A stretch of 64,000 nucleotides of DNA from a virus. Positions 1 through 64,000 of this stretch are shown here, one piece after another. Below the pieces are notes generated by a model. That model made no database searches. It was not told the origin of the DNA and saw only the letters and a list, made by a program, of their open reading frames with translations. Positions within the stretch are counted from its first letter, which is position 1; each line of letters begins with the position of its first letter. Location of the stretch: the IMG/VR virus record IMGVR_UViG_3300030098_004420, positions 1 to 64,000 of that record. One strand, 5' to 3'. Position numbers and translations under genes: made by a program.

Positions 1-335
1 TTGCTGCACATGGTTATTTCGGAAGACTTATTTTCCAATATGCATCTTTCAATAACAGCAGAAGTCTTCACTTCTTCCTAGCATCATGGCCTGTTATCTG
101 TGTATGGTTAACCTCAATGGGTATCTGCACAATGGCGTTTAACCTTAACGGTTTCAACTTCAACCAGTCAGTCGTAGACACATCTGGTAAAGTAGTTCCT
201 ACTTGGGGTGACGTTCTTAACAGAGCAAACCTTGGTATGGAAGTTATGCATGAAAGAAATGCACACAACTTCCCACTAGACTTAGCATCTGCTGAGACTT
301 CTGAAGTCGCACTAGTTGCTCCTAGCGTAGGTTGA
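1..335 (+). CDS. psbA: Photosystem II D1 protein, C-terminal part (5' end outside window)
   Basis: About 110 C-terminal residues of D1, the photosystem II reaction-centre protein in the thylakoid membrane; the first complete codon is at position 3. The frame opens with [19 protein letters not shown], the QB/herbicide-binding stretch, and continues through the last membrane helix ([13 protein letters not shown]). The tail contains [13 protein letters not shown], which holds the Mn-cluster ligands (His332, Glu333, His337, Asp342 and Ala344 in D1 numbering), followed by a 15-residue extension normally removed by the CtpA protease. Phage psbA keeps photosynthetic electron flow going during infection. 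The stop codon TGA (333-335) lies inside a -35 element for the next gene and is followed by a terminator hairpin. No intron is visible in this part. Confidence 0.97.
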
Positions 336-360
336 TAAAAACAGAATAATCTGTTATAAT
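332..360 (+). promoter_or_regulatory. sigma70-type promoter for ho1, overlapping the psbA stop
   Basis: A -35 TTGATA (332-337) and a perfect -10 TATAAT (355-360) are separated by 17 bp. The psbA stop codon is part of the -35 box. The predicted start is near 367, inside the 5' arm of the psbA terminator hairpin, so transcripts from this promoter could not form that hairpin. The box pattern is seen directly; activity is inferred. Confidence 0.7.
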
Positions 361-361
361 G

Positions 362-388
362 AGAGGGTCTTAATGACCCTCTTTTTTT
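362..388 (+). terminator. Rho-independent terminator of psbA
   Basis: An 8-bp perfect stem (362-369 with 375-382, arms AGAGGGTC and GACCCTCT), a 5-nt loop and a run of seven T. The T-run ends directly at the ATG of ho1, so the terminator also forms the 5' leader region of the next gene. Confidence 0.9.
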
Positions 389-1105
389 ATGTCAATATCG
401 GACTTTTCAAAACAGTTAAAAGAAGGGACAAAGAAGTCCCATACAATGGCAGAGAATACAAGTTTTGTTGCTTCATTTCTTAGAGGTGTTGTAGATGAAT
501 CTAAGTATCGTCAATTGATTGCTAATTTCTATTTCATCTATCATGCATTGGAAAGTGAGATGGAGATCAATAAAGATAATCCTTTTGTCGGTCCTATGAG
601 ATTGAATGGATTAGAAAGACATGATGCTCTAGTTGAAGACTGTAAATATTTTTATGGTGATGATTGGAAAGATATAATACGTCCAACAGAAGAAACTCAA
701 AAATATGTTAGTCGTATTCATGAAGTAGCAAAGGAGAATCCAGAGTTATTGATAGCACATCATTACACACGATACATGGGTGACTTATCTGGTGGACAGA
801 TTCTTAAAGGTATCGCACAGAAAGCATTGAATCTCAAGGAGGATGGACTTGCCTTCTATGAATTTCCTGAGATATGGGATAAGAAAGGATTTAAAGAATC
901 ATATAGAAGAGTTCTTGACACTATGATTCCTGCTACACAAAAAGATGTAGATGCTATTGTTGTAGAAGCTAACTATGCTTTTAGATTAAACATGTATATG
1001 TTTGAAGAGATACAAGGTGACGCAGGAAAATCTTTTGGTAAGATTGTTTTAAACTATCTTGGTGAGTTAGTTGCTGAGATGATTATTTCAAAGAGGTATA
1101 GATAA
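389..1105 (+). CDS. ho1: Heme oxygenase
   Basis: A 238-residue soluble heme oxygenase that opens heme to biliverdin IX-alpha, CO and iron using ferredoxin, the first step of phycobilin synthesis. The proximal heme ligand is His18 in KKSHTMAEN, and the family signature GDLSGGQ lies at residues 131-137; the length matches cyanobacterial HO1. Many cyanophages carry ho1, often with a bilin reductase gene (pebS, pebA or pcyA); no reductase is visible here. The ATG follows the psbA terminator T-run directly, with no Shine-Dalgarno sequence, so translation may rely on a short unstructured leader. The stop overlaps the next start (TAATG), which suggests one operon with the small genes behind it. Confidence 0.96.
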   Translation: MSISDFSKQLKEGTKKSHTMAENTSFVASFLRGVVDESKYRQLIANFYFIYHALESEMEINKDNPFVGPMRLNGLERHDALVEDCKYFYGDDWKDIIRPTEETQKYVSRIHEVAKENPELLIAHHYTRYMGDLSGGQILKGIAQKALNLKEDGLAFYEFPEIWDKKGFKESYRRVLDTMIPATQKDVDAIVVEANYAFRLNMYMFEEIQGDAGKSFGKIVLNYLGELVAEMIISKRYR

Positions 1106-1287
1106 TGACTAAAGAATATATTAAAGATATTCCTAATTGGGAAAAGGATTATCTTGAGTCTATGAAGGGTAATTTATCCGAACAGCAGATAGAACTTCTT
1201 CAGGGTAGATATATAAAATCTGATGAAGGAATGATTTACGGGGAAATGTATGCTGATTGGAAAAGGAGAGCATGGGATATTGAATAA
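1105..1287 (+). CDS. Small conserved-type cyanophage protein, function unknown
   Basis: A 60-residue acidic protein whose start overlaps the ho1 stop by one base. It has the pattern NWEKDYLES...GEMYADWKR. A similar pattern (NWREEYKS...ALYNEWKK) occurs in the 82-residue protein at 1814-2062, so the two look like distant paralogues. No membrane segment or known motif is visible. Translational coupling to ho1 is likely from the TAATG junction. A late-promoter-like box for the next gene lies inside its last codons. Confidence 0.7.
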   Translation: MTKEYIKDIPNWEKDYLESMKGNLSEQQIELLQGRYIKSDEGMIYGEMYADWKRRAWDIE

Positions 1288-1290
1288 ATA
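1283..1290 (+). promoter_or_regulatory. T4-type late promoter (AATAAATA)
   Basis: AATAAATA matches the NATAAATA late-promoter box used with gp55/gp33-type late transcription in T4-like phages. It lies 21 bp upstream of the ATG of the basic protein at 1312, which suggests that this gene is expressed late, as a virion component would be. Confidence 0.5.
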
Positions 1291-1311
1291 CTTGAAAAAC
1301 TGTCACATACA

Positions 1312-1824
1312 ATGAAGACATATCAGAATTTTATGCTAGAATGTTCTCAAATAGATGAGAGTAGTTTAAGCCGTATTAAGTCAAAACATGATAAAGGAGG
1401 AGTGGCAGTCCTTTCTGGAAGTCGTGGTGATAAATCTAATAAGGAAAATAGGGCAAGAGCAAAGAGTTTAGATAAAGATATTCGTAGTAAGTTTGGTAAG
1501 GGTGCTACTAAAGTTACTGGTAAGTATACCGAGAAGGATGATAATACTGGTAAAGAAACAAGAGTGAAAGAAAGAAGTCATGTAGTTACTTCTGGTAAGA
1601 TGGGTAAGAAGAAGTTTAAGAAAGAGGTTAAGAAACTAGGTAAGAAGTACGGACAGGATTCTGTCATTACACAAACTAAACCAGGAGGAAAAGCAACTCT
1701 TAAAAGAACTAGAAAGGGTGGATTACCCAAAAAGAATATTAAACTAGGCAAATTTAAACCACAAGGAAAAAATCCTGAAGGTGAAACACAAGTTAAAGGA
1801 AAAACCTACACGTATGACAACTAA
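1312..1824 (+). CDS. Basic protein with T4-type capsid-targeting N-terminus; candidate internal head protein
   Basis: A 170-residue protein rich in Lys, Gly and Arg, with long basic stretches (for example GKMGKKKFKKEVKKLGKKYG). Its first ten residues, MKTYQNFMLE, match the T4 capsid-targeting sequence of internal proteins IPI-III (MKTYQEFIAE) at 7 of 10 positions, including the terminal Glu after which the T4 prohead protease gp21 cuts. In T4 this peptide sends proteins into the prohead core; after cleavage they are packaged with the DNA and injected. The strong basic charge would suit DNA contact inside the head. A late-promoter box lies just upstream. Residue -3 of the predicted cut site is Met rather than the usual Leu/Ile. 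The role is an inference. Confidence 0.7.
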   Translation: MKTYQNFMLECSQIDESSLSRIKSKHDKGGVAVLSGSRGDKSNKENRARAKSLDKDIRSKFGKGATKVTGKYTEKDDNTGKETRVKERSHVVTSGKMGKKKFKKEVKKLGKKYGQDSVITQTKPGGKATLKRTRKGGLPKKNIKLGKFKPQGKNPEGETQVKGKTYTYDN

Positions 1825-2062
1825 ACTTTATGATGACTCCAATTGGAGAGAAGAATACAAGAGTTACACTAGTAACAAAAAACATCTTGAACTTCTAGAG
1901 AATGGACCTAAGAGTTTATCTCAATCTTGGATACTACAAGCACTCTATAATGAGTGGAAGAAAATGAAAGGGTATAATAAACTTGACCCAAAAGAAAATG
2001 AAGGTCAATTACAATCATCTATGAAAGAGTTTTTTCAAAAAACTAAAGATCAAGGTATATAA
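1814..2062 (+). CDS. Small protein, function unknown; distant paralogue of 1105-1287
   Basis: An 82-residue hypothetical protein. I chose the ATG at 1814 (MTTKLYDD) rather than an upstream in-frame ATG at 1781, because the nearer start overlaps the upstream gene by only 11 bp and gives a protein that begins like its relatives. The sequence NWREEYKSYT...ILQALYNEWKKMKG resembles the 60-residue protein at 1105. It is mostly polar and probably helical. The stop overlaps the purC start (TAATG), so both are probably co-translated. Confidence 0.65.
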   Translation: MTTKLYDDSNWREEYKSYTSNKKHLELLENGPKSLSQSWILQALYNEWKKMKGYNKLDPKENEGQLQSSMKEFFQKTKDQGI

Positions 2063-2760
2063 TGACTAAAACTGAAATTATTAAAGGGAAGGTGAAGACA
2101 GTATTTACTACTGATGATCCTGATAAAGTTCTCATACAATATGAAGATAAGGTTACTGCTGGTAATGGTAAGAAGGAGTTAATAGTAGAAGATAAAGGTC
2201 GTATTTGTTGTGAAATATCTGCTCTTATTTTTAAGAAGTTAGAAGCAGAAGGAATCGATACTCATTACCTTAATACATTTCCTGTAAGTATTATGTCTTG
2301 TAAGAAGGTTGATATCATTCCACTTGAAGTTATCGTTAGAAACCTTGCAGCAGGTTCTATTTGTAGACAGACTACAATTCCAGAAGGTAAGTTCTTTATG
2401 AAACCACTAGTAGAGTTTCATTTAAAGGATGATAGTAAAGATGATCCACTTCTTACATTTGATCGTATGAAGTATATGGGACATGATCCAGAGGAATTTA
2501 TTGAACCTGCATTAAAGATTAATAAGGTCTTAATAAAAGTATTTCATAACATTGGACTTGATTTAGTTGACTTTAAAGTAGAGTTTGGTGTAGATAGTAA
2601 GGGGAATTTACTTCTTGCTGATGAGATAAGTCCTGATAGTTGCCGATTATGGAAAACTGGGACTAAACAAAGTATGGATAAAGATCTATTTCGTAATGAT
2701 GAAGGTGATATTATAGAACCTTATAAAATTATACTAAAAAAACTACAGGAGACCAATTAA
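2062..2760 (+). CDS. purC: SAICAR synthetase (phosphoribosylaminoimidazole-succinocarboxamide synthase)
   Basis: A 232-residue PurC of normal bacterial length. It joins aspartate to CAIR with ATP to form SAICAR in de novo purine synthesis. Visible family features are the N-terminal KGKVKTVFTTDDPDKVLIQYED strand region (its VKTVFTTDD part is the ATP-binding edge), IPLEVIVRNLAAGS near residue 90, and DEISPDSCRLW near residue 190. Phage purine genes are thought to supply nucleotides for DNA synthesis in phosphate- and nitrogen-poor waters. It starts on the TAATG junction of the preceding small gene. No missing catalytic segment was noticed. Confidence 0.96.
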   Translation: MTKTEIIKGKVKTVFTTDDPDKVLIQYEDKVTAGNGKKELIVEDKGRICCEISALIFKKLEAEGIDTHYLNTFPVSIMSCKKVDIIPLEVIVRNLAAGSICRQTTIPEGKFFMKPLVEFHLKDDSKDDPLLTFDRMKYMGHDPEEFIEPALKINKVLIKVFHNIGLDLVDFKVEFGVDSKGNLLLADEISPDSCRLWKTGTKQSMDKDLFRNDEGDIIEPYKIILKKLQETN

Positions 2761-2761
2761 C

Positions 2762-2968
2762 ATGCACGGCAATTTGGAACCAGAAGAAAACATTTGGAAT
2801 AATGATAAACCAGTCAATGATCTTTATCAGGACATGGAACGTCTTAATGCTTTGTATGAAGAGTTAATGTGGCCACATGATGTAGCACTTGATTTTAGTG
2901 CTGACTATGAAAACAATCGTATTATAATTCAGGTTATGGATGACAAATTAAAACGTCCTGCTTTATAA
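2762..2968 (+). CDS. Small acidic protein, function unknown
   Basis: A 68-residue acidic protein starting 2 bp after the purC stop. It contains NDLYQDMERLNALYEELMWPHDVALDFSAD and ends with a short strand-like segment (NRIIIQVMDD). The tight spacing behind purC indicates co-transcription. I recognise it only as the kind of small protein seen near purC in cyanophages and cannot assign a function. Confidence 0.65.
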   Translation: MHGNLEPEENIWNNDKPVNDLYQDMERLNALYEELMWPHDVALDFSADYENNRIIIQVMDDKLKRPAL

Positions 2969-2972
2969 AAAT

Positions 2973-2979
2973 CTAAATA
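2973..2979 (+). promoter_or_regulatory. Late-promoter-like box CTAAATA upstream of HNH gene
   Basis: CTAAATA followed by A lies 21 bp upstream of the GTG at 2994. The same heptamer recurs before several structural genes in this window. Confidence 0.4.
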
Positions 2980-2993
2980 ATCGTAAGTCGCAT

Positions 2994-3371
2994 GTGCTTA
3001 TGGAAATCCTATCTTCCCCCCGTCAGTATTTGTTTAATTTAGAAACACTGAGTTCAAATGAAGCAAAACGAATGTGGAGGAAGAATGTAAAGGAGGAATG
3101 GAATTATAGATGTGCATATTGTGGGTCAGGAAAGAATTTAACAATCGATCATGTAGTTCCTCGTTGTAAAGGAGGAACAGATTTCACAAAGAATGTAGTA
3201 TGCTGCTGTCATTCTTGCAATCAATCTAAAGCTCATAGTCCTTGGGAAGAGTGGTATCTTTCTCAGGACTTTTTTAGTGTCAAAAAATATAATAGAATTA
3301 TGGAGTGGATGAAACCAGAACCACCCCAAAATTTATTCTTATACAAACCGAGAAAAAATAACCTATTATAA
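2994..3371 (+). CDS. HNH endonuclease
   Basis: A 125-residue HNH nuclease. The core is CAYCGSGKNLTIDHVVPRCKGG followed by CCCHSCNQSKAHS: CxxC zinc pairs around the DH of the beta-beta-alpha-metal motif and the terminal Asn. The start is either GTG 2994 or ATG 3000, in the same frame; a late-type box sits just upstream. Similar stand-alone HNH proteins are common beside cyanophage structural genes. It could be a homing nuclease or help DNA packaging, and nothing in the window decides this; no intron or intein is seen nearby. A second late promoter overlaps its last codons. Confidence 0.88.
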   Translation: MLMEILSSPRQYLFNLETLSSNEAKRMWRKNVKEEWNYRCAYCGSGKNLTIDHVVPRCKGGTDFTKNVVCCCHSCNQSKAHSPWEEWYLSQDFFSVKKYNRIMEWMKPEPPQNLFLYKPRKNNLL

Positions 3372-3374
3372 ATA
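3367..3374 (+). promoter_or_regulatory. T4-type late promoter TATAAATA for first fibre cluster
   Basis: A perfect TATAAATA overlaps the HNH stop codon, about 50 bp upstream of the fibre gene at 3425. It is identical to the T4 late-promoter consensus. Confidence 0.65.
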
Positions 3375-3424
3375 AATGAAGGCAGTATATACTGTCGTCA
3401 CTGGTACATACCGAATAGATATAA

Positions 3425-5818
3425 ATGGCAACTCCGATTAGGATCAAAAGATCTGCTGTCGCTGATAAGCGGCCTGCATTATCTGATCTACAGCTAGGCG
3501 AATTAGCTCTCAATACCTATGATGGTCGTTTATATACTGAAAGGGATGCTGGTGGCGTTGGTATAGGAACAACAATTACATTACTGACCCCGTGGACAGA
3601 GAATTATGGTGGGGATTCAGTATATTCGTTAAGTAATATTGGTATAGGAACTACTAACCCACAAGCAGCTTTGCAAGTGGGTACTGGTGTTACTGTTTAT
3701 GGTAACTCTGGTATTGTAAGTGCTACTTCTTTCTATGATGCTAATGGTGTTGTAGGTGCTACTCTTTCTGCTGCATCAGGAACACAAAGAATAGTTACTA
3801 CTAGTCTGACATCTGGCACTATGATTAGTGTTGGTACTGATTCAGATATAACATTTTCTGCTGGTCCTAGTACATTAAACGTTGGTGCTGCAATTACAAT
3901 GCAGGCCACCACTGGTATTGTAAGTGCAACATACTTCTATGGTGATGGTTCTAATCTTATTAATGCAGGTTCTAGTTTATCTGCAGCTGCAGGAGTTCAA
4001 AGAGTTGTACTAACAAGTTTAACATCAGGTAGTATGATTACTAATGCTACTGATGCAGATATAACATTTGATGCTAGTTCAAATACTTTAAACGCTGCTA
4101 ATTTATATGTTGCTCCACATACAGGTGTGGGCACTGTTTCTGGTGTTGATTTTTCTACTGGAATTGTAACGGCAACGAGTGGAATCGCAACGGTTTATGG
4201 TGATGTTGTTATAGGAACTCCTACTGGAGGGTTTAAGACAGGAGCATTTACCATTGCTGATACAGATAAGACGAAAGATTCTATTAATACTTTGAATAAT
4301 ATACTTGGAAAATTGGTTCCATCAGCACCTACTACAATTAATGGTGTTAGTTTAAGTTTAACTGGACTTACTGGAACTGGTAGGTTGTGTCAAGGATTTA
4401 CTCCAACAAATAATACAGGTGGTGCTGCACCATCAGCAGGTACTCAGTACAGTAGGAACACAGATCAAACAGTAAGTACAACATATCTTACTGAATATGG
4501 TCCAGGAGATTCTGAAACTGTTACTGGATTTGTTAATGCTGTTGGTGTTGGAACCAGAGCAATGGTAACAGGTAATGGTAATGCTGGTACATATGATCAA
4601 ATTCAGATAGCAAATAATGAAGATGCTTCTAATTCCACAAGAGATCCAGGAATTGATGCAGGATTCTATTCAATTTATGATGTTAGATTAATTAATGCTG
4701 CATGTCCTAATGGATATAACTTAGTAAAGATTACTCAAGGTTCTTCTACTACTGGTTCTGCATATTGGTATGAAGATCCAAGCACAGTAGCTGCTCCTAT
4801 AATGACATTTGGTTCGATGACTTTACCAGCATCACCAACATTAGCATACTCATCTGGTATTCCTCATTATACACAAGCAGCCGCTAATAACTTCACTTAT
4901 GTTATGGGTGTTGAGAATGCTAGTGGTGATATGTATACAACATCTAGCTTTGTTACTGATGATGGAGCGACAACTGGGTTTGGAGATCCTGGTAATAAAA
5001 GTTATACGGATTTTGGAGGAACTAATCCTCCAGCACAAAACTTTGGTGTTGGTACTGCTGTAACTTGTTTGGTTACAAATACAGTAAGAGATGTTCATTA
5101 TACTGTTAGTTCAAATATTTTCCCTCGTTATGATGTATCAACTCCTTATGGAAGTGACAATAATAATAGAATAGGATTTACTACTTCTATTAATATCATG
5201 GGTACAACAGCAGTCACATCCAGAATGGATGAGGATAATATCCTAGTAAGTTCTCTTGGAACTGGTTCTGGTAATGCTACAAGAGTTAAGGCAGGTGCAA
5301 CTGGAGATAATCCAACTCCTGCATATACAGCATGGACTGGTGGTAGTGTTGGTTCAATCGATACTTATGAAGCTGCTGTAAGAGGTGGTGTTCTATATCA
5401 CGATCAAACAGATTATACTGCATATTTACCTGCAGGTCCAGATTATTCTGCTGGTAGAAGTGGTAATCAGTATTTCCAAATAGCATTTATTAGATCTGCT
5501 GTTTCTGAATTTAGTATAACTTATGCTGGTTCATTAGCAGGTTGTTGGGTATGTATGCCTGATAACTCATCGTGGACTACATCATTATCAGGTACAAATG
5601 GTTGGGCAGATATGTTCCAAGCATATAAAGGAGCAGGTATTCCAACAGGAGCAGAACCAGGTTGTGCTACTGGTGGTCTTATGGATACCAATGGTGGTAC
5701 ATTTACTTGTACCTTCGGAACAGAATCATCATCAAATGATTCTAATAACAGAATTCTGATCAGATGGAAATTAACCTCTGGACAGTCAGTTACGTCTATG
5801 TCATTCACATCTACATAA
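3425..5818 (+). CDS. Tail fibre-like virion protein
   Basis: A 797-residue fibre. The N-terminal module IRIKRSAVADKRPAL followed by LQLGELALNTYDGRLY (residues 5-40) resembles the attachment domain that begins many marine phage fibres and the Mtd N-terminal fold. The shaft carries GIGTT(N)PQAALQV and YFYGDGSNL repeats (residues 60-260), typical of beta-rich trimeric shafts. The C-terminal half (about 290-797) is a unique beta-rich domain with many Ser/Thr/Gly and a few Cys, probably the receptor-binding tip. It follows a perfect late promoter and precedes a second fibre by 22 bp. Host-receptor binding is inferred from this architecture. Confidence 0.8.
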   Translation: MATPIRIKRSAVADKRPALSDLQLGELALNTYDGRLYTERDAGGVGIGTTITLLTPWTENYGGDSVYSLSNIGIGTTNPQAALQVGTGVTVYGNSGIVSATSFYDANGVVGATLSAASGTQRIVTTSLTSGTMISVGTDSDITFSAGPSTLNVGAAITMQATTGIVSATYFYGDGSNLINAGSSLSAAAGVQRVVLTSLTSGSMITNATDADITFDASSNTLNAANLYVAPHTGVGTVSGVDFSTGIVTATSGIATVYGDVVIGTPTGGFKTGAFTIADTDKTKDSINTLNNILGKLVPSAPTTINGVSLSLTGLTGTGRLCQGFTPTNNTGGAAPSAGTQYSRNTDQTVSTTYLTEYGPGDSETVTGFVNAVGVGTRAMVTGNGNAGTYDQIQIANNEDASNSTRDPGIDAGFYSIYDVRLINAACPNGYNLVKITQGSSTTGSAYWYEDPSTVAAPIMTFGSMTLPASPTLAYSSGIPHYTQAAANNFTYVMGVENASGDMYTTSSFVTDDGATTGFGDPGNKSYTDFGGTNPPAQNFGVGTAVTCLVTNTVRDVHYTVSSNIFPRYDVSTPYGSDNNNRIGFTTSINIMGTTAVTSRMDEDNILVSSLGTGSGNATRVKAGATGDNPTPAYTAWTGGSVGSIDTYEAAVRGGVLYHDQTDYTAYLPAGPDYSAGRSGNQYFQIAFIRSAVSEFSITYAGSLAGCWVCMPDNSSWTTSLSGTNGWADMFQAYKGAGIPTGAEPGCATGGLMDTNGGTFTCTFGTESSSNDSNNRILIRWKLTSGQSVTSMSFTST

Positions 5819-5840
5819 GGAATAGGAGAGGTAAAAATCA

Positions 5841-8800
5841 GTGGCAGCATCACAACAACAAAAAGTAGACTTTCTATTAAAGAAGATTGGTTATACCGCA
5901 TCCAAGACTGGACTTGCGGAAGATTCTAGTTTAAGTGGAACTAAGAAGGCTCCTTTTGCTGAAGCCGTTCCATCTCCATTAGTCATTGCAAGTACGTGTT
6001 TATGGGCAGATAGTACATATATTCCAGCGACTCCTCCTGGATCTGATAGTGATTATGTAAAGGTATATCTTAGTGCTGCTTCTGGTCATAGAATGACTGT
6101 TGACAGTACAGTTTCTGGTAATCGTGCTTATATTGCTTACTCAACTTATAATGATAATGGTACTGCAATCTTAGGTGACTGGATTGATACTCAATTTGGT
6201 GCTAGTTATATTATAAAAGTATATAAAGGTGATCCAAACTCTGGTGGTGTTCAATTATCTGCTGCTGGTTCTGGTTCTAATGATGGATGGTTCTTTGATT
6301 ATTCTGCTGGTATTCTAAACTTTAATGATACCAATGTTCCTAGTGGAGTAACAGATAGTAATATCTACGTTGTTGGTTACAGATATATTGGTACAAAGGG
6401 ACCAACTGCTGCTGGTGGTATTAGTACATTTACAACTCAATATGTATCAGGTGTTTCTACATTTGCTGATGATGTAAATCTATATGGTACTACTGGTGTA
6501 ACATCTGCATACTGGGATAAGACTGGAGATGCAGTTATACTTAAGGATCATACTAAAGCTTCATTTGGTACTGGTCAGGACTTAGAATTCTTTCATGATG
6601 GTGCAAACAGCACGATTAAAAATACTACTGGAACACTTTTTGTTGACAATGGTGGAACAACTTTTAGAAATGTAAGTGGTACTGAAACACAACTTGCTAT
6701 TAGTGATAATGGTTCAGTTGCTGCATACTTTGATAACGCCAAAAAGATAGAAACTCTTTCGGTTGGTGCTACAGTTACGGGCAACTTAGGAGCTACTTCT
6801 GTTAGTATATCTGGTATCTCTACATTTGAAGGTAATGTAGATGCTAATGGAACTTTAGATGTAGATGGTCAAAGTGAATTAGATGATGTTAATGTATCTG
6901 GTGTATCAACATTTGGTCAATTAGTTTCTGCTAGTGCTGGAGCAAATATTGCTGGTGCTGCTGGATTAAACGTTGCTGGAGTAACAACAGTTGGTGGGCA
7001 GATAGATGGTAATGCTGGAGCAGATATTTCTGGTGGAGAAACAACTTTAAGTTCTGCTACTATATCAGATCTAACTTCAGGGAGACTTACTGTTGCTGGT
7101 ACTAGTGGTGCTTTACAAGATAGTTCTAACTTAACATTTGATGGTACTAATAAATTAGCTGTAACTGGTGGACTAACTGTTTCTGCTGGTGCTACTCTTA
7201 GTTCTAATTTAGATGTGGATGGTGGAGCAGATATTTCTGGTGGTGGTGGAACAACACTTAACGTAGTAGGTCATACTGAATTAGACAGAGTTAATGTAAG
7301 TGCTGCATCTACTTTCGGTGGAGATATAGATGCGAATGGTAATATAGATGTAGATGGTCGTGCTGATTTAGATGACGTAGTTGTTACTGGTGTAGCAACA
7401 TTCTCTAATAATATTGATGCTGATGGTAATTTAGATGTAGATGGTCGTACTGATTTAGATGATGTAGTTGTTACTGGTGTAGCAACATTTTCTGCTTTAG
7501 TTGATGGTAATGCTGGTGCAAACTTCTCAGGTGCTGAAACAACTTTAAGTTCTGCTACTGTATCTGATTTAACAGATAATAGAATTGTACTTGCTGGTAC
7601 TTCTGGGTCATTAGAAGATAGTAGTAAGATAACTTTTGACGGAACAACTCTTGCTATAGTTGGAGATGCTACCTTCACAGGAAACGTATCTGTCGCAGGA
7701 ACATTAACCAGTGAAGATAAGGAAAATATAGATTCAGTTGGATTAATAACTGCAAGAACTGGTGTAAGAATTACTTCTGGTGGTCTTACTGTAAATTCTG
7801 GTGTTAGTACATTTACTGATGCTATTGATGCTAATGGTGGTTTAGATGTCGCTGGTGGTTCTGGTTTAGTCGCTTCTTCTGCTAAGATTTCTGACTTAAC
7901 TTCGGGAAGAGTTGTAGTCGCTGGTACTTCTGGAGAACTAGAAGATGCATCTACGTTCACTTTTAGTGGAGGAACTGTATCTGCTACTGCGTTCTCTGGT
8001 ACAAATCTAACAGGAACACTACAAACTGCTGCACAACCAAATATAACTTCATTAGGAACGATTGCATCTTTAGTCGCTTCAAGATCACAGGTTACTGGTG
8101 TTGGTGGATTTAGTGTAACTGGTGTTTCGACTTTCACTGGTGACATAGATGCGAATGGTAATATAGATGTAGATGGTCGTGCCGATTTAGATGACGTAGT
8201 TGTTACTGGTGTTGCTACATTCTCTAATAATATTGACGCTGACGGAGATTTAGATGTAGATGGTCATACTGAACTTGATTATGTAAATGTATCTGCTGCT
8301 GCTACCTTTGCTGGTTTCATTGATGCTAATGCTGGTGCTAATGTCGCTGGTGGATTTGTTGCTAACAGTGCTAAAATTTCTGACTTAACTTCAGGAAGAG
8401 TCCCAGTTGTTGGTACTGATGGAGAACTAGAAGACGCATCCACCTTTACATTTAGTGGAGGAACTGTTACTGCTACTGGGTTCTCTGGTAATTTAACAGG
8501 AACATTACAGACTGCTGCTCAAGGTAATGTTACATCAGTTGGAACTCTAACTGGATTGGATGTCAATGGTCATACAGAATTAGATAACATACAGGTAACT
8601 GGTATAGCAACAGTCGCTAATGTAGTTCTTACTAAAAACACCACAGGTGTTGGTGCTACGATTGGTGGATTAAATGTTGGTGTTGTTACTTACTATGGTG
8701 ATGGATCACAACTTACAGGTATAGATGCTACTGCATTAAAAGATAGTGGTGGTAACGTAAAGGTACAAGCAGTTACTACTGGTGCAGTTGTTACTGGTCT

Positions 8801-11510
8801 TATTACTGCTACTCAAGGATTCTCTGGAGAAATTACTGGTGTAGGTGCTACGTTCACTAACATTACTGGTACATTACAGACTGCTGCTCAAACAAACATC
8901 ACATCACTTGGAACTCTAACTGCATTAACAGTAACTGGTAATGTAGATGCTAATGCTGGATTAGATGTTACTGGTGTTGGTGGATTAAGTGTAACTGGTG
9001 TTTCAACATTTACTGGTGCTGTTGATGCGAATGGTGGTGTTGATATATCAGGTGGAGCAAACACTTTAAATGTTACAGGTCATACAGAATTAGATAATTT
9101 AAATGTATCTGGTATAGCAACGATAGCAAATGTAGTTCTTACAAAGAATACTACAGGTGTTGGTGCTACTGTTGGTGGTCAAAATGTTGGTGTCGTTACT
9201 TACTATGGTGACGGTTCAAAACTTACAGGTACTGGTTCAGACTCTGGTGGTACTCAAAGAGTAGAAGTAGTTAATACTGGTGTGATTCTTGTTGGTGTTA
9301 TAACTGCCACAGATCAATTCAGTGGACAGATTACTGGTGTAGGTGCTACGTTCACTAACATTACTGGTACATTAGTGACTGGTGCTCAAACTAATATTAC
9401 ATCACTTGGAAATCTAACTGGATTGACTATAAATGGTGATGAAGAATTTTATGGTTCTGCTGGTGTTACATCTGCTATCTGGGATAAGTCAGAAAATACT
9501 TTAAACTTTAAGGATCATACTAAAGCTACCTTCGGAACTGGAAATGATATAAGCATATATCATGATGGTGCAAATTCATATGTAGATAACGCTACGGGTG
9601 ATTTCTTCATTAGAAACAATTCTAATGCAATAAAAATTCGACCAAAAAATGATGAAGAATCTATAGTAGCTCATGAAAATGGATCTGTACAGCTCTTTTT
9701 TGATAATTCACAAAAATTTGAGACGACTTATACGGGAACGGTAACGACTGGTATTGGTACTTTTAGTGGTGGAGTTAAAATCGCTGATGATAAATCATTA
9801 ACTGTAGGTAATGACGATAATTTATACATCAAACATAGTGATGGTCACGGTAAGAATTTCTTCGTTTCATCTGTTGGTGACTGTGAATTCCATATGGCTG
9901 GTTCTGAAAAAGCCATGGAATTTAAGACGAATGGTTCAGTAGACATCTACTATAATGCGTCCAAAAAATTCGAGACGACTCATACGGGAGCGATTGTAAC
10001 TGGTATTGCTACTGCTACTACTTTTAGTGTAGGTGATGGTTCTCATAGTACTGATAGAATATCTATTGGCGATGATAATGATTTCGCTTTGTATCATAAT
10101 GGCTCAAATTCGTTTGTTGTAGATCGTGGAACTGGTCCACTGTATATAAGAGGTAATAACGCAGTTCGTATTGAGAGTTATACGAATGACGCTGCTGGCG
10201 AAGCAATGATTATTGCTAATTCTGACGGAGCCGTTGAAGCATACTATGATGCGTCCAAAAAATTCGAGACGACCTATCATGGAGCGATTGTAACTGGAAT
10301 ACTAACTGCTACTAGTGATATTAAGACTACTGCTAACATATATGGTGCTCAAGGACATTTTACCGATCACATATACATTGCAGATAAGATAGTTCATACT
10401 GGAGATACAAATACTGCAATAAGATTCCCTACTAATGATACATTCACAGTAGAAACTGCTGGTTCAGAAAGACTTCGCATCACATCAGCAGGTAATGTCG
10501 GTATCGGAACTGATGCTCCAACTAATTTTAATGCTGCTGCTGATAATTTAGTTGTTGGTGGTGGAGCTGGACATCATGGAATGACTATATGGTCAGCTGC
10601 TGATGGAGATGGTTGGTTAGTCTTTAATGATGCAGTTAACACTAATTTAACTGGAGCAGTTCAATATAACCATGTTAGTGATTACATGGCCTTTAGAACA
10701 GCTACTACTGAAAGACTTCAGATCACAAGTAATGGTAGAGTATTAATTGGAACAGGTGCAGTTGGTGCATCTAGTAATCTTGTAGCACAAGGTGGTTTAC
10801 AAGTTAGTGCAAATGGTGCTTCTGGTGCTCCTTCTCTTTGCATAGGTGCTGATGGTACAGGAGCTAATACTCAATCCTTAACTGATGATACAGTGAAGGA
10901 CTGTAGAATTGGTTATCCTAACTATGATATAGATGAAGAACCACTTGCATTAATATCTGGATTTGTTGGAGATGGTTCTTCATTAGATGACAATGACGGT
11001 GCAAGGATCTATATTGGTGGTGGAACTAGTTACTTGAATGCAGTTAATCAGGTTAGATTCTATACACAAAATACAAATATCGCCACTGTAACTGGTACAG
11101 AAAGATTTCGCATTGGACCCGATGGTACAGCAGACTTTAATTCTAATACAGTTCAAAAGGCAGTACTAAAGAACTATACAGAAACTGTTAAGGCTGTTGG
11201 TAATACAGGTACATCTGCAACTCTTGACTTAGCAGATGGTAACGTCTTCACTGCCACACTAAATGGTAACTGTACATTTACATTTACTACTGGTACGAAC
11301 TCAGCTCCTAATGCTGCATCATTTACTTTAATACTAGCGAATGATAGTACACCAAGTAGAACCATTACTTGGCCTGCAGCAGTTAAGTGGCCTAACAACA
11401 GTGCTCCTTCCAGAACTACTGCTGCAAGTAAGACTGACATTTGGACATTCATGACTCCTGACAATGGCACTACATGGTATGGTAATATAGCCCTATATAA
11501 CTTTACATAG
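5841..11510 (+). CDS. Giant tail fibre / virion structural protein, 1889 aa
   Basis: A GTG start with a good Shine-Dalgarno (AGGAGAGG) 10 bp upstream; GTG-GCA is a recurring start in this genome. Residues 1-195 form a conserved-looking head domain (KVDFLLKKIGYT, PSPLVIASTCLWADS). The shaft of about 1400 residues is built of repeats: GVSTF/GVATF, DANG-DVDG, SDLTSGRV, ITGTLQTAAQ.NITSLG, YYGDGS.LTG, and four WDK- or SKKFET-type modules. The last 110 residues (VFTATLNGNCTFTF, TWPAAVKWP, TWYGNIALY) are the tip domain seen in many marine phage fibres. Direct DNA repeats inside the gene (7326-7424 and 8145-8243) and a 53-bp patch shared with the fibre at 60855 suggest recombination. Confidence 0.85.
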   Translation: MAASQQQKVDFLLKKIGYTASKTGLAEDSSLSGTKKAPFAEAVPSPLVIASTCLWADSTYIPATPPGSDSDYVKVYLSAASGHRMTVDSTVSGNRAYIAYSTYNDNGTAILGDWIDTQFGASYIIKVYKGDPNSGGVQLSAAGSGSNDGWFFDYSAGILNFNDTNVPSGVTDSNIYVVGYRYIGTKGPTAAGGISTFTTQYVSGVSTFADDVNLYGTTGVTSAYWDKTGDAVILKDHTKASFGTGQDLEFFHDGANSTIKNTTGTLFVDNGGTTFRNVSGTETQLAISDNGSVAAYFDNAKKIETLSVGATVTGNLGATSVSISGISTFEGNVDANGTLDVDGQSELDDVNVSGVSTFGQLVSASAGANIAGAAGLNVAGVTTVGGQIDGNAGADISGGETTLSSATISDLTSGRLTVAGTSGALQDSSNLTFDGTNKLAVTGGLTVSAGATLSSNLDVDGGADISGGGGTTLNVVGHTELDRVNVSAASTFGGDIDANGNIDVDGRADLDDVVVTGVATFSNNIDADGNLDVDGRTDLDDVVVTGVATFSALVDGNAGANFSGAETTLSSATVSDLTDNRIVLAGTSGSLEDSSKITFDGTTLAIVGDATFTGNVSVAGTLTSEDKENIDSVGLITARTGVRITSGGLTVNSGVSTFTDAIDANGGLDVAGGSGLVASSAKISDLTSGRVVVAGTSGELEDASTFTFSGGTVSATAFSGTNLTGTLQTAAQPNITSLGTIASLVASRSQVTGVGGFSVTGVSTFTGDIDANGNIDVDGRADLDDVVVTGVATFSNNIDADGDLDVDGHTELDYVNVSAAATFAGFIDANAGANVAGGFVANSAKISDLTSGRVPVVGTDGELEDASTFTFSGGTVTATGFSGNLTGTLQTAAQGNVTSVGTLTGLDVNGHTELDNIQVTGIATVANVVLTKNTTGVGATIGGLNVGVVTYYGDGSQLTGIDATALKDSGGNVKVQAVTTGAVVTGLITATQGFSGEITGVGATFTNITGTLQTAAQTNITSLGTLTALTVTGNVDANAGLDVTGVGGLSVTGVSTFTGAVDANGGVDISGGANTLNVTGHTELDNLNVSGIATIANVVLTKNTTGVGATVGGQNVGVVTYYGDGSKLTGTGSDSGGTQRVEVVNTGVILVGVITATDQFSGQITGVGATFTNITGTLVTGAQTNITSLGNLTGLTINGDEEFYGSAGVTSAIWDKSENTLNFKDHTKATFGTGNDISIYHDGANSYVDNATGDFFIRNNSNAIKIRPKNDEESIVAHENGSVQLFFDNSQKFETTYTGTVTTGIGTFSGGVKIADDKSLTVGNDDNLYIKHSDGHGKNFFVSSVGDCEFHMAGSEKAMEFKTNGSVDIYYNASKKFETTHTGAIVTGIATATTFSVGDGSHSTDRISIGDDNDFALYHNGSNSFVVDRGTGPLYIRGNNAVRIESYTNDAAGEAMIIANSDGAVEAYYDASKKFETTYHGAIVTGILTATSDIKTTANIYGAQGHFTDHIYIADKIVHTGDTNTAIRFPTNDTFTVETAGSERLRITSAGNVGIGTDAPTNFNAAADNLVVGGGAGHHGMTIWSAADGDGWLVFNDAVNTNLTGAVQYNHVSDYMAFRTATTERLQITSNGRVLIGTGAVGASSNLVAQGGLQVSANGASGAPSLCIGADGTGANTQSLTDDTVKDCRIGYPNYDIDEEPLALISGFVGDGSSLDDNDGARIYIGGGTSYLNAVNQVRFYTQNTNIATVTGTERFRIGPDGTADFNSNTVQKAVLKNYTETVKAVGNTGTSATLDLADGNVFTATLNGNCTFTFTTGTNSAPNAASFTLILANDSTPSRTITWPAAVKWPNNSAPSRTTAASKTDIWTFMTPDNGTTWYGNIALYNFT
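7143..7195 (+). repeat. 53-bp segment identical to 61644-61696 in another fibre gene
   Basis: These 53 bases are identical to 61644-61696 in the fibre gene 54 kb downstream, and sit within a longer similar stretch (about 7005-7195 against 61505-61696). Both copies encode the shaft segment LAVTGGLTVSAGAT. This indicates recent exchange or duplication between fibre genes. Confidence 0.85.
7326..7424 (+). repeat. Near-identical 99-bp direct repeat within a fibre gene (copy 2 at 8145-8243)
   Basis: The two copies are 819 bp (273 codons) apart, in frame, and differ at only a few, mostly synonymous, bases. They encode the DANGNIDVDGRADLDDVV module. Recombination between them would delete 273 residues of the shaft without breaking the frame. 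Confidence 0.8.
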
Positions 11511-11535
11511 TAAAATTTATTAATCTTTTATTATT

Positions 11536-12153
11536 ATGACTGAACTACAACATTCTCCTGGAAAGTGCCAATATAATCAGTTTATTGGCATTTATGAAAA
11601 TGTATTTCCCGATGGTTATTGTAACCATCTAGTTACTGAAATGGAGAGTCTTTTAGCAACAGGAGCTGGTTATGATAGACAATCTACTGAAGGTGTTACT
11701 AAAACAGTAAAACAGGATGAATATGTTTTCATTAATATGAAAATTCATAATCCTAATCCATTTAATGGTGAGATGTGTCAGAAGATTTTTTGGGATGGTC
11801 TCCAACATTGTTTTGATCGATATTGTAGGGAGTATGATATTTTAAAAGATATGCCTCTTAAGGCTACTACTCTTAAATTACAGAAGACTGTTCCTGGTGG
11901 AGGATATCATGTTTGGCATTGTGAGCAGGGAACAGAAGATGGTGCTAACAGAGTTGCTGTTTACAGTTTGTATTTAAATACAATTGAAGAAGCAGGAGAA
12001 ACCGAATTCTTATATCAAAAATTGAGACTACCTGCAAAAGAAAACACAATGGTTATTTGGCCTGCTGGTTACACTCATCCTCATCGTGGAAATGCTGTGT
12101 ATGGTGACAAGGCAAAATATATTCTAACAGGATGGTTTTATGTTGATTATTGA
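11536..12153 (+). CDS. 2-oxoglutarate/Fe(II) oxygenase (prolyl-hydroxylase type)
   Basis: A 205-residue double-stranded beta-helix oxygenase. Likely iron ligands are His128 and Glu130 in VWHCE (an HxE variant of HxD) and a distal His in GYTHPHRGN (181 or 183). The 2-oxoglutarate anchor would be Lys194 in KAKYILTGWFYV. Such enzymes hydroxylate Pro, Lys, Asn or other side chains while turning 2-oxoglutarate into succinate and CO2. The next gene, 40 bp on, encodes a Gly-Asn-Pro collagen-like protein whose prolines lie in the Y position, so prolyl hydroxylation of that fibre is a natural hypothesis. Substrate and activity are inferred, not shown. Confidence 0.85.
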   Translation: MTELQHSPGKCQYNQFIGIYENVFPDGYCNHLVTEMESLLATGAGYDRQSTEGVTKTVKQDEYVFINMKIHNPNPFNGEMCQKIFWDGLQHCFDRYCREYDILKDMPLKATTLKLQKTVPGGGYHVWHCEQGTEDGANRVAVYSLYLNTIEEAGETEFLYQKLRLPAKENTMVIWPAGYTHPHRGNAVYGDKAKYILTGWFYVDY

Positions 12154-12161
12154 TTCTTAAT

Positions 12162-12169
12162 TATAAATA
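12162..12169 (+). promoter_or_regulatory. T4-type late promoter TATAAATA
   Basis: A perfect TATAAATA lies 24 bp upstream of the start of the collagen-like fibre at 12194. Confidence 0.65.
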
Positions 12170-12193
12170 AACTTATAGGAAAATAATAGAAAA

Positions 12194-15100
12194 ATGGCAA
12201 TAGGAACCAAAAAAGTATTAGCTCCTGGATTTATGGAACCTGCGGATTCCGTAACCTTTAATAATCCAGGTACTTTTGTTGCTCCTATGAGACTAAGGAA
12301 CCTTACTGTAACAGGTAGAGGTGGTAGTGGTAATCCAGGTAATGCAGGAAATGGTGGTAATGGTGGTACTGCAGGATCTGCTGGTAACTCAGGTAATCCA
12401 GGAACAGCAGGTAGTGGAGGTTCAGCAGGAAACCCAGGTGGTGATGGTAATGTAGGTACTGGTGGTAATGCAAACCCAGGTAATGCAGGTAATAATGGTG
12501 CTGCAGGAACAGCAGGTAACTCAGGTAACCCAGGAACAAAAGGTAATGGTGGTAGTGCAGGAAACCCAGGTAATGATGGTAATGTAGGTAGTGGTGGCAC
12601 CAAAGGTAATGCAGGAAACCCAGGTAATGCTGGAACTGCTGGTAACGGAGGAACAGCAGGAAACCCAGGTAATCCAGGTAATAATGGTGCTGCAGGAACA
12701 GCAGGTAATGCAGGTAATTCTGGAACTGGTGGTAACGGAGGTTCAGCAGGTAACCCAGGTAACTCAGGAACTGGTGGTCCTGGTGGAACAGCAGGAAACC
12801 CAGGTAACTCAGGAACTAATGGTGGTGCAGGAAACCCAGGAAATTCAGGAAACCCAGGAGGAAGTGGTAACGGTGGTCCTGGTGGTAATGCAGGTAATCC
12901 TGGTAATCCTGGCGGAACAGGTAATTCAGGAAACGCTGGAGGAGGAGGCGGCGGTGGTGGCGGTGGTGCCCAAGATTGGAACGTCGCTCCTATGCATCCA
13001 GGAAATCCAGGTAATGCTGGATCACCAAGTCCAGGTGGAGGACCAGGAGGTGCTGGAGGACCAGCTGCTGGACCTAACTTAGGACATACCGCTTCAGGAG
13101 GAAATGGTCAACCAGGAAATAGTGGAGGAGGTGGTTGGAACGGTAACCCAGGTAGTAATGGAAACCCAGGTCACGGACATAATAATGGTGGTAGTGGAAA
13201 TAGTGGACATAATGGTAACCCAGGTAACTCAGGTAATGCAGGGAATTATGGGTCTAATGGTAACCCAGGAACTGGTGGAGGAACAGGAGGTGGTGGTAGC
13301 TCAGGTAATCCAGGAACAGGAGCTACCAACGGTAATCCAGGAAGTCCAGGTAACCCAGGAACAGGAGCTAATCCAGGAACAAATGGTAACCCAGGTAATC
13401 CAGGAACAGGTGCCAATGAAGGTAACGCAGGATCAAGTGGTAACCCAGGATCAGGAGCTAATAACGGAAACCCAGGTAATTCAGGAGCAACAGGAAATCC
13501 AGGAACAGGTGCTACATCAGGAAACCCAGGAACAAATGGTACTGATGGATCTGGTGCTGGTAGTGGTGGTGCGGGTGCTGATGGTAATCCAGGAAATGCT
13601 AACCCAGGTAATGCAGGAAATCCAGGTACAGCAGGAACAGGTGCTACATCAGGAAATCCAGGCACAGCAGGAACAGCAGGAACAGGAGCTACATCAGGTA
13701 ACCCAGGTAATCCAGGAAATAATGGAAACCCAGGTAATGTAGGTAATCCATCATCAGTATTTGGATTAACATTCTCTGGTGGTAATGGTGGTACTGCTGG
13801 TAGTGGTAATCCAGGAACAGCAGGTAATCCAGGAAATAATGGTACTGGTGGTGCAGGTAATCCAGGTAACGCAGGAACCAATGGTACAGGTGGTACTGCA
13901 GGTAATCCAGGAAATGCTGGAACTGCTGGTACTGGTGGTAGTGCTGGTAACTCAGGTAATCCAGGAACATCAGGAACAAAAGGTAATGCTACTGGAGGTA
14001 ATCCAGGTAATAATGGTGCTGCAGGAACAGCAGGTAACCCAGGTAATGCAGGTAATCCAGGAACTAATGGAACAGGTGGTACTGGTAACCCAGGTAATGA
14101 TGGAAATAATGGTGCAGGTGGTACTGCAGGAACAGCAGGTAATCCAGGAAATAATGGTCCAGGTGGAACAGGTAATCCAGGTAATGCAGGAACCAATGGT
14201 ACAGGTGGTACTGGAAATCCAGGAAACTCTGGGGGTGCTGGTACTGGTGGTAGTGCTGGTAATAGAGGTACTGGAGGAAATGGTGGACCAAGAGGTAATG
14301 CAGGTAATCCTGGTGGATCAGGTAATCCAGGAGGAAGTGGATTTGGTGGCACTGGAGGACCAGGAGGAACTGGTGGTCCTGGCGGTGGAGGAGGCGGTGG
14401 AGGCGGCTCTACCGTAGGAGGATCATTTGGTGGATCTTCTGGACATTCTGCTGGTGGTGGATATAGTGGTGGTAATGGTGGTACCCAAGGTCCAGGTGGA
14501 TCTGGTGGTACTGGTGGTGGTGCTAACTCAGGATCTGGTGGTCATTCAGGATGGCATGCATCTAATGGTAATACAGGACCAAGTGGATCTGGACATAATA
14601 ATGGTGGTAGTGGTAACCCAGGCAGTCCAGGTACTGGAGCTACATCAGGTAACCCAGGACATGGTGGTAACCCAGGAAATGGTAACCCAGGTAATGCTGG
14701 TTCAGATGGTAATCCAGGAAGTGGTAACCCAGGTAACCCAGGATCTGCAGGAACAGCAGGAACTGGTGCTGGTTCAGGTAATGCAGGTGCTGATGGCAAT
14801 CCAGGAAATGCTAACCCAGGTAATGCTGGTTCTGATGGTAACAATGGTAACCCAGGAACAGGAGCAGGTGAAGGAGGAGCAGGAGCAAATGGTAATCCAG
14901 GAAACCAAAACCCAGGAAACTCAGGAGCAGCAGGTAATCCAGGAACAGGTGCTACATCAGGAAATCCAGGTAACTCAGGTAATCCAGGAACAGGAGCAGG
15001 TGAAGGGCAAGCAGGAGCAGATGGTAATCCAGGAAACCAAAGTAGTGGAGGTTCAGGATCTGCAGGAACAGCAGGTAATCCAGGAACAGGTAATCCAGGA

Positions 15101-15217
15101 GGTGCTGGAGGCACAGCACCTGCTAGTAACTTAGCGTCGTTGATAACTGGTGGTACTTCTTATCCAGTAGTTGTTGGTCCTGGTGGATATATAACAATTA
15201 CTTACGAGACACAGTAA
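12194..15217 (+). CDS. Collagen-like Gly-Asn-Pro repeat fibre, 1007 aa
   Basis: After an N-terminal beta-rich head (about residues 1-42: VTFNNPGTFVAPMRLRNLTV), nearly the whole protein is Gly-X-Y triplets dominated by GNP, GNA, GTA, GNS and GTG. Pro is almost always in the Y position. There are two similar halves: each has a triplet array, a poly-Gly run (near residues 249-258 and 729-738), a Ser/Gly/His/Trp-rich insert ending GHNNGGSGN, then a GATSGNPG array; a short FGLTFSGGNGG segment near residue 520 separates them. The C-terminus (SYPVVVGPGGYITITYE) is a beta cap. It could form a collagen triple helix or a polyglycine-II bundle as in T4-like gp38 adhesins. A tail-fibre role is inferred from location and sequence. 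Confidence 0.85.
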   Translation: MAIGTKKVLAPGFMEPADSVTFNNPGTFVAPMRLRNLTVTGRGGSGNPGNAGNGGNGGTAGSAGNSGNPGTAGSGGSAGNPGGDGNVGTGGNANPGNAGNNGAAGTAGNSGNPGTKGNGGSAGNPGNDGNVGSGGTKGNAGNPGNAGTAGNGGTAGNPGNPGNNGAAGTAGNAGNSGTGGNGGSAGNPGNSGTGGPGGTAGNPGNSGTNGGAGNPGNSGNPGGSGNGGPGGNAGNPGNPGGTGNSGNAGGGGGGGGGGAQDWNVAPMHPGNPGNAGSPSPGGGPGGAGGPAAGPNLGHTASGGNGQPGNSGGGGWNGNPGSNGNPGHGHNNGGSGNSGHNGNPGNSGNAGNYGSNGNPGTGGGTGGGGSSGNPGTGATNGNPGSPGNPGTGANPGTNGNPGNPGTGANEGNAGSSGNPGSGANNGNPGNSGATGNPGTGATSGNPGTNGTDGSGAGSGGAGADGNPGNANPGNAGNPGTAGTGATSGNPGTAGTAGTGATSGNPGNPGNNGNPGNVGNPSSVFGLTFSGGNGGTAGSGNPGTAGNPGNNGTGGAGNPGNAGTNGTGGTAGNPGNAGTAGTGGSAGNSGNPGTSGTKGNATGGNPGNNGAAGTAGNPGNAGNPGTNGTGGTGNPGNDGNNGAGGTAGTAGNPGNNGPGGTGNPGNAGTNGTGGTGNPGNSGGAGTGGSAGNRGTGGNGGPRGNAGNPGGSGNPGGSGFGGTGGPGGTGGPGGGGGGGGGSTVGGSFGGSSGHSAGGGYSGGNGGTQGPGGSGGTGGGANSGSGGHSGWHASNGNTGPSGSGHNNGGSGNPGSPGTGATSGNPGHGGNPGNGNPGNAGSDGNPGSGNPGNPGSAGTAGTGAGSGNAGADGNPGNANPGNAGSDGNNGNPGTGAGEGGAGANGNPGNQNPGNSGAAGNPGTGATSGNPGNSGNPGTGAGEGQAGADGNPGNQSSGGSGSAGTAGNPGTGNPGGAGGTAPASNLASLITGGTSYPVVVGPGGYITITYETQ

Positions 15218-15259
15218 ATAACAGCCTATATAAAAATGAGTTAATCATTATTTTTTGCC

Positions 15260-15913
15260 ATGCCAAAAAAAGAATCTGAAATTCGTAAGAAGATCAATGA
15301 AATGGCTGAAGAAAATGAATATTACAATCTTCAGCAAAATAAAAATCGAGCTCGCTCTATTACATGTGGAACTGCTTTTGGTGGAACCATAGAAGTTAAT
15401 ATGAGGGGTGATCACCATTCTATGTGGTGTAGTATGACACCTGTAGAAGCACTTGAGTTTGCAGAACAAATGGCTGCTGCTTGTGGTGTTCAAGTTGCTT
15501 TAAGACCTAAAGATGACTTTAGTGCTTGGAGAGGATGGGACATTGAAAATACTGAATATTCTCACTTTAAAGGTGCTGCACCTTGGCAAGTGCATAATAT
15601 TGCAGGAGCAAATGTTCATCAAAGTAGACTTGGTGGAAGTGGTGGTACTGCTGGTACACCAGTTGAAGATGAGTATCCTTCAAAAGAGGAACGAATTGCT
15701 GAGTTTAAAAGACAAAGAGATGAAGCACAAGCTGAGTTGGAAAATCTAGAAAAAGATCCTGAGGATATTATGGATGATATTGGAAATCCTGAAATTGCAA
15801 TAGCAGGTGTTCCAACTGAAAAAATGTTTGATCAGAAGGTTCAACATGAAGCTAATCTCATGAGTAAGAATCTAGAAGCTATAAAAGAACAACAAGAGGC
15901 ACAAAACGAATGA
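15260..15913 (+). CDS. Fibre-cluster protein with C-terminal coiled coil, function unknown
   Basis: A 217-residue protein. Residues 30-110 hold a compact, probably alpha/beta domain (GGTIEVNMRGDHHSMWCSMTPVEALEFAEQMAAACG, with VALRPKDDFSAWRGWD). The C-terminal half is charged and helical (EERIAEFKRQRDEAQAELENLE), a likely coiled coil. It lies directly behind the collagen-like fibre and overlaps the next gene by ATGA. I associate the MRGD...SMTPVEALEFAEQ pattern with conserved cyanophage proteins near tail fibres; an assembly-partner role is only a guess. Confidence 0.65.
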   Translation: MPKKESEIRKKINEMAEENEYYNLQQNKNRARSITCGTAFGGTIEVNMRGDHHSMWCSMTPVEALEFAEQMAAACGVQVALRPKDDFSAWRGWDIENTEYSHFKGAAPWQVHNIAGANVHQSRLGGSGGTAGTPVEDEYPSKEERIAEFKRQRDEAQAELENLEKDPEDIMDDIGNPEIAIAGVPTEKMFDQKVQHEANLMSKNLEAIKEQQEAQNE

Positions 15914-16479
15914 CTAGAACAAATTTATATGTTCATGTTAATACTGTGGATAAGAAAGTTTTTTCTCATCCAACAGAGGTACCAGAAAACTGGAGTAACA
16001 TTCATGGTTTCTCCAGTTTAACTGATACTGAATTATCTGATTTATCAGATAGGCATCGTCCAAACGAAGCTTGGCTCAAATTTGATTCAAGCTTCGCTGT
16101 AGATGATTATACTTATGATGATGATTGGTTGGATGGTGCAAAGGGAACCATCAAATTGGTATATAAAAATCAAAGACAAGAAGCAATTAAGAAAGGTGTT
16201 TCTTATAACAGTATAATATTTGATGCTGATGCAGAGACACAAATTAAGATGAATATAAAGAAAGATTCATCTGCAACTTCTTTTAAGTGGAAGTATAATA
16301 ATACTTTCTATACATTAAGTAAGTCTGATATAACAGCAGTTCATAACGCTCTTGACGATTATATTCAGAAGTGTTATGATATGGAAGCGAATTATGTTAG
16401 TCAAATAGAAGCTGCAACTGATGCTGCTGGACTAAGAACCTTTACTTTAGATGGTACGTGGCCGACTAATTCATATTAA
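15910..16479 (+). CDS. DUF4376-like tail fibre accessory protein
   Basis: A 189-residue protein overlapping its upstream neighbour by four bases (ATGA). The C-terminal 90 residues (IIFDADAETQIKMNIKKDS, FKWKYNNTFYTLSKSDITAVHNALDDYI) follow the DUF4376 pattern: a spread of D-A/T residues, a W-x-N strand, then a helix before a final IEAATDAAGL segment. DUF4376 domains are typically found at the end of phage fibre proteins or in fibre assembly factors. The family assignment is by eye, and no function beyond fibre association is claimed. Confidence 0.6.
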   Translation: MTRTNLYVHVNTVDKKVFSHPTEVPENWSNIHGFSSLTDTELSDLSDRHRPNEAWLKFDSSFAVDDYTYDDDWLDGAKGTIKLVYKNQRQEAIKKGVSYNSIIFDADAETQIKMNIKKDSSATSFKWKYNNTFYTLSKSDITAVHNALDDYIQKCYDMEANYVSQIEAATDAAGLRTFTLDGTWPTNSY

Positions 16480-16502
16480 CTTATAATTTTTGTTTCTACA
16501 TT

Positions 16503-17168
16503 ATGGCATCACAATCATATTGGTTTTATACTGGTCTTCCAGATAAAGTTATAGATGCTATTGAAGAAGATTTAGAATTAAATTTAGATCCTAAGTTAGC
16601 ATCTTCCGTAGTAGGTCATACTAATTTAGATACTGCTGAAAAAAATGAAGAAAGTGTAGTATATATTGATAAAAGAAAAAGAAATGCATTGAATGCTTGG
16701 ATTCCTGCTGAACATTGGATAACAGGATTCTTATGGCACTATGTAATGATGGCTAATCGTATGAATTTTTTATATGATATTGAGCATGTAGATAGAAACT
16801 CTCTTCAATATACTGTATATAATGAAGGTCATTTTTATGGATGGCATAATGATGGAGGACTTCCTATTTGTTATCAACCAGTCAGTAATGGAAATCAAGG
16901 AAGTTTTGATGAATTAACACAAGATTTTCTTTCTACAACCTGTGAGAAAGTAAGAAAACTTTCTTTTAGTTTACTCTTATCTGATCCTGAAACTTATGAA
17001 GGTGGTAACTTTCAATTAATGGATGAGAATGAGAAGACTTACATTGCACCTAGACAGAAAGGTTCAATAATTCTTTTTGATTCAAGAGCAAGACATAGAG
17101 TTACACCTGTAAGAAAGGGTACACGTAAATCCATTGTTGGATGGACTATTGGACCACGTTGGAAATAG
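16503..17168 (+). CDS. 2-oxoglutarate/Fe(II) oxygenase (PKHD type)
   Basis: A 221-residue oxygenase with clear motifs: His115 and Asp117 in YGWHND, distal His198 in ARHRV, and Arg208 in GTRKSIVGW for 2-oxoglutarate binding. EGGNFQLM between them is typical of the PKHD-type hydroxylase core. It is one of two adjacent oxygenase genes (the next starts 6 bp after its stop) placed between collagen-like and Gly-rich fibre genes. A fibre-modifying role is inferred from position; DNA or small-molecule substrates remain possible. Confidence 0.9.
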   Translation: MASQSYWFYTGLPDKVIDAIEEDLELNLDPKLASSVVGHTNLDTAEKNEESVVYIDKRKRNALNAWIPAEHWITGFLWHYVMMANRMNFLYDIEHVDRNSLQYTVYNEGHFYGWHNDGGLPICYQPVSNGNQGSFDELTQDFLSTTCEKVRKLSFSLLLSDPETYEGGNFQLMDENEKTYIAPRQKGSIILFDSRARHRVTPVRKGTRKSIVGWTIGPRWK

Positions 17169-17174
17169 TTTATT

Positions 17175-18008
17175 ATGGCTCATGATGAACATGGTATGTG
17201 GATTCAAGATGATATTCCTTATAGAGAACGTCTTAATTCAGGTACATCTCTAACAAATCATAAAGAGTTTGAGGAGAATGGATATTTTGTTGTAAAGGAT
17301 TTTTATGATCCTCAATTTTTTTATGAATTGCCTCCTAAAAAACCAGGAAAATATGATTATAATGGTGATGTCAATTTGTATAATTATAATGAGAATGAAG
17401 GGCAGGTAAAAAATAGTACGTCAAGAACTAAGTACCCACCATATGAGAGTGCACATACTCGTATTAGATATAAACTTGAAAAACTTATAGGTAAAAAACT
17501 TTATAATACTTATTTTTATGATCGTTTTTATGTACCAGGATATCCATTAACTCCTCATACAGATCGTCCTGCTTGTGAGATTTCTGTAACACTTCATATT
17601 AGTAGTAATGTAAAAGATCCGTGGCCTATTTGGATTAAGGGTGCAGATACTTATGATATTCCTAGAGCTAAAAATCCGTGGAGTAAAAAAATTATAAACC
17701 AAGGACTTGAACGTTCAGTTATTTTAAAACCTGGCGATGCCTTAATTTATAAAGGATGTGAAAGACCTCATTGGAGAGAACCATTACCTAGAGAATATAG
17801 AACAATATATAGTATTCAATATACTGATGATATAACATCCATTCCACCAAAAGTTTATTCAGAACCTCAATATGGTATGAGGGAAGAGATTGGAGGATTA
17901 TATTATCATCAAATATTTTTTCATTATGTTTTACAAGATGGGTTGAGAGCAGATAAGGCTTGGGATAATAATGATTGCGATCCAATGCTATGGCCAAGTA
18001 GGTTATAA
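17175..18008 (+). CDS. 2-oxoglutarate/Fe(II) oxygenase-like protein
   Basis: A 277-residue protein. The core motif is His128 and Asp130 in LTPHTDRP, distal His199 in ERPHWRE, and Arg209 in EYRTIYS as the probable 2-oxoglutarate anchor. GDALIYKG before the distal His is the usual strand preceding this site. The N-terminus (FEENGYFVVKDFYDP) has the opening common in phytanoyl- and prolyl-hydroxylase-like proteins. It is longer than the neighbouring oxygenases, with an unassigned C-terminal extension (DGLRADKAWDNND). It lies directly after another oxygenase and before a Gly-rich fibre; a late promoter overlaps its stop codon. Confidence 0.8.
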   Translation: MAHDEHGMWIQDDIPYRERLNSGTSLTNHKEFEENGYFVVKDFYDPQFFYELPPKKPGKYDYNGDVNLYNYNENEGQVKNSTSRTKYPPYESAHTRIRYKLEKLIGKKLYNTYFYDRFYVPGYPLTPHTDRPACEISVTLHISSNVKDPWPIWIKGADTYDIPRAKNPWSKKIINQGLERSVILKPGDALIYKGCERPHWREPLPREYRTIYSIQYTDDITSIPPKVYSEPQYGMREEIGGLYYHQIFFHYVLQDGLRADKAWDNNDCDPMLWPSRL

Positions 18009-18011
18009 ATA
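18004..18011 (+). promoter_or_regulatory. T4-type late promoter TATAAATA
   Basis: A perfect TATAAATA overlaps the stop codon of the oxygenase gene, 28 bp before the ATG of the Gly-rich fibre at 18040. Confidence 0.65.
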
Positions 18012-18039
18012 TCTAAAATAGTAGAAATAATTAAGTGTA

Positions 18040-19719
18040 ATGACTACAGGGCAAATTGCTTATACTATTCCTGGTACTTACTCGTTTGTGTGTCCCATTG
18101 GAATTACTTCTGTCTCCGTTCTTTGTATCGGTGGAGGAGGACAGGGTGGAAATTCAAGTGCCCTTGACTCTCCAGGTGGAGGAGGAGGTGGATTAGGATA
18201 TAAAAATAATATTCCTGTTACTGCTGGACAATATTATACTGTTGTTGTTGGAGAAGGTGGAGCAGTTCTTAAACAAAGGGGTGAGAATGGTGTAGATGGA
18301 TTGGATAGTTATTTTATAAGTAAGGATACTGTTGTTGGGTTTGGTGGTAAAGGTGGACAGACTGGTGGAAATGCTGGTGCTGGTGGAACATACTTTGGAG
18401 ATGGTGGTGGTAATGGTGGTGCTGGAGGTGCTGCAAATAGTCTTCAAGGTGGAGGCGGTGGAGCAGGAGGGTACTCTGGTAACGGTGGAGATGGATTAAG
18501 TTCTGCTTCTGGTAGTAGTGGTGCTGGTACTGGTGGTGCTGGTGGAGGAGGATATAAAGCAGGTGGAGGTGGTGTAGGACTTCTAGGTGAAGGTTCTAGT
18601 GGTGCTTCTGCAAGTTCTGGGACTATTGGTAATGCTGGTTCGGGTGGTATTAATGCTACTGTTCCTACAATATCTTTTCCTTATGTTAATTTTTCTGGAG
18701 TTGCTACCAATTATACTTACACTAGTCCATTATTTTTAGTTGGTGGAGCATATGGTGGAGGTGGATGTAGTGCTTGGGCAAATGGAGGTGGAAGTGGTGG
18801 TGCAGTACGTATTATATGGGGTGAAGGAAGAGAATTTCCCTCAACTAATACAGGAGATGTTGGTATAGGAACCACTTCTCATAGACTTTATATTACTATT
18901 AGTGATGGTGAAGCATCACAACATCCCATATATGAATCTAACTTTAAGGAAGCATTTCCAAGTGTAGATGCTGATAATTTAGATAAGGATGAGTATTGTC
19001 TTTTCCAACGGGTTAAACGTACTTATTTGACTGCCTATGAAAAAAATCAAGTCAATAGTTATAGAAATTCTGAACCAATAACTATATTAACTTTAAACAA
19101 TACTGTTAATACTGTAGAGTGTCCTCCATTTGCTGTGATAAAAGGAGAGACAAGTGGTGCTACTGGATATGTTATTCCTAATTTAATTAATGATGGAAAT
19201 ATAGATCAAAGTACGATTAGTGATGTAATACAATTACAAAAAACTGTAGGGACTTTTAGTGTTCCTGAACAAATTTCTTTTAATGGATCGGGTGATCCAG
19301 AGAGAAGAATCACTAATATTGGTATTGGTACAACAACACTTGTGAACTTTAATACAGGAGCACCTGGTGTAATTGAACCATATGGAGATAATTTTTACTA
19401 TGATGTGTGGACTCATGATATAATGACAGACTCTGAAAAGACCACAAAACAAAATCAAATTAAGAGTGAATGGAATACCAGAGTTGGTACTTCATTATCA
19501 TCTTGGATTTTTGATGATGTTTCTTGTTCATATAAAACTCCAACACTACCTCCAACTCCTGCTAAAATTGGTATACAAACTAATATAGCTGTATATGATA
19601 AGGTAACTAATGAATATTTGGGTGTAGGAACAGCAGATGCTTATGTCCCATTACCACAATATCGTTGGGATGAGGCAGCATATCAGGCAGACAACACAAA
19701 GGGTTGGGTTACCGACTAA
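18040..19719 (+). CDS. Glycine-rich tail fibre protein
   Basis: A 559-residue protein in three parts. The N-terminal beta sandwich (YTIPGTYSFVCPIGITSVSVLCIGGGG) is the start typical of Gly-rich phage adhesins. Residues 30-265 are Gly-rich (GGGGGAGG, GGAGGGG, AYGGGGCSAWANGGG) and could form a polyglycine-II bundle. The C-terminal part has beta domains (LYITISDGEASQHPIYESNF; SGATGYVIPNL) and ends YRWDEAAYQADNTKGW, like the tail of fibre assembly/DUF-type proteins. It has its own late promoter. Receptor binding is inferred. Confidence 0.75.
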   Translation: MTTGQIAYTIPGTYSFVCPIGITSVSVLCIGGGGQGGNSSALDSPGGGGGGLGYKNNIPVTAGQYYTVVVGEGGAVLKQRGENGVDGLDSYFISKDTVVGFGGKGGQTGGNAGAGGTYFGDGGGNGGAGGAANSLQGGGGGAGGYSGNGGDGLSSASGSSGAGTGGAGGGGYKAGGGGVGLLGEGSSGASASSGTIGNAGSGGINATVPTISFPYVNFSGVATNYTYTSPLFLVGGAYGGGGCSAWANGGGSGGAVRIIWGEGREFPSTNTGDVGIGTTSHRLYITISDGEASQHPIYESNFKEAFPSVDADNLDKDEYCLFQRVKRTYLTAYEKNQVNSYRNSEPITILTLNNTVNTVECPPFAVIKGETSGATGYVIPNLINDGNIDQSTISDVIQLQKTVGTFSVPEQISFNGSGDPERRITNIGIGTTTLVNFNTGAPGVIEPYGDNFYYDVWTHDIMTDSEKTTKQNQIKSEWNTRVGTSLSSWIFDDVSCSYKTPTLPPTPAKIGIQTNIAVYDKVTNEYLGVGTADAYVPLPQYRWDEAAYQADNTKGWVTD

Positions 19720-19737
19720 AATCTCTTATAAATTATT

Positions 19738-19998
19738 ATGACTATTCAAACAGGTATGAATTATACAGTTTTTTCTAAAGAAGGTTGTCCATATTGCGAC
19801 AAAATTAAACAAGTGCTTGAGTTGACAGGAAGCAACTTTGTAGTGTATACTTTAGGTGATCAATTCGATAAAGACGCATTCTATGGCGAGTTTGGAGAAG
19901 GTTCTACTTTTCCTCAAGTTGTTGTTGATGGTAAAAAGTTAGGAGGATGTGTTGACACAATTCAATATCTCAAAGAACACCAAGTTATTAAGTCCTAA
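19738..19998 (+). CDS. Glutaredoxin
   Basis: An 86-residue thioredoxin-fold glutaredoxin. The active site is C17-P-Y-C20, followed by the cis-Pro strand STFPQVVVDGK and the GG motif (LGGCVD) that binds glutathione. Phage glutaredoxins usually supply electrons to ribonucleotide reductase, as T4 nrdC does; no reductase gene lies in this window. It is the first gene after the fibre cluster. A TTGACA-18-TATACT arrangement inside the gene (19822-19851) could be a weak promoter for the downstream early genes. Confidence 0.93.
   Translation: MTIQTGMNYTVFSKEGCPYCDKIKQVLELTGSNFVVYTLGDQFDKDAFYGEFGEGSTFPQVVVDGKKLGGCVDTIQYLKEHQVIKS
19822..19851 (+). promoter_or_regulatory. Possible sigma70 promoter inside glutaredoxin gene
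   Basis: A consensus -35 TTGACA (19822-19827) and -10 TATACT (19846-19851) with an 18-bp spacer. It would read into the 190-bp non-coding stretch 19999-20188 and the gene at 20189. Because it lies in coding sequence it may be a chance match. In 19999-20188 I see only a CTAAATA box (20000-20006) and a strong Shine-Dalgarno at the end. Confidence 0.3.
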
Positions 19999-20188
19999 GC
20001 TAAATACCAACAAAGATTATTTTAATCGTGGTATTGAAGTTATTCTCACGGGAGGTAAAAAAAAGCAGAAACAACCATTCCATATTTTAATCAACAAAGT
20101 AATTTGTTTCTTTAATACAGAAATAGATATTCACTTTGAATTTTCCTTAAACTTAAGGAAGAAAAAATAAATTCCAAGGAGGTAACAG

Positions 20189-20410
20189 ATGACAATAGAG
20201 ACAATATTAGTTTTAGCGTTACCGATAGCATTTTTATTATTTTGTGCTGGAGCATTGGGTGGTTGGATTGCTAGAGATTACATGATGAACTATCAGGAGA
20301 TACCAAGACCACATCCTGAGATGTTTGATATAAATGGGAATTTAGTTCCCGACGAAATTGTCGCATTTAGATTTGAAAATTATGACGAAGACTACGACCA
20401 AGAAGAGTAA
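20189..20410 (+). CDS. Small single-pass membrane protein, function unknown
   Basis: A 73-residue protein with an N-terminal membrane helix (residues 5-29: ILVLALPIAFLLFCAGALGGW) and an acidic cytoplasmic tail ending ENYDEDYDQEE. The start is supported by a near-perfect Shine-Dalgarno (CCAAGGAGG). No signal-peptidase site is obvious, so it is probably anchored in the host inner membrane. It overlaps the next gene by 29 bp. Confidence 0.7.
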   Translation: MTIETILVLALPIAFLLFCAGALGGWIARDYMMNYQEIPRPHPEMFDINGNLVPDEIVAFRFENYDEDYDQEE

Positions 20411-20999
20411 AAGTTTTTCAGTAAAAGCAAATACTCCTACAAAAAAATCTGCTCCTAAACCAATGGAGCAGTTACCTTTAAATCCTCTTGCATTTGAAGT
20501 TTTAGATTTAGTTTCTAGACAAAGATCTAAAGCTAAGAAAATAGAAGCATTGAGAAAATATGAAGATATGTCTTTAAAGGTTCTCTTCATATGGAATTTT
20601 GATGAAAGTGTAATTAGTAATCTTCCTCCAGGTGAGGTTCCTTATCATGGATATGATGCTCAGAATACTTATAGTGGAACTCTTTCGACTAAAATTTCAA
20701 ATGAAGTTCGTAAAATGCATGAGACTGGATCATTTTCATTAGGATCTAGTGATCAGCAAGGACATACTACTATTCGTAGAGAATCAAAACATTTTTATCA
20801 TTTCTGTAAAGGTGGTAATGATGGTATGAATGCTCTTCGTCGTGAGACTATGTTTATTAACATCCTTGAAGGAGTTCACCCATTAGAGGCAGAAATACTG
20901 ACCTTATGTAAGGATAAAAGACTTGGAGAAGTTTATAAAGTAACTAAAGAAGTAGTTGCAGAAGCGTATCCTGATATTAGATGGGGTAATAGATCATGA
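20382..20999 (+). CDS. DUF6433-like protein
   Basis: A 205-residue protein. I chose ATG 20382 (MTKTTTKKSK) because upstream codons in this frame lie deep in the preceding gene. It has a basic Ser/Thr/Lys-rich N-terminus, then a helical domain (LNPLAFEVLDLVSRQRSKAKKIEALR), and ends with FINILEGVHPLEAEILTLCKDKRLGEVYKVTKEVV, a pattern I associate with the DUF6433 family of T4-like phages. The function is unknown. It overlaps the gene behind it by ATGA. Confidence 0.6.
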   Translation: MTKTTTKKSKSFSVKANTPTKKSAPKPMEQLPLNPLAFEVLDLVSRQRSKAKKIEALRKYEDMSLKVLFIWNFDESVISNLPPGEVPYHGYDAQNTYSGTLSTKISNEVRKMHETGSFSLGSSDQQGHTTIRRESKHFYHFCKGGNDGMNALRRETMFINILEGVHPLEAEILTLCKDKRLGEVYKVTKEVVAEAYPDIRWGNRS

Positions 21000-21334
21000 C
21001 AACAGCCACAGAAGAAAAGAAAGTAACTATCTGGACAAAAGAAGAGAAAGATAATTTTAAATCCAAGTATGGTTCTGAAATACTTGTAGAGAATGGTTCA
21101 TATGAAGATGTAACCATTACACAAGCACCTAGTGATGCTTATATTATAAAGTATATGCATGAAGATAAGATTTGTTTTGATTTAACTAGAGGAACAAAGA
21201 TAAAGTTGTTTGATATGTATTGGGATAAGTTTAAAGGTGGAATAAAATCTATTGAGTATGGTAAGGGTAGTATCAAACCAAACTTGTGGGGATATCAGTC
21301 ACCTAAACCACCAAAGAAAAAAAGGAAAGCGTAA
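20996..21334 (+). CDS. Small protein, function unknown
   Basis: A 112-residue lysine-rich protein starting on an ATGA overlap. The middle (GSYEDVTITQAPSDAYIIKYMHEDKICFDLTRGTKIKLFDMYWDKF) looks like a small beta-barrel or SH3-like fold, and the tail is very basic (PKPPKKKRKA), which suggests nucleic-acid contact. No family is recognised. It is the last gene before a 189-bp stretch holding a promoter, a palindrome and a repeated leader element. Confidence 0.6.
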   Translation: MTTATEEKKVTIWTKEEKDNFKSKYGSEILVENGSYEDVTITQAPSDAYIIKYMHEDKICFDLTRGTKIKLFDMYWDKFKGGIKSIEYGKGSIKPNLWGYQSPKPPKKKRKA

Positions 21335-21428
21335 ACCAAATTCGACTTTTAATTCCAAAATATCGGGGAAAAAAATCGGGCAAAATTTTTGCTCTGTAGG
21401 GTTTTTGTATCACATGTTACAGAACTAC

Positions 21429-21457
21429 TTGACTATATAGTATAACTGTGTTAGTAT
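21429..21457 (+). promoter_or_regulatory. sigma70-type early promoter
   Basis: TTGACT (21429-21434), a 17-bp spacer and TAGTAT (21452-21457) upstream of the small gene at 21524. The predicted start is near 21464. The stretch 21335-21428 before it has no gene; a short self-complementary GCAAAATTTTTGC there may be a weak terminator. Confidence 0.55.
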
Positions 21458-21464
21458 TAACACA
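21447..21464 (+). promoter_or_regulatory. Perfect inverted repeat over the -10 box (operator-like)
   Basis: TGTGTTA-GTAT-TAACACA: 7-bp arms, perfect, with a 4-bp centre that falls in the -10 region. The position from about -17 to +1 is where a dimeric repressor or a regulatory hairpin could act. No repressor gene is recognised nearby. Confidence 0.55.
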
Positions 21465-21485
21465 ACGTTCATCTCCCGTATAGGA

Positions 21486-21511
21486 GACGCAAGTAAGCCG
21501 ACTCGGAACGG
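21486..21511 (+). repeat. Repeated leader element, copy 1 (copy 2 at 21659-21686)
   Basis: Copy 1 contains GACGCAAGTAAGCCGAC then GGAACGG; copy 2 contains GACGCAAAAGCCGAC then GGAACGG. They differ by small indels. Each lies just upstream of a very small gene (12 bp before 21524 and 33 bp before 21720). A 5-bp hairpin TCTCC/GGAGA (21472-21487) and a 10-bp direct repeat CGTTCATCTC (21466-21475, 21514-21523) flank copy 1. This looks like a conserved RNA leader, but it is unexplained. Confidence 0.6.
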
Positions 21512-21523
21512 ATCGTTCATCTC

Positions 21524-21676
21524 ATGGACATACTACTCGCTACTCTTTTAACTTGTAAAGAGGCAGAAGGTATTATCTCTAAGGTATCATCTTCTGATCC
21601 TGTGAGAACCGAATTAATTGAGGTTCTTAAAATGAGTACTGAGAAAGGATGTGAATGGGACGCAAAAGCCGACTGA
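21524..21676 (+). CDS. 50-residue small protein, function unknown
   Basis: This small reading frame encodes MDILLATLLTCKEAEGIISK, then VSSSDPVRTELIEVLKMSTE and KGCEWDAKAD. The N-terminus is hydrophobic and could be a weak signal or membrane-associating helix; two Cys (11 and 43) could form a disulfide. It has its own early promoter and the repeated leader element upstream. The last codons run into copy 2 of that element. The coding call rests on a good start context and on regulatory signals lined up before it. Confidence 0.6.
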   Translation: MDILLATLLTCKEAEGIISKVSSSDPVRTELIEVLKMSTEKGCEWDAKAD

Positions 21677-21719
21677 AGGAACGGGGATTAAACCACCCTA
21701 CTACTTTGGAGTAAAGCCA

Positions 21720-21863
21720 ATGGCAAAAGTCACTTACCGTGGACACGAGTACGATACCGATGAGTATCGTAAGGCTCTCATCGCAGAGCATAATCAACAG
21801 AGAAACTACGATTTAATGTATCGTGGAATCAAAGTGAAGAGCAAGGCAGTTCCTTGTTCTTAG
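21720..21863 (+). CDS. DUF4278-type small protein
   Basis: A 47-residue protein, MAKVTYRGHEYDTDEYRKAL...YDLMYRGIKVKS. The two YRG-x-x-(Y/V) segments are the hallmark of DUF4278, a tiny domain shared by cyanobacteria and cyanophages. I chose ATG 21720, because the longer frame from 21651 would read back through the repeated leader element. It is followed by a strong terminator. Confidence 0.75.
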   Translation: MAKVTYRGHEYDTDEYRKALIAEHNQQRNYDLMYRGIKVKSKAVPCS

Positions 21864-21884
21864 GTCCTAAACGCTGATTGAAAG

Positions 21885-21913
21885 GAGCACCTATTGACAG
21901 GTGCTCTTTTTTT
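21885..21913 (+). terminator. Rho-independent terminator with a promoter nested in it
   Basis: Arms GAGCACCT (21885-21892) and AGGTGCTC (21899-21906) form a perfect 8-bp stem with a 6-nt loop ATTGAC, followed by seven T. The loop and the first base of the 3' arm form the -35 box of the next promoter. Confidence 0.9.
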
Positions 21914-21922
21914 ATGTAAAAT
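21894..21922 (+). promoter_or_regulatory. sigma70-type promoter whose -35 lies in the terminator loop
   Basis: TTGACA (21894-21899), exactly 17 bp, then TAAAAT (21917-21922). The predicted start is near 21929, giving a short leader of about 13 nt without Shine-Dalgarno before the ATG at 21942. Confidence 0.6.
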
Positions 21923-21941
21923 AGTTAAAAGTCTAATTGTT

Positions 21942-22109
21942 ATGGAACGGGACAAATTAAAGTTGATAGTCCGTAATATGGAACTATTAGTTGATGCACT
22001 TAAAGCAGAAGTATATTCTGATGTTGAGTCATACAAGAATTCAAAGGCATTTGGACCACCAACTGATTATGACGAACTCTACGATGATGACGATGGGTAT
22101 CCAGACTAG
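21942..22109 (+). CDS. Small acidic protein, function unknown
   Basis: A 55-residue protein, MERDKLKLIVRNMELLVDAL followed by an acidic tail (DYDELYDDDDGYPD). The N-terminal 35 residues are helical. ATG 21942 is the first ATG after the nested promoter; the longer open frame begins within the terminator and is rejected. It overlaps the next gene by 17 bp. Confidence 0.6.
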   Translation: MERDKLKLIVRNMELLVDALKAEVYSDVESYKNSKAFGPPTDYDELYDDDDGYPD

Positions 22110-22269
22110 CAGAGCAAAAAGAATGCTCAAAATGCTTGAATCTTTATTATCATATGATCATCTCTATTCTGATGATAAGTTAAGAGAGATGAAAGCACAA
22201 AGAAATGTATTAAAAGAGGAAATTGCTGAAATGGAAGCAAAAAGATCAAAAGGATTTGGTAAGAAATGA
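22093..22269 (+). CDS. Small coiled-coil protein, function unknown
   Basis: A 58-residue protein (MGIQTSRAKRMLKMLESLLS...EEIAEMEAKRSKGFGKK). It is almost wholly helical with heptad-like leucines, and has a basic C-terminus. The start at 22093 or 22087 cannot be settled; upstream ATGs lie deep in the preceding frame. The stop overlaps the thyX start (ATGA), so it is probably translated together with thyX. Confidence 0.55.
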   Translation: MGIQTSRAKRMLKMLESLLSYDHLYSDDKLREMKAQRNVLKEEIAEMEAKRSKGFGKK

Positions 22270-22898
22270 CTGTAAAACTTGTTAGTGTTACTCCTGATGC
22301 GGAGCAACTTATGGCATATATTGCCAGAGTATCTAATCCATCTAATCAGGACAATGAAAAGTATGCAGGACTATTGAAGTATTGCATCAAGCATAATCAT
22401 TGGAGCGTCTTTGAGCAGTCTACTATGACTCTTGAGATAGAGACTACTCGTGCTATTGCTGCACAGATATTAAGACATAGAAGTTTCACATTCCAAGAGT
22501 TCTCACAGAGATATGCAAGTAGCAACGATTTAGGTGATATTGATTTACCAGAACTTCGTAGGCAAGATACAAAGAATCGTCAGAATTCTATTGATGATTT
22601 AGATTCTGAAATGGTTGATAAACTTAATCGTCAGATGATTACTCTGTTCAGTTCTGCTAAGAGTCTTTATACTCAAATGTTAGATGCTGGAGTTGCGAAA
22701 GAATGTGCTAGAATGGTGTTACCACTCTGTACTCCTACCAGAATCTATATGACTGGTTCATGTCGTTCTTGGATACATTATATCAATTTACGTTCAGCAC
22801 ATGGAACACAGAAAGAGCATATGGTGATAGCAGAAGCATGTAGAGAGGTGTTTATTGAGCAGTTCCCTTCAGTATCAGAAGCCTTAGAATGGAAGTAA
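22266..22898 (+). CDS. thyX: Flavin-dependent thymidylate synthase
   Basis: A 210-residue ThyX. It makes dTMP from dUMP with methylene-tetrahydrofolate, FAD and NADPH. The signature RHRX7S is at residues 70-80 (RHRSFTFQEFS), followed by QRYA. CTPTRIYMTGSCRSWIHYINLR carries the dUMP-binding and catalytic Arg/Ser region near the C-terminus. ThyX is a core nucleotide gene of cyanophages, replacing T4 ThyA-type td. The start overlaps the upstream stop by ATGA; the end overlaps the next oxygenase gene by 10 bp. Confidence 0.97.
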   Translation: MTVKLVSVTPDAEQLMAYIARVSNPSNQDNEKYAGLLKYCIKHNHWSVFEQSTMTLEIETTRAIAAQILRHRSFTFQEFSQRYASSNDLGDIDLPELRRQDTKNRQNSIDDLDSEMVDKLNRQMITLFSSAKSLYTQMLDAGVAKECARMVLPLCTPTRIYMTGSCRSWIHYINLRSAHGTQKEHMVIAEACREVFIEQFPSVSEALEWK

Positions 22899-23485
22899 AA
22901 CAACTTCCTAATGATGGTTATCTTCGTAGTTCTTTACCAAAAGAACTATTTGATTCTTTATTAACTGAAGGATTAGAATGTCATAATAATGAAAATAGGA
23001 TTACAGGATTGGTGAGACCTAATGGTACTCAAACTTGCCCTCATTATGATATGTCAGATAAAAATTCTGATTGTTTAAAGGATTTTATTTTTCCTTATAT
23101 CGATCAATATAAGGAAAATTTTACTTATGTTCAAAATCTTAAATGTTTGACTAGTAATAGTCCTTTTATTTTTGGAAAACCGTGGTATAATATTCAAAGA
23201 CCTAATGATTATTTACCGATTCATACTCATGATGGGGTTTTATCATACACTATTTGGTTAAAACTTCCTCCTTTATCTGAATTTATCTTTTATTATTCTG
23301 GTATAGTAAATCAAAAGGACTATACAATGAGACTTACACCTCAAGATGAAGGGGACTTTATTTTTTTCCCTGCTACTTTGGCTCATGGGGTACATCCTTT
23401 TCCATCAAATGATCCTAATGAAATTAGAATAAGTATTTCTGGGAACATTTCTCTGCAAGGAGTTGATGATTATCTATCTAAATAA
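22889..23485 (+). CDS. 2OG-Fe(II) oxygenase superfamily protein
   Basis: A 198-residue protein with the pattern of the 2OG-FeII_Oxy_5 type: IHTHDGVLSYTIWLKLP (His112, His114/Asp115) then FFPATLAHGVHPF (His166) and NEIRISISGN (Arg180). In this family the first ligand pair is often HxH rather than HxD. It overlaps thyX by 10 bp and sits among early genes, so its substrate is probably not the late fibres, unlike the oxygenases at 11-18 kb. Substrate unknown. Confidence 0.8.
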   Translation: MEVKQLPNDGYLRSSLPKELFDSLLTEGLECHNNENRITGLVRPNGTQTCPHYDMSDKNSDCLKDFIFPYIDQYKENFTYVQNLKCLTSNSPFIFGKPWYNIQRPNDYLPIHTHDGVLSYTIWLKLPPLSEFIFYYSGIVNQKDYTMRLTPQDEGDFIFFPATLAHGVHPFPSNDPNEIRISISGNISLQGVDDYLSK

Positions 23486-23505
23486 AATTACGAAACACTA
23501 ACATT

Positions 23506-23754
23506 ATGCCACATTATCCTGTAAAACATAAAGAAACTGGTGAAGAGAAAGAACTCTATATGACTATAGTAGAGTATGACCAATGGAGAAAGGATAATCC
23601 CGATTGGGATAAAGATTGGTCTAAAGGATGTGCTTCTTCGCAAGAAGTTGGAGATTTTAGAGATAAGTTGAGAGCAAAACATCCAGGTTGGAATGAAGTT
23701 TTAAAGAAAACGCAAAAAAATAATTATGGAAATTATATTAGGAATTTGGATTAA
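23506..23754 (+). CDS. Small FmdB-like protein without zinc cysteines
   Basis: An 82-residue protein, MPHYPVKHKETGEEKELYMTIVEYDQW...FRDKLRAKHPGWNEVLKKT. The opening MPxY-x-x-KxxETGEE and the C-terminal FRDxL..K..GW.EVLKK pattern are those of phage proteins related to the FmdB regulator family, but the zinc-ribbon cysteines are absent (one Cys only). It overlaps the phoH start (TAATG). A CTAAATA box (23478-23484) lies just upstream. Function unknown. Confidence 0.6.
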   Translation: MPHYPVKHKETGEEKELYMTIVEYDQWRKDNPDWDKDWSKGCASSQEVGDFRDKLRAKHPGWNEVLKKTQKNNYGNYIRNLD

Positions 23755-24515
23755 TGCCAAGAAAGAAAAGAGCAACATCTACAGATCAACCTATAGGAGT
23801 TGGTTTAACAGCTAAGCAGATGAAAAGAAAAAAACCTTTAAATTCTGAATATTTGGTGGATATTACACCAATTACTGATAATCAGAAAAAACTGTTTGAT
23901 TCTTATGATGAAGGTAAGCATATAATTGCTTATGGTGCTGCAGGAACAGGAAAAACATTTATTACTCTTTATAATGCTCTTAAAGATGTATTAAGTGAAA
24001 ATACACCCTATGATAAGATTTACATTGTTAGATCTTTGGTTGCTACTCGTGAAATTGGTTTCCTTCCTGGTGATCATGAAGATAAGTCTTCATATTATCA
24101 GATACCATATAAGAATATGGTAAAATATATGTTTCAGATGCCATCTGATGCAGACTTTGAGATGCTTTATGGTAATCTTAGAGCACAAGAAACTATTAAG
24201 TTTTGGAGTACCTCATTCTTAAGAGGAACTACATTAGATAATGCTATTATAATTGTTGATGAATTTCAAAACTTGAATTTTCATGAATTAGATAGTATAA
24301 TAACAAGAGTTGGTGAAAATACTAAAATTGTATTTTGTGGTGATGCATCTCAAACAGATCTCACTAAAACTAATGAAAAAAATGGTATTATCGACTTTAT
24401 GAAAGTTTTGAGAGCAATGCCATCTTTTGAACTTATTGAATTTGGTATTGATGATATCGTTCGTTCAGGACTGGTTAAAGAATACCTTATCGCTAAATTA
24501 GAAGCAGGTATGTAA
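23754..24515 (+). CDS. phoH: PhoH-like ATPase
   Basis: A 253-residue PhoH-type P-loop ATPase of the phage length class. Walker A is GAAGTGKT (61-68), Walker B is IIIVDEFQN, and the sensor region is VFCGDASQTDL. The role of PhoH in phage is debated (RNA metabolism or phosphate response). It is a common cyanophage marker gene. It begins on a TAATG overlap and ends on another, showing tight coupling with the nuclease gene behind it. Confidence 0.96.
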   Translation: MPRKKRATSTDQPIGVGLTAKQMKRKKPLNSEYLVDITPITDNQKKLFDSYDEGKHIIAYGAAGTGKTFITLYNALKDVLSENTPYDKIYIVRSLVATREIGFLPGDHEDKSSYYQIPYKNMVKYMFQMPSDADFEMLYGNLRAQETIKFWSTSFLRGTTLDNAIIIVDEFQNLNFHELDSIITRVGENTKIVFCGDASQTDLTKTNEKNGIIDFMKVLRAMPSFELIEFGIDDIVRSGLVKEYLIAKLEAGM

Positions 24516-25192
24516 TGTTTAATCATGTTGATGTGAATCTCCCTAAATTATCAAGGGAGACTGTAGATGGAGTTCGTTATTATTCTGTTCCAGATGAAGA
24601 TGAGTTACTTAAGTTAGTTTCTATTACTTCTGTTACTAGTCATTTTAATAAAGAAATCTTTGTTAATTGGCGAAAGAAGGTAGGTAATGAAGAAGCAGAT
24701 CGTATTACTAAGGCAGCAACTGGACGTGGTACTGATATGCATACTCTTACTGAGCATTACTTAAAGAATGAAAATTTGCCTGAAGTTCGTCCCATATCTG
24801 ATTTTTTATTCAAAATAGCAAAGGGACATCTTAATAAAATAGACAATATTCATGCTCTGGAAGGTTCCCTATATAGTAAAGAATTAGGTATTGCTGGAAC
24901 TGTTGATTGTATTGCTGAATATGATGGCGAGTTAGCGATAATAGATTTTAAAACATCAAAAAAACCTAAACCAAGAAATTGGGTAGAACATTATTTTGTT
25001 CAGTGTATGGCATACGGATGTATGTTGTATGAATTAACGGGAATATCCGTCAAAAAATTAGTAATTATCATGGCTTGTGAAAATGGAGAATGTGTCATCT
25101 ATGAAGAAAGAGACAAAGAAAAGTACATCAAACTTCTCAGCAAATACATTAGAAAGTTTGTTAAAGATAAATTGGAACTCTATGGAACCTAG
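24515..25192 (+). CDS. PD-(D/E)XK nuclease (RecB/MGME1-like)
   Basis: A 225-residue nuclease. The catalytic core is GIAGTVDCIAEYDGELAIIDFKTSKK, with the Asp of GTVD, the Asp of IIDFKT and its Lys forming the D...DxK active site; the downstream HYFVQCMAYGCML helix is the QxxxY motif IV of RecB/MGME1-type exonucleases. Upstream GRGTDMHTLTEHYL contributes a His/Glu motif. It probably works on single-stranded DNA ends in replication or recombination. It overlaps gp33 by 11 bp. Confidence 0.88.
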   Translation: MFNHVDVNLPKLSRETVDGVRYYSVPDEDELLKLVSITSVTSHFNKEIFVNWRKKVGNEEADRITKAATGRGTDMHTLTEHYLKNENLPEVRPISDFLFKIAKGHLNKIDNIHALEGSLYSKELGIAGTVDCIAEYDGELAIIDFKTSKKPKPRNWVEHYFVQCMAYGCMLYELTGISVKKLVIIMACENGECVIYEERDKEKYIKLLSKYIRKFVKDKLELYGT

Positions 25193-25442
25193 TAAAGAAC
25201 TCGAAAAAGCTATAGAGGATAAATTTTTAACTCCTTCTAAATTTGCTATAGAAATTGAAAAAATTGTAGCAGAAGAAGGATTTAATTATATTGATGCAAT
25301 ATTATACTATTGTGAATCTAATAGTTTAGAAATAGAATCAATTACAAAATTGATTTCAAAACCACTTAAAGAAAGACTTAAATGGGATGCCATTCGTCTT
25401 AACTTTATGAAAAAAACATCTAGAGCAAAATTACCATTATAA
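25182..25442 (+). CDS. gp33: gp33-like late transcription co-activator
   Basis: An 86-residue protein. I chose ATG 25182 (MEPSKELEKAI); the longer open frame from 25077 lies inside the nuclease gene. The sequence TPSKFAIEIEKIVAEEGFNYIDAILYYCESNSLEIESITKLIS matches the small gp33 pattern of T4-like cyanophages, which links RNA polymerase with the sliding clamp at late promoters. Gene order gp33...gp59...gp32 supports this and mirrors T4. The many TATAAATA/CTAAATA boxes here are the expected targets. No gp55 sigma factor is in the window. Confidence 0.7.
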   Translation: MEPSKELEKAIEDKFLTPSKFAIEIEKIVAEEGFNYIDAILYYCESNSLEIESITKLISKPLKERLKWDAIRLNFMKKTSRAKLPL

Positions 25443-26074
25443 TGGAAAAACTTGAGGGATTAACGTTTCTTGAACCTTTTCCTCATTTAATTATAAACAA
25501 TTTTTATAATGATGAAGAACTTGAGTTAATTTGGGAAGAACTTAAATTCTATACTAAACCAGGTAAATTTTTACCTGCTAAGGACTATGGTGGTATAGAA
25601 GGATATACTGATTCAAAGGCATTATGTTTAGATCATCTTTATATTACTGGAGATCCTAATTATCGGCCAATATCCAATATTCTTACTGTTAATAGAAAAG
25701 TATTTGATGATTCTGTTCTTCAATCATTTTCAGACATACATGATTGTTGTGGGTTAGCATCACTATCAAATTATGATATTACAAAGGTAAGGTATTATCA
25801 TAATGGTGATTATTATGATCCACATATCGATAAAAGTATTCAATTTTTAGCATTTTCTTATTTTTATAAAGAACCTAAGAGATTTACTGGTGGAGAGTTA
25901 ATATTCCCAAAATATGATTTTGAGTTGACATGTGAAAATAATTCACTTATAATGTTTCCAGGTTGGGTAGAGCACGGAGTAAAAAAAGTAAATATGGAAG
26001 ACTCTAATTATTATGAAGGCTATGGTAGATATGCTATCACTAGTTTTTTTGGAAGTAAACATATTAAAAAATGA
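25442..26074 (+). CDS. 2-oxoglutarate/Fe(II) oxygenase (prolyl-hydroxylase type)
   Basis: A 210-residue protein with clear motifs: His128 and Asp130 in YYDPHIDKS, TGGELIFP, distal His178 in WVEHGV, and Arg196 in YGRYAIT. The N-terminus (LEPFPHLIINNFYNDEELELIWEEL) is typical of small phage prolyl-4-hydroxylase-like proteins. It is inserted between gp33 and gp59, which are neighbours in T4, and is joined to gp33 by TAATG and to gp59 by ATGA. It is therefore probably expressed with replication genes. Confidence 0.9.
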   Translation: MEKLEGLTFLEPFPHLIINNFYNDEELELIWEELKFYTKPGKFLPAKDYGGIEGYTDSKALCLDHLYITGDPNYRPISNILTVNRKVFDDSVLQSFSDIHDCCGLASLSNYDITKVRYYHNGDYYDPHIDKSIQFLAFSYFYKEPKRFTGGELIFPKYDFELTCENNSLIMFPGWVEHGVKKVNMEDSNYYEGYGRYAITSFFGSKHIKK

Positions 26075-26673
26075 AAGTGACTCCATTTGAGACCTACCGA
26101 ACTTATCTCTCAATGAAAAGTCATTTTACTAACCCTAAGTATGACTTTTTTAAGTATGGGGGTAAGTCTCGTGCAACCATGACATCCTTTAATAAAAGAA
26201 AGGATAAGTATTGGTTTGAAAAAACATCTAGAAAATATTCCGATCAACAAGTATTGGATTTTTTATTATCAAATTTTGTAAATGCTGACACCCCACAAAA
26301 CTTATGGATAGGAGAGATAATCAACTCTGGCGAAAGAACTTACGCAGAGTGGATGAGACGCAAACAGAGTATGACTTATATTTTCAAGGAGCAGTCCGAG
26401 AAATTACTCTTGGAGAGCGACTTAGAAAAGTTGTTCAGATGCTCGAAGGGACATCCAATTATTCTAAAAAAATATTTGGGTGGAGAGGTATCGCTAGAAA
26501 CGCTTATCATACTGGAAAAAGTTTTTTCTTTCGTAAAGGACTTTGATAAAAAACTTACAGATCCTGTATGGGAAACCGTAAGTCTTAAAATTAAAAAATA
26601 TATTCCCTTCATAAATATAAATGTATACAACTACAAAAAGATCCTAAAGGAGGTTATTAGTAATGGCTCTTGA
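26071..26673 (+). CDS. gp59: gp59-like helicase loader
   Basis: A 200-residue protein resembling T4 gp59, which loads the gp41 helicase onto gp32-coated forks. Visible agreement with T4: a YxxYLxxKxHFxNPKYDxxKYGG opening, KRKDKYWFEKTSRKY, and LWIGEI in the first half; then the VSLETLIILEKVFSFV and DPVWETVSLKIKKY pattern of the C-terminal domain. Its position just before gp32 supports the call. It is joined to the upstream oxygenase by ATGA and overlaps the next small gene by 11 bp. Confidence 0.87.
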   Translation: MKVTPFETYRTYLSMKSHFTNPKYDFFKYGGKSRATMTSFNKRKDKYWFEKTSRKYSDQQVLDFLLSNFVNADTPQNLWIGEIINSGERTYAEWMRRKQSMTYIFKEQSEKLLLESDLEKLFRCSKGHPIILKKYLGGEVSLETLIILEKVFSFVKDFDKKLTDPVWETVSLKIKKYIPFININVYNYKKILKEVISNGS

Positions 26674-26866
26674 GAATGCAGAAGTGCTTAAGAACTTACA
26701 AACTCAATTAACACAAGTTCAAGAACAACTTGAGGTTGGTCGTGCAACGGCTTTAAGACTTCAAGGTGCAATTGATGTTCTTACACAAATTGAAAGTAGC
26801 AAAGTTGAAGATGAAGCACCAGTTGATGGTGGTGAAGAAGAAGCTGAAACTACGGAGGGTGAATGA
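26663..26866 (+). CDS. Small acidic coiled-coil protein, function unknown
   Basis: A 67-residue protein: one long helix with heptad Leu/Val (NLQTQLTQVQEQLEVGRATALRLQGAIDVL) and a very acidic tail (GGEEEAETTEGE). It has a perfect Shine-Dalgarno (AAAGGAGG) inside the gp59 end. It could be a small scaffold or adaptor; no function can be given. It joins the DUF1825 gene by ATGA. Confidence 0.65.
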   Translation: MALENAEVLKNLQTQLTQVQEQLEVGRATALRLQGAIDVLTQIESSKVEDEAPVDGGEEEAETTEGE

Positions 26867-27195
26867 GTAATTTTTTCGAGTCCGAAATAATTCGGAACGA
26901 ATTAAAAGAAATCAATAAGTTACAAGAAAGTGTTTACGGTAGCATGTTAACCTTTGGTGACATGGAACGTGAAGATCAACTTGAACATATTGATATGTTG
27001 AGTACTCTTTTAGATAAACAAAGAGTTATGTACACTCGATTGTCTCTATCAGATGATCCACAAGCTCATGCTTTAAAAGAACAATTAGAAAAGTCAGTTC
27101 AATTAATGGGTTTCCCTGAAGGAACTGATATTTCTGTTTTATTTAATGGTATGAATAACACTATTGATAAACTCAAACAAGTCGTTGACTATTGA
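26863..27195 (+). CDS. DUF1825 family protein
   Basis: A 110-residue protein matching the cyanobacterial DUF1825 pattern: FFESEIIRNELKEINKLQE...GDMEREDQLEHIDMLSTLLDKQRVMYTRLSLSDDPQA, with a helical C-terminus. DUF1825 is a cyanobacterial family also carried by cyanophages, so this gene is probably of host origin. It lies between gp59 and gp32; the promoter of gp32 begins within its last codons. Confidence 0.8.
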   Translation: MSNFFESEIIRNELKEINKLQESVYGSMLTFGDMEREDQLEHIDMLSTLLDKQRVMYTRLSLSDDPQAHALKEQLEKSVQLMGFPEGTDISVLFNGMNNTIDKLKQVVDY

Positions 27196-27213
27196 GAGTT
27201 TCTTTGTTATAAT
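27185..27213 (+). promoter_or_regulatory. sigma70-type promoter of gp32
   Basis: TTGACT (27185-27190), 17-bp spacer, TATAAT (27208-27213), overlapping the DUF1825 stop codon. The start would be near 27220, giving a leader of about 36 nt. Confidence 0.7.
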
Positions 27214-27219
27214 AAAACC

Positions 27220-27245
27220 AAATCCAATTAAATCCAAATTAATCC
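27220..27245 (+). promoter_or_regulatory. Repeated AAATCCAA leader of gp32, possible autoregulatory site
   Basis: The leader carries AAATCCAATT (27220-27229), AAATCCAAATT (27230-27240) and AATCC (27241-27245) in tandem, just before the Shine-Dalgarno (GAGGT). It is AT-rich and unstructured. T4 gp32 represses its own mRNA by cooperative binding to an unstructured leader, so this may be the equivalent operator. Confidence 0.4.
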
Positions 27246-27255
27246 GAGGTAATCT

Positions 27256-28149
27256 ATGTCGTTTGCTAATCTTAAAAAGCAATCAAAACTAGGCTCTCTT
27301 ACACAAAAACTTGTGAAAGAAGTCGAAAAAATGAATAACAATGGTGGTCAAGGTGATGACCGTCTTTGGAAATTAGAATGTGATAAATCAGGTAATGGTT
27401 ATGCCGTTATCCGTTTTCTTCCTGCACCAGATGGTGAAGATTTACCATTTGTAAAACTATACTCCCATGCCTTCCAAGGTCCTGGTGGTTGGTACATCGA
27501 AAACTCTCTAACCACTCTTGGTCAGAAAGATCCAGTTTCTGAGTACAATACTACTCTATGGAACAATGGAACCGATGCAGGTAAAGAGACCGCACGTAAG
27601 CAGAAGCGTAAACTTACATACATTAGTAACATCTATGTTGTAAAGGATCCTGCTAATCCTGAGAACGAAGGTAAAGTATTTCTATACAAGTATGGAAAGA
27701 AAATCTTTGACAAACTAACTGCAGCAATGCAACCTGAGTTTGAAGATGAGGAAGCAATTGATCCATTTGATTTCTGGCAAGGTGCTAACTTCAAATTGAA
27801 GGCAAAGAACGTTGCTGGTTATCGTAACTATGACTCTTCTGAGTTCACTGCTGTTACTCCATTATTGGATGACGATGATGCACTAGAAGGACTCTGGAAG
27901 AAAGAAAACTCTCTTGCAGAACTTGTTGCTAATGATCAGTTTAAGTCATATGATGAACTTAAGACTCGTCTAAGTTATGTTCTTGGTAACAAGAAAGTCA
28001 CTCAAGATGTAGAGACTATTGATGAAGATAATGATAGAGGTGAAGCAGAACAGTTAGTAACTGCTGCTGTTACATCAACACCTACTCCGTCTAGCACGGA
28101 TGACGATGATGAAGCACTTTCGTATTTTGCGAAACTCGCTGCTGAATAA
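27256..28149 (+). CDS. gp32: gp32 single-stranded DNA-binding protein
   Basis: A 297-residue gp32 homologue, which coats single-stranded DNA in replication, recombination and repair. The N-terminal basic segment (MSFANLKKQSKLGSLTQKLV) corresponds to the cooperativity domain; the OB-fold core has DRLWKLECDKSGNGYAVIRFLPAP, and the acidic C-terminus (DEDNDRG...STDDDDEALSYFAKLA) is the protein-interaction tail. The T4 zinc-binding His/Cys cluster is absent: only one Cys is present. It has its own promoter and a strong terminator. Confidence 0.96.
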   Translation: MSFANLKKQSKLGSLTQKLVKEVEKMNNNGGQGDDRLWKLECDKSGNGYAVIRFLPAPDGEDLPFVKLYSHAFQGPGGWYIENSLTTLGQKDPVSEYNTTLWNNGTDAGKETARKQKRKLTYISNIYVVKDPANPENEGKVFLYKYGKKIFDKLTAAMQPEFEDEEAIDPFDFWQGANFKLKAKNVAGYRNYDSSEFTAVTPLLDDDDALEGLWKKENSLAELVANDQFKSYDELKTRLSYVLGNKKVTQDVETIDEDNDRGEAEQLVTAAVTSTPTPSSTDDDDEALSYFAKLAAE

Positions 28150-28155
28150 CACAAG

Positions 28156-28180
28156 AAAGGGGTCTTACGACCCCTTTTTT
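28156..28180. terminator. Bidirectional terminator between gp32 and gp53
   Basis: A 9-bp perfect stem AAAGGGGTC/GACCCCTTT with a TTAC loop, then six T on the + strand. On the minus strand the other side is also T-rich (TTTCTTG). It separates the convergent gp32 and gp53 genes. Confidence 0.9.
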
Positions 28181-28859
28181 AATATGGCATTGTAATATTA
28201 GTATTCTCTGTTTGTATTAGGTCATCATCCACATATTCAGATGATCTGCCATATACCATTACATCCCTAAAGTCATTTAAGAATTGTCCTAGATATTCAT
28301 TTTTTAGCAAATATATTTGTCTTTTTTTATCATTTAAAAGAAGTTCATGGGTATAGTTTGAAATACCTGATCGAACATTAGATCCACTCTTAGTAACATA
28401 TCCAGTAACAGCAGCTGAATTATCAGGATCATAAAATTTAACTGTGAAATCAGAGTTAACTCTTTGACCTTTTGGTAAAATTAATTTACCTTTACTATCT
28501 TTAATTTCTTTTGTTTCATAGTAACGTATTTGATTTAAATCATTTCCATATTTATCAAGTGCGAAGTCATATATATCTCTATTAGAAAGTGGCCAATCAT
28601 TTCTAACATTTATTATATTAGCAGTAGTTAAAACAACCCAGTCCAATTCTGCACTACCATACATTTGTTCTGCTACAGTTTCAGGACGATATTCATCAGG
28701 TATTTCATATTTGTCAAAAACAGTAAATATATTTTGTAGATCATCTCTTACTTTAGATCTACGAAATATATTTTTTACTTCAATATAATCCAAAGAGGAA
28801 TTTTTGGAAGGTAAGAATGATTGGTAAAGTAAGTTTGGTAGTTCTCTGAAATATCCCAT
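28179..28859 (-). CDS. gp53: gp53 baseplate wedge protein
   Basis: A 226-residue protein resembling T4 gp53, a baseplate wedge component. The diagnostic stretch is YRPETVAEQMYGSAELDWVVLTTANIINVRNDWPLSNRDIYDF, which follows the LysM-like core of gp53; the C-terminus (LLNDKKRQIYLLKNEYLGQFLNDFRDVM) also agrees. It is the last gene of a four-gene minus-strand operon (gp4, unknown, gp48, gp53) whose order and strand are typical of cyanomyoviruses. It ends at the shared terminator. Confidence 0.9.
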   Translation of the reverse strand: MGYFRELPNLLYQSFLPSKNSSLDYIEVKNIFRRSKVRDDLQNIFTVFDKYEIPDEYRPETVAEQMYGSAELDWVVLTTANIINVRNDWPLSNRDIYDFALDKYGNDLNQIRYYETKEIKDSKGKLILPKGQRVNSDFTVKFYDPDNSAAVTGYVTKSGSNVRSGISNYTHELLLNDKKRQIYLLKNEYLGQFLNDFRDVMVYGRSSEYVDDDLIQTENTNITMPY

Positions 28860-28860
28860 T

Positions 28861-30162
28861 TTAATATCCTACTGTGTTGTCTGCATCATATCCATATTTG
28901 TCAAAGTAATCAATATCATAGATTGGTTCAAGTTCTTTAAAGGTTAAATCCATAATCATAGAAATTGGTTCTTTATTTTCATATGTTGCATATACTCCTT
29001 CTGCAGTATAATTAACAGATATATCTGTTAAGAAGCATTGTTTAAATTTATGTAAGAATGGATGATCCTTTCTTCCTGATTTATATCTTAATTCAAATAC
29101 ATTAGGTGTTTTTAAAAATAATGACGAACCACCAGCATTTACTTTGGGTGCCATATTCATTTTAAAAGTTCTCACAATTAATTTTATTTGTTCTGCTTCT
29201 TTTTCACTTCTAGGAGTCATTTTGAATGAGAATCTGAAGTTTCTTAGTGTAGGACCATTGAACAATAACTCCATATTTGGGTTAAATATTGTTCCGTCTT
29301 GTCTAGATAATATTTGATTTACAGTTACATTACCACCTAATGCATTAACTGCACTTGCTGCTAATTTCTTAGTAATTAGACCTCTTACATCATTACCTAC
29401 TCCAGAATCAGTTATCATGTTTTTTATAACTTTTTGTCCTTCAGCTATAGCATTCCCCATACGAGTCTCATCTCCTTCAGGAGCCGTAGCAAGTGCCGTA
29501 CCTACATTTTCCATTAGACCTGTTGCTCCACCCACTGCAGCACCAACAATACTGTTCATTTTAGAATCACCAGCACTTACTGCATTTCCATCTTGAATGT
29601 TTGCTGGTATCTGTAATAATACAGTTCCTTTATTTACTAATGATTTGGTTGATACACCTTTAGGAAGTTTATTTCTATTGATAGTATTTCTTCTATTACC
29701 TGGTAAAGAAACAAGAGATCCACCAGATTTTTCACCTATAGATGAATATTCTACAATATCAACTTGTAGATAATCTGTACTTTCCGTCATTGCTTCTAAC
29801 GGATATCTTAATATACCACCCCTTGTTCTTATAGGTGCAACATTATTATTTAAAAACTTAGATGTAACAGCAGTCTTTGTTTTAGTTTTTACAGTTTCAT
29901 CATCATCATTATTCTGACTAATTTCCTTTATAAGTTTCTGTCCATCTTTAGAAATTTTAGGATCTATTGAAAAAGATGTTTCTGCACTAAATCCAGTAAG
30001 ACCAGCTTTGAAGAGAGTTGGATCAAAGAAGTCTTTAACACCTTTCCAGAAACCTCCTCCATTAACTACTTCAGTATCTCCAATAAAATCTTCGGGAGCT
30101 ATACCAAATGCTGGATCATCATAATCTCGACCCCATTTATCAGTACCTTGGTTCTTAGCCAT
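28861..30162 (-). CDS. gp48: gp48 baseplate tail tube cap
   Basis: A 433-residue protein, longer than T4 gp48 (about 364). The C-terminal 160 residues carry the tube-like fold: FNPNMELLFNGPTLRNFRFSFKMTPRSEKEAEQIKLIVRTFK, FELRYKSGRKDHPFLHKFKQCFLTDISVNYTAEG, and ISMIMDLTFKELEPIYD. The middle (NSIVGAAVGGATGLMENVGTALA) is small-residue-rich and extra relative to T4. It caps the baseplate hub and starts the tail tube. It lies 2 bp from gp53 on the minus strand, with a CTAAATA box just upstream. Confidence 0.9.
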   Translation of the reverse strand: MAKNQGTDKWGRDYDDPAFGIAPEDFIGDTEVVNGGGFWKGVKDFFDPTLFKAGLTGFSAETSFSIDPKISKDGQKLIKEISQNNDDDETVKTKTKTAVTSKFLNNNVAPIRTRGGILRYPLEAMTESTDYLQVDIVEYSSIGEKSGGSLVSLPGNRRNTINRNKLPKGVSTKSLVNKGTVLLQIPANIQDGNAVSAGDSKMNSIVGAAVGGATGLMENVGTALATAPEGDETRMGNAIAEGQKVIKNMITDSGVGNDVRGLITKKLAASAVNALGGNVTVNQILSRQDGTIFNPNMELLFNGPTLRNFRFSFKMTPRSEKEAEQIKLIVRTFKMNMAPKVNAGGSSLFLKTPNVFELRYKSGRKDHPFLHKFKQCFLTDISVNYTAEGVYATYENKEPISMIMDLTFKELEPIYDIDYFDKYGYDADNTVGY

Positions 30163-30184
30163 TATTGATATACTTCATTAATTA

Positions 30185-30535
30185 TTAGTTATTTAGACGC
30201 ATCTTCGCATAAGGTATTCCACGTAACGATTGTATCTCTTCATTCGATACAATATGCAGTTGTCCTATTACCTCATCCCATGTATATTGTCTGAATCCAC
30301 CCCAATGAAAATTAATACCTCTAAAACCCCATTGAAAAATATCAGTGACTGCTACTAAAGGAAATTCATCATATTCTATATCAGGTGTTTTAGGTTGATA
30401 AACAAAAGTATAATACTTACCAGCCTCTGGAACTAATTCTGTTTCTGATAATATCTCTAGGATTTCAAGCATCCTATCATCAGGACTTACTGCACTAAGT
30501 ATTTCTTGTTTTGCATCATCGATTCTATCTGCCAT
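30185..30535 (-). CDS. Protein of baseplate operon, function unknown
   Basis: A 116-residue protein: a helical N-terminus (DRIDDAKQEILSAVSPDDRMLEILEIL) followed by a beta-rich domain with aromatic clusters (YYTFVYQPKTP, IFQWGFRGINFHWGGFRQYTWDEV). It lies between gp4 and gp48, overlapping gp4 by one base. It is probably a virion or head/tail-joining component by position. No T4 counterpart is recognised. Confidence 0.7.
   Translation of the reverse strand: MADRIDDAKQEILSAVSPDDRMLEILEILSETELVPEAGKYYTFVYQPKTPDIEYDEFPLVAVTDIFQWGFRGINFHWGGFRQYTWDEVIGQLHIVSNEEIQSLRGIPYAKMRLNN
30190..30196 (-). promoter_or_regulatory. Late-promoter-like box CTAAATA (minus strand) for gp48
   Basis: Reading on the minus strand, CTAAATA lies in the last codons of the gene at 30185-30535, 27 bp before the gp48 ATG (30162). 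Confidence 0.45.
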
Positions 30536-30972
30536 TACTTGATACCTAGTTCGTTTTCTGTTAATACTTTAAATTCTACCATTCTATCTTTACAATATTC
30601 TGATGCTGCTTCCCATTTTGCTTGATTTTTTACATATTCGCATACTTCACGAATATATTTTTTAGATTTTATTTTTTGTACCTTTGGTTCTATACATTGT
30701 TTCTTTGGTTTGATTTCAATTACATATTTTTTAATTTGTCCAGTATTTTCTCGTACCTTAATATAGAAGTCTGGAAAGTACCTATGGTATCTATTATCTA
30801 TTGGTGACTTGTAAGGAATAAAGAATTCTTCACTTCCCCATTCTAAAATATTCTGATTACTATCACAATATTTCATAAACTTTAGTTCCCATAAAGAACG
30901 GTATATTATATTGGTATAATCCCCTTTATACTTCTTAGGAATGCTTGGTCTGAATTTTCCTTTATAAGCCAT
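30535..30972 (-). CDS. gp4: gp4 head completion protein
   Basis: A 145-residue protein closely following T4 gp4 (gp50): MAYKGKFRPSIPKKYKGDYTNIIYRSLWELKFMKYCD, then FPDFYIKV...YVIEIKPKKQ. The D...EIK arrangement is the PD-(D/E)XK nuclease fold; gp4 acts in finishing the packaged head before tail joining. It is the first gene of the minus-strand operon and has a CTAAATA promoter in the short divergent region. Confidence 0.93.
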   Translation of the reverse strand: MAYKGKFRPSIPKKYKGDYTNIIYRSLWELKFMKYCDSNQNILEWGSEEFFIPYKSPIDNRYHRYFPDFYIKVRENTGQIKKYVIEIKPKKQCIEPKVQKIKSKKYIREVCEYVKNQAKWEAASEYCKDRMVEFKVLTENELGIK

Positions 30973-30979
30973 CTAAATA
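30973..30979 (+). promoter_or_regulatory. Late-promoter-like box CTAAATA (plus strand)
   Basis: It lies 31 bp before the GTG of the tail-tube-like gene at 31011, directly beside the gp4 start codon, and faces right. Confidence 0.5.
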
Positions 30980-31002
30980 GAAATAATATAAGACTCGTAA
31001 GG

Positions 31003-31009
31003 TATTTAG
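31003..31009 (-). promoter_or_regulatory. Late-promoter-like box CTAAATA (minus strand) for gp4
   Basis: Read on the minus strand as CTAAATAC, ending 30 bp before the gp4 ATG at 30972. It is almost symmetric with the plus-strand box, so the two promoters are interlocked in 38 bp. Confidence 0.5.
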
Positions 31010-31010
31010 A

Positions 31011-31622
31011 GTGGCAAAGGGTATAGCACAAAGAATAACAATGCAGGATGTCAAGGAGAAACTTGGCAAACTGTCGTTGACGAATCAGTATCAGGTTCAT
31101 TTTTCAACTTTAAGTAAGACAATATCAGATTATCTCAAAAGGAGTAGGGGACTTATTGATATTGATAATTTTTTATCTAGAAATGTTGGAATTTTATGTT
31201 CTGATGCATCTTTACCTGCTAGTGCATTTGCAACGGGGGAAGTAAAGGATAATTTTATGGGTATTCCTCAAGAGTTTGCTCATACTAGATTATATACTGA
31301 TATTGATTTTACTTTTTATGTGGATGAAGATTATAAATCTTTAAGTATTTTTGAAGGATGGATGGATTATATTTCTAGTGGTGCAGATATTGATCCTGAA
31401 GAAAGGGCATTCTATAGAAGATTTAGGTATCCAGATGATTATAAAGTCAATACAATGACTATTACTAAATTTGAAAGAAAGATGAAAAGTAAGTTAATGT
31501 ATGAATTTAAAAATGCTTTTCCTAAATCTATTACATCTTTACCTGTTACTTATGGAGCAGCAGATTTATTAAAAGTTACAGTTAACTTTAACTATGATAG
31601 ATACGTTGTAAATAGAAGTTAA
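31011..31622 (+). CDS. Tail-tube-fold protein (gp19/gp54 type)
   Basis: A 203-residue protein with a GTG start (GTG-GCA, a recurrent start here). It has the order of motifs of contractile-tail tube proteins: YQVHFSTLSK, LCSDASLPASAFATGEVKDN, DIDFTFYVDEDYKSLSIFEGWMDYI, YRRFRYPDDYKVNTMTITKFER, and FPKSITSLPVTYGAADLLKVTVNFNYDRY. Because it sits beside gp48 and gp26 and apart from a sheath gene, the tube initiator gp54 is a likely role, but the main tube protein gp19 cannot be excluded from this window alone. Confidence 0.65.
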   Translation: MAKGIAQRITMQDVKEKLGKLSLTNQYQVHFSTLSKTISDYLKRSRGLIDIDNFLSRNVGILCSDASLPASAFATGEVKDNFMGIPQEFAHTRLYTDIDFTFYVDEDYKSLSIFEGWMDYISSGADIDPEERAFYRRFRYPDDYKVNTMTITKFERKMKSKLMYEFKNAFPKSITSLPVTYGAADLLKVTVNFNYDRYVVNRS

Positions 31623-31632
31623 AATTACCCCT

Positions 31633-31640
31633 ATAAATAA
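31633..31640 (+). promoter_or_regulatory. T4-type late promoter TATAAATA for gp26 operon
   Basis: A perfect TATAAATA, 23 bp upstream of the gp26 ATG at 31664. Confidence 0.65.
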
Positions 31641-31663
31641 AATTACTGAAGTGTGAAAACATT

Positions 31664-32383
31664 ATGCCATTACCAAAGATTAATACTCCAACTTATGAGT
31701 TGACTTTACCCTCTAATAATAAGAAAATTAAATATCGTCCCTTTCTCGTAAGGGAAGAGAAGATTCTTATTATGGCATTGGAGACTGAAAATAGTGAAGA
31801 TATATCAAATTCTGTTGTAGATATATTGTCTGAATGTATCCTTACAAAAGGAGTAGATGTTACTAAACTTGCTACTTTTGATATTGAATACTTATTCTTG
31901 AATGTTCGTTCAAAATCAGTTGGTGAAACTGTTGAAGTTAATATAGTTTGTCCTGATGATAATAAAACATCAGTTCAAATGGAAATTAATCTTGATAGTA
32001 TTAAAGTTCAAAAAACTAGAGGGCATAAGAATATTATTAAACTTGATGATCAATACTCTTTGAAACTTAAATATCCTTCTCTTGACGAATTTATTGGAAA
32101 TAATTTTGATACTAATGAAAGTAATATGGTTGATAAATCTCTTAATATGATTAGTTCATGTATTGAAATGGTTTATGATGAAGAGGAGAGTTGGGATGCT
32201 TCTGATTCAACTAAAGAAGAATTGGAAGAATTTGTAGAACAATTAAACAGTAAACAGTTTAAAGCAATTGAGAAATTTTTTGAAACAATGCCTAAACTTT
32301 CTCATAAAGTTAAAGTAACAAATCCAACCACTGAGGTGGAATCTGAAGTAGTGTTGGAGGGGTTGGCAAGTTTTTTCACTTAA
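31664..32383 (+). CDS. gp26: gp26-like baseplate hub assembly chaperone
   Basis: A 239-residue protein of the T4 gp26 hub assembly chaperone family: LPKINTPTYELTLPSNNKKIKYRPFLVREEKILIMALE at the N-terminus is diagnostic, with FDIEYLFLNVRSKSVGE and an acidic helical C-terminus. It ends SFFT with a TTTTTTC slippery heptamer three codons before the stop, followed by a strong stem-loop; a -1 shift would fuse it to the next ORF (298 residues in all). It lies just upstream of a tape-measure candidate, the place where other tailed phages keep their frameshifted tail chaperones. Confidence 0.88.
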   Translation: MPLPKINTPTYELTLPSNNKKIKYRPFLVREEKILIMALETENSEDISNSVVDILSECILTKGVDVTKLATFDIEYLFLNVRSKSVGETVEVNIVCPDDNKTSVQMEINLDSIKVQKTRGHKNIIKLDDQYSLKLKYPSLDEFIGNNFDTNESNMVDKSLNMISSCIEMVYDEEESWDASDSTKEELEEFVEQLNSKQFKAIEKFFETMPKLSHKVKVTNPTTEVESEVVLEGLASFFT

Positions 32384-32413
32384 GTATGGCTCATACTAGT
32401 CTTGAGTCATACT
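32371..32413 (+). promoter_or_regulatory. -1 programmed ribosomal frameshift signal in gp26
   Basis: The heptamer T-TTT-TTC (last base of AGT 32370-32371 context; heptamer read as X XXY YYZ over 32371-32377) is in the right frame. After a 5-nt spacer comes an 11-bp stem (32383-32393 with 32403-32413, arms AGTATGGCTCA and TGAGTCATACT, one G-U pair) with a 9-nt loop. After the shift the ribosome reads HLS and then the 57-residue ORF at 32386 in frame. All elements of a canonical signal are present; function is inferred. Confidence 0.75.
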
Positions 32414-32559
32414 ATAAAGTAAATTTTGCCTTGATACAACACCATAAATACTCTTTAACAGAGATAGAAAATATGATTCCTTGGGAAAGGGAAGTGTATG
32501 TGACTTTATTAAAACAGTACATAGATGAAGAAAACCTAAAACAACAAAGTGGCAGTTAA
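32386..32559 (+). CDS. 57-residue ORF, frameshift extension of gp26 (or separate small chaperone)
   Basis: It encodes MAHTSLESYYKVNFALIQHH followed by KYSLTEIENMIPWEREVYVT and LLKQYIDEE. The pattern Y..F.l..h..slteIe.M.pwE...y...L resembles the T part of G/GT-type tail chaperones and small hub-assembly ORFs of T4-like phages. It has an ATG, but this lies inside the frameshift stem-loop and no Shine-Dalgarno precedes it, which favours expression by -1 frameshifting. It overlaps the next gene by 11 bp. Confidence 0.7.
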   Translation: MAHTSLESYYKVNFALIQHHKYSLTEIENMIPWEREVYVTLLKQYIDEENLKQQSGS

Positions 32560-33760
32560 ACCTTTAAAAATAAATACGACTAATATCAAATCTCCTTTTG
32601 GTAGTGGAGGTTCTATACCATCAATTTCTGCTGGTACTAAGTTTAATCTTAAAGCAGTAGAATCACTTAAACCTGTTACTATCGAAAGTCCAACACTTGA
32701 GATGGAACTTGCTGATGATATGGAGGTAGTTAAAAGGGATATTAGTGGAATTAATAATAGTGTTAATAGTCATGGAAAACGTATTAATATGTTATCTGGG
32801 GCAGTATCCACCCTAAATGAACAGTTAGAAGAAACTACTGCAGTAATAAAAGATATTGGAAATGCATTAGCATTAGATTTTGCTAATAGAATTACTGAAC
32901 AGAAAAAAGATAATAAACAATTAAAATCACAGAAAGACTCACTTAAAAAAGAACGTGCTGAAGATAAATTAGAAAGAAAAAAAATAGGAAAAGGTGGAGG
33001 TATAGGATCTAAGTTAGGTGGTGTAGCAAAAGCAGGAACAGGAATTAATTTTGGTGGCATACTAGATGCTGCTAAAATTCTTGGTGTTGGTATTGCTATT
33101 AATGCATTGTGGCCAAAAATAAGTGATATATTTGCGTGGACAATGAACAATCTTGATAAGGTATTATTAGTTGGTGGAGCAATACTTGCACTTAATGTTG
33201 TTGGTGGAATTGGTACTTTACTTTCAATAGGAGCTCTTTTAGCAAATCCTTGGGTGCTTGCTCTTGTTGGATTATTAGGATCTGGAGTTTTAATTAATAA
33301 AATAATTGATAATATTAGAAATAAAGAAATAAATGACAAAAAACTTAAAGAAAACACTAAAAAGAAGATGGAGAAATATGGATTTACTGATGAAAAATTT
33401 GATCTAATACAAACTAACCAGTGGTGGGATTTTCTTGATTGGTTCCCAGATACGTTTAAAGTTAAACCAAAGGAGATGAATAGTGGTGGAATAGTTCCTG
33501 GTTCAGGTAATACTGATAATTTCCCTGCATTATTAACACCTGGTGAAGGTGTTATTGATGCTGATACAATGGCATCAATTTCTCAAAAACCTAGTGGAAT
33601 AAATTTAATTGAAATGGATTTACCTCCAATAAGACTTCCTTCAAAAAAAGAAAAGAAAGTTCCTTTAGGGGAAACAACAAATGTTGTTCCTATTTCTTCT
33701 ATTAATAGAATGAATCTTTATATGACTAAAACCCCAGAATTACATGGAATAATAATATAA
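32549..33760 (+). CDS. Tail tape-measure / hub protein candidate (gp29-like role)
   Basis: A 403-residue protein with a GTG-GCA start. Layout: disordered N-terminus, coiled coil (about 60-150, EQLEETTAVIKDIGNAL then a very charged KKDNKQLKSQKDSLKKERAEDKLERKK), Gly-rich linker, hydrophobic segments (LLVGGAILALNVVGGIGTLLSIGALL; PWVLALVGLLGSGVL) near 210-255, and NSGGIVPGSGNTDNFPALLTPGEGVI, the C-terminal signature of many tape-measure proteins. Position after the chaperone and before gp27/gp5-type hub genes fits. It is short compared with T4 gp29 (590 residues), so the paralogue-like gene behind it may share the role. Confidence 0.65.
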   Translation: MAVKPLKINTTNIKSPFGSGGSIPSISAGTKFNLKAVESLKPVTIESPTLEMELADDMEVVKRDISGINNSVNSHGKRINMLSGAVSTLNEQLEETTAVIKDIGNALALDFANRITEQKKDNKQLKSQKDSLKKERAEDKLERKKIGKGGGIGSKLGGVAKAGTGINFGGILDAAKILGVGIAINALWPKISDIFAWTMNNLDKVLLVGGAILALNVVGGIGTLLSIGALLANPWVLALVGLLGSGVLINKIIDNIRNKEINDKKLKENTKKKMEKYGFTDEKFDLIQTNQWWDFLDWFPDTFKVKPKEMNSGGIVPGSGNTDNFPALLTPGEGVIDADTMASISQKPSGINLIEMDLPPIRLPSKKEKKVPLGETTNVVPISSINRMNLYMTKTPELHGIII

Positions 33761-33764
33761 GATT

Positions 33765-34667
33765 ATGCCATTACCAGCAGTAGCAGTAGGAATAGCGAAA
33801 GTAGGAGCCATTATTAGTAAGGGAGCAATGGTAGCAGGAAAGGGACTTGCTGCTGGTGCAAAGGCTGGTGCAAAGATTGGTTCTTCTGCTGTAAAAACTG
33901 GATCTCGTGCTACAAGTAGTAGTGTAAAAGGTGCTAAGAATTTAAAAATATCAGTAACTAATATTAGAAGTGTTCTTAATAAAAAAACTAAGAGATTGAC
34001 TAATTTAAAAAAGATAAATGTAAGAGATCAGAATAATATATTAAAAGAAGAAAGGAAACGGGTAAAGGAAAAGAAGTTAGAATCTCAAAATAAGAATAAG
34101 AAAAAGAAAATGAAAATGCCAGGACCAATAAAAGGTGCTATTCAGAAAATTGGACAAGTTGGTGGATTATTATTAGCTGGAATTGGGATAAATGTTCTTT
34201 TTGAAATGTTAGATAAAACAAAAAAAGAAGCTGATGATTTGAATATTAAAGTTGATAACAAGTGGGGTTCTAGTGCTTCAAAAAGAAAAGACATGGAAAA
34301 TAAATTAGATAAGATTGATACTAAAAAATTGACACTAGATGCTAAGAAATTTGGTAATATGATGGAGAGAGAGAAATCAAATATACCAGATGTTAAAGAT
34401 CCTAATTCAACTATAACAGTAAAAGATGGTGATGGAACAAGTAAAAAAATGACAGCAAAGCAATTTATGTTTTGGGGAAGAAAAAAAAGTATTGATGATA
34501 ATTCTTCAAATAATAATGTTTCTATAAATTCTGGAGATGATACAAGTTCTACAAATAGTGTTATTCCTTTAGACAAGGATAAGAATCTTAGTAGTTTGTT
34601 AAATAATAATGATAATAAACAAACTGTGATTTTGACAAGACAAGTTGTTGAAGTACCTGTAGATTAG
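33765..34667 (+). CDS. Tail/hub protein related in layout to the tape-measure candidate
   Basis: A 300-residue very basic protein. An Ala/Gly-rich N-terminus (GAIISKGAMVAGKGLAAGAKAGAKIG), a Lys-rich coiled coil (LKEERKRVKEKKLESQNKNKKKK), and one hydrophobic helix (IGQVGGLLLAGIGINVLFEMLDK) that resembles the GVGIAINALW segment of the upstream protein. The C-terminus (NKQTVILTRQVVEVPVD) is a beta-strand ending. It is probably a membrane-penetrating or tape-measure-like partner; no clear T4 homologue is recognised. Confidence 0.55.
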   Translation: MPLPAVAVGIAKVGAIISKGAMVAGKGLAAGAKAGAKIGSSAVKTGSRATSSSVKGAKNLKISVTNIRSVLNKKTKRLTNLKKINVRDQNNILKEERKRVKEKKLESQNKNKKKKMKMPGPIKGAIQKIGQVGGLLLAGIGINVLFEMLDKTKKEADDLNIKVDNKWGSSASKRKDMENKLDKIDTKKLTLDAKKFGNMMEREKSNIPDVKDPNSTITVKDGDGTSKKMTAKQFMFWGRKKSIDDNSSNNNVSINSGDDTSSTNSVIPLDKDKNLSSLLNNNDNKQTVILTRQVVEVPVD

Positions 34668-34677
34668 GAGGATATAA

Positions 34678-35937
34678 ATGTCAGGAAGTGCAGCACGAGC
34701 ATCCATTTATGAGAAGATGGAAATTAGTAAAGATGGTAAGAATGCCAATCTTATAGGTAAAACTGTAAGTTTTGATTACTATGAAAGTTTGTATTCTCCT
34801 GAAGTAACTGCTACTTTACTTTTTGTTGATGCTGGTGCATCTATTGAAGCTAGTAAAGAACAAGATAGTCAGGGTAGACTTGGAAGTATTAAAAGTGCAT
34901 TACCAATTACGGGTTATGAGGATGTTCAAGTAAAAATTAAATCTAAGTCAGGAACTTTAAATTTTCCATTTAAAGTTAATGGTGCTCCTACTTTAACAGA
35001 GGATTCAAATCGTCAAAGTGTTTTTCTATCTCTTAAATCCAGTTCTGCTTATGAAAATTTAGATATTAAAGATCCATGTAAGAAGTATAAAGGTAGAATT
35101 AGTGATACTGTTAAAAAAATACTTAAAGATCTCAATGTAAGAAAATCTACTATAGATCCTACACAAAATAATTATGATTTTTATTCAAATGGTGTAGGTG
35201 GATTAGATTTAATAAATGATTTATGTAGAAGATCTATTCCCCAAAATGGTGATCCTGCATACTTCTTTTATGAAACACAGAGAGGTATTAACTTTAGAGG
35301 TATAGATAATCTTATATCTCAAAGTCCAGTCGAAACTTATACATATTCTGGTGGTTCTAAGGCAAATCTTGATAATGATAATAATGACTATAGGATTTTA
35401 TTGCCACCAAATATTATTAAAGATCAAGACGTAGAGGAAGCATTGAAGTATTATAGTAGTCGTAATGTATTCTTTAATCCTTCAAATCTTGAAGTTGAAG
35501 AACCTAAAATTTATTCACTAAAGAATAGTAAGGTTAAAAAACTCTTGGGAAGGAAGCCAGCATTTGAAGATAAGATAAAGAGTTATAGTACAAGTAATTT
35601 TGTTGTTTTAGATATTGGTAGTACTGATGCTGATCCTAATGAATTAACTCCTAATAATGATCCAAGAGAATGGCAAGCAAAATCTCCTATGAGATATAAT
35701 CTTCTTCATTCTCAAATAATGGAGATTCAAGTTCCTTGTAATTTACAATTAAATGCTGGTGATGTAATTAAATGTGAATTTCAAAGACAAGGTGAAACTG
35801 CAATGGGTGGTGTTGATCAACAGCAAAGTGGTAAATACTTAATATTACATCTTTGTCATCATTTTGATACTGAAAGGTCATATACTTCTATGACCATATG
35901 CCGTGATGCTTACGGATTATACACTAATAAGAGTTAG
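34678..35937 (+). CDS. gp27-like baseplate hub protein
   Basis: A 419-residue protein with the layout of gp27/D-type hub proteins: N-terminal SFDYYESLYSPEVTATLLFVDAG, the strand-turn KVNGAPTL, a middle domain (SDTVKKILKDLNV, NNYDFYSNGVGGLDLINDLCRRSIP then AYFFYETQRGINFRGIDNL), and a C-terminal second barrel (LNAGDVIKCEFQRQ, GKYLILHLCHHFD). The D-ND-CRRS...YFFYET-GI-FR pattern is typical. It forms the trimeric base of the cell-puncturing device and connects to the OB-fold protein encoded next. Confidence 0.8.
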   Translation: MSGSAARASIYEKMEISKDGKNANLIGKTVSFDYYESLYSPEVTATLLFVDAGASIEASKEQDSQGRLGSIKSALPITGYEDVQVKIKSKSGTLNFPFKVNGAPTLTEDSNRQSVFLSLKSSSAYENLDIKDPCKKYKGRISDTVKKILKDLNVRKSTIDPTQNNYDFYSNGVGGLDLINDLCRRSIPQNGDPAYFFYETQRGINFRGIDNLISQSPVETYTYSGGSKANLDNDNNDYRILLPPNIIKDQDVEEALKYYSSRNVFFNPSNLEVEEPKIYSLKNSKVKKLLGRKPAFEDKIKSYSTSNFVVLDIGSTDADPNELTPNNDPREWQAKSPMRYNLLHSQIMEIQVPCNLQLNAGDVIKCEFQRQGETAMGGVDQQQSGKYLILHLCHHFDTERSYTSMTICRDAYGLYTNKS

Positions 35938-35939
35938 AT

Positions 35940-36998
35940 ATGACTGATAATAATACATATTTTGGTAAAAATGGATTACGTCCTTTTATAGGGAAGGTAG
36001 TTAAGTTTGATGCTCAGAGAGAATTAGTTTCTGGACAATCTTGGGGGTGGAGATATAAAGTTCGTATTGTAGGAGATTTCTCAGATAAAGATAGTGTTGA
36101 TGATGGAAAGGTTGTTACTGCTTCTGCACTTTTACCTACAACTAGTGGAACAGGCGGTGGAGGAAGAACTGCTCCTGTTAGATTAGCCCAGGGAGATATG
36201 GTATTGGGTGCATTTTTAGCACCTAATAATGGATTTCCTGTTATCTTAATGGCTTTTCCTAGAACAAAAATTACACCAAATGCCAATTCTAAGAAAGAAG
36301 ATCCTGATACTAAATTTGGAATTGAATCTGGATTTGTTGGAAAGATGATTAAAGGTTTGACCGAAGGTTATGAATTTTCAGGTCATGATGATATTATCAC
36401 ACCTATAATAGAAACCGTAGTAAAGAAAGGTGGAGGTGAGACAAAATCTACTCCTAAGGAAGAGTTGAATAATGTTAAGGGTGGGCAGGATGATGAAAAT
36501 GCTATTGGTGCAACTCCAGATCCAAAAACTCCATTAACAGATGAAGGTGAAGAAGTAATAAAAGGAGAGAATCGTCCAACTGTTGCAGAAAGACGAGCAG
36601 CTAGAAAAGAATTTGATAAGAGACTTGAACAACTTGATAACCAATATAATGGAGCAATTCCAGAATCAGAGTATGATAAAGCATTTGAAGAAACCTTAGG
36701 TAGAAAAAATAATCAAACAAATAATAGTGTAATTAAACAAATTGCTAAGGATAATAAACTTTCACCTGATATTGTTGTTGCAATTGTAGAAAGTGATGAT
36801 GATTCATATTCTGAGATAGCCAGAAAATTAAAATATGAGGCTGGAAAGGAACTTCAACTTTATGAATATGGGGAAAATGGTGAACCACCATTTAAATTAC
36901 CAAATGGTACGAAAAATCCAGAATGGGTTGAATGGAACAAAAAGGAAATGGAATTGATAAGAAATTCTCCTGATGGTACTTACCTCACATTACAGTAA
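35940..36998 (+). CDS. gp5-type OB-fold hub protein without lysozyme domain
   Basis: A 352-residue protein. The N-terminal 110 residues are an OB fold like that of T4 gp5: FIGKVVKFD...WGWRYKVRIVGDFSD, then ALLPTTSG...RLAQGDMVLGAFLAPNNGFPVILMAF. The rest is charged and low-complexity (EEVIKGENRPTVAERRAARKEFDKRLEQL) with no lysozyme catalytic motif and no beta-prism. In T4, gp5 combines OB, lysozyme and beta-helix; here the beta-prism appears to be a separate gene at 39010. It starts 2 bp after the gp27-like gene. Confidence 0.75.
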   Translation: MTDNNTYFGKNGLRPFIGKVVKFDAQRELVSGQSWGWRYKVRIVGDFSDKDSVDDGKVVTASALLPTTSGTGGGGRTAPVRLAQGDMVLGAFLAPNNGFPVILMAFPRTKITPNANSKKEDPDTKFGIESGFVGKMIKGLTEGYEFSGHDDIITPIIETVVKKGGGETKSTPKEELNNVKGGQDDENAIGATPDPKTPLTDEGEEVIKGENRPTVAERRAARKEFDKRLEQLDNQYNGAIPESEYDKAFEETLGRKNNQTNNSVIKQIAKDNKLSPDIVVAIVESDDDSYSEIARKLKYEAGKELQLYEYGENGEPPFKLPNGTKNPEWVEWNKKEMELIRNSPDGTYLTLQ

Positions 36999-37004
36999 TA
37001 AATA
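36997..37004 (+). promoter_or_regulatory. T4-type late promoter AATAAATA
   Basis: AATAAATA overlaps the stop of the OB-fold gene and lies 19 bp before the ATG at 37024. Confidence 0.5.
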
Positions 37005-37023
37005 AAGTACGGATAGAATTAAG

Positions 37024-39006
37024 ATGACTTCAAGTTATAGGCAAGACAAACAAGGTAACATTTATCAAGATACTAATGGTGGTGCTACTGAGGGTGGGAC
37101 AACAACATTATTGATGGGTGTTACTGTTGATGAGGGAACTGGTATTGGTGGTGATGGAGGAATAACCACAAAGATTTTTAATGAAACCTCAGAAATTCCT
37201 AAGTTTCCAAAAAATCCACCTGAACCTCACGAATTAACCAGACAACAACTTAAAGCATATAGAACTCTTATAAGAGATAATCCTCTTGATGAAGATTGGC
37301 AGAAAAAAATTAAAGATCTTAAAGATAGATATCCAAGACTTGCTAATGAGAAAGCTTTTTCAAGTGAACAAATAAATGGATTATCTGACGAAGATTATGA
37401 ATCTTATGTAAGTAGAATTTCCAAATATAATGCAGTAAATTTTGCTAATGTTCAACCAGTATCACCATCTACTGCAAAAGAGGTTCTTGCTGCAGATCAC
37501 TGTAAAGGTAACTTTATAGATGAGGTAGAAGTTCAATTAAATAATTTTATTGATTTAGTAAGTAGAGCACAACAATTTAATCTTGATCTTCCTGGCGAGA
37601 TAAAGGGTATATCAAAATTAATTGGTAAAGCATCCCAATCATTTGTTAGTGGTATTGCTAATGGTTTGGCAGATGGGATGATTGATTGGGTAAAAAATGG
37701 AATGGATAAGATTGCATCTGACATATTTGCTGCTTTCCCAAAATTTCAAAAAGCACTTCCTAAAGTTATTGGTGCACAATCTGCATTAATACCATTTGTC
37801 ACAAAAATGTTTGGGTCGGTAGATTGTCTTGTGAATAAGGTTACTAATGCCTTGACTGGTGCTGTTGAAGATATGTTGACTGGAATGATTAAGAATGTAC
37901 TGAATGGTCCTGCTTGTGCTATTAATCAATTTGTAGGTGCTATAACTGGTAAAATTGGTTCGTTAGTTGATAATTTTATTTCTCCTGTTACAGGTCCATT
38001 AAACAAAGTTCTTGGTGCAGCATTTAAAGTAAAGGATTTTGTTAGCAAGGGAGCTAGTCTATTAAATAAACTTCAAGATCCTTTTGGATGTAAAAAAAAG
38101 AAAGAAAAATGTGTTAATCCTAAGTATAAAATTGATGGTAATGGTATAAAAACTAAAAGTGATGCTGAACAGCAGAATGTATTGGATAGAGTATTTAAAG
38201 GTGGAAATGATGCTATGGATCAAGTAGATGAGAAAAAGGGTGGTCTTCTTGGTGGTGTTAAAAAGAATATAACTAATTTTGAAAAAGAGTATGGTCAATG
38301 GTCAATATTTGGATCTAAAGTTGGTGAAGCAGAAGATCATGGTCTTGGTACTAATTGTTATACTGGAAATGTATTTAAATGTGGTGCTCCTAAAGTAACA
38401 TTATTTGGTGGTAATGGAATTGGAGGTGCAGGAAAAATTCTTCTTGGAAAATTTGTAGATAATCTTGATGTAAATGATATCTATGGTGATATTGAAAGAA
38501 CTGCTAGTATTGTAGGTGTTGAAATAACTGATCCTGGTGAAGGATATACTGATGAACCACTTGTTTCATTTAGTGACAGTTGTGATAAGGGATATGGTGC
38601 TTATGGTCAAGCAGTTGTTGATAAAAATGTAAATTCTCCTACTTATGGACAAATTACAAATATTGTAATTCTAAGTGAAGGTGAAAATTATCCTGTAGAT
38701 CTTCCAGCAGAAACAAAACCAGTCTATATTAAGGAAATTATAGTTGAAAATCCAGGTAAAGGGTATGAAGATGCTGAAATTGAGGATGAGTGCTTAACTC
38801 TAAATGTTGTTGATGGTAGAATTAAGAGTATTGATGTTACTTGTCAGAAAGAATATAGCAGTATTCCTACAATAAAGATTAAAAATGCTGGATTTGGTGC
38901 TGTTCTTCGCCCTATTATGACAACAGAAAGACGTATAATTGAACAAGATCTTGTTCAGTCTATTGATTGTGTGGGTAAACCATTGCAACCAGAAAGAGGA
39001 AGTTAA
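37024..39006 (+). CDS. Large hub-cluster virion protein, function unknown
   Basis: A 660-residue protein. The N-terminus is disordered and Gly/Thr-rich; residues 100-160 are helical (NGLSDEDYESYVSRISKY); residues 180-360 are a long hydrophobic small-residue region with amphipathic helices (SQSFVSGIANGLADGMIDWVKNGM, ALTGAVEDMLTGMIKNVL); the last 160 residues are beta repeats with ITDPGEGYTDEPLVSF and VENPGKGYEDAEI, a GxGY motif also found in cyanophage fibres. Several Cys are present (CKKKKEKC). It lies between the OB-fold and spike genes, so a baseplate/hub or membrane-interacting role is likely but unproved. Confidence 0.65.
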   Translation: MTSSYRQDKQGNIYQDTNGGATEGGTTTLLMGVTVDEGTGIGGDGGITTKIFNETSEIPKFPKNPPEPHELTRQQLKAYRTLIRDNPLDEDWQKKIKDLKDRYPRLANEKAFSSEQINGLSDEDYESYVSRISKYNAVNFANVQPVSPSTAKEVLAADHCKGNFIDEVEVQLNNFIDLVSRAQQFNLDLPGEIKGISKLIGKASQSFVSGIANGLADGMIDWVKNGMDKIASDIFAAFPKFQKALPKVIGAQSALIPFVTKMFGSVDCLVNKVTNALTGAVEDMLTGMIKNVLNGPACAINQFVGAITGKIGSLVDNFISPVTGPLNKVLGAAFKVKDFVSKGASLLNKLQDPFGCKKKKEKCVNPKYKIDGNGIKTKSDAEQQNVLDRVFKGGNDAMDQVDEKKGGLLGGVKKNITNFEKEYGQWSIFGSKVGEAEDHGLGTNCYTGNVFKCGAPKVTLFGGNGIGGAGKILLGKFVDNLDVNDIYGDIERTASIVGVEITDPGEGYTDEPLVSFSDSCDKGYGAYGQAVVDKNVNSPTYGQITNIVILSEGENYPVDLPAETKPVYIKEIIVENPGKGYEDAEIEDECLTLNVVDGRIKSIDVTCQKEYSSIPTIKIKNAGFGAVLRPIMTTERRIIEQDLVQSIDCVGKPLQPERGS

Positions 39007-39009
39007 TAA

Positions 39010-39630
39010 GTGGCAAATCAAGAGAATCGCACTTGCGATGTACTAAATCAAAAATTAATTATTGAATCTGGATCAGAGGTTGTTGGATATGCTGGAAAGA
39101 CTGCATATATTATGGAATCTCGAACTGAAGATAATGTATTATATAATCAGAGTTTGCATGAAGGTAGTGGTTTATCCAGACAATATGCAGGTAAAACACT
39201 ACAGGTAGAGTGTGGTTTTCAAAATAAGGATGAGGAAATCAGTTATAGAATGATAACTCATCATGGAAGTTATGCTGTTAATGCTGATAAAGGTGCTATT
39301 TTACTTAAGGCTGATAATATTTGTTTGGAAGGTAATAATGTTACTATTAAAGCAAAAAATACAATAAATATCGGAAATCTTGATCGTACAACCGATCAAA
39401 TCAATCTTAATGCGAGAAAGATCCAAGTCTCACGTAATAATGGTAATTTGGGGGATTTTTTGAAAATTAGTGATAAGTATAAAGCATTTGCTAGTAGTTT
39501 TGTAAATAATAAGTTAGGTTCGATAGGAGCCTCTGCTCTTGGTGGAGGTGGTCTTAAAGGACTTGCTAAAACTGCTGCTACTGCATATGCTGGTCCTGCT
39601 GGTGGTTTGGCAGTTGATGCGTTACTATAG
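39010..39630 (+). CDS. Beta-prism spike-like protein (gp5 C-terminal type)
   Basis: A 206-residue protein with a GTG-GCA start. Residues 85-150 run in short strands every 8 residues or so: GSYAVNADKGAILLKADNICLEGNNVTIKAKNTINIGN...INLNARKIQVSR, the pattern of gp5/VgrG-type triple-stranded beta-helices. The C-terminus is Gly/Ala-rich (GGGGLKGLAKTAATAYAGPAGGLA). With the OB-fold gene at 35940 it would make up a split central spike. No PAAR-type tip motif is visible. Confidence 0.7.
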   Translation: MANQENRTCDVLNQKLIIESGSEVVGYAGKTAYIMESRTEDNVLYNQSLHEGSGLSRQYAGKTLQVECGFQNKDEEISYRMITHHGSYAVNADKGAILLKADNICLEGNNVTIKAKNTINIGNLDRTTDQINLNARKIQVSRNNGNLGDFLKISDKYKAFASSFVNNKLGSIGASALGGGGLKGLAKTAATAYAGPAGGLAVDALL

Positions 39631-39638
39631 GAGGATAT

Positions 39639-42600
39639 ATGACACAATTAAGTAATCAAAATACATGGGCTGGTCAATCAATATTTGAAGATGTTTATAT
39701 CTATGGAACCCTTCATTATGACTTTAAAGGTGATGCTGCTTTTAGAAATTTAGAATTAGATACCCTTAAAGTTCTAGGAAACTCAGAGTTTCTTGGTCTT
39801 ACTACGTTCTATGGTGATGTTGATATTAAGGCTAACTTAAATACAGAATATTTAACAGTTTTTCAGAGATTAGATGTTGGTGCTGGTGGAACAGTATTTA
39901 CGGGAATTAGTACAGGTGCTGGTCCAGAAGGTGGTAGAGTTGGTGTTGCAAATACAGAACCTTTAGGAAGATTTCAAGTTGGTGGTCCTAATACTACTGG
40001 TGTTGGTGGTGAAGTAGAATCTAAAACTTTTATAGTAACAAATGATGGAATAATTGGAATTGGAACTACAATTCCAGGTCGAGAAACAGCTCAGATGATT
40101 AGTGATCCTGTAAAACTTGATGTGCAGGGTAGTGTACGAATTAGTAAAAATATTTTTGACTCTGCTGAATCTCCAGGTGTAAATGGATATTATTTAAATC
40201 GAGATGTAGATGGAATTAGATGGGTTGAAGCATCTCCTTTGTCATTAGAAGGAATATTTGTTCAAGATGAAGGGGTATATCAACCAAATCCTGGAACTGC
40301 TAGAACATTCTCAACTTTAAATTTCTGGGGAACTAATAGTCTTGGTTTAGGTACTGATAATGTAACTGCTTTACCTGATATTGATAATCCTACTGCTATT
40401 GCAAGAATAGAGAATCGGGATTATTGGGGATACACAACACCAGGTGCTAATGATACTGCAATCTATAGGATGACTAAGGTTGGTATTAAGAATAATAATC
40501 CACTTTATGTTTTAGATGTTACTGGAAATTTTCAAGTTACTGCTGAAGCTCAAGTTGGTGGTGGTTTAAATGTAGATGGTGCAACTACTCTTAATAATAC
40601 ATTAGATGTTGATGGTGCTACAACTCTCAATAATACTTTAGATGTGGATGGAGTTGCTACTTTTAATGATACCACAGACTCTACATTGCCAGCAAATGGA
40701 TCTGTTCAAATAGATGGTGGTGTTGGTATTGTTAAGAGATTGAATGTAGGTGGTCAGACAATAATTTTAGATACAACAGAATCAGGTAGTAAAGATGGTG
40801 GTGCACTTGTAGTTGATGGTGGTGTTGGTATTGAAAAGAATTTAAATGTAGGTGGTAATGCTTTAGTTTCAGCAGGAACAGATGCGACTAGTAGTAGCAC
40901 AGGTGCATTAAGAGTAGTAGGTGGTGCTGGTATAGGTGAAGATTTGTTTGTTGGTGAAGATGCTGAAATTGAGGGAACTACTGGATCTACTTCTACTAAT
41001 TCAGGTGCACTTATAGTTCGTGGTGGTACTGGTATTGCACAGAATCTTTTTGTTGGAAATGATGTAAAAATTGAAGGAACTACAGAATCGAATGATAAAG
41101 ATACTGGTGCATTAATAGTTGATGGTGGTGTTGGTATTGAAAAGAAATTAAATGTAGGTAGTGATGCAAAAATTGATGGAACTACTCAATCCACGAGTAA
41201 AGATACTGGTGCATTAATAGTTGATGGTGGTGTTGGTATTGAGAAGGATGTTCATATTGGTGGAACTACTCAATCTGAAGATACAGATACTGGTGCACTT
41301 GTAGTTGGTGGTGGTGCTGGTATTGAGAAGAATGTTAATATTGGTGGTTCTATAACAGTAGCAGATACGACAGTATCAACCAGTTGTACAACTGGTTCTG
41401 CTGTTTTTGGTGGTGGTATTGGTGTTGGTGGAACGGTTTATATTTGTGGTGATGCGATAGTTGAAGGAACTACTCAATCAACTGATAAGGATACTGGTGC
41501 TCTTATAGTTGATGGTGGTGCTGGTATTGAGAAAAATCTTAATGTTGGTGAAGATGCAAAAATTATTGGTACTTTAGAGTTAGAAAACTCTATTATTGAT
41601 AAGTTAAACAGTGTTGGTTATGATGCTAGTCGTACAAAGAATGATTATAGATTATCTGCTGTAGGTAGTGGTGTATCATGGAGACCTTCTGGTGTAGATA
41701 CTGATAATGCGATTTGGGTTACTGTTGATGGTGATGATACTAATACTGGATTATTAGAAGGTGATGCAAAGAGAACTGTTGGTGCTGCTGCATCTATAGC
41801 AAAAGAAGGAGATACTATTATTATTCGTTCTGGTACTTATACTGAGAATAATCCAATTGGATTGAGAACAGATGTTTCAGTATCTGGTGAAGATTTAAGA
41901 CTTGTAACTATTATTCCTCAGAACAGAACTAAGGATGTATTCCATGTTAGAAGAGGATGTTTGATACAGAATCTTAACTTCTCTGGTCCTCAAGATGATG
42001 GACAAGGTGGAGTTTCATATAATCATCCTGGATGTGCAGCTGCTGCTTTCCCACCATTAGATACTCCTGCTGCTACTGGATATGCTCATACTGGTCCTGC
42101 TAATGAAGGTCCGTCTGGTAGGTGGAAATCTCCATATGTTAGAAACTGTACTAACTTTATGACTGGTAGTATTGGTATGAAGATAGATGGTAATCATGCT
42201 AATGCTGATTTTGGCGGTACTAATAATTTAGGACAAGACTTTAAATCATTTGTTTGTGATGCGTTTACACAATATAATCAGAATGGTATTGGTGTATCAC
42301 TTACAAACAATGCATATGCTCAGTTAGTTTCTATCTTTACTATTGGTTGTGACATAGCAATTTATTGTGATAGTGGTGGACAGTGTGATTTAACTAACTC
42401 TAACTCATCCTTTGGTAATGTTGGATTAAAGGCAGATGGAGTTGGTGCTGTAGAATTTACAGGTACAACAACAGGAAATGTAGCTGCAGATAATGATACT
42501 TTCCAAATTACTAATCTTACAGATGTTCAGGGAAGATATAGAAAACCTTTTGATGGACAGGGATTATTCTTTAAGATTAATCTTTCAGACTATCTTGATA

Positions 42601-43289
42601 TAACTGGAAGTGGAATTATAGAAGAACCAATGCAATTAATTCGATCTATCGAAGTTGTTAATGGTGGAGCTAATGGAGATTATAATTCAGCAGCACCTCC
42701 AATTATTACTGTTCCAAATCCATTAGGACCAGAATCTATTCAAGCAGAATTTTCTGCGAATGTGAGTGCTGCTGGAACAATTACATCTGTTGATGTTCTT
42801 GCCAGTGGTAGAAATTTCTTGCCAAATCAATCATTTGCAGTTAATATTTCTGGTACAGGTAGTGCACAACTTACGGCAAATACAGATCCTATTTTATATA
42901 CTGTAAGTCTTGCTACTCCACCAACAGATACTGTTGGATTAACCACAGTAACTTTTAATGAATTTGTTCCGTATAAGGTTAATAGTGGAGTTGATATTGA
43001 ACTCTTCAGAATTAGTCGTATTATTACCAGTTCTCATTCATTTGAATATATCGGTGCTGGTACAGATATAAATAAAGCGAACCCCTTCCAAGGTGGTGAA
43101 CCTATTACTGCAAATGAAGTTATTGCTATAAACGGAGGTCAAGTTCCATTTACTAGCACTGATCAAAAAGGTAATTTTAGAATTGGTGATGGATTAACAG
43201 TCGATCAAACAACTTCAACTATTCGAGGAAGAGACTTTAACAGAGCAATTCAAGCCCAATTAACACCATTAATACTAGCGTTGAGATAA
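39639..43289 (+). CDS. Repeat-rich baseplate/tail fibre protein, 1216 aa
   Basis: It follows a clear Shine-Dalgarno (AGGAGG). N-terminus MTQLSNQNTWAGQSIFEDVYIYGTLHYDF and GIGTTIPGRETA shaft elements; residues 345-644 are nine tandem units of 34 residues (one of 28) with TT-S---TGALIVDGGVGIEKNLNVG; residues about 687-960 are a right-handed-helix-like domain (WVTVDGDDTNTGLLEGDAKRT, DTIIIRSGTYTENNPI, LIQNLNFSG). The C-terminus has GRNFLPNQSF and ends GRDFNRAIQAQLTPLILAL. Similar domains occur in the 1912-residue protein at 53153. It is probably a baseplate-attached fibre. Confidence 0.75.
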   Translation: MTQLSNQNTWAGQSIFEDVYIYGTLHYDFKGDAAFRNLELDTLKVLGNSEFLGLTTFYGDVDIKANLNTEYLTVFQRLDVGAGGTVFTGISTGAGPEGGRVGVANTEPLGRFQVGGPNTTGVGGEVESKTFIVTNDGIIGIGTTIPGRETAQMISDPVKLDVQGSVRISKNIFDSAESPGVNGYYLNRDVDGIRWVEASPLSLEGIFVQDEGVYQPNPGTARTFSTLNFWGTNSLGLGTDNVTALPDIDNPTAIARIENRDYWGYTTPGANDTAIYRMTKVGIKNNNPLYVLDVTGNFQVTAEAQVGGGLNVDGATTLNNTLDVDGATTLNNTLDVDGVATFNDTTDSTLPANGSVQIDGGVGIVKRLNVGGQTIILDTTESGSKDGGALVVDGGVGIEKNLNVGGNALVSAGTDATSSSTGALRVVGGAGIGEDLFVGEDAEIEGTTGSTSTNSGALIVRGGTGIAQNLFVGNDVKIEGTTESNDKDTGALIVDGGVGIEKKLNVGSDAKIDGTTQSTSKDTGALIVDGGVGIEKDVHIGGTTQSEDTDTGALVVGGGAGIEKNVNIGGSITVADTTVSTSCTTGSAVFGGGIGVGGTVYICGDAIVEGTTQSTDKDTGALIVDGGAGIEKNLNVGEDAKIIGTLELENSIIDKLNSVGYDASRTKNDYRLSAVGSGVSWRPSGVDTDNAIWVTVDGDDTNTGLLEGDAKRTVGAAASIAKEGDTIIIRSGTYTENNPIGLRTDVSVSGEDLRLVTIIPQNRTKDVFHVRRGCLIQNLNFSGPQDDGQGGVSYNHPGCAAAAFPPLDTPAATGYAHTGPANEGPSGRWKSPYVRNCTNFMTGSIGMKIDGNHANADFGGTNNLGQDFKSFVCDAFTQYNQNGIGVSLTNNAYAQLVSIFTIGCDIAIYCDSGGQCDLTNSNSSFGNVGLKADGVGAVEFTGTTTGNVAADNDTFQITNLTDVQGRYRKPFDGQGLFFKINLSDYLDITGSGIIEEPMQLIRSIEVVNGGANGDYNSAAPPIITVPNPLGPESIQAEFSANVSAAGTITSVDVLASGRNFLPNQSFAVNISGTGSAQLTANTDPILYTVSLATPPTDTVGLTTVTFNEFVPYKVNSGVDIELFRISRIITSSHSFEYIGAGTDINKANPFQGGEPITANEVIAINGGQVPFTSTDQKGNFRIGDGLTVDQTTSTIRGRDFNRAIQAQLTPLILALR
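40671..41570 (+). repeat. Nine tandem ~102-bp units in fibre gene
   Basis: Eight units of 34 codons and one of 28 codons; the core is GALIVDGGVGIEKNLNVGG. A single related unit occurs in the fibre at 45221 (about 46480-46570). Number changes by recombination would stay in frame. Confidence 0.85.
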
Positions 43290-43290
43290 T

Positions 43291-45228
43291 ATGGCAATAG
43301 CACCAGTAAATAAGTTTATATCAATCGTTGTACCTGTAGCACCAGGACAGCAGGAACTTTATCAGGTTCCAACAGGAACTTCTGCTCTAGTATTATATGT
43401 TCAAGTAGCAAATGTCGGTGTAGGTACATATCCAACAGTCACTTTAACTCAGAGAAGAGAATCAAGAAGTACAGGACTTACACGAGATGTAAGAGTCATA
43501 AAAGATATAGAAATACCACCAAATGATGCAGCAATTCTTGTTGATGGTAGAATGGTGTTGGAAAAAACACCCCTAGTTTTAGATCGTTTATTGGTTAGTG
43601 GAGTACAAAGTGGTTTAGCTACAATCACTGATGTTACTTATTGTGAACCATTAGGAATTGCTACAGTAACTACGATAGATAATCATGGATTTAGTGCAGG
43701 TGATCCGATTACTTTAGCTGGAATAGCATTTACTTGTGCTAATAATAATTCTGGTATCACAACTACAATTTTTCCAGATCCACAATCATCTTATGTTGTG
43801 GAAGCGGTTACTGATCCAAAGTATTTTTCTATTCGTGTTGGTTCTTCTAATGGTATAACTCATTTTTATAATGGTGCTCAACACAGTTATGTCAGGTCAG
43901 ACGTTAATTCAGTATTTGCTAATGGTAATGCAGTTTACTTTACTCCTACCAGTGGAAGTTATGATTCAGGAACAGGAGATTTAGAATTAAATATACCAGG
44001 TCATGGACTTTTTGCATCTGCAACATCACATACTCCAAACTGGGCATTCTATACTCCTTCATCAGGAATTATGACTGTTACCACGGCAACTGCTCATGGA
44101 TTTTCTACAAATAATGTTGTTAAATTTGATGATTATGCATTAGCATTTAAATGTGCAATGGATGGTAGTAGTTCTATAAAAAAATATCCAAGATCAACAG
44201 ATCCTATAAGTGGTAAGTGGAAAAAAATTACTGTAGGTACTACAACTTCATTTACAGTAGATGTAGGGAAAAGTAATCTTGTTAATTTTACACCTACTGC
44301 TGGTGAATATAATGGTGCTGTTGGTATTATGACTCTTACTATTGGTAGTCATAGTTTACCTGGTCCTACAACACATAGTCCAACTAATGCTGTTTATAAC
44401 CCTACAACAGGTGTTATGACAATTACTCTTGCTAATCATAATTTTATTAACGGAGATTTAATTAAAATTGATGATGATGCTATAGGTTTTACATGTACTC
44501 ATGGTTCTGGAACTAAGTATTATCCTAGATCAACTGACCCAATTTCTGAGAGATGGATTCCTATCACATATATTGATGCTAATAGTTTTAGTATTCAGGT
44601 CTTGGATTCTGCTCCCTCTACTAATACTACTACTCATACGTTTGTATCATGGACTGCAAGTACTTTAAGTAGAGCAACTACATCAGTTAAGATAGCAACA
44701 GAATCTATTAAATTTACTTGTGCACAAGATACACATGCATCTATAAAATCTTATCCAAGAGCAAGTGGTTGTACTGGACCTAATTGTGTTGGTGGAGCTG
44801 ATCCTTATTACAATAAACCTGTTCCTATTGTGGAAGCAGGTGACACAACAATTGCTTTAAATGTTGGTAGAACCACTTCTGGTGGTATTCATACATTCTC
44901 ATCTGCAGACGCTGATGCTATTGTTAGTGGTGGTGATTATGCTCATACTCCTGTTCCTGCTTCCTTTACTGCTAGTGGTATGAAGAGAGCAGCTGATTAT
45001 ATTGGTATTGCTACAGAATCAATAGTCTTTACTTGTAGTCAAGATGGAGATGCTACAGAGCATGGATATCCAAGAGCAAGTGATCCTGCTTATAATAGTA
45101 ATTTACCAATTATCGAAGGAGATACTAATAATATTACTGTAAATGTTGGTGTGAATACGAGTGGTGGACTTGTTGGACCACTTCAGATGGAATTTATCGC
45201 AAGTATTCTAGAGAATAGTAATGCCTAA
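43291..45228 (+). CDS. Structural protein with repeated ~100-residue domains
   Basis: A 645-residue protein. The N-terminal 110 residues (VNKFISIVVPVAPGQQELYQVPTGTSALVLYVQVAN) form a beta domain. Then come about five related domains, each with HGFxxxxxV, D(D/Y)AxxFxC, KxYPRSTDPISxxW and FTVxVG elements; repeats 2 and 3 are the closest. The C-terminus (LQMEFIASILEN) closes the fold. The copies share paired Cys and YPR(A/S) motifs, and may carry metal- or sugar-binding loops. It overlaps the next gene by 8 bp. It is part of the second fibre cluster; exact place in the virion unknown. Confidence 0.7.
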   Translation: MAIAPVNKFISIVVPVAPGQQELYQVPTGTSALVLYVQVANVGVGTYPTVTLTQRRESRSTGLTRDVRVIKDIEIPPNDAAILVDGRMVLEKTPLVLDRLLVSGVQSGLATITDVTYCEPLGIATVTTIDNHGFSAGDPITLAGIAFTCANNNSGITTTIFPDPQSSYVVEAVTDPKYFSIRVGSSNGITHFYNGAQHSYVRSDVNSVFANGNAVYFTPTSGSYDSGTGDLELNIPGHGLFASATSHTPNWAFYTPSSGIMTVTTATAHGFSTNNVVKFDDYALAFKCAMDGSSSIKKYPRSTDPISGKWKKITVGTTTSFTVDVGKSNLVNFTPTAGEYNGAVGIMTLTIGSHSLPGPTTHSPTNAVYNPTTGVMTITLANHNFINGDLIKIDDDAIGFTCTHGSGTKYYPRSTDPISERWIPITYIDANSFSIQVLDSAPSTNTTTHTFVSWTASTLSRATTSVKIATESIKFTCAQDTHASIKSYPRASGCTGPNCVGGADPYYNKPVPIVEAGDTTIALNVGRTTSGGIHTFSSADADAIVSGGDYAHTPVPASFTASGMKRAADYIGIATESIVFTCSQDGDATEHGYPRASDPAYNSNLPIIEGDTNNITVNVGVNTSGGLVGPLQMEFIASILENSNA

Positions 45229-48200
45229 GTATCTTAGTGGTAGAGTAAAAAGAACACCTCAGAGTGCTTTAACGGATGATAGATATCAATATCTTGGATT
45301 AGAGCAAGCTGAACCTAATATTGGTGATCCTACAACTTCTTTACCTGCTGTTCCTGTAGGTCAACAATATCAACTAGTTTCTCTTGTAAATTATCCAGGA
45401 GAAAGATATTGGGTTACAAAAAGTGGTGGTATAATACCTGGTGCTATTAGTTTATATGATGAAGGAAGTCTTGTAGGAACTGCTGACAGTATTACTCAAG
45501 TTGACTTTCGAGGAAATGCGATAAATGTAGTTGCTGATCCTTATGTTGATGGTGTATCTACAGGTGTTGCTGGAACTGTTACTGTTAGACCTCCTGGTGA
45601 TAATGGGAGTGTTTTATTTAAAAGTTCTGATGATTTTGCTACGTCAGCAAATTTAGTATTTGATACTACTGTTGGTATTCTTACGGTAGGTAAAGGATTA
45701 GATATAGGAATAGGTGGAACTTTCTTTACAGTATCTCCTGGAACTGGATATGCTGGTATATTAACTGCTGCTCCCACACAAGAATTGCATGTTCTTGGTA
45801 ATTTTAGATTAGAAGAACATCTTTATGATTATAGTAATAGTAAAGGTACTCAAGGTAATATTTTAAGTAGAGGTGCTACAGGTGTTGAATGGATAGCACA
45901 ATCTTCAGTTATATCAGGTGCTGGTGGAACAATATATGAAATGCAATATCACAGTACTGCTGGTACTGTTGGTGGTGCTGATAATTTTGTTTATCGTGCA
46001 GATACAAATCGTGTTGGTATAGGAAGTACACAACCAAGAGTTTTATTGGATGTTGTAGGTGTATCTTCATTTACAGGGGATGTTAGGGTTGATGGTGCTA
46101 TTGATGGTAGTACTTTGTATATCACTGGTATTAGCACATTCCTTAATGTTATTAATGCAGATGGTGGTATAACTGCAAACACTGCAAAAGTTACTGATCT
46201 TACAAGTGGACGGGTTGTTACTGTAGGAACGGGTGGAGAGTTAAAAGATAGTGCTAACTTAACTTATGATGATTATACTCTAAGCAGTCAAGGAGTAAAT
46301 GTTTCTGGAACTACTACAACGGTAGGATTAAAGGCTAGTGGTGTTGGTACTATATCTAACATTGAGATTGGTAAAGTTGATAGTACTACTATTGATACAA
46401 TAGCAGGTGATCTTAAATTAGAATCTGCTGGTGGATCAGTAGATATATCAGCTTCTACTACATTTGAAGTTTTAAATGTAACTGACTCTTGGAGTGTAGA
46501 TACTGGTGCTGTTACAGTAGATGGTGGTGTTGGAATTAATAAGAATGTAAATATCGGTGGATCAATTACTGTATCTGGTCTTTCTACTTTTACTGGTATA
46601 GGAACTTTTGGTGATGATCTTTATGTTGAGGGTGATTTATATGTTAAGGGTGCCCAGATTTTAGAAGAAGGTAATTTCCAGAGACTTATTGTAAGTCCAG
46701 GAATTTCAACGTTTAAAGGAGATGTACAACTTCATGGTGTTAATGGTATAACATCAGCTTATTGGGATAAGTCTGATAATGCACTTAAGTTTATTGATGA
46801 TACAAAAGCTATATTTGGTACTAGTGAAGATCTTCAGATATATTATACAGATGGTGATGGATCTAATGAGGGTAGTGTATTCAAACACACAGGACCACAT
46901 GATATGCGGTTCCAAGTACCTACAGGTAGTCATGATATAGTATTTGAAACTACTAGTGGTGCTAATTTAGCAGTATATAATGCTGATGGAGCTGTAGATT
47001 TATATTATAGAGGAGGTACTGGTGCTGGTAGGAAATTTGAAACTACTTCACATGGAGCTAAAATAACAGGAATTTTAACTGTTACTCAAAATGTAGAGGC
47101 TGTAGATGGTATTCTTTCAGGTATTTTAACTGTAAGTGATGTTTCATACTTAAATGCGAATGTAGTTTTAGGTGATGCAGATACTGATAATATAACTGTT
47201 GTTGGTAGAGTAGATTCTAATATTGTTCCTGATGCTGACAATACCTATGATTTAGGTACTGATGTTCTTAGATGGAGAACGGGTTATTTTCAAACAATTT
47301 CAGGTTTAACAAATCTCGATGTTAATTACCTATATGTCTCTGGCATTGCAACTTTTAAAGATGATGTACAGTTTCATGGTGCTAATGGTATAACATCAGC
47401 TTTCTGGGATAAGTCTGCTAATCGACTTAAGTTTAATGATGAATCATATGCTAGTTTCGGAACAGGAAATGATTTAAAAATATATCATACTAATACACTT
47501 AGGGATCAAAATGATTCTAATGGAGATTCAATTGTTGATGGTAGAACCTCATTAATTGAAGAGGTAGGACCAGGTGGATTAATATTTAAGTCAAATGGTG
47601 GTGATGGACCAGGAGCATATCAATTCTTTGATCAAGATTGGCGTAACTTATTAAAATTGCATGGTGGTAATAATGCAAGAGCAGTTATCTATAGTCAGGG
47701 TAATCCACGTATAGAAACAACTGGCGTTGGTGCTACTTTCTATGGTAATGTTGGTATCAATTCACTGACTGTATCAGGAATTGCTACCTTTGCAAGTGCA
47801 GTTCATGATAGTACTGGGAGTGCTGGAAATAGTGGATGGATTTTAAGTTCATTAGGTGCTTCTGGAACACAATGGATAGACACAGGAACTGTATCAGTAG
47901 AAAATGCAGAGAAGGTTAGAGTTAATTCTAAGAGTGATGATAATACTTATCATATAACATTCGTTGATGATACATCAACAGCTTATCAAGGAATTAATGT
48001 TGATAATGATAGTTTAACTTGGAATGCATCAACTAATTTATTAACTGCTCAAAAGTTAAAAGTACAATCAATAGAAGAATGGGCTAGTGTTGATACTGGA
48101 GCAAATGAGCAGGTTATAACAGCAGATGGTACTGGTGGATGGACATGGAAAGATAATACAAGTGGTGGTATTGGTACAGTATTTGTAAAACAATTCTCAG

Positions 48201-50005
48201 ATGATAATACTTCCCCAAGATCTGTAAGGTCATGTCTCAATCCAATTGATGTAGATGTTAGTACACCAGGAATTTCAACTATTGGAATTGGAACAACTAG
48301 TAATGCATATGGACATAAATTTGTACAAACAGATGATCCTACTAGTGTAGCAGGTGGTAGTTACACAGTTTGTGATGGTGATTTATGGTATGATGAAACT
48401 GCTAGTGGTGGATCAGGTGGTGGTGTAACTGATGGTGATAAGGGTGATGTAGTTGTAAGTGGTAGTGGAACGATTTGGAATTTAGATACTACTGGAGTAA
48501 GTGCAGCATCATATACTAATGCTGATATTACTGTAGATGCGAAAGGTAGAATAACTGCAGCATCTAATGGTTCTGGTGGCGGTGGTTCATCTACATTATC
48601 TGGACTTACAGATACAACAATTGCTTCTCCTGCTAAGAATCAGACATTAATATATGATGGTTCAACAAATAAGTGGAGAAATATAACTCAGAGTGTTGCT
48701 AATGTTAAAGATTATGGTGCAGTAGGTGATGATAGCACTGATGATACAGCAGCGATTCAAGCAGCAATAGATTCTTTATCTGGTAATACTAATAACTATG
48801 AAGATGGTGGTATTGTATTTTTCCCTGCTGGTATATACAGAATTGCTAGTGCTCTTTCATTAGATACTGCAGATACTAGCATATCATTAATGGGTGCATC
48901 TAAACATGCTCCAATTACTGCTGCTGAAGTTGGTGGTTCTGTCATTAGATCAACTAGTACAACTGCTAATGCTATTGAAATAGCAAATTCAAGAGCACTT
49001 TATATTGGTAATCTTGCAATTGATACTAGTGTTACAAAGACAAATGGAACTGCTATTCAGTTAGTTTCGACTTCTGATCGTCAGGCAATGACAATAGAAC
49101 AAGTTTATATTAAAGGTTTCTGTAAGGGAGTTGATATAGATGGATATGCACAAACTAATGTAAGAGATGTAGAGATAAGAGAACAACCTAATTCTGCTAA
49201 TAGTACGTTTGGAGTTAGAGTTGCGTGTACTAGTGATACTCGTGTAGATCAGGTTAGATTGGAAAATGTTGTTATTGATGCTGTACATAGTGGTAGTAGT
49301 AAGCATGATTATTCTACTGGGTATCTATTTGAAGATTATGTTAATTCAATTTGGATGAAGGACTGTGTAACACTTCGTTCTAATATTGGTATTAAATTTG
49401 ATTCAACTATGGGTAATGGTTTAAGTGGTACTAGTGGAGCATATCATAGATTAGTAAATTGTGATGCCGATCAAAATAAATCGCATGGCATTGTAATTGC
49501 TGGTGGTACTATAATATGGATTGATAATGCATATGTAAGTGCTAATGGTGGGGATGGTTTACTGACTGAAAGTACTTTTGGAGGAACACTTGAGATTGGT
49601 AGTGTAGATTGTAGATTAAATCAAAATCATGGTATAAATATAGGAGCAAATCATGCAAAGATTCGTATAAGAGATCCTCATTGTGCTAATAATAGTCAAT
49701 CTTCCAGTAATACATATCATGGTATTAATATAGCTTCAGGTGCAGAAGATATTCAGATTATAGGTGGACAATGTGGAGGAGATGAATATGGAACCTCAGG
49801 TGGGACAACTCTTCAAAGTTATGGTATAATGTTCCTTAGTAATAATCATAAACGTATACAGGTCATAGGAGTTGATTGCACTGGTAATAATGCTGGTGGT
49901 GGAGCAATAGGATGGCAGACATCAGGTGATAATACAACTGCTGGTTCCTATAATTTTATTCAGTTTGTTGCTGGATACTCCACTGGACAAACTACATTCC
50001 CTTAA
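45221..50005 (+). CDS. Giant fibre with pectate-lyase-type beta-helix tip, 1594 aa
   Basis: N-terminus MPKYLSGRVKRTPQSALTDDRYQYLGLEQAEPNIG is the start of cyanophage baseplate-attached fibres. The shaft has GIGSTQP, GVSSFTGDV and two WDKS...FGT..DL.IY modules (near 46750 and 47400). From about residue 1165 there is NVKDYGAVGDDSTDDTAAIQ, the hallmark of the Pectate_lyase_3 fold, followed by FFPAGIYRI and a ladder of short strands to the end. Such domains bind or cut cell-surface polysaccharides. Catalytic residues cannot be assigned by eye, so depolymerase activity is a hypothesis. Confidence 0.8.
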   Translation: MPKYLSGRVKRTPQSALTDDRYQYLGLEQAEPNIGDPTTSLPAVPVGQQYQLVSLVNYPGERYWVTKSGGIIPGAISLYDEGSLVGTADSITQVDFRGNAINVVADPYVDGVSTGVAGTVTVRPPGDNGSVLFKSSDDFATSANLVFDTTVGILTVGKGLDIGIGGTFFTVSPGTGYAGILTAAPTQELHVLGNFRLEEHLYDYSNSKGTQGNILSRGATGVEWIAQSSVISGAGGTIYEMQYHSTAGTVGGADNFVYRADTNRVGIGSTQPRVLLDVVGVSSFTGDVRVDGAIDGSTLYITGISTFLNVINADGGITANTAKVTDLTSGRVVTVGTGGELKDSANLTYDDYTLSSQGVNVSGTTTTVGLKASGVGTISNIEIGKVDSTTIDTIAGDLKLESAGGSVDISASTTFEVLNVTDSWSVDTGAVTVDGGVGINKNVNIGGSITVSGLSTFTGIGTFGDDLYVEGDLYVKGAQILEEGNFQRLIVSPGISTFKGDVQLHGVNGITSAYWDKSDNALKFIDDTKAIFGTSEDLQIYYTDGDGSNEGSVFKHTGPHDMRFQVPTGSHDIVFETTSGANLAVYNADGAVDLYYRGGTGAGRKFETTSHGAKITGILTVTQNVEAVDGILSGILTVSDVSYLNANVVLGDADTDNITVVGRVDSNIVPDADNTYDLGTDVLRWRTGYFQTISGLTNLDVNYLYVSGIATFKDDVQFHGANGITSAFWDKSANRLKFNDESYASFGTGNDLKIYHTNTLRDQNDSNGDSIVDGRTSLIEEVGPGGLIFKSNGGDGPGAYQFFDQDWRNLLKLHGGNNARAVIYSQGNPRIETTGVGATFYGNVGINSLTVSGIATFASAVHDSTGSAGNSGWILSSLGASGTQWIDTGTVSVENAEKVRVNSKSDDNTYHITFVDDTSTAYQGINVDNDSLTWNASTNLLTAQKLKVQSIEEWASVDTGANEQVITADGTGGWTWKDNTSGGIGTVFVKQFSDDNTSPRSVRSCLNPIDVDVSTPGISTIGIGTTSNAYGHKFVQTDDPTSVAGGSYTVCDGDLWYDETASGGSGGGVTDGDKGDVVVSGSGTIWNLDTTGVSAASYTNADITVDAKGRITAASNGSGGGGSSTLSGLTDTTIASPAKNQTLIYDGSTNKWRNITQSVANVKDYGAVGDDSTDDTAAIQAAIDSLSGNTNNYEDGGIVFFPAGIYRIASALSLDTADTSISLMGASKHAPITAAEVGGSVIRSTSTTANAIEIANSRALYIGNLAIDTSVTKTNGTAIQLVSTSDRQAMTIEQVYIKGFCKGVDIDGYAQTNVRDVEIREQPNSANSTFGVRVACTSDTRVDQVRLENVVIDAVHSGSSKHDYSTGYLFEDYVNSIWMKDCVTLRSNIGIKFDSTMGNGLSGTSGAYHRLVNCDADQNKSHGIVIAGGTIIWIDNAYVSANGGDGLLTESTFGGTLEIGSVDCRLNQNHGINIGANHAKIRIRDPHCANNSQSSSNTYHGINIASGAEDIQIIGGQCGGDEYGTSGGTTLQSYGIMFLSNNHKRIQVIGVDCTGNNAGGGAIGWQTSGDNTTAGSYNFIQFVAGYSTGQTTFP

Positions 50006-50011
50006 TAAATA
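50004..50011 (+). promoter_or_regulatory. T4-type late promoter AATAAATA
   Basis: AATAAATA overlaps the stop of the preceding gene, 17 bp before the start of the collagen-like fibre at 50029. Confidence 0.5.
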
Positions 50012-50028
50012 GACAAAAGATATAAATT

Positions 50029-51615
50029 ATGGCGTTAAAGATAAGAAAAGATGGTGCTTGGGTAAACATTGCGGATCTTGGTGTCAAGGGACAAAAAGGT
50101 GAGAAAGGAGAGAAGGGAGAAAAGGGTGAAAAAGGACAGAAAGGACAGAAAGGTGAGAAAGGACAAAAAGGTGAAGCTGGAGAAGTAGCAGAAAAAGGGC
50201 AGAAAGGTGAGAAGGGAGATAAAGGTCAGAAAGGTGAAATAGGTGGCCAAGGTAATAAAGGTCAGAAAGGTGAAGTTGGTGATAAAGGTCAGAAAGGTGA
50301 GGATGGGGATAAAGGTAATAAAGGAGAAAAGGGTGAGAAAGGAGAAAAAGGAGAAAAAGGTATAGAAGGTGCAGCTGCTGATAAAGGGCAGAAAGGGGAG
50401 AAAGGTGAAAAGGGTCAGAAAGGTGCAATAGGTGGAACTGGTGATAAGGGTCAGAAAGGAGAAGTTGGTGAAAAAGGAGATAAAGGAATTAAAGGTGACT
50501 TTAAAGGGGATAAAGGTGAAAAAGGAGAAAAAGGAGAAAAGGGTCAATCTGGAGACGACGGTAATAAAGGTCAGAAAGGTGAAGATGGAGAAAAGGGAAT
50601 TAAAGGCGACTTTAAAGGAGAAAAGGGACAGAAAGGAGAAGGAGATAAAGGACAGAAAGGAGAAGAACCTGATAAAGGTCAGAAAGGAGAAGGAGATAAA
50701 GGTGACAAAGGAGAGAAAGGGGAGAAAGGTGAAAAGGGTCAGAAAGGTGAAAAGGGTGCTATAGATGAGAAGGGTGCTAAAGGGGAGAAGGGTGAAAAGG
50801 GACAGAAAGGTGACTTTAAAGGAGAGAAAGGAGAGAAAGGACAGAAAGGTGAAAAGGGTGCTGTAGAGGATAAAGGTAATAAAGGTGACAAAGGAGATAA
50901 AGGTGAAAAGGGTGCTATAGATGAGAAGGGTAATAAAGGTGACAAAGGAGAGAAAGGACAGAAAGGTGACTTTAAAGGGCAGAAAGGTCAAAAAGGACAA
51001 AAAGGTGATGTAGAAGAAAAGGGTAATAAAGGTGATAAGGGACTTAAAGGTGAAGAAGGTGCTGGTGCTGATTTAGATATGCAGTATGAGTTACCAAACA
51101 CCACTTATGGTGGTAGTTGGGATACAACACTTAAAACAGGAATTGATACTCTAAAATTTAAAGGTTGGTTACCACCTGGTCCTTCAGTAACATCTGGAAG
51201 TATTGGACCAATAGTAACATCTGGAAGTACTGCTACCGTTTACATGAATGGTGTTCACTCTTCATTTGCTGGATCTTGGCAACTTTTTGCTGCTAGGTGT
51301 ACGGGTACTTGTAATTACAATAGTGGTAGTCCAATACAATCTGGTTGGCAGAATCAATTCTCATCTATGAGTGTTCCTGTTGCTGGTTTTATGCGAGGTA
51401 CTTATACGTTCCCCCTAACTTCAGGATTTGGTTCTCAACCTGCTGTTGTTACAGGACCAAAAGGATATGAACAAACTAAAGGTGTACAGATTTATTGTAC
51501 TGGTCATACCACAACTATAATTGACTTTATAACATTGACTACTACACCTCAAGGTGCATTAAATATTATTGATGTAGTTAGTCAACCATTCTCATTTGCT
51601 GTCTTTGATTGGTAA
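50029..51615 (+). CDS. Collagen-like Lys/Glu-rich tail fibre, 528 aa
   Basis: The N-terminal peptide MALKIRKDGAWVNIADLGVK attaches to about 325 residues of Gly-X-Y triplets, mostly GEK, GQK, GDK and GNK, with Lys nearly always in the Y position. KGE and KGD pairs are known to stabilise collagen helices without hydroxyproline. The helix is broken at intervals by GDFKG and by AIDEKG- or VEEKG-type steps. From about residue 345 a unique 180-residue beta-rich tip follows (YGGSWDTTLKTGIDTLKFKGWLPPG ... VVSQPFSFAVFDW). A 2OG oxygenase lies two genes on. A receptor-binding fibre is inferred. Confidence 0.85.
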   Translation: MALKIRKDGAWVNIADLGVKGQKGEKGEKGEKGEKGQKGQKGEKGQKGEAGEVAEKGQKGEKGDKGQKGEIGGQGNKGQKGEVGDKGQKGEDGDKGNKGEKGEKGEKGEKGIEGAAADKGQKGEKGEKGQKGAIGGTGDKGQKGEVGEKGDKGIKGDFKGDKGEKGEKGEKGQSGDDGNKGQKGEDGEKGIKGDFKGEKGQKGEGDKGQKGEEPDKGQKGEGDKGDKGEKGEKGEKGQKGEKGAIDEKGAKGEKGEKGQKGDFKGEKGEKGQKGEKGAVEDKGNKGDKGDKGEKGAIDEKGNKGDKGEKGQKGDFKGQKGQKGQKGDVEEKGNKGDKGLKGEEGAGADLDMQYELPNTTYGGSWDTTLKTGIDTLKFKGWLPPGPSVTSGSIGPIVTSGSTATVYMNGVHSSFAGSWQLFAARCTGTCNYNSGSPIQSGWQNQFSSMSVPVAGFMRGTYTFPLTSGFGSQPAVVTGPKGYEQTKGVQIYCTGHTTTIIDFITLTTTPQGALNIIDVVSQPFSFAVFDW

Positions 51616-51657
51616 ATATAATATAATATGATATACTATAAGAAATAGAAAGAAATT

Positions 51658-52308
51658 ATGTCTGCTTATAACTTTATACCAAACCCAGATGAAGCACCTG
51701 TTTATACTAAAACAATACTTCATAAAGGATATTTCAGGGGAAAGGAATGTCTCATAATGACCAGGTTATTAGCTGATAATGATGGTGCTTGGACATGTGA
51801 TCAGAGAGATGAATTAGGAATCCATACTACTACTTTGATGAAGAATGTTTGTAAGGATTGGGATCCAAATGGAGATCATACTGATTTCAAAGAGATTTTA
51901 GATACTGACATACCAAAAGATTTAACTTTTAGAGATGCTTGGAGATATGATAAAACTAAATCTAATGGTATTGGTATTGACATTGCAGATGCGAAAAATT
52001 CACATAAAGCATATATTAGAGCTATTCGTGATCAAAAAATAATTGATCTTGATGTGCAATTTCAAAGAGCATTAGAAGTTGGTGCTGATACAAGTGATAT
52101 TGTTACTAAAAAACAAATTCTTAGAGATCTTCCAGCACAAGTAGATTCTCTTAATGTTACTGAAACAACTGTGGTTGGTATATCAAGTCAAATTAAAGCA
52201 GTATGGAATGATGATTTATTAGGTGCTTTTCCTTATAATCATGGAGCTGTTGTGACAACTATGGATGATGTTAATACTTGGGAGGAATCTATAGGAGTGA
52301 GCACTTAA
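51658..52308 (+). CDS. Putative tail fibre assembly/accessory protein
   Basis: A 216-residue protein. The C-terminal part, KAYIRAIRDQKIIDLDVQFQRALEVGADTSDIVTKKQILRDLPAQV, has the IRxxRxxxLxxLDxxFxxAxE...KxxLRDLP pattern of phage tail-fibre assembly chaperones. The N-terminal domain (YTKTILHKGYFRGKECLIMTRLL) is unassigned. Its place directly behind the collagen-like fibre supports a chaperone or cap role. The assignment is by pattern only. Confidence 0.6.
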   Translation: MSAYNFIPNPDEAPVYTKTILHKGYFRGKECLIMTRLLADNDGAWTCDQRDELGIHTTTLMKNVCKDWDPNGDHTDFKEILDTDIPKDLTFRDAWRYDKTKSNGIGIDIADAKNSHKAYIRAIRDQKIIDLDVQFQRALEVGADTSDIVTKKQILRDLPAQVDSLNVTETTVVGISSQIKAVWNDDLLGAFPYNHGAVVTTMDDVNTWEESIGVST

Positions 52309-52313
52309 TATAA

Positions 52314-52844
52314 ATGAGTCTTATTAAAAAATTACAGAATCCCAAAACCTGTAATTATATTGATTTAAAGAATATTATTTTTAGTTTAAATTTTCCTTGG
52401 TTTATAAGGGATGCTCATCCTTGGTTACCTGATGATCACAAAGATGCTCTTAAATTTTTTTCTCATAATTTTTTAGAGAGACCAGATTGTGGGCATCAAT
52501 TATATCCTGAATCATGTTCCGATCATACATCCTTAGTTGGTATCGTTTTAAAAGAAATATTTAATGAAAATAATATTGATGTATCTTGTATTTACAGGAT
52601 GAATGTAAATTTATTAACACCAATATTACCAGTTCAAAGGACTAAAGAACATGTGGACCATACTTTTCCACATAATAATATTTTGATATATTTGACAGAT
52701 GCTGGTGGAAGAACCATAATAGATAATGAGTCTTATGATCCAAATGAGGATGATATTATTGTATTTCCTGGATGTATGCATTGTATAGAAACTTCCCATA
52801 CTAAGAATAGGGTTGTATTAGTGGCTACTTTTCAAGATGGTTGA
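52314..52844 (+). CDS. 2-oxoglutarate/Fe(II) oxygenase-like protein
   Basis: A 176-residue protein with His113 and Asp115 in KEHVDHTFP, NNILIYLTDAGGRTII, the strand DDIIVFPG, distal His156 in GCMHCIE, and Arg166 in KNRVVLVATF. This is the shortest of the six oxygenases in the window. It lies near the Lys-rich collagen-like fibre, so hydroxylation of Lys in the Y position is a candidate reaction; the gene between them encodes a fibre accessory. Its stop codon is part of the -35 box of a strong promoter. Confidence 0.8.
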   Translation: MSLIKKLQNPKTCNYIDLKNIIFSLNFPWFIRDAHPWLPDDHKDALKFFSHNFLERPDCGHQLYPESCSDHTSLVGIVLKEIFNENNIDVSCIYRMNVNLLTPILPVQRTKEHVDHTFPHNNILIYLTDAGGRTIIDNESYDPNEDDIIVFPGCMHCIETSHTKNRVVLVATFQDG

Positions 52845-52869
52845 CACATCAGATCTCGTATGGTATAAT
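52841..52869 (+). promoter_or_regulatory. Perfect consensus extended -10 sigma70 promoter
   Basis: TTGACA (52841-52846), exactly 17 bp, TATAAT (52864-52869) with TGG directly before it (extended -10). The upstream stop codon TGA is inside the -35. It is the best host-type promoter in the window and drives a 64-residue gene in the midst of late fibre genes. Confidence 0.8.
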
Positions 52870-52894
52870 TTCAAAATAGTATGAGTGTATCTTA

Positions 52895-53089
52895 ATGGAT
52901 GATGATACAGTATTGGGAATTATAATCGATTTATGTTCTCGTAAATTTTTATTATTGAGTGAAGAAGGGCAAGAAAAAGAAGTGACTTGTGAAGATCCTG
53001 ATCAGTTTATGAGAGTGTTAAAAGTGTGTACTGATAGGTTAGATGAGTCACAAATTCAGTATGCAGATTTATCAACAAGAGAGATATAA
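52895..53089 (+). CDS. Small early-type protein, function unknown
   Basis: A 64-residue acidic protein, MDDDTVLGIIIDLCSRKFLL, then LSEEGQEKEVTCEDPDQFMRVLKVCTDRL. Three Cys are present. It looks like a small alpha/beta domain. It has a full consensus sigma70 promoter 19 nt upstream of the predicted start, so it is probably expressed strongly and early, unlike its neighbours. A host-takeover role would fit this pattern but is only inference. Confidence 0.65.
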   Translation: MDDDTVLGIIIDLCSRKFLLLSEEGQEKEVTCEDPDQFMRVLKVCTDRLDESQIQYADLSTREI

Positions 53090-53112
53090 AAAATAACTTA
53101 CTTTTTAGGTGA

Positions 53113-53119
53113 CTAAATA
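53113..53119 (+). promoter_or_regulatory. Late-promoter-like box CTAAATA
   Basis: CTAAATA followed by G lies 33 bp before the ATG of the 1912-residue fibre, separating it from the early gene at 52895. Confidence 0.5.
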
Positions 53120-53152
53120 GAAACATAGAAATATTTTGGTCAATATAAGAAG

Positions 53153-56100
53153 ATGCCTCTTAATAGATTAGAGAATTTTATCAAGAACATTGAAGGAAGG
53201 ATACTTTATGTTAATCCGAATGATCTTGATTCATCCGATAGTATAAACAATGACGGTAATTCGTTAGCACAACCATTCAAGACGATTCAGAGGGCACTCA
53301 TTGAGGCAGCACGATTCTCTTATGTATCTGGTGACAATAACGATTATATAGAAAGAACAACAATACTTGTATATCCTGGTGAACATGTTATTGATAATCG
53401 TCCAGGATACGCAATAAAACCTGATTCTGGTAATCCTACTGTAGCAAAAGCGGTTGCCCCGAATGGTGGAGAGTCGAACGCACAAGATGAGTTTACATTA
53501 ACTCTGACTTCTAATTTTGATATAGAGCAAAAGAATAATATTTTATATAAGTTTAATAGTGTAAATGGTGGTGTTGTTGTACCTAGAGGAACTTCTTTAG
53601 TTGGTTTAGATTTAAGAAAGACAAAGATAAGACCAAAATATGTTCCAAACCCAATAGATCCTGCTGTTCCTACTTCTGCTATTTTTAGAATTACTGGTGC
53701 ATGTTATTTCTGGCAGTTCTCTTTATTTGATGGTAACACAGACGGAACTGTATATACTAACAATAAAAGTTTTGATGGTGTAAATGATGTAGCTACTCCA
53801 CTCTTCTCTCATCACAAATTAACTTGTTTTGAGTATGCAGATGGTGTTAATGTAGCAGCACCTGGATATGAGAAAACTGATCTCGACATGTATTACTATA
53901 AATTAGGTAATGCATTTAATGCTTCAGCATCTACAAAAGAAATTCCTGCTGCAGATAAGTATCCTCTTAATCCTGAAGGTTTTGCAAAGAGAAGACCAGA
54001 ATATGAAATAGTTGGTGCATTTGCAAGTGATCCTATTACTATATCAAATATCATTTCTGGTGATGGATCAACTCCTTCTAGACTTATTACAATTACAACT
54101 GCGAAAGCACATGGATTAAACCAAGGAACACCTATTAAGGTTGATGGAGTAAGTCAAGGAACTAATACTGTAATTTCTTATAATGCTTCTTCAGTTGTTC
54201 AAGAGGTTCTTAGCGATACTCAGTTTACCTATTTAATTAATGGATCTACTACTGGATTATCTGCTAGTACTTCAGGTACAGGACTTAGTGTTGCTAATGC
54301 AACTGTAACTGTTGAGACTGATACTGTAGAAGGTGCATCTCCTTATATCTTTAACTGTTCATTGAGATCAGTTTATGGTATGCAGGGAATGAAGGCAGAT
54401 GGTAAGAAGGCAACTGGTTTCCGTTCAATGGTTGTTGCCCAGTTTACTGGTATTTCATTGCAGAAAGACGATAGAGCATTTGTAAAATATAACAAATCAA
54501 ATAGAACTTATGAAGGTATATCCCTTAGTACTATTACTACTGGTAGTAAATTAGCAGCAGAATCTTCTGCTCTTGATGTAAATAAGGTTTATCATTTAGA
54601 TTCTGATGCAGTTTATAGAAGTGGATGGGAAACTACACACGTTAGTATTACTAATGATGCTATTCTTCAGATAGTTTCTGTGTTTGCTATTGGATATAAT
54701 AAGCATTTTGGTGCAGAGACTGGTGGAGACGCATCTATAACAAACTCCAACTCCAACTTTGGTCAGTTATCATTAAGTTCTGATGGATTTAAAGCAGAAG
54801 CCTTTGAAAAGGATAATACTGCACTTATTACTTCAATTATTACACCAAAATCAATCGCTGGAACTGCTAAAACTAGTGGAGAAAGTACAACTAAGATTGA
54901 TTGGTTCAAGATTGATGCTGCAAAAACTAGAGCAGTTGGTATTAATAGTCATCTTTATGTTAATGGATTCATAAACGATAGTGATGCTCCACCAACTTTA
55001 ACAGCAGGATATCGTATTGGTGCAAGAGGTGGACAGGTAGGAATTAATTCTGGTAGTCAAGAAATATTATATGTAACCATTGGAAAACGATCTAATCCAA
55101 ATAGAGTTACTCGTAGTGCCACTGTTCATATGGTTGATGGTGGTGGAGTAGGTGCAGGTCTTTCTGTTTATATGGGAAGTAGTGTAAGTGTAAAGAGATA
55201 TCCTGTTGTATCTGGTCCAGTTAATAATAAATTTAACATTGGAACACACGAATTAACAACTGGTGAAACTATTAGAGTCTTTAGTGATGATGCAGATCTT
55301 CCTGAAAATCTAGATGATCATACTCTTTATTATGCTATTGTAGATTCTACTACAGAAATTAGAATAGCATCTTCATTTACAGATGCTGAGAATTCAGAGG
55401 CAATCACGATTTATGGTGGATCTAAACTAAGTGTAGAAAGTAGAGTTCATGATAAAGAGTCTGGTGAGATTGGATCTCCTATACAGTTTAATAGTAATGC
55501 TGCAGGACCATTCACTAGAGAGGGTGCTTCTGTAACAGAGACTGCTGGTTGGTATATTACTGTTGATCCTAATAATAGTGTTTATCAAGATATTGCTGCT
55601 CAGACAACCGATCTTCCTGAGGAGGGTACTACCAATGTAAGTTATATTTCTCGAACAGAAGACTCTAGATCTCTTGACGAGAAAATCTACAAGATGAGGG
55701 TTGTTGTTCCTAAAGAAGTTGTAAATGGAAAGAATCCAGAAGAGAGTTTTATTATTCAAGATTCTAGTACTACAGGAGCAAGATCAGCTGCTGATTTCAG
55801 TTTAACTTCTATAGATTCTGATGATTGGGAGTATGGTAGAAATCCAAGATTCATTAGTACATGTACAGTTTCATCAAATGTTGTTACTGTTTTAACCGAT
55901 CTTCCTCATAACTTAAATGTTCATGATAAGGTCACTATTAAAAATGTAAAAAGTACTAACAATACTGCTGGAGCAGCAAATTCTGCATACAATGGTGTCT
56001 TTTCTGTTAGTGAAATTGTTGATAGTAAGTCCTTTAAGTATCCAACGACTGACACTGATGGATTATTACATACTGTAGGTACATTTACAAATGATGTAAC

Positions 56101-58891
56101 AACTAGAGATACAGATCTTCCAAGATATGAAATAACTGATATTGGTCAAAACTATTATATCTACAGGAATGAAACTATAACTCCTTATATTGAAGGAATA
56201 CAAGATGGTATCTATCATGTATTTGTTCTAAATGCTGGTAATGCAATGCCAGAGGAGTTTACTGATCTTAAGTATAGTCAGAATGTAGTTGATCTTTATC
56301 CACAATCTGATAGGGATAATTTAAATCCTAATGCTTCTGCGACTGTTTCAACAACTAAGAGAAGTCCTCTAGGTGAGGTTGCAACCAATTACTTAAAGGA
56401 TAGTTTAACTAGAGAAAGTGCAGATAAGTTTATCAAAGACTTTGGTTTAGGTAATGTAATTACAACTGTAAGTGATAGTGGTACAAGTGCTACTCTTACT
56501 TTTGATAGAGGACATAATTATAATGCAATAGTACAGGGAACTATTACTGCAGGATCTGGTTACATAACTGGAACACATCAAAACGTAAAACTACTTAACA
56601 ATAATTCAGACCCAACAGTTGGTACTTGGAAAGGTGCTACTGCAAAAGTAGTTGTTACTGGTGGTGCTGTAAGTAGTGTTGAAATTATTGCGAAGGGTGG
56701 TGGATATAGTTCTGATTCATTATACTTTGATCAGACTAGAATTGGTGCTGGTAATGGTGCTGCGAGATATGTTATCACTAGCACAGGAACCGATATTGGT
56801 ATCGCTAACAACGTTGGAGATGTTGTTCAGGCAACTGGTATAGGAACTCAAACTGATGGATATTATAAAATCGCAACGGTTCCTAATCATACTCAAATAT
56901 CAATTGCGAAGAGTATTGGAGATCCAACTCCTTATGCTGGACAATATATTCTTGATATTGGTCCTTCTGTAAGTATAGGATCTACTGCTTGGACTGATGA
57001 AGTTTTAACAGTTAATACCTCTACTGGACATGGATTAGTTGTTGGAAATTCTTTCAGAATATTAAACAGTTCTAATGAAAGACTTGGTGACTTTGTTGTT
57101 AGTGAAGTTAGTGATGTTGATACCATTAAAGCAGTAGTTGGTCTTACAGATATTTCTGGATCTAGTACCATCTATAAATTGGGAATGGATACTAACAATG
57201 CACTTTCCGATAAAGATGGTGAGAATCTTGGTACTAGAGGTTTATCTTTCTACGATAAAGAAAGTTTGAAACTCGTAGCAGATTGTTTAGCTGCTGCTAC
57301 TACTATTAATGTCGCACTTCCAACTGCTGCTGGTATAGGAACCATGACTAGATTCCCATTGGGATCTTACTTACAGATTGGAAATGAGATAATGAGAGTT
57401 TCCTCATCTACTCTTTCTGGATCTAGTAACAATGAAATAAGTGTAATTCGTGGTGCTTTAGGATCTATAAAGTCTAAACATCTTAATGGAGCAGTAGTTA
57501 AAAAGATTAAACCAATTCCTGTTGAATTCCGTAGACCATCTATTCTACGTGCATCTGGACATACATTTGAATATGTTGGATATGGTCCAGGTAACTATTC
57601 AACTGGTTTACCTCAGGTTCAAGTTAAGACACTTACCGAAAGAGAAGAGTTCTTAGTTCAGTCACAAGAAAGATCTTGTGGTGCTGTTGTCTATACTGGT
57701 ATGAACAACAGAGGTGACTTCTTCATTGGTAATAAGAGAGTTAGTTCTACAACTGGACAAGAGAGAACATTTGATGCTCCAATACCAACTGTAACTGGTG
57801 AAGATCCTGCACGTTTAAGTGTGGTCTTTGATGAAGTAATCGTTAAAGAAAGAATTAATGTAGAAGGTGGTAAATCTAATAAGATTCTATCAACGTTTGA
57901 TGGTCCTGTTACATTTAATGGTGATATTAAGATGAATGGTGATGTTACTTTCAACGGAACTATTAAATTCACAGGTAAGACTGAATTTGAAAGTATTTCA
58001 TTAGCAGGTGCTAATTTTGAATCTGATGTTACTTTTGAAGATGATGTTTATGCTTTATTTGGTGATGATAAAGATTTAAAGATCGGACATAATAATACTG
58101 GTAGTGAGAGTGTAATTGAGCAGGTCTCAACTGCAACTGGTAATTTAAAGATAAAGGATGCTGGAGTTACTAGACTTGAAGTTGCTCCTTCTGGTTTAGT
58201 TTTATCTGGTATTTCCACATTCTCTGGTGATGCGGAGTTCACTGGTGATTTATATAATGCACTATGGGATAAGTCTACAGATTCACTTCACTTTAATGAT
58301 TTCGCAGAGGCAACCTTTGGTAATACCTCAGCTGATCCTGATTTAGAGATTTATGCGAATGGTACTAATTCGGTAATACATCATACCTTAAACTCTGGTA
58401 TGCTTCATTTAAAATCTAATAAGAGTATTGATCTTATTACATCTGGGTTTACTGCTATTAGAGCAGTAGGTGATGCGGTATCTGCGGCTACATTGTATTT
58501 TAATGGTAGTGAGAAATTAAGTACTACTGCGGCAGGTATATCCATTAGTGGTGATTTATTATGTACTGGTGATATTACTGCTTTCTCATCTTCTGACGAA
58601 ACATTAAAGGATAATATTACACCTATTTCAGACCCTCTTATGAAGGTGATGTCTATCAGTGGTAATACATTCGATTGGAACGAGAAATCAGGTAAAACAG
58701 GAAGTGACACTGGTGTAATTGCACAAGAGGTTGAAGCACTTGGATTGCCTAATGTAACTACTACTAGAGAGGATGGTACTAAGGCAGTTAGTTATGAAAA
58801 ACTTGTTCCTCTTCTTGTTGAGGCAATTAAGCAGCAGAATAATCTTCTCTTAGAACTTAAGATGGAAGTTAACCAATTAAAAGGTAATTGA
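53153..58891 (+). CDS. Giant fibre/structural protein with C-terminal S74 chaperone, 1912 aa
   Basis: The N-terminal ~600 residues start ILYVNPNDLDSSDSINNDGN and AQPFKTIQRALIEAARFSY, then VYPGEHVIDNRPG: a pectate-lyase-like beta-helix domain similar to that in 39639-43289. The middle is a series of beta domains (HGLNQGTPIKVDGV; KGGGYSSDSLYF). Near the end are fibre modules (VTFEDDVYALFGDDKDLKIGHN; NALWDKSTDSLHFND). Residues 1811-1912 (FSSSDETLKDNI ... GVIAQEVEALG ... YEKLVPLLVEAI, coiled coil) form a Peptidase_S74 intramolecular chaperone with a Ser-Lys dyad, which trimerises the fibre and then cuts itself off. Confidence 0.85.
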   Translation: MPLNRLENFIKNIEGRILYVNPNDLDSSDSINNDGNSLAQPFKTIQRALIEAARFSYVSGDNNDYIERTTILVYPGEHVIDNRPGYAIKPDSGNPTVAKAVAPNGGESNAQDEFTLTLTSNFDIEQKNNILYKFNSVNGGVVVPRGTSLVGLDLRKTKIRPKYVPNPIDPAVPTSAIFRITGACYFWQFSLFDGNTDGTVYTNNKSFDGVNDVATPLFSHHKLTCFEYADGVNVAAPGYEKTDLDMYYYKLGNAFNASASTKEIPAADKYPLNPEGFAKRRPEYEIVGAFASDPITISNIISGDGSTPSRLITITTAKAHGLNQGTPIKVDGVSQGTNTVISYNASSVVQEVLSDTQFTYLINGSTTGLSASTSGTGLSVANATVTVETDTVEGASPYIFNCSLRSVYGMQGMKADGKKATGFRSMVVAQFTGISLQKDDRAFVKYNKSNRTYEGISLSTITTGSKLAAESSALDVNKVYHLDSDAVYRSGWETTHVSITNDAILQIVSVFAIGYNKHFGAETGGDASITNSNSNFGQLSLSSDGFKAEAFEKDNTALITSIITPKSIAGTAKTSGESTTKIDWFKIDAAKTRAVGINSHLYVNGFINDSDAPPTLTAGYRIGARGGQVGINSGSQEILYVTIGKRSNPNRVTRSATVHMVDGGGVGAGLSVYMGSSVSVKRYPVVSGPVNNKFNIGTHELTTGETIRVFSDDADLPENLDDHTLYYAIVDSTTEIRIASSFTDAENSEAITIYGGSKLSVESRVHDKESGEIGSPIQFNSNAAGPFTREGASVTETAGWYITVDPNNSVYQDIAAQTTDLPEEGTTNVSYISRTEDSRSLDEKIYKMRVVVPKEVVNGKNPEESFIIQDSSTTGARSAADFSLTSIDSDDWEYGRNPRFISTCTVSSNVVTVLTDLPHNLNVHDKVTIKNVKSTNNTAGAANSAYNGVFSVSEIVDSKSFKYPTTDTDGLLHTVGTFTNDVTTRDTDLPRYEITDIGQNYYIYRNETITPYIEGIQDGIYHVFVLNAGNAMPEEFTDLKYSQNVVDLYPQSDRDNLNPNASATVSTTKRSPLGEVATNYLKDSLTRESADKFIKDFGLGNVITTVSDSGTSATLTFDRGHNYNAIVQGTITAGSGYITGTHQNVKLLNNNSDPTVGTWKGATAKVVVTGGAVSSVEIIAKGGGYSSDSLYFDQTRIGAGNGAARYVITSTGTDIGIANNVGDVVQATGIGTQTDGYYKIATVPNHTQISIAKSIGDPTPYAGQYILDIGPSVSIGSTAWTDEVLTVNTSTGHGLVVGNSFRILNSSNERLGDFVVSEVSDVDTIKAVVGLTDISGSSTIYKLGMDTNNALSDKDGENLGTRGLSFYDKESLKLVADCLAAATTINVALPTAAGIGTMTRFPLGSYLQIGNEIMRVSSSTLSGSSNNEISVIRGALGSIKSKHLNGAVVKKIKPIPVEFRRPSILRASGHTFEYVGYGPGNYSTGLPQVQVKTLTEREEFLVQSQERSCGAVVYTGMNNRGDFFIGNKRVSSTTGQERTFDAPIPTVTGEDPARLSVVFDEVIVKERINVEGGKSNKILSTFDGPVTFNGDIKMNGDVTFNGTIKFTGKTEFESISLAGANFESDVTFEDDVYALFGDDKDLKIGHNNTGSESVIEQVSTATGNLKIKDAGVTRLEVAPSGLVLSGISTFSGDAEFTGDLYNALWDKSTDSLHFNDFAEATFGNTSADPDLEIYANGTNSVIHHTLNSGMLHLKSNKSIDLITSGFTAIRAVGDAVSAATLYFNGSEKLSTTAAGISISGDLLCTGDITAFSSSDETLKDNITPISDPLMKVMSISGNTFDWNEKSGKTGSDTGVIAQEVEALGLPNVTTTREDGTKAVSYEKLVPLLVEAIKQQNNLLLELKMEVNQLKGN

Positions 58892-58894
58892 TCA

Positions 58895-60823
58895 ATGGCA
58901 TTACAAGGATCGGGTGCAATAAAATACTCTGAGATTGAAGCAGAGTTTGGTAGATCTTATGCAAATCAGCAAGAAACTTATACTGTACCGTGGGTAAAAT
59001 GGACTCCTCAAGCAGCATGGGTTTTATCAAGATTAGGTGGTGGTAATGCAAGCACACCAAACTGGTCACAGTTCTTGGTTGATTATGGTGTGTATCCTTC
59101 TAATACAGATCCTTTAGTTGGTACTCATACTGGTGTATGGAGGATCTTTTTTCCTGCAGGTAGTTATACTATAGAAGTTCAGGCAGATAATACTGCAGTA
59201 TTGAAACTTGATGGTTCTACTTTAGGATCAACTGTTGTAACTAATCCTCAATTAAATTCAGCATTTTATAGCTTTACTGTTACAGAAGATCAACATTATA
59301 TTGAAGCAGATGTAACTAATGTTGATAATGGACAACCTTGGGTAAATAATCCTGCTGGAGTAGCATGGAAAATAACAAAAGATATTGATGGATCTGAGTT
59401 TGCTAATTCAACTCAAGGATTTAATTATTCAGTTGCTAGTACAGGATGGGGATCTCTTTTAAATACTTACGGTGTTTATCCTTCTGCTACTGATCCATTA
59501 TTAGATACAGTACATACTACAACTTATGTAATTGAACCTACAAGTTCTGGTGATTTAACATTTGAAATATCAGCAGACCATGAAGGTAGTATTAAACTTG
59601 ATGGTACACCATTAATATCTCAAGTCGGTGATTCAAATGGTTCAACTACTACAACAACATATGTTGAGGAAGGAAGGCATACTTTAGAAGTTTCTGTAGA
59701 AAATATTACTTCTACTACATTACCATCTAATACTTGGTTTCATAATCCAGGTGCCGTAGCATTTACTGTTAAAAATACTTCGGGAACCATAATTAAATCT
59801 TCTTTAGATGTTGGACTACAGGGATCATTTACTGAAGGTAGTGGAGCATATAGTTTAGGTAACTATAGAGTTAATGCCTCTTATGGTGGAATTTCATTTC
59901 CATTAGATACTAATGCAGGTGCAGATTCAGATACAGATATTCCTCAGAGTGGTCCAATAAAGTTTAGTGATTTTTATAATGGTCGATTAAACATGCTTGT
60001 TAATTATTTTGGACAGGATGAAACTAGACCAGAAAAGGGTAGTACTAGATATAATGATCCTGCAGCCGTTGTAGTTGTTGGTGGTTTTAAAGAAAGACCA
60101 AATAGTACAACTGGAAAAAAAGTTCATCTAGTTGTAGGTAAGACTATGGGTTCTAAGAAATGGGAATCTAGTGGTGAAGAAACTAAGTGTGCTATAAGAA
60201 CTGGTACTTGGAATAGTGATACTAAACTTGTAGTAGATGTTGGACCTACTGCTAAAGTATTTGGTGCTGGTGGAGATGGTGGTCAAGGACAAAGGCATAG
60301 TCAAAATGGTCTTCCTGGAAAATCTGGAACCAGTGCTATTGGTATTGAATATGAAGGAACTGGAAATACTGAAGTAAATATTAGGTCTGGTGGTGTTGTT
60401 GCTAGTGGCTTCGGAGGAGGCGGTGGTAGTGGCGGTGGTCGTGGAGAAAATAATGAATTTATGAAAGATGAAAGTGATCGTGTAGTAGGTTCTGGTGGTG
60501 GAGGTGGTCAAGGAATTCCTGCTGGACAAGGTGGTGGTTCATATGATCCTGCTAGAGCTGGACAAGATGGTACTGCTGATGAAGGTGGTGAAGGTGGAGC
60601 AGGAGCTACTGGTGAATTTGGTTGTTTTTCTAATGCTGGTGGAGATGGTGGAGAAACTACTGTAGCTGCACAAGCAGGTGGAACAGGTGGTGACGAACCC
60701 AATACAAGTGGTGGTGCTGCTGGTGCTGCTGGTGCTGCAATTCGTAAGTCAGGTGGTATTACTCTTAGTATTACTAATAACGGTACTGTTTATGGTTCAA
60801 CATCCGCTTCTGGAGTTACATAA
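58895..60823 (+). CDS. Gly-rich tip tail fibre with duplicated jelly-roll-like domain
   Basis: A 642-residue protein. N-terminus MALQGSGAIKYSEIEAEFGR, shared with other gp37/fibre proteins. Two related domains follow: FLVDYGVYPSNTDPL...SYTIEVQADNTAVLKLDGS (about 50-170) and LLNTYGVYPSATDPL...DLTFEISADHEGSIKLDGT (about 185-310). Then a beta linker (IKFSDFYNGR) and a C-terminal Gly-rich tip (FGGGGGSGGGRGENNEFM, GSGGGGGQGIPAGQGGG) ending AAGAAIRKSGGITLSITNNGTV, the pattern of polyglycine-II adhesins such as T4-like gp38. It is probably a receptor-binding fibre. Confidence 0.75.
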   Translation: MALQGSGAIKYSEIEAEFGRSYANQQETYTVPWVKWTPQAAWVLSRLGGGNASTPNWSQFLVDYGVYPSNTDPLVGTHTGVWRIFFPAGSYTIEVQADNTAVLKLDGSTLGSTVVTNPQLNSAFYSFTVTEDQHYIEADVTNVDNGQPWVNNPAGVAWKITKDIDGSEFANSTQGFNYSVASTGWGSLLNTYGVYPSATDPLLDTVHTTTYVIEPTSSGDLTFEISADHEGSIKLDGTPLISQVGDSNGSTTTTTYVEEGRHTLEVSVENITSTTLPSNTWFHNPGAVAFTVKNTSGTIIKSSLDVGLQGSFTEGSGAYSLGNYRVNASYGGISFPLDTNAGADSDTDIPQSGPIKFSDFYNGRLNMLVNYFGQDETRPEKGSTRYNDPAAVVVVGGFKERPNSTTGKKVHLVVGKTMGSKKWESSGEETKCAIRTGTWNSDTKLVVDVGPTAKVFGAGGDGGQGQRHSQNGLPGKSGTSAIGIEYEGTGNTEVNIRSGGVVASGFGGGGGSGGGRGENNEFMKDESDRVVGSGGGGGQGIPAGQGGGSYDPARAGQDGTADEGGEGGAGATGEFGCFSNAGGDGGETTVAAQAGGTGGDEPNTSGGAAGAAGAAIRKSGGITLSITNNGTVYGSTSASGVT

Positions 60824-60826
60824 ATA
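60819..60826 (+). promoter_or_regulatory. T4-type late promoter CATAAATA
   Basis: CATAAATA overlaps the stop of the preceding gene, 28 bp before the ATG at 60855. Confidence 0.5.
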
Positions 60827-60854
60827 ACTAAAAATCTAATGGCATAGATTATAG

Positions 60855-62720
60855 ATGGCGAATATCAGAAAGACATTTAATTTTAGAGAAGGCGTTAAAG
60901 TTGATGACAGCGTTCTAGTTGTTGCAGGAGAACGAGTAGGTATTGGAACTACTGTTCCTGCACAAGTCCTCGATGTTCGTGGAAGAGTAACGATAACTGG
61001 TGACATTGATTACAGTAATTCTACAACAACTGGAATCTCGACCTTTGCTGAAGTAAGATTAGGAACAGGAGTTACAATCTCGTCCTTAAGTGGGGTTATA
61101 ACTGCTACGAGTTATTATGGTGATGGTTCTACTTTAAGTAATTTACCAACATCTCAATGGGTAGATATGGATGTTGGACTGGGATTTACCAGTATATACA
61201 ATAGAGGCAACGTAGGGGTGGGGACCACCGATCCTAGACATACCTTCCAAGTTGGTTCTAATCCTGATGATTCTGGAAAGAAAGGTGTAGGAATAAATTC
61301 TGAAACAGGTAATATTAAATCTAGTGGTATTATAACTGCTACGAGTTTTGTTGGTTCATTAACAGGTAATTCATCTGGAAATGTAACTGCAACTACTTTA
61401 AGTGTAACTGGTGTATCAACATTTAGTGATAAGGTTAATGTTACTAAACATGCTGGTATTGGTAGTATAACTGTTACGGGTGTATCAACATTTGTAGGAC
61501 AAATAGATGGTAATGGTGGTGCGGATATATCAGGTGGAGAAACTACTTTAAGTTCTGCTACTGTCTCTGATTTAACTTCAGGAAGAGTTGTAGTCGCTGG
61601 TACTTCTGGATCTTTAGATGACAGTTCTAATCTAACATTTGACGGTACTAATAAATTAGCTGTAACTGGTGGACTAACTGTTTCTGCTGGTGCTACATTT
61701 ACTTCATTAGTAAATGTTACTCACACATTGTCTTCAGGTATAGGATCTTTTGGATCTAATGGAAGCGTAGCAGTTGGAATTGGAACTACAAATCCTATAG
61801 CTCAACTTCAAATATTAAGTGAAAAAGATTCATCTAATGATGGATTGTCTAGGATTGTTTTAGGAAGAGGAAAGGCACTTGCAGGTAATAATGGTGCAAT
61901 AGCATTTGGAAATACTGCGGTATCTTTCCCCTATAGTGGATCAAAATCATTAGATTTTCTTAATTATGGTCAAGGAAATGTTAATTTCTATCTCGAAGCA
62001 GGTAGTACAGGAGTTAGCACAGGAGATTTCCATTGGCATAGGAGAGGAAATTATGCTCGTTTGATGTCACTAACCTATTCAGGTTCATTAGGTATAGGAA
62101 TTACTCAACCTGTTAATACCTTACATGTGGTAGGAACTTCTACAGTTACTAATAAGGCATACTTTGGAGGTGATGTTGAATTTGGTGACAATGATATAAG
62201 TAGAATAGGTTCAATAACTGCCGATTCATTAACTGTTTCTTCTTTATCTGCTACTCTAACTGGAAATGTTAATGCTACATCAGGTGTTTCTACTTTCACT
62301 AATGTAGAAGTAAATAATGATGTTGATCTTTTAGGTGTGGTTGGTATTGGAACAACTGCTACAGATGATTTCCCATTAAGAATTAATGGCACTGCTAATA
62401 AACTATTTACAGTATCAGACACAGGTGTTGTTGGTATAAAAACAGATGTATTTACAACAAATGGTATCAACTGTGTAGATGGAAGTGCTATTTTTGCTGG
62501 TGTTGGTGTAGGTACTATTAATACTACAAAAGCAGCAGTTGATTTTTCTAACGCAGGTACGCTTGGTATAACAACCACTAACAGGTTTATGTTACCACCT
62601 AAAGTGACTACCACAGAGAGAAATGCTATCGCTGCTGTTGTTGCTGGTGCTATAGTGTATAATACCACTTCAAATATGCTACAATGTTATAATGGTACTG
62701 TATGGCAGGATTTATTCTAA
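60855..62720 (+). CDS. Tail fibre protein with GIGTT/YYGDGS shaft
   Basis: A 621-residue fibre. N-terminus MANIRKTFNFREGVKVDDSVLVVAGERVGIGTTVP, then shaft units (GISTFAEV, YYGDGSTLSNL, GVGTTDPRHTFQVG, GVSTFVGQIDGNGGADISGG, SDLTSGRVVVAGTSG). The C-terminal tip NRFMLPPKVTTTERNAI...GAIVYNTTSNMLQCYNGTVW is shared by many marine phage fibres. Residues around 217-280 are encoded by a stretch nearly identical to part of the giant fibre at 5841. It is the last gene of the second fibre cluster and ends at a hairpin. Confidence 0.82.
   Translation: MANIRKTFNFREGVKVDDSVLVVAGERVGIGTTVPAQVLDVRGRVTITGDIDYSNSTTTGISTFAEVRLGTGVTISSLSGVITATSYYGDGSTLSNLPTSQWVDMDVGLGFTSIYNRGNVGVGTTDPRHTFQVGSNPDDSGKKGVGINSETGNIKSSGIITATSFVGSLTGNSSGNVTATTLSVTGVSTFSDKVNVTKHAGIGSITVTGVSTFVGQIDGNGGADISGGETTLSSATVSDLTSGRVVVAGTSGSLDDSSNLTFDGTNKLAVTGGLTVSAGATFTSLVNVTHTLSSGIGSFGSNGSVAVGIGTTNPIAQLQILSEKDSSNDGLSRIVLGRGKALAGNNGAIAFGNTAVSFPYSGSKSLDFLNYGQGNVNFYLEAGSTGVSTGDFHWHRRGNYARLMSLTYSGSLGIGITQPVNTLHVVGTSTVTNKAYFGGDVEFGDNDISRIGSITADSLTVSSLSATLTGNVNATSGVSTFTNVEVNNDVDLLGVVGIGTTATDDFPLRINGTANKLFTVSDTGVVGIKTDVFTTNGINCVDGSAIFAGVGVGTINTTKAAVDFSNAGTLGITTTNRFMLPPKVTTTERNAIAAVVAGAIVYNTTSNMLQCYNGTVWQDLF
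61644..61696 (+). repeat. Second copy of the 53-bp fibre patch (first copy 7143-7195)
   Basis: Identical over 53 bases to the fibre gene at 5841-11510, inside a ~190-bp similar region. Confidence 0.85.
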
Positions 62721-62741
62721 CCAATAATTAAAGTGGCACAG

Positions 62742-62771
62742 ACCCTCTTGCATTTTATGTAAGGGGGTTTT
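62742..62771 (+). terminator. Hairpin terminator after the second fibre cluster
   Basis: Arms ACCCTCTTGCAT (62742-62753) and ATGTAAGGGGGT (62757-62768) pair over 12 bp with two G-U pairs and a 3-nt loop. The T-tract is short (four T, counting the last stem base). The 3' arm contains AAGGGGG, which could also act as a Shine-Dalgarno for the next gene. Confidence 0.6.
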
Positions 62772-62776
62772 ATAAT
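62748..62776 (+). promoter_or_regulatory. Possible promoter nested in the hairpin
   Basis: A perfect -10 TATAAT (62771-62776) with a weak -35 TTGCAT (62748-62753) at 17 bp. If used, transcription begins near 62783, which would make ATG 62799 the translation start of the helicase gene. Confidence 0.4.
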
Positions 62777-64000
62777 GCCTTTATATAATCATTTTCTGAT
62801 GGACAATACAGTCTATATCGCTGGTACTATTCAATCCGACATATTTCATGTTGGGATGACAGAAAATAATCGTGATCCAGAGGATAGGTGGCGAGATCCT
62901 GATTACAGAGCAAAAATGATCTATGTCCCTTATAAAGTGGCAGCATTTTATACTGGAGATCTTAGGGATGAACCTGTTTCAAAATATATTTTAAAGGATA
63001 AGAATGTATATCTGTTAAAGGAGGAGGTTGATATTCGATCTGATGAAATTTATAGAGTTGATGCTGAGAATCCTGCTGAATATATTAAAAATCTTGTAAA
63101 AGAAGCAATTGAATATTATAATTCTGATTCTCGTGAGAGATTAGAATCATTTACTCCTAGATTTGGTCAAGAGGATGCAATAAAAGAGATTGTTGATACA
63201 TTATTAAAGGATAGTAATTGTTTATTTGCTGGATATACTGGTATTGGTAAAACTCTTATTAGTGAAGTAGCAGTTCTTAGATATTTTAATAGTATAAAGA
63301 AAGGTGGATTAGTATTAGTTACCACTCCTATTCCTGATACTTTAAATTCTTTTATTAGGGGTTTAAAGAATATTGATGTATCTGCTACTAGAGAACAGAA
63401 ATATAGTTATATGACTAAGAAAGAATGGGAAAATACCTCTTTACAGGATGTAAAGAAAAGAACTAACAATGGTGAGGTTATATTTTTACTTCTTACTGCT
63501 CAAGATCTCTTTTATGATGATAAGAATGGTGATTCAACAATTAGAGGTAAGTATAATAAACTAAATGGTAAGATTGATCTGTGGGTAAGAGATGAGGGTC
63601 ATAAGTTCTATCGTGGAGAAAGAACTTCTACTCTTCTTGATTGTTTACAGGCATCTGCTATTCTTGATCTTAGTGCTACTCCATATAATTTTCTTGATAC
63701 TTATGATAAAAATACCATAGTTAATCGTGATTTATTATGGGGATCAAAGCATAGAGAATACACTAAACTTCCTAACATTGCTATTGAATCTTATGATACG
63801 CCATTTGTAGCGTTAAGTGATAAGATTAAAGCTGCATATGATATTGAAGAGGGATATGATCCTCGTAAATGGTTTGTTCGTGATGATAATAGTGCATATG
63901 TTTATATTGAGGATATTGTAGAAACATATGGTCTTAAGTATGTTGAGGTATTACCTAAGAATAAAAATCATTTAAATGTTAATCTTTCAGATAAGAGAGT
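62775..64000 (+). CDS. SF2 helicase with possible GIY-YIG-like N-terminus (3' end outside window)
   Basis: An open frame runs from ATG 62775 (or in-frame ATG 62799) through the end of the window, about 400 residues. Counting from 62799: Walker A GYTGIGKT (145-152), motif Ia VTTP, DEGH box (265-268 in LWVRDEGHKF) and SAT motif (LSATP, 291-295), the helicase set of DEAD/DEXH superfamily 2. Residues 1-75 (VYIAGT...FHVGMT...DPEDRW) resemble the start of a T5orf172/GIY-YIG-type domain. It is unlike T4 UvsW at its N-terminus. The C-terminal helicase lobe is not in the window. Confidence 0.8.
   Translation, partial: MPLYNHFLMDNTVYIAGTIQSDIFHVGMTENNRDPEDRWRDPDYRAKMIYVPYKVAAFYTGDLRDEPVSKYILKDKNVYLLKEEVDIRSDEIYRVDAENPAEYIKNLVKEAIEYYNSDSRERLESFTPRFGQEDAIKEIVDTLLKDSNCLFAGYTGIGKTLISEVAVLRYFNSIKKGGLVLVTTPIPDTLNSFIRGLKNIDVSATREQKYSYMTKKEWENTSLQDVKKRTNNGEVIFLLLTAQDLFYDDKNGDSTIRGKYNKLNGKIDLWVRDEGHKFYRGERTSTLLDCLQASAILDLSATPYNFLDTYDKNTIVNRDLLWGSKHREYTKLPNIAIESYDTPFVALSDKIKAAYDIEEGYDPRKWFVRDDNSAYVYIEDIVETYGLKYVEVLPKNKNHLNVNLSDKR

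Follow-up and report, generated by a model that had tools for sequence, protein, structure and literature searches.

We propose that the ORF located at positions 1312–1824 (+ strand) of the window, the whole 64 kb stretch of DNA analysed here, encodes a capsid-targeted SAM lyase that is made late in infection and injected into the next host, where it would probably deplete SAM at time zero. Packaging of this protein is well supported by sequence homology, and we infer its cleavage, injection, activity and purpose from the features described below. The window was taken from a record of 78,881 bases that corresponds to a fragment of a T4-type cyanophage genome.

The ORF starts with an ATG, without any in-frame start codon upstream, and encodes a protein of 170 aa and 18.9 kDa, with a pI of 10.2 (37 K and 9 R versus 9 D and 9 E). 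It is preceded by what we take to be the end of psbA, by a presumed heme-oxygenase-like ORF (389–1105) and by a 60-aa ORF. Its stop codon is overlapped by a small ORF (1814–2062, + strand), which is followed by an ORF that is presumably purC-like (2062–2760). The small ORF is of the PHROG 16908/869 type and appears to be a conserved neighbour, since such an ORF is located at most 300 nt downstream of the lyase gene in 76 of 121 distinct loci; it possibly encodes a partner or an inhibitor of the lyase. PADLOC gave no match, and NCBIfam gave none for the lyase protein.

The first ten residues of the protein, MKTYQNFMLE (1312–1341, + strand), resemble the capsid-targeting sequence (CTS) of T4, with 7/10 identical positions and with Y4 and F7 at the key positions. 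In T4, targeting depends on CTS residues 4 and 7 and processing on residues 8 and 10; the gp21 protease cuts after L/I-x-E, and the CTS-bearing internal proteins carry an N-terminal propeptide of 10–19 residues (PMC9026906). The probability of at least six matches to the T4 CTS among the nine non-Met positions, computed from the amino-acid composition of the window, is 8.6e-7 per protein, corresponding to about 5e-5 for 60 genes. The pattern [MVL][KR]x[FYL]xxF[LIMVF]xE, searched in the six frames of the 64 kb (ORFs of at least 40 codons), matches the lyase ORF only. To describe the conservation of this region, we use an alignment (A2) of 31 sequences picked by hand for diversity from the fetched loci. 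Among the A2 relatives with an aligned residue at the position considered, F or Y occupies CTS position 4 in 27/30 and position 7 in 26/29. More broadly, [FY]xx[FY] is present ahead of E16 in 125 of 134 distinct relatives, the nine others lacking an aromatic pair by the pattern used. The initial annotation had counted the same 7/10 identities and described the rest of the protein as very basic, in agreement with the composition given above. The capsid targeting that it proposed is well supported, considering the aromatic residues of the relatives and the presence of a homologue in purified virions of Synechococcus phage S-CREM2 (see below).

The remainder of the protein (residues 28–170; 1393–1821, + strand) is predicted to be an active SAM lyase with a PII-like ferredoxin fold. 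Residues 33–169 match the Pfam family PF23780 (S-AdoMet_lyase) with 64.4 bits for a cut-off of 28, as do all members of A2 (31/31), whereas DUF3293 (PF11697) remains below its cut-off on the window protein (16.3 versus 25 bits), and so do the profile matches to DUF3574 and PGA2. In the PDB, SAM lyases were recovered by fold comparison alone, a search by sequence having missed them. The AlphaFold2 model built from A2 (mean pLDDT 71.4, pTM 0.65) has the SAM lyase of phage T3 (8bb1_E) as its top Foldseek match in the PDB (E 1.2e-4). The VIA comparison of residues 28–170 of the model with this T3 structure gave a Z of 13.9 over 129 aligned residues (rmsd 2.9), followed by structures of Svi3-3 (Z 8.1 and 7.5) and then by the SAM-AMP lyase 9gad (Z 5.8). 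In Svi3-3, the residues involved in binding SAM and acting on it are G56, Y58, E69, Q104 and E105, and replacement of E69 by Q or A nearly abolishes activity (PMC7877911). Their equivalents in the window protein are G70 and Y72 in the stretch G70-K71-Y72 (1519–1527, + strand; conserved in 31/31 and 30/31 of the A2 sequences, respectively), E87 (1570–1572, + strand; 31/31), which also corresponds to Glu68 of the T3 enzyme, and Q115-D116 (1654–1659, + strand), with Q in 31/31 and D or E in 24 and 7 of the 31. The G, Y, E and Q are also found at the corresponding positions of the T3 protein when it is aligned to the window protein.

A T4-type late promoter box, AATAAATA, is located at positions 1283–1290 (+ strand), 21 nt ahead of the ATG, as had already been noticed in the initial annotation. 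The heptamer ATAAATA is present 14 times on the + strand of the window and once on the − strand. Half of the + strand boxes (7/14), including the one of the lyase gene, sit 17–28 nt upstream of a + strand ORF, as scored against a mechanical set of 56 ORFs (51 of them on the + strand). The six other genes correspond to baseplate-hub, hub/tail-lysozyme-like, tail-fibre and tail proteins, one protein of an unknown PHROG and one without PHROG. The total on the + strand is not enriched (14 observed versus about 21 expected by chance), and it is the strand bias and the spacing of ATAAATA that stand out, not its total count. In the relatives, [ACT]TAAATA is present between −60 and −10 in 78 of 130 distinct upstream contexts, versus 53 of 904 for the other ORFs of the same loci, a ratio that is not a probability since the 130 contexts share ancestry and are not independent.

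A link to virions comes from a homologue. A tblastn search with the window protein matched 26 phage records, with at least 80% of its length covered in 16. ORF6 of S-CREM2, a protein of 414 aa that starts with MKDFDSFLEE, exhibits 49% identity with the window protein over residues 1–169. This protein is one of the 52 detected in CsCl-purified virions of S-CREM2 (19 unique peptides, 26.3% coverage), and the authors suggested that it enters the host and shields phage DNA from restriction; they also indicated that regulatory proteins may be abundant contaminants co-purified in the CsCl preparation (PMC10665884). Three further non-structural proteins of S-CREM2 virions have similar starts: gp14 (VKRFDAFLTE), gp154 (MKNFSSFLTE) and gp13 (MKDLHSFLTE). 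The protein S-SZBM1_194, which also bears the lyase domain, is not among the 30 proteins detected in virions of S-SZBM1. A gp21-type protease (PF03420) and gp23 (PF07068) are encoded in 14 of the 20 records searched, including all of the named phages (8/8); they were not found in the six others, which are contigs of 43–79 kb including the 78.9-kb record of the window, itself a fragment.

A search of cyanophage proteomes for similar starts, recommended in the initial annotation, gave a divided outcome. The CTS pattern matches exactly four ORFs in S-CREM2, all of which have products in virions (52 of its 219 CDS are detected there), this pattern having been drawn post hoc from the S-CREM2 list itself. 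Applied to held-out proteomes, it was correct for 0/1 match in S-SZBM1 and for 1/2 in S-SCSM1, the correct one being an NMNAT. The pattern tried first, M[KR][ST][FY]xx[FYLIM], was stricter and had no match in S-CREM2. Consequently, we do not take it as established that the CTS motif predicts virion proteins in general. The two held-out misses correspond to one related small protein (S-SZBM1_191 and SSCSM1_30), which was not detected in the virion proteome of either phage. These proteins belong to a small family that is conserved and starts with a perfect CTS-like sequence, MK[ST]FKxF[LM]SESVNISGDFNGN, and their genes adjoin genes of virion proteins. In S-CREM2 (L090), the region 7704–13331 near the lyase gene encodes gp12–gp15, four proteins that are all present in virions: one annotated as Cas9-like, a small one, a kinase and another small one. 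The CTS-like starts are those of gp13 and gp14, and gp12 contains an internal LRFASFMAEA. This region resembles an island of effectors destined for packaging.

The initial annotation placed the start of the mature protein at Cys11, a position that the relatives do not favour. The bond E10|C11 follows M-L-E and is not conserved: in A2, where the length of the linker varies, most relatives lack E10 or show a gap there, so that we rejected cleavage after E10 as the main site. The only strict L/I-x-E of the window protein is I14-D15-E16|S17, and E16 is retained in 31/31 of the A2 relatives, where S-S-L-S-R or a variant thereof comes next. For these reasons, Ser17 is more likely than Cys11 to be the mature start. 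The proposed propeptide would consist of residues 1–16 (1312–1359, + strand), modelled by AlphaFold2 with pLDDT below 50, and the proposed mature N-terminus would be SSLSR (residues 17–21; 1360–1374, + strand), with R21 invariant in A2. Among the 134 distinct relatives, retrieved with a search pattern that itself demanded the conserved E, the residue two positions before it is L in 63, I in 46, M in 16, V in 7 and F in 2 (L/I in 109/134). Since E16 and R21 are conserved as strongly as the active site, SSLSR may be a structural element instead of a protease site.

According to the mechanism that we favour, the lyase would be made late, from the T4-type late box, bound by the prohead core via the aromatic CTS residues Y4 and F7, and trimmed by a prohead protease of the gp21 type, for which the most likely cut lies behind E16 (IDE|SSLSR). 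The basic mature enzyme of 17 kDa would remain with the packaged DNA and enter the next host alongside it. Its trimer would then reassemble and split SAM, with methylthioadenosine and homoserine lactone as products, at a time when no phage gene has yet been transcribed. SAM-dependent defences or methylation would thereby be disarmed at the very start of infection. Overexpression of Svi3-3 is highly toxic (PMC7877911). A SAM-destroying enzyme made late would hardly benefit the cell that produces it, a puzzle that packaging for the next cell would resolve.

The purpose of such an early removal of SAM is a distinct issue. SAM lyases are known to be used against restriction and BREX (PMC12255297). 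The anti-defence effector put forward in the initial annotation can now be specified as a predicted SAM lyase. Its anti-restriction purpose is weakened by the few restriction systems of Prochlorococcus, which may not be the host of the window phage: there are typically 0–1 of them per genome and many genomes have none (PMC8262939). An unknown SAM-dependent defence as its target, the shielding of phage DNA from host methylation and the control of host metabolism would be alternatives.

The protein could instead be an ordinary SAM lyase that is not packaged and is expressed in the infected cell, as in T3, and whose N-terminal extension contributes contacts within the fold or the trimer and whose likeness to the CTS is convergent or trivial. 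We regard this as unlikely, although the invariance of E16 and R21 goes beyond the needs of a mere tag, the extension is retained where the domain sits inside the longer S-SZBM1_194, and the CTS pattern was wrong in two of the three held-out cases. The T3 enzyme has no such extension, the disordered N-terminal tail of Svi3-3 is dispensable for activity (PMC7877911), and the very low model confidence of residues 1–16 is that of disordered tails; these observations argue against this explanation. Furthermore, the gene has a late box and not an early promoter, its homologue is present in S-CREM2 virions, and a similar start is found on unrelated virion proteins.

Two other explanations accept packaging and differ on what the packaged protein does. 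With its pI of 10.2 and its many lysines, which recall the T4 internal proteins (PMC9026906), it could be mainly a DNA-condensing or core protein, with a catalytic activity that is secondary or lost. A pure condenser would be expected to lose its active site, the residues of which are retained in 30–31 of the 31 relatives, down to 27% identity, making this explanation improbable. The true substrate of the packaged lyase could also be SAM-AMP, the messenger of type III CRISPR systems, in which case the protein would be an injected anti-CRISPR. SAM-AMP lyases have the same fold and the same pair of Glu and Gln (PMC12255297), and the VIA Z of 5.8 to 9gad is in line with this, but the T3 SAM lyase is far closer in fold (Z 13.9 versus 5.8), and we consider this substrate very improbable.

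The proposed packaged SAM lyase combines traits of two known groups of proteins. It resembles IPI, IPII, IPIII and Alt of T4 by the 7/10 identity of its start, the aromatic residues 4 and 7, the L/I-x-E before the mature part, its small size, its basic character and its late box, gp21 and gp23 being encoded in related phages. It differs from them by its proposed cleavage after residue 16 and not 10, and its cargo, a SAM lyase, is unrelated to IPI (an inhibitor protein) and Alt (an ADP-ribosyltransferase). The fold, the Pfam family (PF23780) and the Gly/Tyr/Glu/Gln/acidic active-site set are those of T3 gp0.3 and Svi3-3, from which the window protein is distinguished by its N-terminal extension of 27 residues, its CTS-like start, its late box and its occurrence in T4-type phages. 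With the SAM-AMP lyase, the candidate AcrIIIB4, it shares a PII-like fold and the catalytic Glu and Gln, with a weaker fold match (PMC12255297). A further known case is ORF6 of S-CREM2, annotated as 'SAM hydrolase', which is homologous and has a CTS-like start in common with the window protein, unlike which it carries a C-terminal extension; the available text on ORF6 gives no targeting signal or processing site (PMC10665884).

The T4 CTS proteins and the phage SAM lyases are already known, and a cyanophage SAM lyase borne by virions is in print (PMC10665884). What is new, as read from the sequences, is the CTS-like targeting, the shift proposed for the cleavage site, the distribution of the family and the modular fusions in which it takes part; in the open-licence literature, we found no paper that links cyanophages, or SAM lyases, to a capsid-targeting signal. 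The SAM lyase of T3 is the first viral protein expressed (PMC8406200). This enzyme requires transcription and translation after entry, leaving a gap open to SAM-dependent defences that a pre-loaded enzyme would close, and pre-loading would account for a gene of the counter-defence type behind a late box. The association of a CTS with L/I-x-E is suggested as a sequence lead to injected effectors in abundant ocean phages, whose internal proteins are nearly uncharted. Pre-loading also raises the question of the benefit of an early removal of SAM in Prochlorococcus, with 0–1 restriction systems per genome.

The lyase domain and the CTS-like start are both found in other protein contexts. In five loci (L068–L071 and L080), the SAM-lyase module is part of a longer ORF, with the start MKSF[SK]DF where the start is visible, and the C-terminal module of these ORFs resembles SSCSM1_29, a 'virion protein' (39% identity over 70 residues, E 5e-12). 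Of 78 loci, 58 ORFs with this C-terminal module were examined; it is preceded by a SAM lyase in 43 of them and not in the 15 others, two of which (L283 and L306) have a CTS-like start joined straight to it. S-SZBM1_194 (707 aa) has its SAM-lyase domain at the end, preceded by an internal ITYREFIAE|G, and its first 56 residues share 74% identity with SSCSM1_93, another 'virion protein', in an alignment of 57 columns. In L218 (from 3001) and L219 (from 535), a P-SSM2-like CTS start, MRTFQEFL (MRTFQEFLDICEE), is carried by an unrelated basic cargo. Both the lyase and the CTS-like start are thus seen again alongside other modules of virion type. We tentatively suggest that T4-type cyanophages and their relatives could use a modular system of head delivery, in which a short CTS and L/I-x-E|S junctions would allow the prohead protease to free, within the head, interchangeable cargo modules, such as the SAM lyase, an NMNAT/cytidylyltransferase, a kinase or the 'SYLRxQERG' module. 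The lyase, delivered together with the DNA, would then strip host SAM before transcription; where the host has few restriction systems, its role would lie in metabolic or epigenetic takeover, or against an unknown SAM-dependent defence, and not in anti-restriction. The last of these modules, of 74 residues and starting with E-S-Y-L-R-x-Q-E-R-G, is present in L283, L306 and L232–L308, where it follows CTS-like starts, a SAM lyase or other virion-type modules, the junction being mostly x-x-E|S-like.

Follow-up and report, generated by a model that had tools for sequence, protein, structure and literature searches.

A conserved phage gene cassette links 2OG/Fe(II) oxygenases to a candidate glycine-rich tail adhesin

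Introduction

Aquatic phages carry genes for 2OG/Fe(II) oxygenases in abundance, and what these enzymes do has been described as cryptic or uninvestigated (PMC9301287, PMC9602691). A cyanophage isolate carrying 24 of them was read as reprogramming its host, the functions of the genes being uninvestigated (PMC9602691), and viral use of prolyl 4-hydroxylase (P4H) was termed cryptic in a 2022 survey (PMC9301287). The locus described here, where an oxygenase gene lies immediately before that of a large fibre rich in Gly-Asn-Pro, raises the question of whether such an enzyme acts on a protein of the phage itself. The original prediction was of a prolyl hydroxylase-like enzyme modifying an adjacent collagen-like fibre.

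The window is the 64,000-nucleotide stretch of DNA that was analysed, positions 1 to 64,000 of the 78,881-base IMG/VR virus record IMGVR_UViG_3300030098_004420. Its closest DNA matches are uncultured marine viruses, and its protein relatives among named phages are mostly T4-like cyanophages.

Oxygenase and fibre genes in the window

The genes of the region are as follows.

5841..11510, + strand: upstream tail fibre, 1889 aa (PHROG tail-fibre matches)
11536..12153, + strand: oxygenase B, P4H-like 2OG/Fe(II) oxygenase, 205 aa (PF13640 match, cassette B profile, invariant residues)
12194..15217, + strand: Gly-rich, Gly-Asn-Pro-rich fibre, probable tail-tip adhesin, 1007 aa (composition; N and C termini common to relatives)
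15260..15913, + strand: small conserved cassette protein, possible fibre chaperone, 217 aa (alignment)
15910..16479, + strand: DUF4376/tail fibre assembly-like protein, 189 aa (PF14301, 43 bits; phrog_10508, tail fibre)
16503..17168, + strand: oxygenase A, 2OG/Fe(II) oxygenase, 221 aa (PF13640, 54 bits; cassette A profile, 236 bits)
17175..18008, + strand: oxygenase C, 2OG-oxygenase-like, HxD ... HWR, 277 aa (phrog_2954, 181 bits; cassette C profile, 266 bits)

Oxygenase B ends 40 bp before the fibre ORF, and A and C lie behind the partner genes of the fibre, which agrees with the original prediction of one oxygenase gene before the fibre and two more behind. A profile search of the window for a fourth cassette enzyme, oxygenase D, gave no match. 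Two further 2OG oxygenase genes (22889-23485 and 25442-26074; PF13759, PF13640) are found outside the cassette, bringing the window to about five.

Oxygenase B matches PF13640 (2OG-FeII_Oxy_3) with 39.6 bits, above the cut-off of 27, and scores 321 bits against the cassette B profile. Its catalytic residues, H128-x-E130 ... H183 ... K194, are invariant in 42 homologues, and each of the four is conserved (93% or more) across 118 sequences. The first motif is HxE instead of HxD, as it also is in the B relatives that are not linked to a fibre. The distal motif resembles that of P4Hs, and P4Hs of the Bacillus anthracis type (3itq, 5hv0) are the nearest sequences of solved structure, a match of low similarity and low significance (E about 0.001). 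Judged by its sequence, B is a P4H-like 2OG/Fe(II) oxygenase, and the prolyl hydroxylase-like nature first proposed for the gene is upheld.

Oxygenases A, C and D retain conserved His/Asp motifs. A, like B, belongs to PF13640, D to PF13759 and C to phrog_2954. The same Pfam families (PF13640, PF13759) hold the 2OG/Fe(II) oxygenases of cultured cyanophages (PMC9602691). The names ferrochelatase or DNA endonuclease V, given to the families phrog_2954, phrog_3531 and phrog_274, look like annotation errors; the proteins that these families match here are 2OG-oxygenase-like.

Linkage of oxygenase B to the fibre

Relatives of the locus, present in numerous uncultured phages of aquatic origin, share a cassette with the usual order (D)-A-B-(C)-fibre-small protein-tail assembly chaperone (PF16778), containing up to four 2OG-oxygenase genes; the window has a rearranged order (B, fibre, small protein, DUF4376, A, C). 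The small protein is directly 3′ of the fibre in most relatives, and fibres of 300-600 aa share conserved N and C termini with the window fibre.

The linkage was counted from three anchors, which share some contigs and are not fully independent samples. With B as the anchor (80 IMG/VR relatives, L001-L080), a Gly-rich, GxP-rich ORF was found downstream in 47/47 uncut loci of L001-L048 (41-86% identity); the one contig left out ends 2 bp past the match. The fibre usually starts within about 40 bp of B, or one gene later where C intervenes, and in a single locus (L043) two genes intervene. No such fibre lies immediately downstream in L049-L080, and in 28/32 of these the sequence continues for at least about 1 kb on that side. 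The B profile scores are correspondingly bimodal, at 262-343 bits for fibre-linked and 158-197 bits for unlinked sequences. The small protein, whose gene is distinct from those of the enzyme and the fibre, gave 73 new loci as an anchor, and B was present immediately ahead of the fibre or of C in all 55 that reach far enough upstream, the other 18 having contigs that begin within 0.8 kb of the fibre or lack a fibre. With the fibre termini as the anchor, B was present in 65/65 loci, a count that includes L272 (ORF start mis-called) and omits the second fibre of the tandem pair in L245, where the upstream sequence is cut. The predicted co-occurrence of oxygenase and GNP fibre in related phages was thus seen from every anchor.

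In the maximum-likelihood tree fibre-linked B forms one group, with a single label change (95/92). Because it is one clade, the co-occurrence is read as one gain and not as many gains and losses: from the sequences, the association was probably gained once and then kept over large divergence. For the joint gain and loss across cyanophages that the original prediction named as a check, the co-occurrence reflects one clade and not repeated gain and loss.

The oxygenases could also act elsewhere, on host metabolism, nucleotides or other proteins, with the tail region merely carrying such genes. Phage 2OG oxygenases are usually read in terms of host reprogramming (PMC9602691), more distant B relatives in P-SSM2 and S-CAM8 are located in replication or metabolic regions, and a linkage of one evolutionary origin is also compatible with this reading. 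It is nevertheless unlikely, given strict adjacency and an order kept down to about 40% B identity, genes that are commonly a few bases apart or overlapping, and a Pro/Asn composition of the fibre that tracks the enzyme.

Outside the clade, B relatives on Shewanella and Massilia chromosomes have no Gly-rich gene next to them in the loci inspected. A search of 50,697 phage records recovered neither the fibre-linked B clade (best identity 38-39%) nor the small cassette protein, and no cultured phage with the cassette was found by searching with either. In the cultured Synechococcus phage Sf-CH1b (L392; PV340850.1, 44812-51212) a run of oxygenase genes comes right after the tail collar gene, and the inspected stretch has no Gly-rich GxP fibre.

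Two loci extend the picture. In L060 (7304-10600; the same locus as L311) a GxP-rich fibre is followed by a short gene and then by oxygenases that are A-like and B-like but fall outside the clade, a gene order different from that of the cassette; this is possibly an independent association of oxygenases with a GxP fibre, and L325, L343 and L344 may be similar. In L156 (3204-6338; JARGNI010000079.1) an A-B-fibre-small protein-chaperone cassette is on a contig binned with a Verrucomicrobiales MAG. The cassette may therefore not be confined to cyanophages, L156 representing either a possible non-cyanobacterial host or mis-binning.

Composition of the fibres

The window fibre is 39% Gly, and 747 of its 1007 residues (249 triplets) lie within Gly-X-Y runs of three or more. 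Pro occupies Y in 60/249 triplets (24%) and X in 10/249, a preference for Y that is far from chance. The description of the fibre as almost all Gly-X-Y with Pro in Y was therefore overstated: the positional preference is real, and it concerns about a quarter of the triplets. The Y-position Pro is nearly always in GNP (56/60 triplets), Asn being far commoner before Pro than before other Y residues (odds ratio 29, p=5e-18).

The same patterning is seen across the family. GxP per Gly has a median of 0.099 in 127 distinct fibres, and most of the 32 other Gly-rich ORFs taken from these loci have values close to 0 (p=2e-12). This control group retains a few cut or tandem fibres, and several of its higher values belong to such ORFs lying beside a family fibre. 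Counts over 72 fibres place 565 Pro in Y and 74 in X. Asn before Pro is in excess in 61/64 fibres (odds ratio 5.8), Asn being also frequent before Ala, Gly and Ser, and the recurrent unit is Asn-Pro-Gly. Cassettes with and without an adjacent C show weak differences in fibre residues that are confounded by kinship.

Directly after oxygenases A and C the window encodes a second Gly-rich protein (18040-19719, 559 aa, PF21722 Gly_rich_2) with zero GxP within its Gly-rich part, so proximity to A and C alone does not accompany GxP repeats. Some phages repeat their Gly-rich fibres: L002 has two fibre modules, with one B seen, L245 has them in tandem as a pair, and L259 encodes three additional Gly-rich, Pro-rich ORFs whose Pro occupies X as well as Y.

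The adhesin might instead be modified at Asn, Thr or other residues, or be given hydroxyl handles for sugars, the Pro of GNP being purely structural. In its favour are the enrichment of the Asn-Pro pair, the presence of several different oxygenases and the HxE of B in place of HxD. Against this, the distal motif of B and its nearest solved relatives are P4H-like and Asn is not restricted to positions before Pro, and this reading is considered improbable.

Predicted fold and position of the fibre

Pro in the Y position recalls collagen, and the fibre might be a collagen-like triple helix that the oxygenase, as its P4H, stabilises as in animals. Sequence-only searches of the PDB return collagens, matches which are driven by composition and so are weak evidence. 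One uninterrupted Gly-X-Y run has 55 triplets (residues 96-260), and the collagen profile PF01391 scores 21.5 bits, below its cut-off of 27.2. A regular triplet period within the long GXX run is not above that of shuffles. The Gly phase shifts repeatedly, and in the middle section Ala replaces Gly once per about 15 residues, a period compatible with folded-back strands and difficult to reconcile with an unbroken triple helix. Collagen-like GXX ORFs do occur in cassette-bearing phages, and they have Pro in X (L007:5271-9959, 135 GPx and 14 GxP) or nearly none (L008:14857-17937). On the Pfam score, the phase and the predicted fold of a relative the collagen triple helix was rejected; we regard it as quite improbable, and the collagen-like label first given to the fibre is not retained.

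The relative modelled was the L039 fibre (305 aa, 43 aligned sequences). Overall its pLDDT is 81.6; the terminal beta strands and the GXX stretches next to them reach 95-98, and the poly-Gly middle is weaker (down to 46). The top structural match is the Pam3 fibre, a modest one (Z 7.3, 131 residues, rmsd 4.6; Foldseek E 5e-3, likewise modest); others are Bxb1 tail-tip chains and ALK/LTK glycine-rich domains, and S16 gp38 is not among the matches listed (Foldseek/VIA). The model predicts that the L039 fibre is a single-chain adhesin of the polyglycine-II (PGII) type. AlphaFold of the full window fibre, with five sequences, gave a pLDDT of 31.6, too low to be informative, and a PGII-type fold is inferred for it through homology to this short relative.

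The PF21722 Gly_rich_2 profile left the window fibre unmatched and scored 17.2 bits, below its cut-off of 24.3, with the L048 fibre. The joined fibre termini gave zero phage matches by tblastn, as did the full fibre, the latter being a weak negative since low-complexity filtering hides the sequence.

The fibre gene adjoins those of a tail fibre and an assembly chaperone (PF16778 in relatives, the DUF4376/tail-fibre match in the window). In L002, L029, L047 and L048 the C-terminal domain of this upstream fibre is found again immediately ahead of the cassette, so the upstream fibre probably carries the adhesin. The gp37-gp38 pair offers an analogy, in the light of which the Gly-rich protein is probably a tip bound to the upstream tail fibre; it is probably a host-recognition protein.

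Discussion

A hydroxylase-like gene that is always adjacent suggests that the phage chemically modifies its own adhesin. The preferred reading, to which we give a probability of roughly 60%, is of a tail-adhesin cassette whose PGII-type tip adhesin is hydroxylated at its Asn-Pro-Gly repeats by the oxygenases, chiefly by B, the likeliest residue being the Y-position Pro. For the broader proposal, a widespread adhesin-maturation operon with up to four 2OG oxygenases acting on these repeats, we consider the chances even. Weighing against hydroxylation of the adhesin are the single evolutionary gain behind the linkage, and a B enzyme that has HxE, not HxD, and is weakly similar to solved P4Hs.

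Under the preferred reading, the Gly-rich protein would fold as a bundle of PGII-type strands formed by its GXX repeats, sit at the tip of the upstream tail fibre and recognise the host, with the small protein and the chaperone-like protein aiding its assembly. The co-expressed oxygenases, B foremost, would hydroxylate residues of the Asn-Pro-Gly repeat during virion assembly, most likely the Y-position Pro and possibly Asn or others. In collagen, Y is the position modified by P4H, and hydroxylation of Pro there favours the PPII conformation. In the adhesin, hydroxylated Y-Pro may make the PPII/PGII strands more rigid or modify the surface that is exposed.

Parts of such a system have precedents. 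In Pam3 the fibre gp24 bears a Gly-rich domain for host recognition, requires the chaperone gp25 and resembles gp38 of S16 (PMC9608196). The likeness of the cassette to Pam3 gp24/gp25 (7ypx, 7yfw) consists in a Gly-rich domain, for which host recognition is probable here, an assembly chaperone and the modest, partial match of the L039 fibre; unlike in Pam3, the repeats here are Asn-Pro-rich, and oxygenases are absent from the Pam3 description. The gp38 of S16 and PP01 is a PGII sandwich, a Gly-rich tip adhesin placed distally on the long tail fibre (PMC12892980). It serves as a model of how the cassette adhesin might work, although it is not among the structural matches listed. A precedent for a virus hydroxylating a viral protein is PBCV-1, which has a virus-encoded P4H-type oxygenase and evidence for hydroxyproline in viral proteins. 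PBCV-1 is a eukaryotic virus and its enzyme is not known in an adhesin operon, whereas here up to four oxygenase genes lie beside that of a Gly-rich phage fibre. We know of no oxygenase linkage for the gp38 of S16 or PP01. A description of such a cassette was not found in the open-licence papers covered, and if confirmed, an operon of several oxygenases with a PGII-type adhesin would be more than a variant of known systems.

Most phage 2OG oxygenases are filed as auxiliary metabolism. For one clade the phage's own adhesin is now a candidate substrate, being physically linked to the enzyme and matched to it in composition. If the proposal is true, a phage receptor-binding protein would undergo dedicated post-translational hydroxylation, and part of the enigmatic phage 2OG oxygenases would gain a function. 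An adhesin made without its enzymes might then behave unlike the native one, and host recognition would depend on the oxygen, iron and 2OG supply of the infected cell.

Follow-up and report, generated by a model that had tools for sequence, protein, structure and literature searches.

The window (64,000 nucleotides of viral DNA, taken from a 78,881-base IMG/VR record) carries on its plus strand a tail tube gene (31011..31622; PF23849, E 1.9e-20; phrog_45, E 1.5e-44) and, downstream of it, gp26 (31664..32383), whose 239-aa product matches PF12322 (Pfam, E 2.1e-73) and phrog_150 (PHROG, E 4.3e-81) and would be the short form, TAC-N, of a tail assembly chaperone (TAC) pair. The final codons of gp26, AGT TTT TTC ACT TAA (stop at 32381-32383), hold on the same strand a slippery heptamer, T-TTT-TTC (32371..32377), in X-XXY-YYZ phase, and five nucleotides (ACTTA, 32378-32382) separate it from a plus-strand stem-loop (32383..32413) with 11 base pairs, one of them G-U (arms 32383-32393 and 32403-32413), and a 9-nt loop (32394-32402). 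After a slip of -1, reading would continue as CAC TTA AGT ATG GCT into ORF57, an ATG-started frame of 57 residues (32386..32559, plus strand), meeting no stop and giving a fusion of 298 aa. The heptamer, its phase, the spacer, the stem-loop and the fusion had been claimed in the first-pass annotation: the heptamer proved to be placed exactly to the base, the spacer, stem and loop were found in the sequence as described, and the predicted fusion has the stated length. The -1 frame extension as a whole (32377..32559, plus strand) bears a TAC-C domain (phrog_634, E 5.5e-28), which elsewhere carries the annotation gp51, "baseplate hub assembly catalyst", and the alignment of the extension with the C-terminal end of T4 gp51 runs through the junction.

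A further element, the SD-like sequence GGAGGGG (32356..32362, plus strand), stands 8 nt upstream of the heptamer and could act as a stimulator of slippage, an arrangement that resembles that of dnaX. Its Glu codon is GAG in 121 of 135 relatives, and it ranks 16th of 237 in synonymous conservation. Taken simply as a string, TTTTTTC shows no enrichment in the AT-rich window (33 found, 25 expected), and so the evidence for the slip site lies in its phase, position and conservation.

The end of ORF57 is overlapped by a 403-aa ORF (32549..33760, plus strand), which is by position the candidate tape measure gene. Family and isolate searches returned nothing conclusive for this ORF or for the 300-aa ORF that follows it: the former matches no tape measure family, and the two (32549-33760 and 33765-34667) find no phage isolate at E 1e-5, while the neighbouring gp26 has 667 matches. 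Relatives of the ORFs behind gp51 do occur in IMG loci, those of the 403-aa ORF at the same position, and they are about 25-55% identical; together with the absence of isolate matches, this indicates that the position evolves very fast. In phiM12 and RHph_I1_18 the tape measure PHROGs match a gene one small ORF further downstream, and in six rhizobial relatives (L160, L167, L173, L174, L178 and L182) a small ORF of ~120-145 aa separates gp51 from the tape measure candidate. We therefore treat the 403-aa ORF as a candidate tape measure, mainly from gene order and additionally from these relatives.

Conservation of the heptamer and the reading frame

gp26 and ORF57 served as queries to collect close relatives from IMG/VR. 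In 156 of the 157 close loci gp51 lies in the -1 frame relative to gp26, the exception being L036, in which gp26 is disrupted, and TTTTTTC stands at the same position in 150 of the 151 loci with a full-length start match. At the slip site the two Phe codons read TTT-TTC in 135/135 unique gp26 genes; these genes were chosen for carrying the heptamer, yet so do the 150 of 151 examined loci. Phe-Phe pairs elsewhere in the same gp26 genes are written TTT-TTC in only 5 of 136 cases. L036, L088 and L244 show a gp26 or junction disrupted near the 3' end, perhaps through assembly or sequencing errors.

A distant set of 62 usable loci came from a scan with phiM9 gp26 and small scans with the gp26 of YB07 and nt-1 (two loci each), a scan with NVP1255O gp26 returning 0 loci; most of them are 23-29% identical to phiM9 gp26, and their gp51 domain was located with a profile built here. 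In 61/62 of these loci an in-phase TTTTTT precedes a T, C or G, and the gp51 domain lies in the -1 frame. Phase and conservation (156/157, 150/151 and 61/62) thus rule out a chance heptamer. Among annotated isolates the same arrangement occurs in phiM12, nt-1, pf16, DLP6, Melnitz, S-PM2, OLIVR6 and IG49, as well as in YB07, AsFcp_1, phiM9, P10VF, RHph_I9, Syn30, P-TIM40 and P-SSM2, and the hosts of isolates that have it range over Synechococcus, Prochlorococcus, Methylophilales, Sinorhizobium, Rhizobium, Pseudomonas, Stenotrophomonas, Vibrio and Aeromonas.

The canonical heptamer is absent in NVP1255O and Serratia 3M (Ackermannviridae) and in Vibrio K351, where the -1 relation is nevertheless kept. 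The junctions of L169 and L172 (Ackermannviridae) and of L177 (Vibrio K351) read CTT-TTT-CGC, GTT-TTC and CTT-TTC in place of a heptamer. Another variant is seen in Rhizobium phage RHph_I1_18 (L168), with TTTTTTA overlapping TTTAAAC, 34 nt before the gp26 stop, and an open -1 overlap of 169 nt.

The stem-loop and the status of ORF57

In the window the stem folds at -16.0 kcal/mol, compared with a shuffle mean of -8.3 (z -3.4), and a 43-nt piece reaches z -4.8. Its paired columns match in 83.7% of cells among relatives, against 27-42% when the pairing is slid. Strong compensatory covariation was not found, as the stem is mostly invariant: double changes are few, with clearly one pair, T-A to G-C, in 4/120 sequences. 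Given this invariance and weak covariation, we relied on a codon-preserving null (synonymous codon replacement in the -1 frame, 115 relatives), under which the stem folds at a mean of -12.8 kcal/mol versus -4.4 for the null (mean z -4.1; p<=0.05 in 105/115 close relatives), whereas control windows in gp51 and gp26 have mean z of -0.5 and -0.7. Some close relatives carry different hairpins at the stem position and about nine are without any. In most of the distant groups there is no stem or a weak one (mean z -0.8, with 13/57 below -2 in a set that includes a few close relatives). As judged from these folds, the stem is characteristic of the close, cyanophage-type group, where it is mainly present, and we reject it as a universal part of the signal. 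Of the elements that the first-pass annotation proposed to look for among relatives, the heptamer was thus kept in close and distant loci alike and the stem mainly in the close group, and compensatory changes were few.

The long form could also be made by RNA polymerase slipping on the T run rather than by ribosomal frameshifting, and the run, of 6 T in the window and 7-8 T in pf16, phiM12 and Melnitz, would suit such a process. Most close relatives, however, have exactly six T and then a C, a short run for transcript slippage, and polymerase slippage would need neither the phase of the heptamer nor a strongly selected stem; we regard it as extremely unlikely.

A different question is whether ORF57 is a gene of its own. 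Ribosomes stopping at 32381 could resume translation at the ATG that begins 2 nt beyond gp26 (32386) and produce ORF57 as a separate protein with no fusion being formed. The ATG is kept at this place in 120/136 close relatives, others show TAATG or TGATG overlaps, so that a separate product is conceivable, and databases annotate the ORF57 product as gp51. Against this, the start site is CTA, CTG or CTC in the remaining 16/136, and at 20 of 204 unique sites ATG, GTG and TTG are all missing from the first 12 codons past the shift, even though the frame is maintained and the protein sequence runs on. At the ORF57 position several public genomes list no gene. Termination and reinitiation also leave the invariant in-phase heptamer unexplained, and T4 gp51 holds the same domain in one chain with a gp26-like part. 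The loss of the start codon disfavours an independent ORF57 gene as the main product, and we hold reinitiation to be very unlikely; going by homology, ORF57 is the C-terminal domain of T4 gp51 and no free-standing gene.

Homology with T4 proteins and the predicted fold of gp26

T4 gp26 (208 aa) and T4 gp51 (249 aa) both hit PF12322 and align with one another (E 1.7e-5), and the C-terminus of T4 gp51 falls in phrog_634, the PHROG to which ORF57 belongs. The 298-aa fusion aligns end to end with T4 gp51 through the junction (E 6.7e-7) and with gp51 of Aeromonas phage 25 (E 6e-11). The two forms are thus homologous over the gp26 part, the long one adding the phrog_634 C-terminal domain, and T4 gp51 corresponds to the fusion in domain content. 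Since both T4 proteins belong to PF12322 and the fusion aligns with gp51, T4 encodes short and long forms as two genes, and Aeromonas phage 25 has the same two-gene arrangement. The window phage differs from T4 in this respect: its two forms would arise by frameshifting, and its record, which may be a fragment, has one PF12322 gene. On these alignments T4 gp26 and gp51 are paralogues, of which the former, the short form, corresponds to TAC-N (lambda G) and the latter, the long form, to TAC-NC (lambda GT).

In phiKT1024 (L176) two related genes lie in tandem (1311-1961 and 1964-2653), and the second ends in an in-frame gp51 domain. Such a pair is possibly a second case, besides the T4 group, of gene duplication replacing the frameshift.

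The gp26 model (pLDDT 86) was compared with solved structures by VIA-align, in which residues 1-96 align to 3fgx (Z 7.9), the HK97 TAC 2ob9 (Z 7.8) and YqbN 3klu (Z 7.1), values below 8 that can reflect a common arrangement; next comes 5ir0, from a PICI-like element (Z 4.9), and others reach at most 4.3. A Foldseek search of the model against the PDB gave no significant match (2ob9, E 1.6), and searching by sequence for a homologue of gp26 or T4 gp51 with a solved structure gave nothing useful. In VIA-align the predicted N-terminal domain of gp26 finds its best matches among known tail assembly chaperones, that of HK97 included.

The T4 annotation would make the frameshifted gp26-gp51 product a hub-specific baseplate factor, with no chaperoning of the tape measure protein. 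We consider such a restricted role improbable, in view of the TAC-like N-terminal fold of the gp26 model, the predicted pair of a short and a long form, and the position of the genes between those of the tail tube and the tape measure in relatives. The T4 hub contains gp29, which also sets tail length, so that the hub and chaperone readings may describe one role.

Tail assembly chaperones in T4-like phages

It is very probable, by the conservation, the homology, the predicted fold and the analogy with lambda, that gp26 is the TAC-N of a marine T4-like phage and that a -1 frameshift extends it to a TAC-NC with a chaperone role. Most ribosomes would stop at 32381 and release the 239-aa TAC-N. 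A fraction would slip by -1 on U-UUU-UUC, with the downstream stem, and possibly the SD-like GGAGGGG upstream, promoting the shift, and these ribosomes would produce the 298-aa TAC-NC, whose C-terminal part is the gp51 domain. By analogy with G and GT, short copies would be many and long ones few, and together they might cover the tape measure protein and bring in subunits of the tail tube.

Vladimirov, Gautam and Davidson reportedly recognized in 2022 T4 genes 26 and 51 as TAC-N and TAC-NC, and are said to have found frameshifting kept in several T4-like groups. Their identification of T4-like TAC genes (Virology 2022; 566:9-15), in the passages of PMC12846349 and PMC10885494 that refer to it, concerns the same genes as gp26 and gp51 of the window phage; citing it, the former reports that TAC-N genes of T4-like phages contain poly-T slippery sites, and the latter that in some T4-like phages the short gene and the fused long gene are separate. 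The first-pass annotation was therefore mistaken in taking such a shift as undescribed for a T4-type gp26. Its suggestion that this is the G/GT equivalent of T4-like phages agrees with the conservation of heptamer, phase and frame, the loss of start codons, the match to T4 gp51 and the TAC-like N-terminal fold of gp26. The idea is not new, and the window phage adds a well-supported example to a published kind of T4-like TAC frameshift.

A 2016 review considered the G-T frameshift widely conserved "except T4" (PMC5009743). In lambda, gpG and gpGT are likewise a short form and a rare long form made by -1 frameshifting, encoded next to the tape measure gene, the short one covering the tape measure protein and the long one supplying subunits of the tail tube (PMC5009743). 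Phage P2, which has a contractile tail, shows an annotated -1 frameshift in E/E+E' at a T-TTT-TTG run directly before the tape measure gene T; its gpE has 91 aa, compared with 239 aa for gp26. The slippery heptamer of lambda gpG/gpGT differs from T-TTT-TTC.

We tentatively propose, with slightly less than even confidence, that the heptamer is ancestral and near universal in T4-like phages, that stimulators are lineage-specific, and that the shift has been replaced more than once by gene duplication. The cyanophage-type group would have added a strong stem (perhaps also the SD-like element), others would use UUUUUUU without a stem, and the duplications would be those of the T4 group and phiKT1024. 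If this is true, these phages form a natural series in the setting of the short:long chaperone ratio. A frameshift product would also explain why cyanophage gp51 looks truncated, being without the first ~200 residues (Sullivan 2010, PMC3037559): it would be the C-terminal part of the fusion, and many database records consequently annotate a separate protein or miss gp51. Finally, the arrangement supports the view that T4 gp26 and gp51, described for many years as hub assembly factors without a clear function, are the counterparts in T4 of lambda G and GT.
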